From positions 1 through 35,046 of the forward strand of contig JAGQRE010000026.1 in NCBI GenBank assembly GCA_020425695.1: a DNA stretch of 35,046 nucleotides, read 5' to 3'. The notes beneath the pieces are model-generated. The model ran no database searches and was not told the origin of the DNA. It worked only from the letters and a program-made list of their open reading frames with translations. This stretch comes from Planctomycetota bacterium (GTDB taxonomy: Bacteria > Planctomycetota > UBA8742 > UBA2392). Position numbers and translations under genes: made by a program. Shown one piece after another: positions 1 to 35,046 of this stretch; the first letter of the stretch is position 1, and every line of letters starts with the position of its first letter.

Positions 1-239
1 GCAAGACCATCCCCGCACGGCACGAGATTGTCTGCAAAGAAGTTTTCGTCCCAGGGCGCTACGAAATTCGCGAAGAGCGCGTATGGATCGCTGACGACTG
101 CGGCTGCGACGAAGGGCACGAGCACGGCAAGTCAGGTGGACACGGAGAGGCCGGTGGGCACGGCTCGGTCGGACACGGAAGCGCCAAAAAGAAGGGCGGA
201 AAGCACAGCCGTGGCAAGAGCCGTCGCGGCGGCAGATAA
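1..239 (+). CDS. C-terminal end of an unknown His/Gly/Lys-rich protein (partial)
   Basis: An open frame (codons from base 3) enters from the left edge and stops at TAA 237-239. The visible 78 residues begin with a segment containing VFVPGRYEIREERVWI, which resembles repeated 'PGxYExRxExVW' stretches in uncharacterised, often exported bacterial proteins. It continues with a DDCGCDEGHEHG stretch that could bind metal, and ends in a basic Gly/Lys/Arg/Ser tail. A competing frame (28-261) begins with ATG but is only low-complexity sequence; this frame has the more protein-like composition and is followed by a good terminator at 299-324. The function is not recognised and the start lies outside the window. 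Confidence 0.6.
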   Translation, partial: KTIPARHEIVCKEVFVPGRYEIREERVWIADDCGCDEGHEHGKSGGHGEAGGHGSVGHGSAKKKGGKHSRGKSRRGGR

Positions 240-298
240 CACCGGGACCGGCGGCTGTTGATGCCCCCAATCCCCCCGGGGCATCCCGCTGGCAGATC

Positions 299-332
299 AT
301 CCCCGCCCAAGCAAGGGCGGGGATGCCTCTTT
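299..332 (+). terminator. Rho-independent terminator after the first gene
   Basis: A perfect 10-bp stem (ATCCCCGCCC at 299-308 with GGGCGGGGAT at 315-324) and a 6-base loop are followed by GCCTCTTTAA. It lies 60 bases past the stop of the upstream gene and before the BFD-like gene. Confidence 0.75.
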
Positions 333-386
333 AACCAGCCACCAACGGGGCATCGACGCTCGCCTCATGCTTGGCAGAATGAGCCC

Positions 387-644
387 ATGAGCTGGGACTT
401 CCGCAAAGTCGGCACTCGCATCTGCGTGTGCTACAACGTCACGAACGATCAAGCTCTGGACAGCTGGCGCGAGCAGAAAACGCCCAGCGTCGAGGCCCTG
501 TCGAAGCGTTTCAACTGCGGCCAGAACTGCGGGATGTGCATCCCCTACTTCCGAACGCTGCTGCGAGAGTTCCAGCGCGGCGAGTGGCCTTGCAACAGCG
601 AAAGCGATTCAAAGAACGAATGGTTCGGGGTAAAGAATGGCTAA
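387..644 (+). CDS. BFD-like [2Fe-2S]-binding small protein
   Basis: An 85-residue protein with the cysteine pattern of bacterioferritin-associated-ferredoxin (BFD/Fer2_BFD) domains: C-x-C (CVC near residue 13), 32 residues, then C-x2-C in NCGQNCGMC. In this family the four cysteines hold one [2Fe-2S] cluster used for electron transfer, for example to bacterioferritin or as a module of larger enzymes. The longer open frame from 258 runs through the terminator region and has no family resemblance, so the ATG at 387 is preferred. The stop overlaps the start of the EVE gene by 8 bases, implying co-translation. No bacterioferritin gene is visible nearby, so the partner is unknown. Confidence 0.8.
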   Translation: MSWDFRKVGTRICVCYNVTNDQALDSWREQKTPSVEALSKRFNCGQNCGMCIPYFRTLLREFQRGEWPCNSESDSKNEWFGVKNG

Positions 645-1203
645 GAACTACTGGTTGATGAAGGTCGAGCCGGAATCCTACTCAATTGACGATTTTGAAC
701 GCGACAAAGAAACGGCCTGGGAAGGTGTGCGCAATTACCAGGCACGAAACCTGCTTCGGGACGACATCAAGAAGGGAGACGGCGTACTGTTCTATGCCAG
801 CAACGCTGATCCCACCGGTGTCGCGGGTGTGGCTGAGGTCAGCCGTTCAGGCTACCCGGACCACTTCTCATGGGACAAGAAGCATCACTACTTTGACCCG
901 AAGAGCGACCCGGAAAGCCCAACCTGGTACATGGTCGATATCAAGTTCATTGAGCGGTTCCCGGCGGTCGTTTCATTGTCTGAGTTAAAAGCAACCAAGG
1001 GCCTTGAGGACATGATGGTCACGAGGCGCGGCATGCGGCTCTCGGTCCAGCCTGTAAAGAAGGCGGAGTTCGACATCGTCCTCAAGCTTGGTCGAAGCAA
1101 GACTGCGGAGGGTATGGCGCCGAAGCAGAAGCCGGCTGCCACACGAGCCAAAGCCAAGAAGAAGGCTGCGAGCGCCAAGAAGCCGACACGCAAACGGAAG
1201 TAG
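637..1203 (+). CDS. EVE domain protein (PUA-like fold)
   Basis: A 188-residue protein. Residues 1 to about 150 match the EVE family (thymocyte nuclear protein 1-like): start KNYWLMKVEPESYSI, then WEGVRNYQARNLL, GVLFYASN, GVAGVAEV and the late SELKATKGLEDM segment. EVE domains share the PUA-like fold of YTH and ASCH domains and are thought to bind modified bases in nucleic acid. Many bacterial copies are stand-alone housekeeping proteins and some are specificity modules of restriction systems; no nuclease partner is seen here. The last roughly 35 residues are a Lys/Ala/Arg-rich tail, probably an unstructured nucleic-acid-binding extension. It overlaps the upstream BFD-like gene and abuts the next gene (TAG then ATG). 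Confidence 0.9.
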   Translation: MAKNYWLMKVEPESYSIDDFERDKETAWEGVRNYQARNLLRDDIKKGDGVLFYASNADPTGVAGVAEVSRSGYPDHFSWDKKHHYFDPKSDPESPTWYMVDIKFIERFPAVVSLSELKATKGLEDMMVTRRGMRLSVQPVKKAEFDIVLKLGRSKTAEGMAPKQKPAATRAKAKKKAASAKKPTRKRK

Positions 1204-1659
1204 ATGCGATTCCTGAACCGTAAATGGGCTGAGGGCGAGTACGACGAGTTCACCACCGATCTGTATTGGCAGGTGTATCTACGCCACTTGGAAGATATCG
1301 CGCCCGACACGCCGCAGTGGGTGCGCGCTCTGGGCGCGTTGTCCCTCGGCAAGAACTTCATGGGTCGGAAGGTTTCAGCATGCAGCCTCGACGAGTTGAC
1401 AGGCACGTTTCACCTGGTGATCGAGGTAGACACGATCGACGGACCCGCATTTCTGGACATTGGCTACGAAGGCGTTGATTCAGATAGCATCGACGAACAG
1501 GCATTCGACAAGTGTGATTTTCTACTAACGGATGAACTAGACATCGCGCCGGGCGAGAAGTTCGAGCATCGCATCCTGCTTAGCCCGGACGGCGAAGTCG
1601 CCATCCGCTTCAGCGATATGAACCTGAACCTGTCTCCGGCAGGACGCGACGACGAGTAG
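1204..1659 (+). CDS. Uncharacterised acidic protein (DUF4085-like?)
   Basis: A 151-residue soluble protein starting directly after the EVE stop codon, so it is in the same transcription unit. It opens with MRFLNRKWAEGEYDEF and has an N-terminal helical part (YLRHLEDIAPDTPQWVRAL) followed by an acidic, beta-rich half. The beginning is reminiscent of an uncharacterised family (DUF4085-type), but I cannot confirm this by eye. No signal peptide, membrane helix or catalytic motif is visible. Its TAG stop (1657-1659) abuts the stop of the convergent dehydrogenase gene (1660-1662), giving TAGCTA with no room for a terminator. Confidence 0.75.
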   Translation: MRFLNRKWAEGEYDEFTTDLYWQVYLRHLEDIAPDTPQWVRALGALSLGKNFMGRKVSACSLDELTGTFHLVIEVDTIDGPAFLDIGYEGVDSDSIDEQAFDKCDFLLTDELDIAPGEKFEHRILLSPDGEVAIRFSDMNLNLSPAGRDDE

Positions 1660-2628
1660 CTACACTACACGGTGTTCCGGCTCTTTACCTGTCAACACAG
1701 CGGTCACGGCGCGGGCGCACATTCGCCCCATTTCATCGCGGACCTCAAAAGTCGCGCTGCCCACGTGCGGCAGCAGGACAACGTTGTCGAGCTCACTAAG
1801 TCCGGGTGCCAGCGCGGGCTCGTTCTCAAACACATCCAGCCCGGCAGCAGCGATTCGTTTCTCTCGCAAAGTCTGAACCAGGGCGGTTTCGTCTACGACC
1901 GGTCCTCGTGCGGTGTTAATGAGTACCGCCGTCGCCTTCATGCGCTTCAACATCTCCGCGTCGATCAGGTGCCGTGTGTCGGGCGTGAGCGGGCAGTGAA
2001 GGCTGACGAAATCCGAGCGCTCAAGCAACTCGCCCAGATCGACCAGTTTCGCGTCAAGGTCGTTCTCCCAGTCAACATGGTCGGTTCGCGAGTGATACAG
2101 GATGGGGCAGCCGAAGCCGTGCTTCATGGTCGCCGCGAAACGCTTGCCGATTCGACCCGCGCCGACGACTCCGACAGTTTTGCCGTAGACGCCTTGGCCG
2201 CGATGAAACATCGGAGCCCAGCCGTTGAACCTACCTTGACGCGTCAACGTATCGCCCTCAATGAAGCGGCGGGCACAGGCGAGTGCCAAGCCCACGGCGA
2301 TTTCAGCCGTCGCGTCCGTCAGTACGTCCGGCGTGTTGCAGACAGCGATGCCACGATTCTTGGCTGCCTCGAGATCGATGTTGTTGTAGCCGACTGCGTA
2401 GATCGCAATGACTTTCAACTGTGGCCCAAGGTCCTCAATCAGGCTGGCGTCGAGAGTGTCCGCCAAAGTGCAGATCAGCGCATCACAGCCGGACGCCTGC
2501 TGGATCAGTTCTGCCCGGTTGAGATTGCGATCTTCCGGGTTCACTTCAACGCGAGCGTCCGGCAGCGCCTCAGCCAGAAAGGCTGTCGTTGCTTCCGGTA
2601 CAGCGCGCGTGATGTAGATAAATGACAT
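1660..2628 (-). CDS. D-2-hydroxyacid dehydrogenase (glyoxylate/hydroxypyruvate reductase or D-glycerate dehydrogenase type)
   Basis: A 322-residue NAD(P)-dependent enzyme of the D-isomer 2-hydroxyacid dehydrogenase family. Visible are the Rossmann motif GVVGAGRIGKRF (about 153-164), the catalytic Arg in NTARGPVVDE (Arg241), the Glu-containing DVFENEP (265-271) and the catalytic His in LPHVGSAT (His288). Length and motifs fit GRHPR-type enzymes that reduce glyoxylate or hydroxypyruvate; cofactor preference cannot be read by eye. The start at 2628 (MSFIYITRAVPE) is chosen because the 20-residue upstream extension is encoded by a 7-base repeat array and is unlike any family N-terminus. The upstream response-regulator gene ends 61 bases away on the same strand, so the two may be co-transcribed. 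Confidence 0.88.
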   Translation of the reverse strand: MSFIYITRAVPEATTAFLAEALPDARVEVNPEDRNLNRAELIQQASGCDALICTLADTLDASLIEDLGPQLKVIAIYAVGYNNIDLEAAKNRGIAVCNTPDVLTDATAEIAVGLALACARRFIEGDTLTRQGRFNGWAPMFHRGQGVYGKTVGVVGAGRIGKRFAATMKHGFGCPILYHSRTDHVDWENDLDAKLVDLGELLERSDFVSLHCPLTPDTRHLIDAEMLKRMKATAVLINTARGPVVDETALVQTLREKRIAAAGLDVFENEPALAPGLSELDNVVLLPHVGSATFEVRDEMGRMCARAVTAVLTGKEPEHRVV

Positions 2629-2653
2629 GGTCTTCGCCGAGGCCGTTGCGCGC

Positions 2654-2688
2654 CCACTATCAACTATCAACAACGAACCATCAACCAA
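2654..2688 (-). repeat. Degenerate heptad repeat array A (5 units)
   Basis: On the plus strand five consecutive 7-mers can be laid out: CCACTAT, CAACTAT, CAACAAC, GAACCAT, CAACCAA. On the minus strand this is a TTGGTTG/ATAGTTG-type array directly after the TAG of the response regulator. It resembles the tandem heptamer repeats known from cyanobacterial intergenic regions; function unknown. Confidence 0.7.
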
Positions 2689-3465
2689 CTAAGGCGGACC
2701 GCCAAAATCAACGATCGCCTTGCGTACTTTCGTACTCAGGTCAACAGGAGTCGCCGGCACCCGTAACGTGACAAACTGCGGGTCATTGGCGGGCACACGC
2801 GGTGGCTGGTCCTGGTGATGCAGGAATACCACAGGTATCGCCAGCGCAAAGTGTGACAGAAACTCACGAACCTGGGCGACGGCGTCGGGGTCTTTGGTTG
2901 TGTCGCAGATCAACAGATGGAACCGTTCGCGGTCGATTCTAGAGAACGTACGGGCAAGGTCGCTGTCAAATTCAAGCTCGAACCCGGCCTGCCGCATGGC
3001 CTGGCGAACAAGTCGATGACGAGCTTCCGGCACGCACGCCAGTACACGGGCGACATCCTGCACGACCGCCAGCCGCCCACTGCTTGTGTTCAGGGGTTTG
3101 CGATTCAGAACCTGGTCAATCGTCGCCAACAGGTCTCGGGCACGGAAGGGCTTCGTGATGTACGCGTCGGCGCCTGACAGGTAGGCCTCGAACTCATCTT
3201 CAAGGGAAGCCAGAGCTGTCAGATAAACCAGCGGGATCTCTGACGTGGCGGGGTCAGACCGAATCGTCCTGACCAGTTCATAGCCGACATTACCCTTCAG
3301 CTGGGTGTCGGCCACAATGACGTCGATGGGTTTGTCCGCCAGATAGTCGAGAATGGTCTCGGTATCGTCGAGTAACTCAACTGCGTATCCGTTGCGCGAC
3401 AGCAAGGCCGTCACGATGTCCGTCACGGCCTGGTTTTCGTCGATGAGTAGTACAGTCGGACGCAT
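2689..3465 (-). CDS. Response regulator with a second, degenerate receiver domain
   Basis: 258 residues. Residues 1 to about 120 are a canonical CheY-like receiver: acidic pair D9/E10, phospho-acceptor D53 (VIVADTQL), T83 and K105 (ITKPF). After a short linker, residues about 133-255 again have receiver-like alternation (LLICDTTKD and VVFLHHQDQ strands), but the motif residues are incomplete, suggesting a pseudo-receiver. There is no DNA-binding, GGDEF or other output domain, so it probably acts through protein contacts. No histidine kinase gene is in the window. The ATG start follows TAGGGCACT, a short-spaced weak ribosome site. A strong terminator hairpin for the upstream gene sits 16 bases before the start codon. 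Confidence 0.85.
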   Translation of the reverse strand: MRPTVLLIDENQAVTDIVTALLSRNGYAVELLDDTETILDYLADKPIDVIVADTQLKGNVGYELVRTIRSDPATSEIPLVYLTALASLEDEFEAYLSGADAYITKPFRARDLLATIDQVLNRKPLNTSSGRLAVVQDVARVLACVPEARHRLVRQAMRQAGFELEFDSDLARTFSRIDRERFHLLICDTTKDPDAVAQVREFLSHFALAIPVVFLHHQDQPPRVPANDPQFVTLRVPATPVDLSTKVRKAIVDFGGPP

Positions 3466-3473
3466 AGTGCCCT

Positions 3474-3502
3474 AAAGAAAGCACCCCGCCGTGGCGGGGT
3501 GC
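3474..3502 (-). terminator. Rho-independent terminator after the HTH-membrane gene
   Basis: Perfect 10-bp stem GCACCCCGCC (3481-3490) / GGCGGGGTGC (3493-3502) with a 2-base loop. Read on the minus strand it is followed by TTTCTTT (3480-3474). It lies 23 bases after the stop of the upstream minus-strand gene and just before the response-regulator start. Confidence 0.85.
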
Positions 3503-3525
3503 AAACTGTAATCGTGAATTCGATT

Positions 3526-4587
3526 CTATTCGTCTGTTACGTCTTCTTCCGGACCCATGTCTTCGCCGCCGCCGACAGAGCTGCTGCCGACCGCATAACC
3601 GTCGATGGTCCGGATGATCTTCATGCCGGGCCAGATGATGTCATCGGCGTTCGTGCCGACTGAGAACGGTTCCGGCTTGTCGCGTTGGGCTTCGTCGGGC
3701 GTCTCATACTGGCTCTGGGCGATTACCGGCTGCTGGTTCGGACCCTTCAGGTACAACGAGTACGAAGCGCCAGCCATACCTTGCGCCATCGGCGCATCGT
3801 CCTTGGCCGCCGGGATGCCAAGCGCAACCGGCGTGATCATGAGGAACATGACCAACAGGAAAGTCAGCCCGGTCAAAACCTTCCAGGCAATGCCTTCGTT
3901 CGGAACGATTTCGACGTACTTGACCTGTTCCTGGATGGTCACGGCACCGGGCATACCCATGGGTGGGCCTGCCATGCGGGGCTCATCGGCATAGCCGTAG
4001 TCCCCGTCATCGCCGCCGACGTCGTCCAGTTCGCCGACATCGTCAAGCTCGTCGAGTTCATCGAGACCACCGGTGTCCAGCGGCTCCGTCTGCAACCCGA
4101 TGTCGTCATCATCGTCCGACAGGTCGAGACCACCGTCGATTTTCTGGGTTGCGTCGGCGTCATCTTCGCCGAAGTCGAGACCACCGAGTTCGTCGGTTTC
4201 GTCGAACACCAACTCTTCCGTAAGCGTTGCGTCCTGGTCTTCGCCGATATCCGACAACTCGACCGTGGGTACGCTGGTCGCGCCGGTATCTTCAAAGTCC
4301 TGGTCGCTGCTCAGGCTGCCCAGATCGAGCAGCGTTTCGTCGGTTTCTTCCTCGATAATTTCGAGGCTCTCACCGCCGAGCTGAGTTTCGCCAAGGTCGA
4401 TGTCGCCCATGTCGTCCGCCGATGAATGGCGACCGCGGGCCAACGATTGAACGTCCTCAGACCTGAACTTCATGCGGTCGTCATCGCGGAATGCGCGAAT
4501 CTGACCTTCCGAAACGAGCCTCTTCAGCTCGTCTTCGTCCATGTTCAGGTCGTTCAAGACGTCGTCAAATGACTTGTAGTTAGGCAT
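3526..4587 (-). CDS. HTH (excisionase/MerR-type) protein with acidic linker and one membrane helix
   Basis: 353 residues in three parts. Residues 1 to about 50 resemble an excisionase/MerR-type winged helix (SFDDVLNDLNMDEDELKRLVSEG, RAFRDDDRMKFRSEDV). Residues about 55-205 are a very acidic, low-complexity Asp/Glu/Leu/Gly linker with repeated LD-E-LDD units. A hydrophobic segment at about 235-258 is a single membrane helix, followed by a roughly 95-residue C-terminal part ending in an acidic tail. Similar HTH-plus-membrane proteins are, from memory, common in Planctomycetota genomes. There is no signal peptide, so the HTH should be cytoplasmic. DNA binding is possible but unproven; the domain may only mediate protein contacts. 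Monocistronic by its own terminator. Confidence 0.75.
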   Translation of the reverse strand: MPNYKSFDDVLNDLNMDEDELKRLVSEGQIRAFRDDDRMKFRSEDVQSLARGRHSSADDMGDIDLGETQLGGESLEIIEEETDETLLDLGSLSSDQDFEDTGATSVPTVELSDIGEDQDATLTEELVFDETDELGGLDFGEDDADATQKIDGGLDLSDDDDDIGLQTEPLDTGGLDELDELDDVGELDDVGGDDGDYGYADEPRMAGPPMGMPGAVTIQEQVKYVEIVPNEGIAWKVLTGLTFLLVMFLMITPVALGIPAAKDDAPMAQGMAGASYSLYLKGPNQQPVIAQSQYETPDEAQRDKPEPFSVGTNADDIIWPGMKIIRTIDGYAVGSSSVGGGEDMGPEEDVTDE

Positions 4588-4698
4588 TTAAACTACTCCG
4601 GAACTGATCCGGGCTTGGGGGGTCCCACATGCTCCATCCCGGCTGCATTTGCATCCGCGATTACTGAACCATGCTTTTCCAAAGCTGAATTGTAAAGG

Positions 4699-4736
4699 AC
4701 AGGGCGTTTCCGGCGCAAGTGCCGAAAACGCCCTGT
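4699..4736 (-). terminator. Terminator hairpin after the small membrane protein gene
   Basis: A 16-bp stem with one mismatch (4699-4714 against 4721-4736) and a 6-base loop. On the minus strand it is followed by a moderately T-rich CCTTTACAATT. It lies 41 bases past the stop of the 4778-5212 gene and upstream of the HTH-membrane gene. Confidence 0.75.
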
Positions 4737-4777
4737 GATAGGAATATGACAGCCGATAGATCACCGGCTGATTCCCG

Positions 4778-5212
4778 CTACTTCTTTTTCGTTTCTTCAG
4801 CGGCTTTCTTCAACGCTGCCGGCTCATAGGCCTTCTTGTTGGTACTTTCGCCGCTGATGTACGGCCAGGCGAAGTCATAGCTGAGCGTACGAGCTGCGAT
4901 GAAGTACAGGTCAGCCTTGGCCGTGCCAGATGCACGCAGTTCATAGACCGCCATCTGCAAACCAAGCTTACCAGGCTCATACGGGTTTTCTGACTTCTGG
5001 ATGACCACAACGTGCTGTGTGTCACCCCCGACCGTCACCGGGGTTACTGTCCAGTCGGGGCCCTTGTCGGTGCCTGAACTCTGGGCGGCAACCGGCGCGG
5101 CGTCACTGGCGAACGTGTTGAATGCGTACAACCCGCCAATAACCGTCAGCATCAATGCAATGCACGAAAGCAGCGCGATCGTGACTGCGGGTAAAATCGC
5201 CTTCTTATCCAT
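4778..5212 (-). CDS. Small single-pass membrane or exported protein, unknown
   Basis: 144 residues. After MDKK comes a long hydrophobic segment (about 7-34), either a membrane anchor or uncleaved signal, then a roughly 90-residue presumably periplasmic domain (DWTVTPVTVGGDTQHVVVI, GLQMAVYELRASG, YFIAARTLSYDF) and a Lys/Glu-rich tail. The start is supported by AGGGAG 8 bases upstream of the ATG. No family is recognised. It is flanked by its own terminator downstream and a 137-base gap to hemC upstream, so it is probably transcribed alone. Confidence 0.75.
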   Translation of the reverse strand: MDKKAILPAVTIALLSCIALMLTVIGGLYAFNTFASDAAPVAAQSSGTDKGPDWTVTPVTVGGDTQHVVVIQKSENPYEPGKLGLQMAVYELRASGTAKADLYFIAARTLSYDFAWPYISGESTNKKAYEPAALKKAAEETKKK

Positions 5213-5349
5213 TTCATTCTCCCTGTGGGATGGGCTCCCAAGCCTGCGAGGGGATCAAGCGGGGTAGCGCCAGTCTAGATTACCCTACACCCCTCACCAA
5301 TAGGACGCTTTCAACTGCCCGCGCTTACATGCCAAAAAACTGTCAGGGG

Positions 5350-6318
5350 CTAAATCAGCTTGTCAGCGCCATGACTCAGGCACCACTCAGCAATACGGAC
5401 GCCCAAGGCGCGCGGGTTGTCAATCTCACCAGCGCCCTGGTGCTCAACAGCCACGCTGCCGTCTTTGGCAAGCACGCGCCCGATCATCTTGAGTGTGCTG
5501 CCCTCCGGCACCCTGGCATAGGCCCCCACCGGCGCTTGGCAGCCCGCACCGAGACGGTTCAGGAATGCGCGCTCCGCGGCCGTTGATGCGAAAGTAGCCG
5601 CATCATGCAAGGGCGCCAGCAAGTGTGTGACACGGTCGTCGTCGGCGCGGGCTTCAATCGCAAGTGCGCCTTGACCGACGGCCGGCAGCCATGACTTGGG
5701 TTTCAGCGCCAATGCATCAAAGCGTGAATCGACACGATCAGGACGCGTCGAGAAATCGATCAACCCGAGCCGCGACAAACCGGCCGCGGCCAGAATAATC
5801 GCGTCGGCGCCGCCCTCAGCCAATTTGGCAAGTCGGGTGTCCACGTTTCCGCGCCACTCAATAACATTCAGATCGGGGCGACTCGCAAGCAACATGGCTT
5901 TGCGTCGCAGGCTTGAAGTCCCGACCGTCGCACCCTTCGCGAGAAACACCAACGCGTCGGAGTCATCGTCAACCGTCCCGATACGCTTGCGGAAAATCAG
6001 TGAGTCCTCAATAGTTTCGCGCGTCGGCGTGCACGCGATGCGCAGGCCGTCTGGCAACTCCGTCGGCAGGTCCTTCAGCGAATGCACGGCAATGTCGCAT
6101 TTGTTCTGCAGCAGCGCGTCTTCAAGCTCTTTCGTAAACGCGCCTTTGCCGCCAAGCTCGGAAAGTGAGGCGGCAAGGTTCTTGTCACCACTCGTCTTGT
6201 ACTCAATGACTTCAACTTCGATGTCTTCATGAAAGCGACGCAATTCGTCTGCAACCCAGTTGGACTGGGTCAGCGCAAGCTGGCTGCCGCGACTGCCAAT
6301 GACAACTTTGTCTGCCAC
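5350..6318 (-). CDS. hemC: Porphobilinogen deaminase (hydroxymethylbilane synthase)
   Basis: A 322-residue cytoplasmic enzyme of tetrapyrrole synthesis that joins four porphobilinogens into hydroxymethylbilane. Family signatures are complete: IGSRGSQLALTQSNWV at the N-terminus, GGKGAFTKELEDALL, the catalytic Asp in HSLKDLPTELP (D83), GTSSLRRKA, WRGNVDTRL, LPAVGQGALAIEAR and the dipyrromethane-cofactor Cys in LGAGCQAPVGAY (C260). Length is normal (about 310). The start codon is GTG; it shares its G with the TAG stop of the preceding PLP enzyme (TAGTG), a sign of translational coupling. No other heme gene is next to it here. Confidence 0.97.
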   Translation of the reverse strand: MADKVVIGSRGSQLALTQSNWVADELRRFHEDIEVEVIEYKTSGDKNLAASLSELGGKGAFTKELEDALLQNKCDIAVHSLKDLPTELPDGLRIACTPTRETIEDSLIFRKRIGTVDDDSDALVFLAKGATVGTSSLRRKAMLLASRPDLNVIEWRGNVDTRLAKLAEGGADAIILAAAGLSRLGLIDFSTRPDRVDSRFDALALKPKSWLPAVGQGALAIEARADDDRVTHLLAPLHDAATFASTAAERAFLNRLGAGCQAPVGAYARVPEGSTLKMIGRVLAKDGSVAVEHQGAGEIDNPRALGVRIAEWCLSHGADKLI

Positions 6319-7460
6319 TAGTAGCTCTCCAGGCCCTTCCGCAGGTCCTCAATCAGGTCGCGCGAGTCTTCGATGCCGACGCTGAGGCGAATCAAGCCGT
6401 CTCGTAGGCCTGCTTTCTCACGCATCTCCTTGGGGATGCTGGCGTGGGTCATGCTGGCCGGGTGTTCAAGCAAGCTTTCGACGCCGCCGAGCGATTCACC
6501 CAGAGTCCATACGCGACGATCACTGACGACCTTTTCGCCGTCGGCCACGCTGCCATCAATCTCGAAGCTGATCATGGCACCGAAGCGCTTCATCTGCTTT
6601 TCGGCGATGCTGTGATTCACGTGCTCTTTCAATGCCGGGTAATGGACTTTCGTAACGCGTTTGTGTTCAAGCAGGAAACTGACGATCTGCTCTGCGCTGT
6701 CGCAAGACTTGTCGACACGCACGCCGAGTGTCTTGATGCCTCGATGCACCAGGTAGCAGTCGAGCGCGCCCGGCACAGCTCCGCTGGCGTTCTGGTTGAA
6801 GGCAATACGCTCGTGCAGCTTTGATTCTTTGGTGACCGCTGCTCCCATCACCACATCGCTGTGCCCGCCAAGATACTTGGTGCAACTATGCATCACGATG
6901 TCTGCACCCAACTCAAGTGGGCGCTGCAAGTACGGCGTCGCGAACGTGTTGTCTACGACACTGATGACGCCCTTGTCTCGTGCCAGTTTCGCGAGCGACG
7001 CAATGTCGCTGACCTTGAGCAGCGGGTTTGATGGTGTCTCCAAAAACAGCATCTTCGTGTTGTCTTTGATCGCGGCCGCGACGTTCTCGGGGTTGGTCGT
7101 GTCGACAAATGTGAAATCGATGCCGAAGCGCCGGTAGGTCTTGTCGAAGATCCGGAACGTGCCACCGTAAACATCGTCGGCGACGATGCAGTGGTCGCCT
7201 GAACTCAGCAGTTTGATGATTGAGTCGGTAGCGCCCAACCCGCTGCTGAACGCGCAGGCATGTTCGCCGCCTTCCAGATTCGCCAGCAGGTCTTCAAGCG
7301 CCTTGCGGGTCGGGTTGCCGCTGCGCGCATACTCAAAGCCCTGATGCTTGCCCGGACTCGACTGCGCAAACGTGCTGCTCAGGAAAACGGGCGGATTGAC
7401 GGCCCCCCAATGATCGAACGGGTCATAGCCGGCGTGAATGGCGCGTGTTTCGAAATGCAT
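6318..7460 (-). CDS. Cystathionine gamma-synthase / gamma-lyase family PLP enzyme
   Basis: 380 residues, full-length Cys/Met-metabolism PLP enzyme. Motifs seen: FEYARSGNPTR (41-51), VYGGTFR, the ETPSNPLLKV segment, VVDNTFATPY, and the PLP-binding lysine in HSCTKYLGGHSD (K195). The C-terminal SLGGVESLLEHPASMTH is typical of the family. It either makes cystathionine from an activated homoserine and cysteine (gamma-synthase) or cleaves cystathionine to cysteine (gamma-lyase); sequence by eye cannot separate them. The start at 7460 (MHFETRAIHAG) has TTGGAG 7-8 bases upstream; the longer frame to 7511 adds a non-family 17-residue extension. Coupled by 1-base overlap to hemC. Confidence 0.92.
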   Translation of the reverse strand: MHFETRAIHAGYDPFDHWGAVNPPVFLSSTFAQSSPGKHQGFEYARSGNPTRKALEDLLANLEGGEHACAFSSGLGATDSIIKLLSSGDHCIVADDVYGGTFRIFDKTYRRFGIDFTFVDTTNPENVAAAIKDNTKMLFLETPSNPLLKVSDIASLAKLARDKGVISVVDNTFATPYLQRPLELGADIVMHSCTKYLGGHSDVVMGAAVTKESKLHERIAFNQNASGAVPGALDCYLVHRGIKTLGVRVDKSCDSAEQIVSFLLEHKRVTKVHYPALKEHVNHSIAEKQMKRFGAMISFEIDGSVADGEKVVSDRRVWTLGESLGGVESLLEHPASMTHASIPKEMREKAGLRDGLIRLSVGIEDSRDLIEDLRKGLESY

Positions 7461-7510
7461 GCGTAACTCCAATAAGTCGACGCGCGGAGTATAGGGCTGC
7501 TTGCGCGACA

Positions 7511-7870
7511 TGCGAGTGCGGATAAGTCAGTGCGACTCGCGTCATTCGACCGACCCTACGCGAGAGCGCTTTTGGTTTTCCTCAAGCTGAGGTGTCGATG
7601 CTTCCGACGTGTTGAACAGGCAGCAAGGTCTGCCAAAGAATTCGGACCGCGATCCCCCGGAGAACGATTACTAGATCTATTCGCGCGGGGCTGCTCGGTC
7701 GCGGTCCACCAAAATCGAAACAGGGAGGTCAGTCCCGACTCGACACCAAGTCAGATACCTCAATGGCCAGCGCGTGAGCGTTTGCCGCGGCGCAAGAGCT
7801 GCGCCTATCACCCATCTCATCCCAAATCCTATCACTTTGCCCGGCGCCCACTGACCCTCGGCGCCGGGTC
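7511..7870. other. Long gene-free spacer with serial hairpins; possible structured RNA
   Basis: The 488-base gap between 7460 and 7949 has no convincing gene; the 125-codon open frame at 7530-7907 has no family resemblance and ends inside a repeat. Several short inverted repeats follow one another: GCGAGT/ACTCGC near 7512-7537, CCTCA/TGAGG near 7580-7592, GTCG/CGAC near 7593-7607, GGCAG/CTGCC near 7619-7634, GGACCGCGA/TCGCGGTCC near 7645-7707 and GGCGCA/TGCGCC near 7789-7805. A G-free stretch (7804-7838) and a strong hairpin (7840-7868) come last. This could be a small RNA or a long leader for a flanking gene. I could not match it to RNase P RNA, tmRNA, SRP RNA or a SAM riboswitch. Confidence 0.35.
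7840..7868. terminator. GC-rich hairpin, terminator-like
   Basis: Perfect 9-bp stem CCCGGCGCC (7840-7848) / GGCGCCGGG (7860-7868) with an 11-base loop, followed on the plus strand by TCCTTCATTT. The weak T-tract makes it only a possible terminator for a plus-strand RNA from the preceding spacer. Confidence 0.4.
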
Positions 7871-7876
7871 CTTCAT

Positions 7877-7897
7877 TTGGTGGCTGGTGGCTGGTGG
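7877..7897 (+). repeat. Heptad repeat array B (3 units)
   Basis: TTGGTGG, CTGGTGG, CTGGTGG in direct tandem, eight bases after the hairpin at 7840-7868. It is an imperfect inverted counterpart of array C at 8374-8401, and the two bracket the 134-residue membrane-protein gene. Confidence 0.65.
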
Positions 7898-7948
7898 CTC
7901 ACTCTAATCGGAGTACTCTTGCGTAGGTTCGCAGATGGGAGACACGCC

Positions 7949-8353
7949 ATGCCAGAAGACGAGATCACTAAGCTAGAGAGAAGACTAGCAGCAGCCGAGT
8001 TCAAGCTCGCAAGTCTAGAGCGCCGTGTTCCTACAGGCTGGCGCGGCTCCTTGGGAACAGTCCTGCTCGTTCTCGGCGCTACGTTCGGACTACTGGCCTA
8101 CTTTGGACCAGCCTTTGGAGCTGGCCCCGTGTTTTTCAACGTCCACAAAATCGAAGCCTGGACCGTGCAGGCGGTCGATGTTCAACTCGAAGACCCCGAC
8201 GACCCAGATCGATTCCGGGGTGAAATTGAAGGCCGAAATTCGTCAATCGAAATGAGAAGTGATGCAGGAGAGATAAGCATCAGCCCGGAAGGTATCTTCA
8301 TCAGCGGGCCAGACGGCGAGATTGAACTACGCCCCGAGAAGAAGAAGAAATAG
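7949..8353 (+). CDS. Small coiled-coil/single-pass membrane protein, unknown
   Basis: 134 residues. An N-terminal helix with coiled-coil pattern (about 3-28: EDEITKLERRLAAAEFKLAS) is followed by one hydrophobic segment (about 35-57) and a C-terminal domain rich in short beta-like repeats (GEIEGRNSSIEM, GEISISPEGIFI, GEIELRPE) ending in four lysines. The start at 7949 has GGGAGA about 7 bases upstream; the longer frame to 7877 is encoded by heptad array B and was not accepted. No family is recognised. The gene stands alone, bracketed by heptad arrays in opposite orientation. Confidence 0.7.
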   Translation: MPEDEITKLERRLAAAEFKLASLERRVPTGWRGSLGTVLLVLGATFGLLAYFGPAFGAGPVFFNVHKIEAWTVQAVDVQLEDPDDPDRFRGEIEGRNSSIEMRSDAGEISISPEGIFISGPDGEIELRPEKKKK

Positions 8354-8373
8354 GCACATCAACCAAGCGATGC

Positions 8374-8401
8374 CAGTCACCAATCACCAACCACCAACCA
8401 C
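8374..8401 (-). repeat. Heptad repeat array C (4 units)
   Basis: Plus strand: CAGTCAC, CAATCAC, CAACCAC, CAACCAC (minus strand GTGGTTG-type). Lies 20 bases after the stop of the 7949-8353 gene, in the spacer before rpsD, in the opposite orientation to array B. Confidence 0.7.
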
Positions 8402-8559
8402 TTTTTCTCAGCCTGCAACTTGCGCATGCATCACTTGTGGATATCTTCTTCGCCTCAAGTGCCGGCCGTTGATTGGCCGCTTGTGCGACACCAGAGTTTG
8501 CACAACACCCCGGGCAATGTTCGCCTGACGGTGGCCGATCTGGAAGAGGTACTGAGTCC

Positions 8560-9168
8560 ATGGGACGTTACACAGGACCGAAGCATCGCGTTTCGCGCCG
8601 CTTCGCAGAGAACATCTGGGGCACACGCAAGTCGCCCCTCGCCAGCAAGCCGTACAAGCCGGGCGCCCACGGGCGCGATGCACGCCGCGGCAAGATCTCA
8701 ACCTACAACAAGGGCATGATCGAGAAGCAGAAGCTGAAGTACTTCTATCAGCTTCGTGAGCGCTCGTTTCGCCGCCTGTTCGGTGAAGCCAACAGCATGG
8801 CCGGCAACACCGGTGAGAACCTTATGCAGTTGCTTGAGCGCCGCCTCGACAACATGGTTTACCGCATGGGCTTCGCGCCGACCAACCGTGCTGCCCGTCA
8901 GCTTGTGGCCCACGGGCACATCGAAGTGAACGGCAAGAAGGTTGACCGCGCCAGCTTCATCGTCGACGTCGGCGACAAGGTCACCGTCAAGACCAAGAGC
9001 AAGAACCACATCCAGGTGCAGGAGGCCGCAGCCCAGAAGAACGCCTCAGTGAACTACGTGAAGGTGGACTTCGACAAGCTGATCGGTGAACTGATCCAGG
9101 TTCCGAAGCGCAAGGACATCCCGATGATCGCCAACGAACGCCTGGTGATCGAGTTCCTGAGCCGCTAA
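8560..9168 (+). CDS. rpsD: Small ribosomal subunit protein uS4
   Basis: 202 residues, the normal length for bacterial S4, which nucleates 30S assembly on 16S rRNA. It begins MGRYTGPKHRVSRR and carries the S4 RNA-binding domain (LERRLDNMVYRMGFAPTNRAARQLVAHGHIEVNGKKVD). There are no cysteines in the N-terminal region, so this is the zinc-independent form. The ATG at 8560 is set by the conserved N-terminus; the frame extends upstream to 8473 but that part is not S4-like. rpsD is alone here, not beside rpsM, rpsK or rpoA, and has its own terminator. Autoregulation by S4 is known in some bacteria, but no leader structure is claimed here. Confidence 0.97.
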   Translation: MGRYTGPKHRVSRRFAENIWGTRKSPLASKPYKPGAHGRDARRGKISTYNKGMIEKQKLKYFYQLRERSFRRLFGEANSMAGNTGENLMQLLERRLDNMVYRMGFAPTNRAARQLVAHGHIEVNGKKVDRASFIVDVGDKVTVKTKSKNHIQVQEAAAQKNASVNYVKVDFDKLIGELIQVPKRKDIPMIANERLVIEFLSR

Positions 9169-9186
9169 GCAGCAAAGAACTGATCC

Positions 9187-9215
9187 AAAGCCCCCGCTTC
9201 TGCGGGGGCTTTGTG
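9187..9215 (+). terminator. Rho-independent terminator of rpsD
   Basis: Perfect 11-bp stem AAAGCCCCCGC (9187-9197) / GCGGGGGCTTT (9202-9212) with TTCT loop, 18 bases after the rpsD stop. Confidence 0.9.
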
Positions 9216-9386
9216 ATTTAACCCAACATGCGCGGATTCGTGCAGTGTCATAGACCCTTCTCATTTCCGTAAACCCAAGTAGGCGCTGAACTTCGTTTCA
9301 ACTTCGCACGTTTCTAGTCGGTGATACTCTGAGCCAATCACAAACAGACTTCCCTCGGAGGATTTGGGGGCCGGGGAAGGAGTTGG

Positions 9387-9947
9387 ATGAAGTCGCAGCC
9401 TGGTCTGTCGGACGAAGATCTCGTTAAGCGCGTCCTTGCGGGCGAGACCGAGTTCTATGAGCACGTAATCAAGCGCTTTGAGCGCCTTGTTTACGGATTC
9501 ATGCTGCGCAAAATCAGTGACGTCGGCGTAGGCCAGGACCTTGCCCAGGAAACCTTCCTAATCGGCTTCGAGAACCTCTCGCGCCTCAAAGACCACACTC
9601 GCCTGAAGTCGTGGCTGATGGGCATTGCGGGCAACCTGGTCCGCGACCACTACAAACGCCGCAAGATGGCCGGCATTCCTGAAGGCATGGACGTCGAGTT
9701 GACGGGCATGGACCCGTTGCAGACGGCCGAGCAGACCGAGCGTCACGAGGTTCTTTATCAGGCGCTCGCCAAACTTTCTGAGCGCTACCGAGCCGTACTG
9801 ATCAAACGTTATCTGGAAGGTTTGGAGTACGCGGCAATCGCCGAAGACCTCGGCCTATCTGTAGGCGCAGTCGAGGTTTGCATGCACCGCGCCCGTAAGT
9901 CACTCCAGGCGGCCATGAAAGAACTGATGCCGGATATTGATATGTAG
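9387..9947 (+). CDS. ECF-type RNA polymerase sigma factor
   Basis: 186 residues with two sigma-70 regions. Region 2 spans about 25-95 (YEHVIKRFERLVYGFMLR, DLAQETFLIGFENLSRLKD, LKSWLMGIAGNLVRDHYKRRK). Region 4 spans about 125-175 (LAKLSERYRAVLIKRYLEGLEYAAIAEDLGLS, GAVEVCMHRARKSLQ). Such factors direct transcription of small regulons in response to a signal relayed by an anti-sigma factor. The ATG follows GGGGAAGGAG at good spacing. The next gene, 113 bases downstream on the same strand, encodes a membrane protein with a short cytoplasmic N-terminus and FecR domain, the usual partner arrangement. Subgroup not determined. Confidence 0.92.
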   Translation: MKSQPGLSDEDLVKRVLAGETEFYEHVIKRFERLVYGFMLRKISDVGVGQDLAQETFLIGFENLSRLKDHTRLKSWLMGIAGNLVRDHYKRRKMAGIPEGMDVELTGMDPLQTAEQTERHEVLYQALAKLSERYRAVLIKRYLEGLEYAAIAEDLGLSVGAVEVCMHRARKSLQAAMKELMPDIDM

Positions 9948-10060
9948 CACAATACTGGATCGAGTGGCCGAAAATTGTTGGTGATGAAGTGTAAGGCAAC
10001 TGACGCTCGCATCACCTATCAGAAGAGGCATAAAGGCTGCAAAATCAGCCCCTTACAAGC

Positions 10061-11944
10061 ATGAAAACAGAACGCGCAGAAATCCTGATGAACCGCGCCA
10101 TCGACGGGACAGCTTCCCTCGATGAACGTGAACAATTGGCCCGCGCGATGAGCGCTGACCCTTTGTTGCGCAACGAGTTCGAGGAACTGCAAAGCGTTCA
10201 TGCTTCCACAAAGAGCCTGTTCAACCAGCTTGAGCTGCCGACTGATTTTGCTGCACGCGTCATGCGACGCGTACAGGGCAACGACGTTCCCGCAGACAGT
10301 GGTATCGAACAAGTCCGACTTCCATCGCAGCGTCGTGGGCGACGCCGCGTGGCCCGTGTCACACAGATTCATCAGCGACGCGTGCGCGTTTACGCCATCG
10401 TCGCGACGGTCAGCGCTGCAGCGGCCTTGATGCTGGCACTGGGTGTATTCTCCGGCTTCTTTACCCGGGCCGGCATTGGCGCAACCGGCACACCGTCGGC
10501 CGGGACAACTGATTCCAAAGCAGTGGCTGATGGGCGTCAGGGAGGACCTGACTCGGAAGAGATAAACCGCACCGTCTCTTCCACCCATCAGCCGCTCGCA
10601 AATCATGGCGACGCCGAGACAGGCAACGGCAGCGCTGACAGCCCTGAAGTAAAAACCCAAGAAATCAATCCAACACCGGCAGACACGAACAGCCCGATTC
10701 CAAAAGATCAGGTGAAGAAGGGCGACGAGAACTCACCCGAACCAACTCCGGAAGAGCCGATCGGGAGCGATCACGAACCAAGGCATACCGACGTTGTAGA
10801 TGACGGAACGGAGAACCCCGCCCCGCCGGAGCGCGCACCAGAAGTAACACCGAAGGACGAGTCGGAAGGCGTTGTTGAGTCCGGGCCGAAAGACGAGACC
10901 AGTGCCGTCAAACAACAGCCGGAACGCGTACTGCTGGGTCGGATTTCCAGCATCCTGTCAGGACGCGTCGAAGTCTCTGCGGACGCCCAGACGTGGACAC
11001 GCATCAGTGAGAATCAGGAGCTTTTCGAAGGCGATCACGTTCGCACGCTCGTGAACGGCTCAGTATTGCTCTTGTTGGACTCCGGGTCCGTTTCGCTTGA
11101 TAAACGCACGCAAGTCACGCTCGACACTGGAAGCAATGTCCTGCTTGATGAAGGCACGGTCGCTCTTGACCGGAACGCCAACCACGCCGGTGATCTTCAT
11201 CTGCGGGTTGAGGACTACACCGTTCATCTCAGCTTTGGCTGTGCGGTCATTGAGCGCAAGCGCCGCGGGCTTTCAGTTCAGAAGCCTGTCGGATTTGCCA
11301 GCCTCAGCCACGACGAATTCGGCACGGTGCTGCTTGATACTGACGCGGGATATGCCATCGACGCGGAGTTCGGGAAGGTCGCTGATGAGCCGCGCACCGG
11401 CTTCATCCAGATGCCGAGCTGGGCATGGGAGGCCCGCAGCCAGCTTGTCATGCTTGGGCTTGAGGACGTGTTGAACGAACGTGACTTTGCTGTTCGCGAA
11501 CGCAGTTATGTGACGTCGCGCCTGCCCGGCGGCGTAAACAAGCTTGTGGCCTACCCAACGACAACCCAGTCTGTGACCGAGTTTGTGGCGGAGGGTGTTC
11601 AAAACGAGAAACTGAACGGCGCTGCGATCATCAAGATGGTCGGCGAAGTGCAGGTCGCTTACGCCGAAGTCTCCGAGCTTACGCCGGATGTGATCAACAA
11701 CCACGCAAAGCGCGCGGCGTTGGTTGCAGAAAACTACGACCAGTGGCGCGACACCTTCTGGCGCTTGATGCGCCCGCCCGTTGAGCCGAAGAATCCGCCC
11801 TCGTCGTCAACGACTGAAACAGAATGCCCACTAGAGAAGAACAAAATCAAGCAGGTTGAAAAGCCGCGCAAGCCGATCGTAAAGAAAGTTCCAGCGCAGG
11901 GCAGCGACACACCGGAAGAAGAAGACGCCGCGAACAAGAACTGA
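10061..11944 (+). CDS. Membrane protein with FecR domain, likely anti-sigma/sensor for the adjacent sigma factor
   Basis: 627 residues. The N-terminal cytoplasmic part (1 to about 105) has an anti-sigma-like opening (MNRAIDGTASLDEREQLARAMSADPLLRNEF, seen as two joined helices). One membrane helix lies at about 109-134. A Pro/Glu/Ser/Thr-rich linker of about 150 residues follows, then a FecR-like domain at about 288-450 (GRISSILSGRVEVS, EGDHVRTLVNGSVLLLLDSGSVSLDK, LDEGTVALDRN) and a long C-terminal region ending in a Lys/Glu/Asp tail. FecR domains sense or relay an external signal in ECF systems. No TonB-dependent receptor is nearby, so this is not a classical fec system. There is no clear ribosome site before the ATG. 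Confidence 0.8.
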   Translation: MKTERAEILMNRAIDGTASLDEREQLARAMSADPLLRNEFEELQSVHASTKSLFNQLELPTDFAARVMRRVQGNDVPADSGIEQVRLPSQRRGRRRVARVTQIHQRRVRVYAIVATVSAAAALMLALGVFSGFFTRAGIGATGTPSAGTTDSKAVADGRQGGPDSEEINRTVSSTHQPLANHGDAETGNGSADSPEVKTQEINPTPADTNSPIPKDQVKKGDENSPEPTPEEPIGSDHEPRHTDVVDDGTENPAPPERAPEVTPKDESEGVVESGPKDETSAVKQQPERVLLGRISSILSGRVEVSADAQTWTRISENQELFEGDHVRTLVNGSVLLLLDSGSVSLDKRTQVTLDTGSNVLLDEGTVALDRNANHAGDLHLRVEDYTVHLSFGCAVIERKRRGLSVQKPVGFASLSHDEFGTVLLDTDAGYAIDAEFGKVADEPRTGFIQMPSWAWEARSQLVMLGLEDVLNERDFAVRERSYVTSRLPGGVNKLVAYPTTTQSVTEFVAEGVQNEKLNGAAIIKMVGEVQVAYAEVSELTPDVINNHAKRAALVAENYDQWRDTFWRLMRPPVEPKNPPSSSTTETECPLEKNKIKQVEKPRKPIVKKVPAQGSDTPEEEDAANKN

Positions 11945-11996
11945 TTCCAAGCGCGACCTCTGGCTGTAGCCCCTCCGCAGCCGCGACCCCTTGAGG

Positions 11997-12030
11997 AAGA
12001 GCCGGTCTTACGACCGGCTCTTTTGTTGTC
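11997..12030 (+). terminator. Rho-independent terminator of the sigma/FecR unit
   Basis: Perfect 11-bp stem AAGAGCCGGTC (11997-12007) / GACCGGCTCTT (12012-12022), 4-base loop, then TTTTGTTGTC. It separates this unit from the convergent acyltransferase fusion gene. Confidence 0.92.
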
Positions 12031-12049
12031 TTAGACACAACGTGCGCCC

Positions 12050-14599
12050 CTACTGGGCGTCCTTGGCTTTCTGCAACCACTTGCGGATATGCTCGCGGAT
12101 GGCTTCGTAGTGCGGGTCGCGGTCCAACGCTTCCTCGAACTTCTTCTCTGCTTTCGTGTAGTTCTCTTTCAGATATGCCAGGCGACCCTGGTAGTACGAC
12201 GTTTCAAATGACTTCGGGTTCAGGTTCCCCATGGTACGCACGGCCACTTCAGCCTGAGAGACATCTTCCTCGTCGATGAAGCTGCGAGCAAAGTCCACCT
12301 GGTCGCGAAACTCTTTGAGGTCTTCGTATTCGGCGCTCGTCGGATCGCGTGGCAGGTCCATCTGTTTCTGGTGTGGCATGCCCATGGCCGCCGTCGGGCC
12401 GGCTGCCAACGTACGGTTAACCGGGATATAGATGTATGCCCCGTAGGTCCTTGGTGCTGCCGACACCCACATCTCGCCCGTCGTCACGTTCATCATCACG
12501 CTGTGACAGCAGATGCCCGCATCGATCGCGTTTCGGTTGCCGAGGCCGATGTCTTTGTCCCCGCGACCTTTACGATCACGCAGAATCTCAACGCCCGTCT
12601 TCTGGTCCAGCTTGCCGTAGTAACGCTCGGTCAGTTCTTCCAATCGCTGCCAGCGGTAAGTTGTTGTCGCACGCTCAATCTGCTCAATGTTGATGGGATC
12701 ATCTTTCAGAGGCTCCGTGAGCATGTGATTGGTTTGCAGCAGTAGTCCGGGTTTCGCGGCCTCGCGCATGGCGCAATGTTCTGGCGACTTTTCGATCACG
12801 ACGGCCCGCCCGTCTTTGCGACTGGCAATCATGTATGTGTCGCTGACGAACACCGGGGTGTCCTTGATGATCGCGTAAGCCTCGTCGATGTTGTGAGCCT
12901 GCTCAAGCACGCGCCTCACCAGCATTGAAACCGGTGTGCCCAGGCGCCCGAACTTCGTCTCGGAAGTCCGTGCGGCATTTACGTGCACGCTGACGCCCTC
13001 AGCATTCATGCCCGTTACTGCGCCGGCCATACCCGCCCATGCAACATGCACGTAGGCGATTCCGTCGTCAGGCCAGACGTAAACGACGGCCTTGTCGTCG
13101 TCAAAGACATCGCCTGCCTCGAAGTCAAAGTTGCGTCCGACGTACAGATCGCCGTTGGCGCTGGCTTCATCCCAGGCAGCGAAAGACGTGCACCCCACGA
13201 AGTCACTGGTCGTCACCAAGGGGTTGTCGATGAAGATGTGGCTGATGTCGTGGGCCGCGTGATAGTTCAGAATCCGGTGATATAGCGGCGCTTCTTCGGG
13301 GTGGTGGTCAACGCTGCCCTCCGTCAGGCCCAAAATCTCAAGTTTCTCGGCGTCACTGACGAAGTCGGGCAGGTCGCGGTTGTTGATCGCCACAAGTTGT
13401 TTGGCCGCCCAGAAACTGAAGTCGCTGGGCAGGAACTCACGAATCTTGTCGAGCAACAGTTCTTCCTGTGCCTCTGTAAGTTCCCGTGTCAGGCGTGCGT
13501 TTGCATAGCCGCGCTCCCAGCGATTCCCGGCCAGCCCGATTTCGTGCAGCCCGTTTCGGTCACGCCGCCAGCTTTTGCCCAGTATCTGGAGCTCCGTGTC
13601 TCCGATCGCACGGTTCGTGATCTCTTCCTGTGCAAGCGCGCGACTGCCTTCATAGACGGGCGGTTCCGCGATGCACCAGTTGGTCACGTACACCGAGACA
13701 CTAACGAGGGTCGCAATAAACAAAGCAAGCCCGAACATCGCCAAACGCGTCACCCAGCCGTGAATGCGCGGGTATGAGGGTTTGCGGGCGGCTTCCCTGA
13801 TGTTCTGCAACTCCTGCTTCATTTGTGCGTGCACGCGCTGCTTCAACTCAGCGGCATCCTTGGCGTCTTTGAGCCCTGTAGTCGGGATCGGATCGAGTAC
13901 CTTCAGGACTGCATTCGGGTGATGCACCAGCGGGCTGCCCTTACGTACACACGCGCCGGTACCGTCCAGCACAACTGGCACCACCGGCACCTGGGCATCA
14001 ACGGCCAGCACAAACGCACCGTTCTTGAAGCGCCGAATACGCCCGTCGGGGCTTCGGCTGCCCTCAGGGAAGACCAGAATGCTCACGCCGTCCTTCAACC
14101 AGTTCAGGGCTGTGTCGTAGCCACGCGGGCGATCTGAATCGACTTCGGCCTTGGTTTCCTCAACCTGGATATGCCTCGCAAGCTTGTTCAACTCACCCAT
14201 CAACGGATACTTGAACGGCCAGCCCTTGATCATCCAGCGGGCATTCACGGGCAACATCAGCGCCATCAGGATGTCGAGTGTTGATTGATGGTTGCAGACA
14301 ATCACGCACGGCGACGGAAAGGCCTTGCGCCGAACATTCACGTGACGCTGCTGGCCAAAGGGAAACAATCGAAAGAACCAGCGCGCGATGCGTCGCTGAC
14401 CCGAGTAAAACGCATCGCCGCGATGACGAACAAGGAACCGGTCAGCGAGCCAATAAGGCAACTCCAACACGAACAGAAAGAACGCCAGTTGCGTGCCCAG
14501 CAGCCCATAGGCACAGACCGCCCGGACAACGTTCATCACCGGATTGGACGCCGGTGGATAGCTGGAATCTGGATCGGCTTTGTCCGCCATTGCTGTCAT
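12050..14599 (-). CDS. PlsC-type acyltransferase fused to C45-family Ntn hydrolase/acyltransferase and TPR tail
   Basis: 849 residues. Residues about 25-270 are a membrane-associated 1-acylglycerol-phosphate acyltransferase domain: N-terminal hydrophobic segment, HxxxxD box NHQSTLD (103-109) and FPEGSRS (177-183). A membrane helix at about 285-307 follows. Residues about 345-745 match the C45 family (acyl-CoA:6-aminopenicillanic-acid acyltransferase-like): VGCTSF with candidate nucleophile C470 after G469, GRNFDFE, GMAGAVTGMNAEGVSVHVNA and LLQTNHM. The C-terminal part (about 775-849) looks like one or two TPRs. The first domain should acylate a phospholipid-type acceptor in the cytoplasm; the second is probably periplasmic and could transfer or remove an acyl group. 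Starts at 14599 or 14590. Divergent to ACP 1. Confidence 0.82.
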   Translation of the reverse strand: MTAMADKADPDSSYPPASNPVMNVVRAVCAYGLLGTQLAFFLFVLELPYWLADRFLVRHRGDAFYSGQRRIARWFFRLFPFGQQRHVNVRRKAFPSPCVIVCNHQSTLDILMALMLPVNARWMIKGWPFKYPLMGELNKLARHIQVEETKAEVDSDRPRGYDTALNWLKDGVSILVFPEGSRSPDGRIRRFKNGAFVLAVDAQVPVVPVVLDGTGACVRKGSPLVHHPNAVLKVLDPIPTTGLKDAKDAAELKQRVHAQMKQELQNIREAARKPSYPRIHGWVTRLAMFGLALFIATLVSVSVYVTNWCIAEPPVYEGSRALAQEEITNRAIGDTELQILGKSWRRDRNGLHEIGLAGNRWERGYANARLTRELTEAQEELLLDKIREFLPSDFSFWAAKQLVAINNRDLPDFVSDAEKLEILGLTEGSVDHHPEEAPLYHRILNYHAAHDISHIFIDNPLVTTSDFVGCTSFAAWDEASANGDLYVGRNFDFEAGDVFDDDKAVVYVWPDDGIAYVHVAWAGMAGAVTGMNAEGVSVHVNAARTSETKFGRLGTPVSMLVRRVLEQAHNIDEAYAIIKDTPVFVSDTYMIASRKDGRAVVIEKSPEHCAMREAAKPGLLLQTNHMLTEPLKDDPINIEQIERATTTYRWQRLEELTERYYGKLDQKTGVEILRDRKGRGDKDIGLGNRNAIDAGICCHSVMMNVTTGEMWVSAAPRTYGAYIYIPVNRTLAAGPTAAMGMPHQKQMDLPRDPTSAEYEDLKEFRDQVDFARSFIDEEDVSQAEVAVRTMGNLNPKSFETSYYQGRLAYLKENYTKAEKKFEEALDRDPHYEAIREHIRKWLQKAKDAQ

Positions 14600-14668
14600 T
14601 TCTACCCACTTGCGCTAAGCCCTGTCACGGTCGCAGAATAGGTTTATTCAGGGGTCGCTCGAGTACCA

Positions 14669-14697
14669 GTGACCGCGCTACGGCGCGGCAGTATAGA
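14669..14697 (+). promoter_or_regulatory. Possible promoter for ACP 1 (leaderless?)
   Basis: GTGACC (14669-14674), 17-base spacer, TATAGA (14692-14697). A start about 7 bases further would fall on or next to the ATG at 14705, which has no ribosome site before it. Confidence 0.4.
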
Positions 14698-14704
14698 CAT
14701 CACC

Positions 14705-14944
14705 ATGGACAGCATCCGCAAACAAGTTGATCAAATCGTGGCCGACGAGTTTGAGCTCGACCCGGAGAGCATCGCGCCGTCCAGCGATCTTTACGACGAC
14801 CTCGGGCTGGACAGTCTTGATGCAATCGACCTGGTCGTCGCACTCGAGAAGACCTTCGGTTTCAAAGTTGAAGAGGGCGCAGCCCGTAAGATCCGCAAAG
14901 TTGAGCAGCTGTACGCCTTCGTAGAAGAACGCGTCTCGCCCTAA
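14705..14944 (+). CDS. Acyl carrier protein 1
   Basis: 79 residues with the ACP fold pattern and phosphopantetheine site DDLGLDSLDAIDLVVALE (Ser37). It should carry acyl chains for the neighbouring ketosynthases after activation by a phosphopantetheinyl transferase, which is not in the window. The start at 14705 (MDSIRKQVDQIV) matches ACP N-termini; the frame upstream to 14669 adds a basic stretch unlike ACPs. No ribosome site is visible. Its TAA overlaps the TAG of the convergent hotdog gene by four bases (14941-14944). Confidence 0.93.
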   Translation: MDSIRKQVDQIVADEFELDPESIAPSSDLYDDLGLDSLDAIDLVVALEKTFGFKVEEGAARKIRKVEQLYAFVEERVSP

Positions 14945-15297
14945 AGCACCCTGAGCGTTAACTCAGCAACTTCCTTGCCGGCATCCCGAATCGAAGCCTT
15001 CACCTTGGTACGCCCATCCTCACCGGATTCGAGCGACATCGCCATCACAAGCTCGCGCCCTGGGCCTGTCGGGTTCATGAATTTTGCACGTGAAACTTCA
15101 GCCAGTCTTACTTCACGCCCCAAGGCACGCCCCGCGAAGTGAACGGCAGCGGCAACCTGCACAACGGCAGGCAGCACCGGGCCTTCCGGAAAGTGCCCCT
15201 TGAAGAAGAGTTCATCGCCGCTGAAACGCAGTCTGGCGCTGCCTGCCTCAGCGTCGAACGCGAGCGTGGCAGCGTCCAGATCTTTGGTCAGGTTCAT
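14941..15297 (-). CDS. Hotdog-fold 3-hydroxyacyl-ACP dehydratase-like protein (FabZ/ApeI-like)
   Basis: 118 residues. The hotdog motif FFKGHFPEGPVLPAVVQV carries the conserved His (H35), as in FabZ and in aryl-polyene dehydratases. In FabZ a Glu follows 14 residues after this His; here the equivalent position is Ala49 (VQVAAAVHF), so the catalytic pair is incomplete. It may be a weak or different hotdog enzyme, or a non-catalytic partner. The start at 15297 gives an ATGA overlap with the upstream lipoprotein gene and a family-like N-terminus; a start at 15336 would sit deep inside that gene. It is the last gene of the minus-strand lipid operon. Confidence 0.78.
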   Translation of the reverse strand: MNLTKDLDAATLAFDAEAGSARLRFSGDELFFKGHFPEGPVLPAVVQVAAAVHFAGRALGREVRLAEVSRAKFMNPTGPGRELVMAMSLESGEDGRTKVKASIRDAGKEVAELTLRVL

Positions 15298-16064
15298 TCG
15301 TCTTCCTTCGGCGCCTCGAACACGCGTTCCGGCCATGGGTTGTCACGTGTTACAAGCTCGGAGATGTCGATTGTCAGCTTGTACGGTGGCCCCTGCGACT
15401 GAACGCCCCGCTCGCGCAGGACAATCTTGGACGGTGCGAAAAACCCGTCAAAATCTTTCCACTCGTACTGGTCAACGCGGTAAAGGCTGCGGTCGGCCTG
15501 CTGATAGTCGTAAAAGTCCACGTGCGGCGGGTCTCCGACCAGTTTCAAATCGAGGTCGGCGTAACGCCCGGCAATCATGGTGCGGGTCCCGTCAGACTGC
15601 GGCCGTACCTCGTTGCTTTTGATAACTAGGCCAGCACGGCCGAGAGACGTAGCGGCCTCTTCAGAAGCATCAACGCCGAACAGAAACACCCGGCTGATGT
15701 CACGGGCAATGTTGTCCAGAATCTTCTGGTCGAACTCTTCAGCTGCGAAAATCTTGACCACTTGACCGTCGGTGTAGGCGATATCGAACAGCTTCAACCC
15801 CTGCTCGCTCATACCTTGCAAGCGAAAACGCCCGGGTTGCTGCACAATCAGATAACCCATCAGGGTCCGTGTCGCGACGCGGAAATCCAGAGTAACGGTC
15901 TGCACACACTTGAACTGTTCCGGCCAACGGGTGTTGAAAGAGACTGCAATCGCGGTCGTTTCCATCGCCGGCGTCGGCGCTGGTGGCAGACGCTTGTAGG
16001 GGTCAGTCTCCGCACAGGCGGCAAGCAGCAACACCAACCCAAACAGGACCGAGGCTTTAGTCAT
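15294..16064 (-). CDS. Outer-membrane-type lipoprotein (LolA/LolB- or DUF3261-like)
   Basis: 256 residues with a lipoprotein signal: short hydrophobic stretch and lipobox LAAC, lipidated Cys at residue 17. Asp is not directly after the Cys (CAETDP), so sorting to the outer membrane is plausible. The mature part is beta-rich (VTLDFRVATRTLMGYLIVQQPGRF, LFDIAYTDGQVVKIFAAEEF), recalling LolA/LolB-like and DUF3261 lipoproteins that accompany MMPL exporters in aryl-polyene-type clusters. The family assignment is by pattern only. Its start overlaps the end of the MMPL gene by 8 bases and its stop overlaps the hotdog start by four. Confidence 0.72.
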   Translation of the reverse strand: MTKASVLFGLVLLLAACAETDPYKRLPPAPTPAMETTAIAVSFNTRWPEQFKCVQTVTLDFRVATRTLMGYLIVQQPGRFRLQGMSEQGLKLFDIAYTDGQVVKIFAAEEFDQKILDNIARDISRVFLFGVDASEEAATSLGRAGLVIKSNEVRPQSDGTRTMIAGRYADLDLKLVGDPPHVDFYDYQQADRSLYRVDQYEWKDFDGFFAPSKIVLRERGVQSQGPPYKLTIDISELVTRDNPWPERVFEAPKEDE

Positions 16065-18501
16065 GCCGCTTTAACTCCAGTAGTGTTGGCACCACGGCCA
16101 GTGTCAGTACCAGCGCGCTCGTTACGCCGATCGCTGTGGTTATGCCTACACTGAACAACGCCGGATGCTGGGCCAGTGCCATCGAACCAAAGCCGAACAG
16201 CGTTGTAAGCGCTGCAACCAGTACGCCGGCACCCGCATGTTTCATCCGCTCAATGGCCTGCTCATGCGACCGCGACCCACGATACGTCTGTACAAAGAAG
16301 ATGCCGTAATCAATCCCCAGCCCGGCAATGAAGACTGTAACCAGCGTGTTGATGATGTTGAAAGGGATACCCAGAACCCCCATCATTCCCAGTGTCCAGA
16401 CCATTCCACCGACAACAGGAACGAGCGCCGTCGCCACTTCGCGCAGGTTCCTGAACGTGACCCATAGAATCGTCAGCACCAGCAACAGGCTAAGCCCGCC
16501 CATCAACAGCAGGTCGTGGCGAATGAACTCAATCATCCGCCCCACAAAAGCCGCCTTGTTCAAAACGATGGCCGCTGGCTGACGGGCCTTCAGTTCACCA
16601 AGGCTCGTCGACTCCAGTTGGGCGGTCGTACCGATGTACCAACGCCCATCCTGCTGGCTGACGAAGTTGCTCATGAGCAGCCAGATCGGGCGCTTACGCA
16701 TAGCGTTCGGATCGAGCAGCTCCGGGTCTTTCTCAAGCGCCAACTTGTCGAAGAACCCGGCCATGGCACGGGGACTTACTGTCAGGTCGCGGTCCGGGTT
16801 GTTCGGGTTCGGCACGCTGACGCCGGCGATCAGTTCCCTTATTTTCTCGATGCGCTGGTTGCTCCAGAATCTGCGCCAGCGGGCGATGTTATCGAGTTGC
16901 GTCTGTGTGGACGGCATCACCCATGCTGCGCTTTCATACTTCGCACCGAGTTCCTGCAGGTCGTGCGCGGCAAGGTCGTTCTGCCGCAGGGCCTGCTCAA
17001 GCGTGTCGCCGCCTACGACTACCAGTGTGCGGCTGAGCGTCTCCTGACCGAAGGTCTGCGCAACCAAATTTTCTGACTCGCGCGTTGCCTCGCTCTTGCC
17101 GTCCAGATTCATGACGTCGCCATCAAACCCTACGCTCGGGAGAAACAACGCGAGAACCAGCGTGACTATCCCCATCACAATCAGCACCGGATAACGCAGC
17201 TTGCGCCGTACGCGCTGCATTGAGCCAATCGCATTGCTGACCAGCGAAGACGCGCCCGGCTTTGGGCCGACCTTGCGCAACAACTGTGGCCCGGCGGTGA
17301 AAGCAAACACCAGCGACCCCGCAATGCCCGCGATTGCCATCTCCGACAACTGGTGCAACCCATCGAATTCGGAGAACCGGAGCATGAAGATCGCGAGTAT
17401 GGTCGTCACCATCGCCACGAAACCCGGGCGCGCGACGTGTCGCAAGGCGTGCCGTGCGCGGTCTTCGCGCTCGCCCTCCAGGCTGCCGTAGGTCGTCAGC
17501 AGGTGAACTGCATAGTCCACCGAGATACCAAGCAGCACGGCCGCAAAGCCGGTCGTAATCGCCGACAACTCACCGTGAATCAGTCCCTGAGAACCCAGCG
17601 CCATACTGAAGCCGAATCCCACACTCAACAGAGTGATCAGAATCGGCGACAGCGCACGAAACGCGATCAGGAACAAAAGCAGTGTCGCGATCACGGACGT
17701 CAGAATCGTCAGGTGCATGTCCGTTTTCAGCACTTCCGCATTGTCGACGCTGCTGCGGTGAGCACCGATAACGTGTGCAGTGACACCTTCGGGCAAGTCA
17801 GCCAGGGCGGCGTCCATGGCGGACATCAATTCGCGACCCTTGCCCGTATTGCTGCTGGGGACATCGCTTTCAAGCAGCAGCACGGCCAGACGCCCGTCAG
17901 CGCTGAGAATACGCCCCTGCGCGTCAGTCTTACCCGCGAAGCCACTGTTCAGGTTTTGAAAGCGCTTGAGGGTCAGTTCATCAAAGCCGAAGGGGTCGTT
18001 GCGGAAGGTATCCACAATCTTGATGCCCTCTGCACCGGACTGGGCTGCGACGTAGTTCTGCAATGCTTCGCGGTAGTACTCTTCGTTGAGCCGCTCGTTG
18101 ACCTGCCGCTGCATGGACTCATCGAACATCAGTGGGGCTTTGCCGAGGTACAGGTTGCCGATGTCCTCTTGCGCCGACTGATCAATCCGCGACACGACTT
18201 CGCTGATACCCTCGACATCCCGCAGCGATACGTCGGCCTGATCGACGGCCAAGGCAAGCGTGGGCGAGTCCTCGCACTCAAGAGCGACCACAATGCGCTC
18301 AAGTCCATGGTAGCGATGCATCGCGAGCTGCGCCTCGGAGACGATTGGCTCGTCATGGGGCAGCAGCGCAAACACGTCTTCCTGAAAATCGATACGCAGG
18401 GCGCCGAGACCGGCGACGAACAACATTAAAGTGATCACCACCGGCAATAAGACCGGCTTGCGCTTGAGGAAATCGAACAATTGCTCAAAAGGGCCGCGCA
18501 T
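16057..18501 (-). CDS. MMPL/RND-family lipid exporter
   Basis: 814 residues with the duplicated RND layout: one N-terminal helix (about 17-37), a large periplasmic loop, a helix bundle (about 265-430), another single helix near 435-455, a second loop and a final bundle (about 665-810). Motifs include GISVDYAVHLLTTYG in the first half and FIAGLGIDYGIFFVQTY in the second, typical MMPL sequences with intramembrane Asp. Half-size (about 800) MMPL proteins export lipids or polyene-type products. Here it sits between the FAD enzyme (9 bases upstream) and the lipoprotein (8-base overlap), which suggests that it moves the cluster's lipid product across the inner membrane. Confidence 0.9.
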   Translation of the reverse strand: MRGPFEQLFDFLKRKPVLLPVVITLMLFVAGLGALRIDFQEDVFALLPHDEPIVSEAQLAMHRYHGLERIVVALECEDSPTLALAVDQADVSLRDVEGISEVVSRIDQSAQEDIGNLYLGKAPLMFDESMQRQVNERLNEEYYREALQNYVAAQSGAEGIKIVDTFRNDPFGFDELTLKRFQNLNSGFAGKTDAQGRILSADGRLAVLLLESDVPSSNTGKGRELMSAMDAALADLPEGVTAHVIGAHRSSVDNAEVLKTDMHLTILTSVIATLLLFLIAFRALSPILITLLSVGFGFSMALGSQGLIHGELSAITTGFAAVLLGISVDYAVHLLTTYGSLEGEREDRARHALRHVARPGFVAMVTTILAIFMLRFSEFDGLHQLSEMAIAGIAGSLVFAFTAGPQLLRKVGPKPGASSLVSNAIGSMQRVRRKLRYPVLIVMGIVTLVLALFLPSVGFDGDVMNLDGKSEATRESENLVAQTFGQETLSRTLVVVGGDTLEQALRQNDLAAHDLQELGAKYESAAWVMPSTQTQLDNIARWRRFWSNQRIEKIRELIAGVSVPNPNNPDRDLTVSPRAMAGFFDKLALEKDPELLDPNAMRKRPIWLLMSNFVSQQDGRWYIGTTAQLESTSLGELKARQPAAIVLNKAAFVGRMIEFIRHDLLLMGGLSLLLVLTILWVTFRNLREVATALVPVVGGMVWTLGMMGVLGIPFNIINTLVTVFIAGLGIDYGIFFVQTYRGSRSHEQAIERMKHAGAGVLVAALTTLFGFGSMALAQHPALFSVGITTAIGVTSALVLTLAVVPTLLELKRHD

Positions 18502-18510
18502 ACCGCCTGT

Positions 18511-20031
18511 TTAGCTGTGTTTGTGCGCGGCGTCATCGGTTTGGCTGCGGACTTCGTTGATCAGCGCGTCCGTACCGAGAATCGCTCCCGCCACACCGAA
18601 GCCCGTCACGCACGCGCCAAGCACTCCCGGCGTGCCTGTACCGGCGCCGGTAACGTATAGCCCCCGATAGCGCGTTCGCCTGCGTACGCCGTTGCGCCCT
18701 TGTGCGCCAAGGCTGGGCTGGTTCCCGTAAATCCCGCCCTGTGGATAGCCCGCATAGTCGCGCAGCGTAAGGGGTGTCGATGTTTCCACGATGGTCAGCT
18801 TGCCTGCAAGTTGCGGCAGGCGCTGCTCAATCATCGTCAGAATGTTGCCTGCGATACGGGCTTTAAGGTTCTTGTACTCGGCAGCTCGTTTCAACGTACG
18901 CGTGTTTTCCCATGGCGCGAACCACTCCCAGCGTACGCTCCCCATGGCACTGAACAACTGGGGCCCGTTGTCTGCGCGCGGCGGCACGTTCAGGATTGCA
19001 TCGGCGGGTCCATCCAACTGCGGAGCGTAGAAGCAATCTGGGTCATCATCCCGCAACAGGTAGTGATTTCTGCCCGCAATCCCATTCAGGTCCGCGCTTG
19101 CATCGACTGTCCCGTAAACCACGAAGGCACCGACACAGGCTTTTGCTGCGGCCATACGTTTGCGCAACACAGCCCGGTAGGCATCCTCGGGCATCATGTC
19201 GACGGCGATTTTCGGGTGGACAGCCAGAATCACTTCATCCGCATGTAGCGTTTCGCCATCTGAAAATTCAATGCCGCGCACAACGTCTTCCTCAACCAGC
19301 ACGCACTTTACTGGAGCTCTCAGACGTAACTCGCCGCCAAGTTGTTTCAGACGATCAACCAGGCGCGTTGTAATCGCGTCTCCCCCACCGTTGATGTAAT
19401 GCGGACCCTCCACGGCGCTGCCGACGACGGGAGCGTGAATACCCAAAGGTACGTCCGCGGCAGGCACCGCGTACAACGAAGACTGCGCACAGATCAACGC
19501 CCGCAAACGTGGCGAGACGCCCAACTTCTGCAAGTACTGTTGCAGGCTGGTTTCGAACAGTTCGCGGTCGTAGGCGCCTTCGGCTTCCGGGTTCAGTGTG
19601 TGCCAACTGAGCGACGCCTCAGCCTGCCGCATCCTCGCCACGTAGGCATCGATAGACGCCGCTTCAGTCGGGCACTCCCGCTTCATGGCCGTCGCAACGC
19701 TATCCCACCCAACCGGCATACAGAAGTCGCCCGACGGCAGACTGATGCGGTCGAAACACTCACGGTCGAGCGGTGTCGTCGGGACCTCGACACCCAGATA
19801 ACGGAACAGCCGCCACATGATCTGCCCGGGATACAACGAGCCCACGTAATGCACGCCCGTATCAAAGCGGCACGGTCCATCCGGTCCGCGGCGCTGAAAC
19901 ATCTGCATGCAGCCGCCGGGGATATTGTGCGCCTCAAGCACCAGCGGCTTGCGCCCGTGCATAGCCAGCACAATCGCCGCACTGAGCCCACTGATGCCGG
20001 AACCAACAACTATGGTCGAGTAAGCCAACAC
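18511..20031 (-). CDS. FAD-dependent oxidoreductase of the CrtI / carotenoid isomerase / RetSat family
   Basis: 506 residues. N-terminal FAD motif VVGSGISGLSAA (GxGxxG at 10-15), followed by the ARxxPGG-like EAHNIPGGCMQMF, then FDTGVHYVG, a family segment of carotene isomerases and retinol saturases. The C-terminal FAD signature is YRGLYVTGAGTGTPG. Such enzymes desaturate, isomerise or saturate long conjugated or isoprenoid chains. In a fatty-acid/polyketide cluster the substrate is more likely an acyl chain. The start is GTG sharing its G with the TAG of ketosynthase 1 (TAGTG), so translation is coupled. Confidence 0.85.
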   Translation of the reverse strand: MLAYSTIVVGSGISGLSAAIVLAMHGRKPLVLEAHNIPGGCMQMFQRRGPDGPCRFDTGVHYVGSLYPGQIMWRLFRYLGVEVPTTPLDRECFDRISLPSGDFCMPVGWDSVATAMKRECPTEAASIDAYVARMRQAEASLSWHTLNPEAEGAYDRELFETSLQQYLQKLGVSPRLRALICAQSSLYAVPAADVPLGIHAPVVGSAVEGPHYINGGGDAITTRLVDRLKQLGGELRLRAPVKCVLVEEDVVRGIEFSDGETLHADEVILAVHPKIAVDMMPEDAYRAVLRKRMAAAKACVGAFVVYGTVDASADLNGIAGRNHYLLRDDDPDCFYAPQLDGPADAILNVPPRADNGPQLFSAMGSVRWEWFAPWENTRTLKRAAEYKNLKARIAGNILTMIEQRLPQLAGKLTIVETSTPLTLRDYAGYPQGGIYGNQPSLGAQGRNGVRRRTRYRGLYVTGAGTGTPGVLGACVTGFGVAGAILGTDALINEVRSQTDDAAHKHS

Positions 20032-21248
20032 TACACGCGCGAAAGGATGACCGACGCATTGGTGCCGCCGAAGCCGAAGCTGTTGACAAGTACGTTCTTC
20101 AGGGGCTGCTCAAGCGTGCTCGGGACCACGTTGATCTTCGGCGCGTCGCCTTCCTGAGCTTCAAAATTGAGGTTCGGCGCGATGAATCCACCCTTCATCA
20201 TAAGCGCCGCGTACAGGATTTCACTAGCGCCGCTCATCCAACATTCGTGCCCTGTCATGCCCTTTGTGCTGCTGACCGGGGTTTTGACGCCGAAGATGTC
20301 GTGGATCGCGCCGGCCTCTTTCGCGTCGCCGATCGGCGTGCTGGTTGCGTGGGCGTTGATGTAGTCGATCGCTCCGGCTTCCAACTCCGCATTGCCCAAG
20401 GCCATCTGCATGGCCCGCCTCGCGCCATTGCCGCTGGGCAGGGTCAAGTGCTCGCCATCGCTGCTGAAGCCGTAGCCGCGCACTTCGGCAATCGGTACGC
20501 CTCCCCGTGCCTTTAGGTGGCTTTCGGATTCGAGTATCAAGGCCGCCGCGCCGCCGGATGGCACAAGCCCGTCCCGGTCGCGATCAAAGGGTCTGCTGGC
20601 CGCCGCAGGTTCATCCGCGCGCAAGCTGAACGTCCCCAACGCGTCGAAACTGGCCATCGACTCCCAGTTAATCTCCTGCATGCCGCCGGTGATGACAACA
20701 TCCTGCAGACCGGCGCGAATCAGCGTGAAACCCTGGCCAACGGAATGCGCGCCGCTGGCACAGGCGGCCGAGAGCGTCCAGGCCGCGCCCTGCGTGCCCA
20801 ACAGAGCATTCAGGTTCATACTGGCTGTGCTGTTCATGCACTGGAAGATGTAGCCGCTGCCGAGTTGCTGGGTGGTTCCATCGCGGCGCACGGCATCGGC
20901 GACTTCGACGTTGGGTGCGCTGGTGCTGTCGTTGCCGATGATCAACCCAACGCGGGGGGTGCGTAGCTTCGCAGGATCAATCCGCGCATGCTCAATCGCT
21001 TCCAGGGCTGCATAGGCGCACCATTGGGTGCTCTCGTGCATGCTTTTGCGAGCTTTCCGGTCGAGGCGCGCCTTGGGGTCGAAGCCCGTTACAACACCAG
21101 TTAGCGGTGAACGAAAGCCAAGTTCGCGGCGTCGCTCATCCACAATGATACCGCTGCGCCCCGCACGCAAAGCGTCCTCGATCTCGCCCAGAGTGTTACC
21201 AAGGCAGGAGACAGCGGCCAATCCGGATATGAAGACGCGTTCAGGCAT
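20031..21248 (-). CDS. Beta-ketoacyl-ACP synthase 1 (FabF-like)
   Basis: 405 residues, full-length KAS II-type enzyme that condenses malonyl-ACP with an acyl chain. The catalytic Cys is in LSAACASGAHS (C163), with His in NAHATSTPIGD (H300) and STKGMTGHE (H334), all present and spaced as in FabF. The segment after the second His (CWMSGASEI) departs from the usual GAAGA, suggesting a specialised enzyme. The start at 21248 (MPERVFISGLAAVS) is family-like; the frame extends to 21323, but those 25 codons are heptad array D. Coupled to the FAD enzyme downstream and probably in one unit with the FabG gene. Confidence 0.92.
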   Translation of the reverse strand: MPERVFISGLAAVSCLGNTLGEIEDALRAGRSGIIVDERRRELGFRSPLTGVVTGFDPKARLDRKARKSMHESTQWCAYAALEAIEHARIDPAKLRTPRVGLIIGNDSTSAPNVEVADAVRRDGTTQQLGSGYIFQCMNSTASMNLNALLGTQGAAWTLSAACASGAHSVGQGFTLIRAGLQDVVITGGMQEINWESMASFDALGTFSLRADEPAAASRPFDRDRDGLVPSGGAAALILESESHLKARGGVPIAEVRGYGFSSDGEHLTLPSGNGARRAMQMALGNAELEAGAIDYINAHATSTPIGDAKEAGAIHDIFGVKTPVSSTKGMTGHECWMSGASEILYAALMMKGGFIAPNLNFEAQEGDAPKINVVPSTLEQPLKNVLVNSFGFGGTNASVILSRV

Positions 21249-21323
21249 TCGTGGTCCGTATTTCGTGGCCCGTGATTCGCCATCCGTTCCGATACACGAA
21301 ACACGAATAACGAACCACGACAA
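21247..21323. repeat. Heptad repeat array D (11 units) filling the gap between fabG and ketosynthase 1
   Basis: Eleven 7-mers fit without a gap: ATTCGTG, GTCCGTA, TTTCGTG, GCCCGTG, ATTCGCC, ATCCGTT, CCGATAC, ACGAAAC, ACGAATA, ACGAACC, ACGACAA. The left half is TTCGTG-type and the right half CACGAA-type, so the array is an imperfect inverted repeat: 21249-21276 pairs with 21296-21323 at 20 of 28 positions. It could form a stem-loop in the mRNA just upstream of the ketosynthase start. Confidence 0.8.
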
Positions 21324-22049
21324 CTACATGTACATCCCGCCGTTTACACCAAGCACTTGCCCGGTGATGTAGCCAGCCTCGTCGCCCGCGAGAAAGCTGA
21401 CGGCCGCTGCGATTTCCTCGGGTGTACCGAAACGCCCCAGCGGCACGGCCTTGGACAACTCATCTTTCGGAAGTTCTTTTACCATATCGGTTTCGACGAA
21501 ACCCGGCGCGACGACGTTAACTGTGATCTTGCGGCTTGCGATCTCTTTCGCCAAAGACTTGCACGCACCGATCAAGCCCGCCTTGCTGGCAGAGTAGTTC
21601 ACCTGCCCCGCGTTGCCGGCCTGCCCACTGACGCTTGAGATCGCGATGATTCGCCCACTACGGCGGCGAAGCATGCCGCGCAGGCACGCCTTCGTTACGT
21701 GATAGAAACCGCCGAGGTTGGTGTTGATTACGCTGGTCCATTCTTCGGGGCTGGTCATCGCAAACAGCCCGTCTCGGGTGATGCCGGCATTGCTGACCAC
21801 AACATCCGGCGCGCCTTCAGCCTCAATCAATGGCTCAAGGGCAGCCATGACTGCTTCGCCGTCTGCCACGTCAAAACAGACGGGGATGGCGCTGCCGCCC
21901 GCCGCTTCGATTTCACTGCACAGGCTCTCCGCTTCGTCCTTGCTTCGCCCGTAGTTCACCCAGACACGATAGGCGTCACTCGCCAAACGCCTTGCAATAG
22001 CGCGCCCTATGCCCCTTGAAGCGCCTGTAACCAGTGCAATCTTTGCCAA
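21324..22049 (-). CDS. fabG: 3-oxoacyl-ACP reductase (FabG-type SDR)
   Basis: 241 residues, the usual FabG length, NADPH-dependent reduction of 3-oxoacyl-ACP. Motifs: TGASRGIG (8-15), NAGITRDGL (87-95), catalytic Ser in ISSVSG (S138/S139), YSASK (Y152, K156) and the C-terminal YITGQVLGVNGG. The start is TTG at 22049, seven bases after a perfect GGAGG (22061-22057 on the minus strand). Starts further upstream in the frame would add about 98 residues of non-SDR sequence running into the divergent promoter. It is the first gene of the minus-strand lipid operon. The symbol denotes the family; a housekeeping fabG may exist elsewhere. Confidence 0.92.
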   Translation of the reverse strand: MAKIALVTGASRGIGRAIARRLASDAYRVWVNYGRSKDEAESLCSEIEAAGGSAIPVCFDVADGEAVMAALEPLIEAEGAPDVVVSNAGITRDGLFAMTSPEEWTSVINTNLGGFYHVTKACLRGMLRRRSGRIIAISSVSGQAGNAGQVNYSASKAGLIGACKSLAKEIASRKITVNVVAPGFVETDMVKELPKDELSKAVPLGRFGTPEEIAAAVSFLAGDEAGYITGQVLGVNGGMYM

Positions 22050-22056
22050 GATGGAA

Positions 22057-22061
22057 CCTCC
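22057..22061 (-). promoter_or_regulatory. Shine-Dalgarno site that decides the TTG start of fabG
   Basis: GGAGG on the minus strand, seven bases before TTG 22047-22049. It fixes a 241-residue product rather than the 339-codon open frame. Confidence 0.8.
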
Positions 22062-22086
22062 ATATCTAACGGCTTTGTCGAGCCGC

Positions 22087-22116
22087 TTTACACTAAGCGT
22101 ACAGGCTGCGTATATT
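22087..22116 (+). promoter_or_regulatory. Sigma-70-type promoter for the ACP 2 / ketosynthase 2 operon
   Basis: TTTACA (22087-22092), 18-base spacer, TATATT (22111-22116): five of six matches in each box. It lies in the 133-base divergent region between fabG and ACP 2 and implies a leader of about 60 bases. Confidence 0.65.
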
Positions 22117-22182
22117 AGCTGGCTTGGCAGGCGTCGAGTAGGTCGCAGGCCTGTGGGGCGGCAGCAAGCAAGGATTCGGATC

Positions 22183-22440
22183 GTGGAAGCCCTGGTTACC
22201 GAACTGAAAACACTGATCATTGAGCATCTGAACCTCGAAGATGTTGACCCGTCTACGGTTGATCCCAACGCGCCGCTTTTCGGCGAGGGGCTTGGCCTGG
22301 ACAGCGTTGATGCACTTGAATTGGTGATGCTGATGGAAACCACCTACGGGGCGAAAATCGAATCGTCCGAGGTTGGCAAGACAGCCTTCGCGACGCTGAG
22401 TTCCCTGGCACAGTTCGTCCAGGAAAACCGCAAGCCCTAG
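22183..22440 (+). CDS. Acyl carrier protein 2
   Basis: 85 residues with phosphopantetheine site GLGLDSVDALELVMLME (Ser41; the common DSL is DSV here). The GTG start at 22183 follows AAGGA at 9-base spacing and gives an ACP-like N-terminus; the open frame upstream to 22009 crosses the promoter and is rejected. First gene of the plus-strand unit, 10 bases before ketosynthase 2, which suggests that it is the carrier used by that enzyme. It differs clearly from ACP 1, so the two may serve different steps or starter and extender roles. Confidence 0.92.
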   Translation: MEALVTELKTLIIEHLNLEDVDPSTVDPNAPLFGEGLGLDSVDALELVMLMETTYGAKIESSEVGKTAFATLSSLAQFVQENRKP

Positions 22441-22450
22441 CAGCCCGGAC

Positions 22451-23689
22451 ATGTCCCAAACCAAGGCAGCGCAGCCGATTGCAATCACAGGGCTAGGCGT
22501 CATCGGCGCCTTTGGTCGCGGTTACGATGCGTTGCATTCAGCTCTGGTCGAAGCCCGAGAGGGCGTAGGACCGCTCACGCTGTGGGATTCCTCAATCACC
22601 GAACTCCCTGTGGGCCAGTACCGCGGTGATCTGGCCGATGACCTCAGCGCCGTCCCGGGCATCACGCCAAGAATCCGCAAGCGCCTCTCGCGATCCGACA
22701 CACTTGCACTCGTGGCAGCAGCCGAAGCAGTCGCGCAGGCCGGGCTTGATGTCTCGGTTGGCGGCGCGTACGTGGGGCAAAGCGTATGCGGGACACTGGT
22801 CAGCGAGGCCCTGTACATTGAGGCCAACCGCCGCGCGAAAACAGGCGACCTGTCCAGGCTCGACCTCGGCGGAGCATTTGTTCACGAGGGTGCCAACACG
22901 CTTGATCGTCTGGCTGAGGTCTTCAAGCTTCAAGGCCCAACGCTTTCCTTCATGACAGCCTGCAGCAGCGCGGCCAATGCGATTGGGCTGGCCGCCGACG
23001 CCATCCGCAGTGGACGCTGCGACTTGATGCTGGCCGGCGGCGCCGACAGTCTTTCGCGCATTGCGTTCAACGGGTTCTGCAGTCTGAAAGTCGTCAGCCC
23101 CGACGGCCCACGCCCGTTTGATCGCGACCGACAGGGCATGATGGTTGGCGAGGGTGCGGGCATGCTGGTGCTTGAGTCGGTTCAGCACGCGAAGCAACGC
23201 GGCGCGACGATACTGGGCTATGTTAGCGGCTACGGTCACTCGTGCGACGCCTACCACCTGACGGCACCACACCCTGAAGGTCGAGGTGCTGTCGCAGCCA
23301 TGGGCGAAGCACTTTCGATGGCCGGGCTGAAACCCGGCGAAATCGGCTACATCAATGCCCACGGTACGGCGACGCAGGATAACGACCGCACTGAGGCACG
23401 TGCCATCGCCGACGTCTTCAGGGGGTGCGAGGTTCCGGTCAGCAGCACGAAACGATACATGGGGCATACGCTGGCAGCGGCAGGCGGGCTTGAAGCTGCT
23501 GTCTCGCTGTGGGCACTGCAACAGAAGCAACTGCCGGCCAATCTTGGACTGCGCAACACGCTGGAGGACGCACCACTAAATATGGTTCGCGAGACAACCG
23601 CCGCCCATGAGTTGCGCCATGTCCTGTCGAACAGTTTCGGTTTTGGCGGCAACAATGCCGCGTTGGTATTCAGCAGGGCGGACGCATGA
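22451..23689 (+). CDS. Beta-ketoacyl-ACP synthase 2 (likely KS-alpha)
   Basis: 412 residues with a complete catalytic triad: C171 in FMTACSSAANA, H304 in NAHGTATQDND and H339 in SSTKRYMGHTLAAAGG. The late FGFGGNNAALVF glycine motif is intact. It resembles KS enzymes of aryl-polyene and related type II systems. The downstream CLF-like gene suggests a KS-alpha/KS-beta pair, although a small dead-nuclease-like gene is inserted between them. The last four bases (ATGA) overlap the start of that gene, so the three are translationally linked. Confidence 0.92.
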   Translation: MSQTKAAQPIAITGLGVIGAFGRGYDALHSALVEAREGVGPLTLWDSSITELPVGQYRGDLADDLSAVPGITPRIRKRLSRSDTLALVAAAEAVAQAGLDVSVGGAYVGQSVCGTLVSEALYIEANRRAKTGDLSRLDLGGAFVHEGANTLDRLAEVFKLQGPTLSFMTACSSAANAIGLAADAIRSGRCDLMLAGGADSLSRIAFNGFCSLKVVSPDGPRPFDRDRQGMMVGEGAGMLVLESVQHAKQRGATILGYVSGYGHSCDAYHLTAPHPEGRGAVAAMGEALSMAGLKPGEIGYINAHGTATQDNDRTEARAIADVFRGCEVPVSSTKRYMGHTLAAAGGLEAAVSLWALQQKQLPANLGLRNTLEDAPLNMVRETTAAHELRHVLSNSFGFGGNNAALVFSRADA

Positions 23690-24090
23690 ACATGGATCGC
23701 CAGCAACAATTGAACTGGTATTACGAGCAATTGTTCCTCGCCGCCACGGAGGTTCACGCCGCCCTTGGTCGCTGCCTCCCCGCCTCAACGTACCGGGAGT
23801 GTCTGGCCCACGAACTGGAATTGATGCAACGAAAGGTGCAACGCAACGTCTCCGTGCCGATCCTGTACCGTGAGCACAAAGTGGAAACCGGCGTTACCGT
23901 TGAGTTGATTATCGATGGGCTGGTCGCCGTCAGCGTCCTGAGCGTCGAGAACATGACGCCATTCAACGACCAGCAGATGCATACGCTGCTTCGTGTCTCC
24001 GGGCTTCCACTGGGCATCGTCGTCAATTTCAGCGTGCCCAGTATTCGCGGGGCCATGCACCGGATCCTGAACCCTAACCCGAGAGTCTGA
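23686..24090 (+). CDS. GxxExxY-family-like protein with lost nuclease residues
   Basis: 134 residues. The whole chain follows the GxxExxY (PD-(D/E)XK-like, PDDEXK_3) pattern: EVHAALG near the start, YRECLAHELEL, VPILYREHKVE, a central strand pair, then LRVSGLPLGIVVNFSVPSIRG and a final RI. The signature residues are gone. The GxxExxY motif reads CLPASTY (G to C30, E to A33, Y36 kept), the DLLVE acid is replaced in VELIIDG, and the ELK catalytic triplet reads SVL (83-85). Nuclease activity is therefore not expected. It overlaps KS2 by four bases and touches the CLF start (TGATGG), so it is an integral member of this operon. A structural or regulatory role with the KS pair is inference. Confidence 0.72.
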   Translation: MNMDRQQQLNWYYEQLFLAATEVHAALGRCLPASTYRECLAHELELMQRKVQRNVSVPILYREHKVETGVTVELIIDGLVAVSVLSVENMTPFNDQQMHTLLRVSGLPLGIVVNFSVPSIRGAMHRILNPNPRV

Positions 24091-25217
24091 TGGGCGTCGT
24101 TGTCACAGGTGTCGGTGTTGTCAGCGCACTGGGGGCGAACCCGGATGCGTTTCGCCGTGCCCTGCTGGACGGCACTAATGCCTGCGCGATGCACGATTTC
24201 GAACGCATGGATGGCTCCGTAGTTTCGGCTCCCGCTTACCTTGCCGTCGCGCCGGACCCCGCCGGGCTTATCGAACCTCGGAAGCTTCGTCGCATGTTCC
24301 GTCTCGCCCGCATGAGCGCCGTGGCTGCAAGGCAAGCGCTGAAGCACGCCGAGCTTGACCCTGCTTCCATTCATCCAACCCGGCTTGGCGTCTGCTTCGG
24401 CACGAGTTTCGGAGCGATGGAGCCGACGCAGAAATTCCTGGATTCCTGGATTGAAAACGGCGAGACCAGCGCAAGCCCGCTCCAGTTCATGAATAGTGTC
24501 CACGGCATTCTGGCCAGCCAGATCGCCATGGATATCAACGCCCAGGGCGTAAACCTGACGACGGCACAGAGGGACATCTGCTTTGAGGCCGCATTGGACA
24601 CGGGCGTCAATCTCATAGAATCCGGGCGTGCGGACGTGATTCTCGTGGGCGGCGGAGACGAGTTGACGCCGATGCTGCACGAGTTTGCATCGCACACTCA
24701 GCAAGTCGTGCTGGGCCGGGTGGAAGGGCTTGACCCGTGGGGTTCCAGACGCGGCATTGTGCCCGGTGACGGCGCGGGGGTTGTCGTGCTTGAGCGAGAG
24801 GACACACGGCGCAAACCGTCGGCCCGAATCAGCGCCACACGTATCGGGCGCTGGGACCACGGCGGAAATCTCGCCCGCGAATTGTGGCAACAGGCCGGCA
24901 AGCCCCGCATTGACCTCTTGACCGACAATCGTGACGGCGGCGCCGGCAGCACTCGGCTGAACCGGATGGAAGAGCGCGCACTCAAAGAATTTGCAGATGG
25001 CGCACCGGCCGTAAGTCATCGGGGCAACTTCGGCACGTACCCCAGCGCAGGCGCACAGCAGTTCATCGCAAACGTGCTGATGCTGAGTCACCACGAGTAC
25101 TACCAATTGCTGGCAAACGGCAAGCCATCGGGCGATTCCACCGGCGCACCCAGTGTGATCCTGCACAACGCCCCAAGCACCAGCGGCAGCCACGCAGGCT
25201 ACGTACTTTCAACCTGA
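24090..25217 (+). CDS. Ketosynthase-like chain length factor (KS-beta) without catalytic residues
   Basis: 375 residues of thiolase-fold ketosynthase. The active-site region reads NLTTAQRDICFEAALDTG, so the nucleophilic Cys position is Gln160, as in chain length factors and KSQ domains. The first His motif (NAHGT) is replaced by TDNRDGGAGSTR and the second (GH) by FGTYPSAGA. All three catalytic residues are thus missing. The fold elements GVCFGTSFGAME and GIVPGDGAGVVVLE remain. CLFs dimerise with an active KS and shape chain length; the Gln form can decarboxylate malonyl-ACP in some systems. KS2 is the obvious partner. Its start overlaps the stop of the upstream gene. Confidence 0.85.
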   Translation: MGVVVTGVGVVSALGANPDAFRRALLDGTNACAMHDFERMDGSVVSAPAYLAVAPDPAGLIEPRKLRRMFRLARMSAVAARQALKHAELDPASIHPTRLGVCFGTSFGAMEPTQKFLDSWIENGETSASPLQFMNSVHGILASQIAMDINAQGVNLTTAQRDICFEAALDTGVNLIESGRADVILVGGGDELTPMLHEFASHTQQVVLGRVEGLDPWGSRRGIVPGDGAGVVVLEREDTRRKPSARISATRIGRWDHGGNLARELWQQAGKPRIDLLTDNRDGGAGSTRLNRMEERALKEFADGAPAVSHRGNFGTYPSAGAQQFIANVLMLSHHEYYQLLANGKPSGDSTGAPSVILHNAPSTSGSHAGYVLST

Positions 25218-25270
25218 GCGAGCACGCCACCGGGATGTTCCGAGCACCGCTTGCTTGCTTTACTGTCGCG

Positions 25271-26323
25271 ATGGCAATGCAGAGCCCAATCAAGCTGATC
25301 AAGACCTACGCCAGCTTCGTAAAGATCGCCCACACGATCTTTGCCCTGCCGTTTGCATTGGTCGGCATGCTCGCCGCGTATGCCGTTCCGACGGGATTCG
25401 TATACGTAATGCCGGGGCCAGACGGCTCTATGCCGGGGGGAAGTTTCGATCGTCATGTGTACTTCTTTTCGACGACCTTGATTCTGATTTTACTCTGTAT
25501 GGTCGGAGCTCGCAGCTTCGCGATGGCCGTCAACCGCATCATCGACCGAAAGATCGACGCCAGGAATCCACGCACGGCCGTTCGCGAGTTGCCTTCGGGT
25601 GCAATGTCACTTGGTCAGGCCTGGGTCTTCGCCACTGCCATGGCTGGGATCTACTTTGGAGCTTGCTGGTACCTTGGCGACGTAGTCCTTTGGCTGAGCC
25701 CGATCCCGATCGCATTGATGTTGCTCTATCCGCTGACAAAGCGGTTTACGTGGCTATGCCACATGGTTCTTGGTGCTTCTCTCGGATTGGCACCGGTCGG
25801 GGCGTGGGTGGCAGTTCGCTCACAGTTCGACACCGTACTGAACAGTGGATTTGCTGAATCCGTCTCTTCCGACCTTGGCTGGAGCGCTGTCTCTGAACCA
25901 CTACCTTGGCTGGTGGGTGGCGCGGTGATGTTGTGGGTGGCGGGCTTCGACGTGGTCTATGCCCTGCAGGACGACGAGTTTGATCGCGAGAACAAGTTGC
26001 ACTCGATCCCCGCCAAATTCGGACGACGCGGCGCACTCTGGATCAGCCGCGGCATGCATGTCGTGAGCGCCATGCTGTTCTTTGCCTTCACATGGATGTT
26101 GACGCACCCTGCGCCAACAGGTGGCATGGATACGCGGCAATACACCCAGATCGCCGAGTGGGTCTGGGCTGCGCCTTGTGTAATGCTGGCGGGTATGCTG
26201 TATCAGCACTCGCTTGTGCGGGCCGATGACCTGAAGCGTGTGAATCTGGCCTTTTTCACGGTAAACGGCGTCATCAGCGTCGTCTTCGGGGCCGTGTTTC
26301 TTGCCGCGTACCTGTTGGGCTAG
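25271..26323 (+). CDS. UbiA-family prenyltransferase (MqnP/UbiA-like)
   Basis: 350 residues with about eight to nine membrane helices. The N-terminus KTYASFVKIAHTIFALPFAL is typical of 4-hydroxybenzoate/MqnP-type prenyltransferases. The first Asp-rich motif is NRIIDRKIDARNPRTAVRELPSG and the second is YALQDDEFDRENKLHSIPAKFG, read here in overlapping parts. These bind the prenyl diphosphate through Mg2+. The likely role is attaching a polyprenyl tail to a quinone precursor, possibly in the futalosine menaquinone route. Starts at 25235, 25271 or 25277 are possible; 25271 is nearest to the family N-terminus and none has a good ribosome site. It lies 53 bases after the CLF gene and could be co-transcribed, but quinone synthesis is the simpler explanation. 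Confidence 0.85.
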   Translation: MAMQSPIKLIKTYASFVKIAHTIFALPFALVGMLAAYAVPTGFVYVMPGPDGSMPGGSFDRHVYFFSTTLILILLCMVGARSFAMAVNRIIDRKIDARNPRTAVRELPSGAMSLGQAWVFATAMAGIYFGACWYLGDVVLWLSPIPIALMLLYPLTKRFTWLCHMVLGASLGLAPVGAWVAVRSQFDTVLNSGFAESVSSDLGWSAVSEPLPWLVGGAVMLWVAGFDVVYALQDDEFDRENKLHSIPAKFGRRGALWISRGMHVVSAMLFFAFTWMLTHPAPTGGMDTRQYTQIAEWVWAAPCVMLAGMLYQHSLVRADDLKRVNLAFFTVNGVISVVFGAVFLAAYLLG

Positions 26324-26369
26324 GCGGCGCGACACCGGTCACCAAATTCACCCCAAAACCGCGCTTTAC

Positions 26370-27907
<1,538 letters not shown>

Positions 27908-27964
27908 GTCAGGCTGTAGTCAGCGCGTTGAATTTTGCAGTGCAGTACAAACCGGAGTTTAGAC

Positions 27965-28345
27965 ATGGCAGGAAGCCCACCGCCAGGCAATCAGGATTAC
28001 CAGCAGCCGCAGGGCTATCCGCCCCAGGGTCAGCAGGGATATCCGCCGCAGGGACAGCAACCCCAGCAACATCCGCAGGGTGCGCCTTACGGCGTAGACC
28101 CACGGACCGGCATTCCTTACTCGGACAAGCAGAAGACGCTGGTCGGGTTGCTGCAGCTTGCTGCACTGATCATCGGGCTGGGCGGCATTGGTCGTCTGTA
28201 TGCAGGACACGTTGGCACCGGCGTTGCGCAGCTAATCTTGAGCTGCATCGGCGTGGGCGCGATCTGGTCAATCATCGACGGCATTATCATCCTGACAAGC
28301 GAAGACACCGTTGACGGCGAAGGCCGTCCGTTGCGCCCGAACTAG
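27965..28345 (+). CDS. TM2-domain protein with Gln/Pro/Gly/Tyr-rich N-terminus
   Basis: 126 residues. Residues 1-50 are low-complexity with repeated GYPPQGQ units. Residues about 56-115 form a TM2 domain (DKQKTLVGLLQLAALIIGLGGIGRLYAGH, two helices joined by a short turn, then IWSIIDGIIIL), read in parts. TM2 proteins are small two-helix membrane proteins of unclear function. The ATG at 27965 has CGGAG 8 bases upstream; the longer frame from 27935 lacks a ribosome site. It sits between atpD and atpC, 57 and 12 bases away, so it must be co-transcribed with them. The RDD protein after atpC has a similar N-terminus. Confidence 0.85.
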   Translation: MAGSPPPGNQDYQQPQGYPPQGQQGYPPQGQQPQQHPQGAPYGVDPRTGIPYSDKQKTLVGLLQLAALIIGLGGIGRLYAGHVGTGVAQLILSCIGVGAIWSIIDGIIILTSEDTVDGEGRPLRPN

Positions 28346-28357
28346 CGAACGACACAC

Positions 28358-28777
28358 ATGAGCGAAAACAAAACGCTGTACGTCGATATCATCAGCCCGG
28401 AGCGCCCGGTTTATTCGGGCCAGGCGTTTGCCGTTACCTGCAAGGCGTGGGACGGCGAAGTCGGCATCCTGCCCGGGCACGCCCCCTTGGTCACGAAGCT
28501 CGGCATCGGGGAAGTGCGCGTAACTCGCGGTGAATCCAGTGAACGCGTCACGGACCGCTTTGCCATTCGGCAGGGTTACCTCGAGGTCAGCCATAACAAG
28601 GTGGTGATCCTGAGCGAAGACGCCAAGGCCATCGCCGACCTGAAGGGTGTAAACCCGGAAGACATCGAGAAGCTTCAAGAACAGCTTGAGACAGAAACCG
28701 ACCCCGCCCGCCGTGCCGAACTTCAGGCCGACCTTGAGTGGCTGAAGTCGTGCGACAAACTGCTTCGCGGTGTCTAA
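28358..28777 (+). CDS. atpC: F-type ATP synthase subunit epsilon
   Basis: 139 residues. N-terminal beta-sandwich with LYVDIISPERPVYSGQA, GEVGILPGHAPLVTKLGIGEVRV and GYLEVSHNKVVILSEDA. The C-terminal helical part (about 90-139: DIEKLQEQLETETDPARRAELQADLEW) is full-length. Epsilon links gamma to the c-ring and inhibits ATP hydrolysis through its C-terminal helices. The gene follows the TM2 gene by 12 bases and is closed by a terminator. Confidence 0.96.
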   Translation: MSENKTLYVDIISPERPVYSGQAFAVTCKAWDGEVGILPGHAPLVTKLGIGEVRVTRGESSERVTDRFAIRQGYLEVSHNKVVILSEDAKAIADLKGVNPEDIEKLQEQLETETDPARRAELQADLEWLKSCDKLLRGV

Positions 28778-28800
28778 GTCGCGTCAAACCGTAGCCCGCT

Positions 28801-28828
28801 AAAGGGTCGCCCGATTGGGCGGCCCTTT
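28801..28828 (+). terminator. Rho-independent terminator after atpC
   Basis: 12-bp stem AAAGGGTCGCCC (28801-28812) / GGGCGGCCCTTT (28817-28828) with one G-U pair and GATT loop, then CTCATTC. 23 bases past the atpC stop. Confidence 0.85.
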
Positions 28829-28909
28829 CTCATTCCAGAGCCATTTTGTAAGCGCGCCGACAATCCTATCCTGCCTAAAATTGCCTCAGCGATTATCGGA
28901 GGAGAACAA

Positions 28910-29677
28910 ATGGCAGGCGGACAGACACCCGACGGCAATCCACATCAACCTCAAGGGCCGCGTCCCCAGCAAAGCAACAATCCTCCCTGGGAGCAGAACA
29001 ACCGTCCGCAACAAGGCGGGTATCCCCCGCAAGGTGGCTATCAGCCGCAGCAGGGTGGTTACCCGCAACAGCAGCCACAGTCGCCGCAATATCCGCCGCA
29101 GGGGCAGTACCAGCCGTACGGACAGTCTTACGCACCTCAACCCCAATGGCAGGGCGGGCCTCCGCCGCCCGCCTACCTGCCGACAGAGGCTTTCGGCGGG
29201 TTCTGGATTCGCTTCGTTGCGTACCTGATTGACGCCGTCATTCTCGTGATTCCGAACCTCATCATCGGCGTCATTGTCGCCACGGCCATGGGTGTTGAGC
29301 CGTTCGCGGCCAACTTCAACACAAACCCGGGCATGATTGACCCGCAGCAGCAGATGGCCTCAAACATCTCCAACCTGATCCAGATCATGGTCGGCTGGGG
29401 CTATTTCGCGGTGATGACATCGCAGAAGGGCGGCAGCGTCGGAAAGCTGGCGCTGGGCCTGCGCGTCGTCGATGATGAGGGGATGTATCCGGGCTTCGGA
29501 CGCGCCTCCGGGCGCTACTTCGCCAAGATCCTGTCCGCCTGCCTGTGCGCCATCGGCTACATCATGGCCGGCTTTCATGAGAAAAAGCGCGGGCTGCATG
29601 ACCTGATCGGTGGCACCTACGTCGTCCGAAAGGAATACGTGAACCCGTACCAGCAACAACTGGAGATGACTCGCTAA
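28910..29677 (+). CDS. RDD-family membrane protein with Gln/Pro/Gly/Tyr-rich N-terminus
   Basis: 255 residues. Residues 1 to about 85 are low-complexity (repeated QGGYPPQGGYQPQ-type units). Residues about 92-250 are an RDD domain: EAFGGFWIRFVAYLIDAVIL with the R and D of the name, two hydrophobic segments, GSVGKLALGLRVVD, and the late second-helix region ending KKRGLHDLIGGTYVV. RDD proteins are membrane proteins, some linked to sodium/proton exchange, most unknown. The ATG follows CGGAGGAGAACAA, a strong ribosome site. It has its own unit after the atpC terminator and ends in a four-base convergent overlap with the DinB-like gene. Confidence 0.88.
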   Translation: MAGGQTPDGNPHQPQGPRPQQSNNPPWEQNNRPQQGGYPPQGGYQPQQGGYPQQQPQSPQYPPQGQYQPYGQSYAPQPQWQGGPPPPAYLPTEAFGGFWIRFVAYLIDAVILVIPNLIIGVIVATAMGVEPFAANFNTNPGMIDPQQQMASNISNLIQIMVGWGYFAVMTSQKGGSVGKLALGLRVVDDEGMYPGFGRASGRYFAKILSACLCAIGYIMAGFHEKKRGLHDLIGGTYVVRKEYVNPYQQQLEMTR

Positions 29678-30153
29678 CGCGCCTGAGCGGCTTTGAGAAC
29701 ACGCGCAATCTGCTTCACGTGCGCTTCGATATGCATCGCGAGAAACACAGCGATATCACCCGCCGTCACGTCGTGACCGTGAGGGTGATGCCCTTTCCGG
29801 GCGATTTCGTCGGGTGTCAAAATCTCGACCAATGCCGCGTTCATGGCACTCGTTGACGCCAGAATCTCGAGCGCTAACGCGCGGTCCACACGTGCCTTGC
29901 GCAATCGCAGGATGTTCGCACGTGTGTTGATGGCAGCCAGGTTCGGGCTTTCGTCGCTCAGAATCTGGCGCAGGCGCAATCCTAAAAGCTGGTCAACGTC
30001 GGCCACGTGCAACGCGATATCACGCGGAGACCAGCTCTCGCTGTTTTCGCGGTAATCCACCAGCTCGGAGGGCACGGAACGCATGCGCTCATCGAACGCA
30101 TCGACGGCTGCGATGTAGCGCTCGGCCAGTTTCTCGGGGTCAGTTTCGCTCAT
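29674..30153 (-). CDS. DinB-like (DfsB/YfiT superfamily) protein
   Basis: 159 residues, helical. Pattern of DinB-type four-helix proteins: an N-terminal helix (ERYIAAVDAFDERMRSVP), SPRDIALHVADVDQLLGLRLRQ with the first metal-type His, and the late HIEAHVKQIARVL with the HxxxH pair. These may bind a divalent metal and act in thiol-dependent or detoxification reactions; a specific function cannot be assigned. The start at 30153 makes an ATGA overlap with the RND permease stop; the longer frame to 30207 would lie inside that gene. Translationally coupled to the permease. Confidence 0.78.
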   Translation of the reverse strand: MSETDPEKLAERYIAAVDAFDERMRSVPSELVDYRENSESWSPRDIALHVADVDQLLGLRLRQILSDESPNLAAINTRANILRLRKARVDRALALEILASTSAMNAALVEILTPDEIARKGHHPHGHDVTAGDIAVFLAMHIEAHVKQIARVLKAAQAR

Positions 30154-33100
30154 GCGTCTTCCGCAACAATCTTCGTGCGTCCTCGCAGTGTGTTCACCCA
30201 TGCCCAAACGGTCGGGATGACAATCAGCGTCAGCACGGTACTCAACGTCAGCCCTGCGATTACTGTAATTGCCAGAGGCTTGCGCACTTCGGCACCCTCA
30301 CCACCACCAACCAGGTAACCAAAACCCTTGGCGAATGAGAACGTCATGCCGCCAATTCCTTTCCATGTCGCGGGCGCTGTCATCGACAGCCCGGCGCCTT
30401 CGACTATCGACGTCAGGATACTGTCCACTCCTGCTGCAACGGTCTGTACGCCCGGGATAAACGGATCTAGCCAACCCGTCATTGGCAGCAGCCCCAGCAG
30501 GGTCGTCAATGTCGTGATCGCAATCGGGCGCAGACGAATGCGGCTGGCATTCAGTGCTGCATCGTGGGCGCTTTGCCCACGCGCTCGCAACTGGTTCGCA
30601 TAGGCCACCAGCACAATCGCGTTGTTCACGACGATACCGGCCAACACAATGCTGCCCAGCAGCACCATGACGCTGACCGGCAGACTGAATAACCATAACG
30701 CGACAATCACACCGACGCCTGCAAACGGCACGCTGAACATGATGATCAGTGGATCAATCAGGCTCTCGAACTGCACGGCCATCACCACATAGACAAGGAA
30801 GACCGCAAGGCTGAGTGCGAGAATCAGGCTGAAGATGCTCGACTCCATTTCCTCGACCTGGCCGCTGAAGCCTACCTGTGCGTCTTCCGTATCAACGACA
30901 CCTTCCCCCAGCATTTCTTCAACGGCGGAACGCGCTGCACTGAGCGCTACGCCATTCGGCTCGGCTGAGATTACGACCGCCCGCTCGTTGCCCACACGCC
31001 GGATTTCGCTTGGGCCTTCGGTCACGACCAAACCGTCACCGGCGCCCGTCAGCACGTCGCGCAGGCGCACACCCTTTGAGATTTCGAGCTCGCGCACTTT
31101 GTCGAGACTGGCCTTGTCGGCGCTAAGCAACTCAACAAACACCTCAAGGTCTTCGCCACCGCTGCTGAACTGTGTGCTGACGGTGCCGCCAATCTTGTTG
31201 CGGACTTCCGTCGTCACCTGATCGGCAGAAAGTCCGAATCGCTGCAACTGCTGTCTGTCATAGTTCAACTGCACCTGCGGACGCCCGGCACTGAGACTTG
31301 AGCGCACGTCGCTCAACATCGCTTCGCCGTCGTCGCGCTTCAGCTGGCGCATCGCGCGAACCATGCTTTCGGCAACGCGCCCAAGGCGCTCGTAATTGTC
31401 GCCGCGGACTTCGATTTCGAGCCCCCCCTCGACCTTCACCAGAGCCGGGGCGCTGAACTCAGCGCTGCTCTGGAACAACGTGCTGTCATCGGCTACACGG
31501 CGGATTACCTCTTCGGCATGGGGCGCGGCTTCACGGGATTCCGCACTCTTCCTGATGGTCACAACCATCCGAACTCGATGGCTGCCGGCAGGTCTCGAAT
31601 CACCGGCTTTCTCCTCGCCGCCGACTTCGAACGTCACACGGGCAACGTCGGCTTTGAACTGCTCGTCCTTAAAAGCCTCTCTGATAATCGTTGCGGCCTC
31701 AGCGTCCGTGTCTTTTATCTGCGTGCCCTCCGGGCCGGCAACATCGGCATAGACTTCGTCCTGCTGGAAGCGTGGCAGCAACTCAGTGTCCAGATTGCCC
31801 GCCAGCAAGAACGCAATGACGGCACTGAACACTGCGGCCGCGACGACAACAATCGGCTGGGCCAGTGCTGTTCGCAGTAGCAAGGGATAGGTGTTTTCAA
31901 TGGCCTTCCAGCACACCTCGAAGACGAAGCTGAGCGGCTTGAACACCAGCAGGAAGACGAATGCCAGGCCCTTCCAGATCCATCGCAACACCCACGAGAA
32001 CGCGTCCAGTAAGGCCACTATGACCAGCACGACCAGCCAGACGGGCGCTTGCAGCAAACGATTGATGCCAAACGCGATGTAACGCCACTTGCGTTCAAAC
32101 TTCGGCGGCTTCATGTACCCGATGACCGAGCGCGTAACCGTGAAAGCGCCGAGCTGCGCGGCGCCTCCCAGTCCGATACCGAACAAGGCCGGCACCACGA
32201 ACTGGGCAACAATCAGCGATGCCAGCAGGCTGAAGACGACCGTCAGCGACAGGTCGCGGAAGATCTGCCCAGCCACGCCTTCGACAAACACGATCGGAAA
32301 GAACACAGCGACCGTCGTCATCGTGCTGGCGAAAATCGCGCCGCCGACCTCACTGATACCACGGATTGCGGCCTCCAGTGGCGGGTCGCCCTCTTCGCGA
32401 CATCGGGCAATGCTCTCAATCACGACGACGCTGTTGTCCACCAGCATCCCAACGCCGAGCGCGAGTCCACCCAGCGACATCAGGTTTACGGTCACGCTTG
32501 TGAGCTGCATCGGGATGAATGTCGTAATGATCGAAAGCGGGATCGCGGCCGCGATCAGCAGAGTCGCCTTCACACTGCGCAGGAAGAAGAAGAGTACAAG
32601 GACGGCCAGAAACGCGCCTAGAATGGCGCTGGCGGTGACGTCATCAACTGCGTCTTCGATGAAGTAGCTTTGGTCCGATACGACTTTCAGACCGAAGCCC
32701 TCCGGCAGCTGGTCCACCAGCGATTTCTTGCCAAAGCTGAACCCGCCGCCGCCCCGCATGCCACCACCTCCGCGAGCTCCACCACTGCTACCGCTTCTGG
32801 AACCGCTAATCTGGCCGCCTTTGACGCTGGCCTCGGGTTCTTCGCCACGGCTGTCACGGATTCTTTCGTACTTGTCCTCGCCATACAGGGCAATCCAGAC
32901 GCGTTTGGCGACCTCGACGATGTTCGCATCGCCCTCTTTCAACACTTCGAGCAGGACGCCTTCGCGCGCTTCATAGCGCGTCTCTGCGCCCGCAAAGCGG
33001 GTGACAGTCTCGCGCTCCTTGGGAACCTCCTGGATGTCCGCAATTTCTTTGAGCGTGATGCGGCCTTGGTCTTCGTTAGTGGCAACTTCGAGGCGTCGAA

Positions 33101-33851
33101 GCGTGTCCATCGAATCGTAGGTGCTGACCACACGCAGGATCACATCGCGCCCTGCAAGCTCGATCACGCCGGCCGAGGCATCCACGCGCGCACCTTGGAT
33201 GCGGTTCTTTACCCTCTCAGCCGTAAGCCCGTATTGGTTCAGCTTAGCTTCAATCAAGCTGATGCGGATTTGCCGTTCTTCACCACCGCTGACGCGCACC
33301 GCCGCGACGCCATCGATCTTTGACAACTCCGGTTTCAGGATGTCCTCGGCGAAGGCGCGCAATTTCAGCAGGTTCACGTCACTCTTGGTAGCGAACAGCA
33401 TCAAGCGCAGGGTAGGGTCCTGTGCCGGGTCATAACGCAGAATCTGGGGGCGCTCGACTTCGTCATCGTCGAAGCCTATGCGGTCAAGGCGGTCGCGCAC
33501 GTCAGCCGTGGCCTCCAGCATGTCCGTGCCCCATGAGAACTTCAGGATCACATCGCTGGATTCAGCCCGGCTGATGCTACTGCGGTCAACCAAGCCCGGC
33601 ACGTTGCCGAGCCGTTCTTCGATACGCTGGCTGACCTTTTCTTCGACTTCACTGGGTGCCGCGGCGGGGTAGCCGGTGCGGATGGTTAGCTGCGGATACT
33701 CCAGATCCGGCATCAATGTGGTCTGGAGTTTGGTCAGGGCCACGCCCCCGAACACGATAAACGCAGCGACAACACAAAGCACGGCCACCGGGCGGGTGGT
33801 CACGATCTGGAAAAACCGGCTTGGCCGGGGTTTTAGTGGGCTGTCCGCCAA
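30150..33851 (-). CDS. Efflux RND transporter permease (AcrB/MdtB-type), enlarged
   Basis: 1233 residues, longer than the usual roughly 1040. Standard RND parts: first helix about 21-40, FPxL-like LMPDLEYPQLTIRTGYP, porter domain, helices 2-6 from about 403, TM4 GMLVDNSVVVIESIAR (D472, N473 instead of a D-D pair), second porter domain and C-terminal helices with GIVVNNAIVLVAYANQL. Two extras: a Gly/Ser/Arg-rich insertion at about 349-374, and about 60 to 80 added hydrophobic residues between helix 6 and helix 7 (about 590-670) that look like one or two extra helices. The start is TTG 6 bases after GGAG. No membrane-fusion or TolC gene is adjacent. Substrate unknown. Confidence 0.9.
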   Translation of the reverse strand: MADSPLKPRPSRFFQIVTTRPVAVLCVVAAFIVFGGVALTKLQTTLMPDLEYPQLTIRTGYPAAAPSEVEEKVSQRIEERLGNVPGLVDRSSISRAESSDVILKFSWGTDMLEATADVRDRLDRIGFDDDEVERPQILRYDPAQDPTLRLMLFATKSDVNLLKLRAFAEDILKPELSKIDGVAAVRVSGGEERQIRISLIEAKLNQYGLTAERVKNRIQGARVDASAGVIELAGRDVILRVVSTYDSMDTLRRLEVATNEDQGRITLKEIADIQEVPKERETVTRFAGAETRYEAREGVLLEVLKEGDANIVEVAKRVWIALYGEDKYERIRDSRGEEPEASVKGGQISGSRSGSSGGARGGGGMRGGGGFSFGKKSLVDQLPEGFGLKVVSDQSYFIEDAVDDVTASAILGAFLAVLVLFFFLRSVKATLLIAAAIPLSIITTFIPMQLTSVTVNLMSLGGLALGVGMLVDNSVVVIESIARCREEGDPPLEAAIRGISEVGGAIFASTMTTVAVFFPIVFVEGVAGQIFRDLSLTVVFSLLASLIVAQFVVPALFGIGLGGAAQLGAFTVTRSVIGYMKPPKFERKWRYIAFGINRLLQAPVWLVVLVIVALLDAFSWVLRWIWKGLAFVFLLVFKPLSFVFEVCWKAIENTYPLLLRTALAQPIVVVAAAVFSAVIAFLLAGNLDTELLPRFQQDEVYADVAGPEGTQIKDTDAEAATIIREAFKDEQFKADVARVTFEVGGEEKAGDSRPAGSHRVRMVVTIRKSAESREAAPHAEEVIRRVADDSTLFQSSAEFSAPALVKVEGGLEIEVRGDNYERLGRVAESMVRAMRQLKRDDGEAMLSDVRSSLSAGRPQVQLNYDRQQLQRFGLSADQVTTEVRNKIGGTVSTQFSSGGEDLEVFVELLSADKASLDKVRELEISKGVRLRDVLTGAGDGLVVTEGPSEIRRVGNERAVVISAEPNGVALSAARSAVEEMLGEGVVDTEDAQVGFSGQVEEMESSIFSLILALSLAVFLVYVVMAVQFESLIDPLIIMFSVPFAGVGVIVALWLFSLPVSVMVLLGSIVLAGIVVNNAIVLVAYANQLRARGQSAHDAALNASRIRLRPIAITTLTTLLGLLPMTGWLDPFIPGVQTVAAGVDSILTSIVEGAGLSMTAPATWKGIGGMTFSFAKGFGYLVGGGEGAEVRKPLAITVIAGLTLSTVLTLIVIPTVWAWVNTLRGRTKIVAEDA

Positions 33852-33893
33852 TTACGTCTCCGTCTCCTTTGTACGCATACTCAGCCGGTTTCA

Positions 33894-33932
33894 GAAGTGG
33901 AAAGTAGACCACTTCGGGCGGCGGCGCGCCGC
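33894..33932. promoter_or_regulatory. Hairpin and GC palindrome in the divergent permease/nuoG spacer
   Basis: GAAGTGG (33894-33900) / CCACTTC (33909-33915) with an 8-base loop, then a perfect 12-base palindrome GCGGCGCGCCGC at 33921-33932. Possible operator or RNA hairpin; GC-rich palindromes can also occur by chance. Confidence 0.3.
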
Positions 33933-34038
33933 AGTTTGACTTATGTACCGCCAAACCAGTCACGGGCTATTAGACACACGGACTTTCTTCTTTCGCCCAC
34001 TTTCGGTAAATAACGGCTTGAATCGAAGGGATTGCCTC

Positions 34039-35046
34039 ATGGCTGACGCGGAACTGGTCAACATCACAATCGACGGCAAGCAATACCAGGCGCCCAAAGG
34101 GCAGAACCTGCTGCTTGCCTGCCTGAAACTCGGTGAAGGTACCGACGGCAGCTACCCCGACCAGAACGAGGGCGGCGAGCACTTCGTTCCCCACTTCTGT
34201 TACCACCCGGGGCTCAGCGTCTCCGGTAACTGCCGCATGTGCTTCGTGAAAACCAAGCAGATGGTCAAGCGCGGCGACCAGGTAGTGCCGATGGAAATGA
34301 TGACCACCTCATGCACCAACGTGGTCGCTGAAGGGCTTGAGGTCTTCACCAAGACTGATGACGTCAAGAAGGTCCGCGCAGGCATTATGGACCTTGAGTT
34401 GATCAACCACCCGCTGGATTGCCCTGAGTGCGACAAGGCCGGCGAATGCAGCCTGCAGGACTATGCCTTCGACCACGGGCACGCAGCCAGCAAGTTTGAT
34501 TTCGAGAAGGTCGCTTCGCACATCAAGCCGCTGGGCGACAAGATCACGATCTGGGGCACGCGCTGTATTCAGTGCTCGCGCTGTATCCGTGTTGCGGACG
34601 AAATCAGCGGCACGAGCGAACTCTGCTTCGTGAACCGCGGCGACCACACGGTTATCGACGTGTTCCCCGGCAAGCCGATTGAGAACGCACTCGCAGTCAA
34701 CACCGTCGAAGTCTGCCCGGTCGGCGCGCTCAAGAACCGCGACTTCCTGTACACCGCGCGTGTCTGGAACCTCGACGAAATGCCCGGCACCTGCGGGCTT
34801 TGTGCCAAGGGTTGCAGCAACCGCGTTGACGCCCTCAAAGGCAAAGTCACACGCGTGATGTCACGCGAAAACCCGAATGTAAACGACTACTGGCTCTGCG
34901 ACCGCGGACGCCTTGATTACAAGTGGATCAACAGCAACAAGCGCATCGACCTGCCTCAGACCAAGGCAGGGTCGGTTTCATGGGACAAGGGCTTTGAACT
35001 CGCCGCCGAGGGTCTGAAAAAGGCAGGCGAAAACAAGGACAAGGCA
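34039..35046 (+). CDS. nuoG: NADH-quinone oxidoreductase subunit G (partial, runs off the window)
   Basis: The frame is open from ATG 34039 to the window end (336 codons, no stop). Domain order is that of NuoG. An N-terminal [2Fe-2S] ferredoxin domain has cysteines in FCYHPGLSVSGNCRMCFV and TTSC. The His-Cys3 [4Fe-4S] segment follows (NHPLDCPECDKAGECSLQD), then RCIQCSRCIRVADE with a later EVCPVGAL, and the start of the molybdopterin-like domain with CGLCAKGC and LCDRGR. It belongs to the peripheral arm of complex I and relays electrons from NADH toward quinone. A weak AAGGGA lies 7 bases before the ATG. Divergent from the RND permease; other nuo genes presumably follow outside the window. Confidence 0.93.
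   Translation, partial: MADAELVNITIDGKQYQAPKGQNLLLACLKLGEGTDGSYPDQNEGGEHFVPHFCYHPGLSVSGNCRMCFVKTKQMVKRGDQVVPMEMMTTSCTNVVAEGLEVFTKTDDVKKVRAGIMDLELINHPLDCPECDKAGECSLQDYAFDHGHAASKFDFEKVASHIKPLGDKITIWGTRCIQCSRCIRVADEISGTSELCFVNRGDHTVIDVFPGKPIENALAVNTVEVCPVGALKNRDFLYTARVWNLDEMPGTCGLCAKGCSNRVDALKGKVTRVMSRENPNVNDYWLCDRGRLDYKWINSNKRIDLPQTKAGSVSWDKGFELAAEGLKKAGENKDKA

Follow-up and report, generated by a model that had tools for sequence, protein, structure and literature searches.

The 35,046 nucleotides of Planctomycetota DNA analysed here (the window, meaning this whole stretch) carry two divergent transcription units with one common intergenic region, between a FabG gene and an acyl carrier protein (ACP) gene. 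On the plus strand, the ACP gene (22210..22440; its start is not fixed) is followed by the gene for an ApeO-like ketosynthase (KS-alpha; 22451..23689), whose active-site TACSS is intact and to which the closest solved KS is PDB entry 9s5h. Next come the small gene that is our subject (23686..24090), an ApeC-like chain length factor gene (CLF; 24090..25217) and a UbiA-type prenyltransferase gene (25235..26323), which is conserved downstream of the CLF in genomes with and without the small gene. In the CLF, Pfam recognizes the KS N-domain only, with no Ketoacyl-synt_C match in 24090-25217, and the catalytic Cys has become Gln (TTAQRD), both of which are expected of a chain length factor. Genes on the minus strand encode a FabG-like 3-oxoacyl-ACP reductase (ApeQ-like; 21324..22058), a FabB-like ketosynthase (ApeR-like; 20031..21323), a CrtD-like FAD oxidoreductase (18511..20031), an MMPL/RND-family exporter (ApeM-like; 16057..18501), a DUF3261 protein (ApeN-like; 15294..16064), an ApeI-like hotdog dehydratase (14941..15336) and an acyltransferase with an AAT-type acyltransferase domain (12050..14599). 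A second ACP gene (14705..14944) lies on the plus strand.

The sequence-only reading of this DNA had spoken of a lipid-synthesis operon. That wording is too general: judged from its genes, the locus is more specifically aryl-polyene-like. Aryl polyene (APE) synthesis uses an ApeO-ApeC KS-CLF heterodimer together with the FabB-like ApeR, a two-KS logic (PMC8358021). The window holds an APE-type gene set, with a KS and an inactive CLF, a second, FabB-like KS, a KR (FabG), a DH (the ApeI-like dehydratase), two ACPs and export genes, and the likeness extends to the DUF3261 protein, the RND exporter and the acyltransferase. Most roles on the E. coli ape list (apeA-R) are matched, and the window locus differs in adding the CrtD-like gene, the UbiA gene and the small gene between KS and CLF; the E. 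coli list contains no nuclease-fold gene (PMC8253772). No acyl-ACP synthetase or aromatic starter gene was recognised among the window genes scanned.

The small gene runs from an ATG at 23686 to a stop codon at 24088-24090, exactly as first read, and encodes 134 amino acids. Its product matches PF13366 (PDDEXK_3) with 76.4 bits (cut-off 22) and TIGR04256 (GxxExxY) with 82.9 bits (cut-off 35), in both cases over residues 14 to 127 approximately. The proposed family membership over nearly the whole length thus holds far above the curated cut-offs, and TIGR04256 also matches six orthologs with 57-82 bits. By these profile scores, the protein is a GxxExxY/PD-(D/E)XK protein by ancestry, chance being excluded by a wide margin. 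Profile searches gave no other DNA-binding domain match, the defence and phage libraries gave zero matches, and a search of the PDB by sequence found no relative. At its upstream junction, the gene's start and the KS stop share 4 nt (ATGA); downstream, its stop and the CLF start share 1 nt (TGATG), so both ends do overlap the flanking frames, as had been claimed.

A search of 16 genomes of the window's family, most of them incomplete assemblies, yielded 12 orthologs, whose identity ranges from 40 to 100% and which belong to genera g1, g2, g3 and g5. The same search gave many weaker GxxExxY paralogs, these genes being multi-copy in the genomes concerned. The KS lies directly upstream of the ortholog in 12/12 cases, and the CLF comes next in all 11 loci where the contig continues (that of G004 ends there); none of the unlinked GxxExxY relatives fetched has a KS or CLF beside it. 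The strict linkage that the sequence-only reading led one to look for is therefore present. In each of the 12 orthologs, the start codon falls between -16 and +2 nt relative to the point where the KS stop ends; the offset of the CLF start from the stop of the small gene is -1 to +2 nt in most of the 11 loci. In three g1 species (L008, L010, L011), 26-132 nt separate that stop from the likely CLF start, a spacer made up partly of a GATTTTGGATTT-like repeat; the KS junction, unlike the CLF side in these three, never has a gap of more than 2 nt.

Searches at order, class and phylum level brought no further ortholog. Among 392 genomes of the phylum, nothing came up outside the four genera at E <= 1e-30 except one weaker, unlinked paralog (G010), and a scan of genome contigs gave a single unlinked relative, L006. 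Close relatives of the CLF are themselves confined to one family among the 392 phylum genomes (E <= 1e-40). In the four non-carrier genomes of the family (genera g4 and g6), KS and CLF are adjacent with nothing between them.

Several other GxxExxY proteins deserve mention. A second lineage without ELK (e.g. VDFCVNDAIVCVLVD; L094-L109) occurs in 16/16 family genomes, at 62-86% identity to the window genome's own copy (L005, G000:C133:26593-26988), with murA close by in 7/16 loci. In G014, which has no KS-linked gene, an intact GxxExxY frame (L020:952-1914, minus strand) reads straight through into a hotdog domain of FabA type (PF07977, 66 bits); the two parts are either fused or separate genes that share one open frame, with a non-ATG start. 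On a contig classed as viral (L092:3285-4435), an intact GxxExxY gene lies beside a simple-repeat frame reading TTKNTKNTKDTKEGTKK.

In the window protein, the name motif G-x-x-E-x-x-Y is broken: C30 stands for the Gly and A33 for the Glu, with Y36 present. In addition, E73 replaces the active Asp and S83-V84-L85 replaces ELK. The first reading had all four elements changed (Gly, Glu, acid and ELK), which is correct for this protein but only in part for its clade. The motif Glu is found in 0/12 KS-linked orthologs versus 18/18 unlinked relatives (17 from the family plus L006, with the murA-linked lineage left out), and the same counts apply to the Glu and to the Lys of ELK. The active acid is Asp in 18/18 unlinked relatives, versus Asp in 4/12, Glu in 1/12 and Pro in 7/12 of the KS-linked proteins. 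Loss of the name-motif Gly does not characterize the clade, as 8/12 orthologs retain it. Thus, the homologues in the same context share the lost motif Glu and the lost ELK Glu and Lys in 12/12 cases, and no KS/CLF-linked copy has kept the catalytic residues. The vacated columns are variable, with A, G, P, V or L at the motif Glu, S, R, A, N or T at the ELK Glu and L, W, H, Y, R, I, A or E at the ELK Lys. A catalytic PD-(D/E)XK nuclease requires the active D and E-x-K, a combination that the KS-linked clade does not have. Judging from these residues, catalysis appears to have been lost throughout the clade, and we refer to its members as pseudo-GxxExxY proteins.

Structure prediction might have revealed an unrelated fold, and it did not. 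The intact homologue L006, with three relatives in its alignment, gave a model with a pLDDT of 89 and a pTM of 0.83, and the best PDB matches of this model (Cas4 SSO0001, LHK-Exo, RecE, lambda exonuclease and ACE1; E 0.005-0.03) are all PD-(D/E)XK enzymes. Scans of viral contigs supplied only two usable relatives, so that the window protein was modelled from a four-sequence alignment, shared with L006, and with modest confidence (pLDDT 66, pTM 0.63). The order of helices and strands in this model is nearly identical to that of the intact homologue. Its best viral match in BFVD, at E 7.9e-5 and probability 1.00, is to a PD-(D/E)XK nuclease; against the PDB it has no significant match, though several of the entries listed are restriction enzymes. 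The predicted folds agree with PD-(D/E)XK. What sets the 12 orthologs apart from the GxxExxY family is the missing motif Glu and ELK Glu/Lys, the fixed KS-CLF locus and a C-terminal tail.

This tail carries N129-P130-x-P132-R133 (NPxPR), which is invariant in 12/12 orthologs and mostly absent from relatives. In the window, the DNA encoding it overlaps the site of the CLF ribosome-binding site. Nevertheless, NPxPR is kept where the CLF starts at least 26 nt further on, and the ribosome-binding site alone therefore offers no explanation for it. Within genera, the dN/dS of the pseudo-GxxExxY gene is 0.08-0.32, compared with 0.08-0.24 for the neighbouring KS, single ratios being rough since several dS values are high. 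By this measure, the gene is under purifying selection about as strong as that on the KS. Twenty-four positions are invariant across the 12 orthologs, down to 40% identity. The idea of a chance or decaying open reading frame was set aside in view of the dN/dS values and the conservation.

All KS-linked proteins fall into a single clade with support of 94/100, whose stem is long, at 1.46 changes per site. The 12 carriers are split from the four non-carriers in the KS+CLF tree (support 100/99) and group together in the AtpD tree (100/98). Two genera possess this KS-CLF pair but lack the gene, which the pair therefore does not need in general; a single gain (or a single loss) explains the pattern. 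Close orthologs of the FabB-like KS (77-86% identity) are found in exactly the 12 carrier genomes together with the CrtD-like gene, whose phyletic pattern is that of the pseudo-GxxExxY gene, and both are missing from the four non-carriers. This co-occurrence rests on one phylogenetic split and so counts as one event, not as independent support. Sites that differ cleanly between carriers and non-carriers number only four in the KS and five in the CLF, too few for an obvious new interface to be visible.

Retention of the gene between KS and CLF suggests that it has been put to a new use, other than cutting, in the synthesis of an unusual lipid or pigment; the reading that needs the fewest assumptions is a non-catalytic role alongside the synthase. 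We propose that a GxxExxY (PDDEXK_3) gene was captured once between KS and CLF, in an ancestor of the four genera, and that its product lost the phosphodiesterase chemistry and persisted as a non-catalytic protein. It would be co-produced with KS and CLF through the stop/start overlaps and would bind the KS-CLF heterodimer, or the contacts of the latter with ACP or the FabB-like KS, by means of the retained nuclease fold and the clade-specific NPxPR tail, thus acting as a third subunit, structural or modulatory. Translational coupling with both neighbours suggests a fixed stoichiometry, which makes KS-CLF binding the leading proposal. Taken as a whole, this account of a domesticated pseudonuclease, captured once, made with the KS-CLF machinery and binding to it as a third subunit, seems to us somewhat better than an even bet. 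The physical binding, the role of the tail and any effect on chain length or assembly are what we infer beyond the residues and gene order. A bolder version, plausible but falling short of even odds, is that the type II KS-CLF synthase of this one bacterial family has come to depend on the pseudonuclease as an obligate third subunit, one that would adjust chain length, assembly or the hand-over to the FabB-like KS and the CrtD-like enzyme.

The usual ligand of the PD-(D/E)XK fold is nucleic acid, and the main rival builds on this: the dead fold would bind DNA or the operon mRNA and autoregulate the divergent synthase operons, whose common FabG-ACP intergenic region would offer a suitable target. 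Such a regulator is possible, though we hold it to be unlikely. Its gene is wedged in between KS and CLF, not close to the divergent promoter, and the absence of any other DNA-binding domain match speaks against it as well. The net charge of the KS-linked proteins is near zero (-3 to +2), a further point against nucleic acid binding; the same is true of the unlinked relatives, however, so that charge does not decide the matter.

A job outside the pathway, with the operon used merely for expression, is rather improbable. The second dead lineage near murA, present in 16/16 genomes, lends it some substance, implying that dead members serve other purposes in these genomes. Against this, the KS is never separated from the gene in any of the 12 genomes, and the presence of the gene matches that of the FabB-like KS and the CrtD-like gene exactly. 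Even less credit can be given to a still-active phosphodiesterase with displaced residues. PD-(D/E)XK enzymes are able to move their catalytic residues, and the Asp is kept in 4/12 orthologs, with Glu in its place in the window protein; but the Asp column is Pro in 7/12, and the variable ELK columns hold no conserved acidic or Lys substitute. Lastly, a functionless, decaying mobile insertion, kept in frame only through the translation of KS and CLF around it, would fit a captured stray copy of a multi-copy gene, but it is largely refuted and the least probable of all, given a dN/dS well below one, the invariant positions and the lack of any stop or frameshift in all 12 orthologs.

Comparable cases exist elsewhere. 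The N-terminal domain of RPB5 and the central domain of ERCC1 are non-catalytic PD-(D/E)XK-fold subunits in which the fold, its catalysis lost, is kept for protein contacts; both are unrelated to the window protein by sequence searches. We know of no non-catalytic PD-(D/E)XK subunit from fatty acid or polyketide synthases. Searches of the open-access literature for GxxExxY, PDDEXK_3 and dead nuclease folds did not turn up a function for a single GxxExxY protein, and one member with a fixed, selected partner locus makes the family testable. If the pseudo-GxxExxY protein does bind KS-CLF, it would be an accessory subunit of a kind new to type II fatty acid and polyketide synthases, and would show that metabolism can recruit a nuclease fold.
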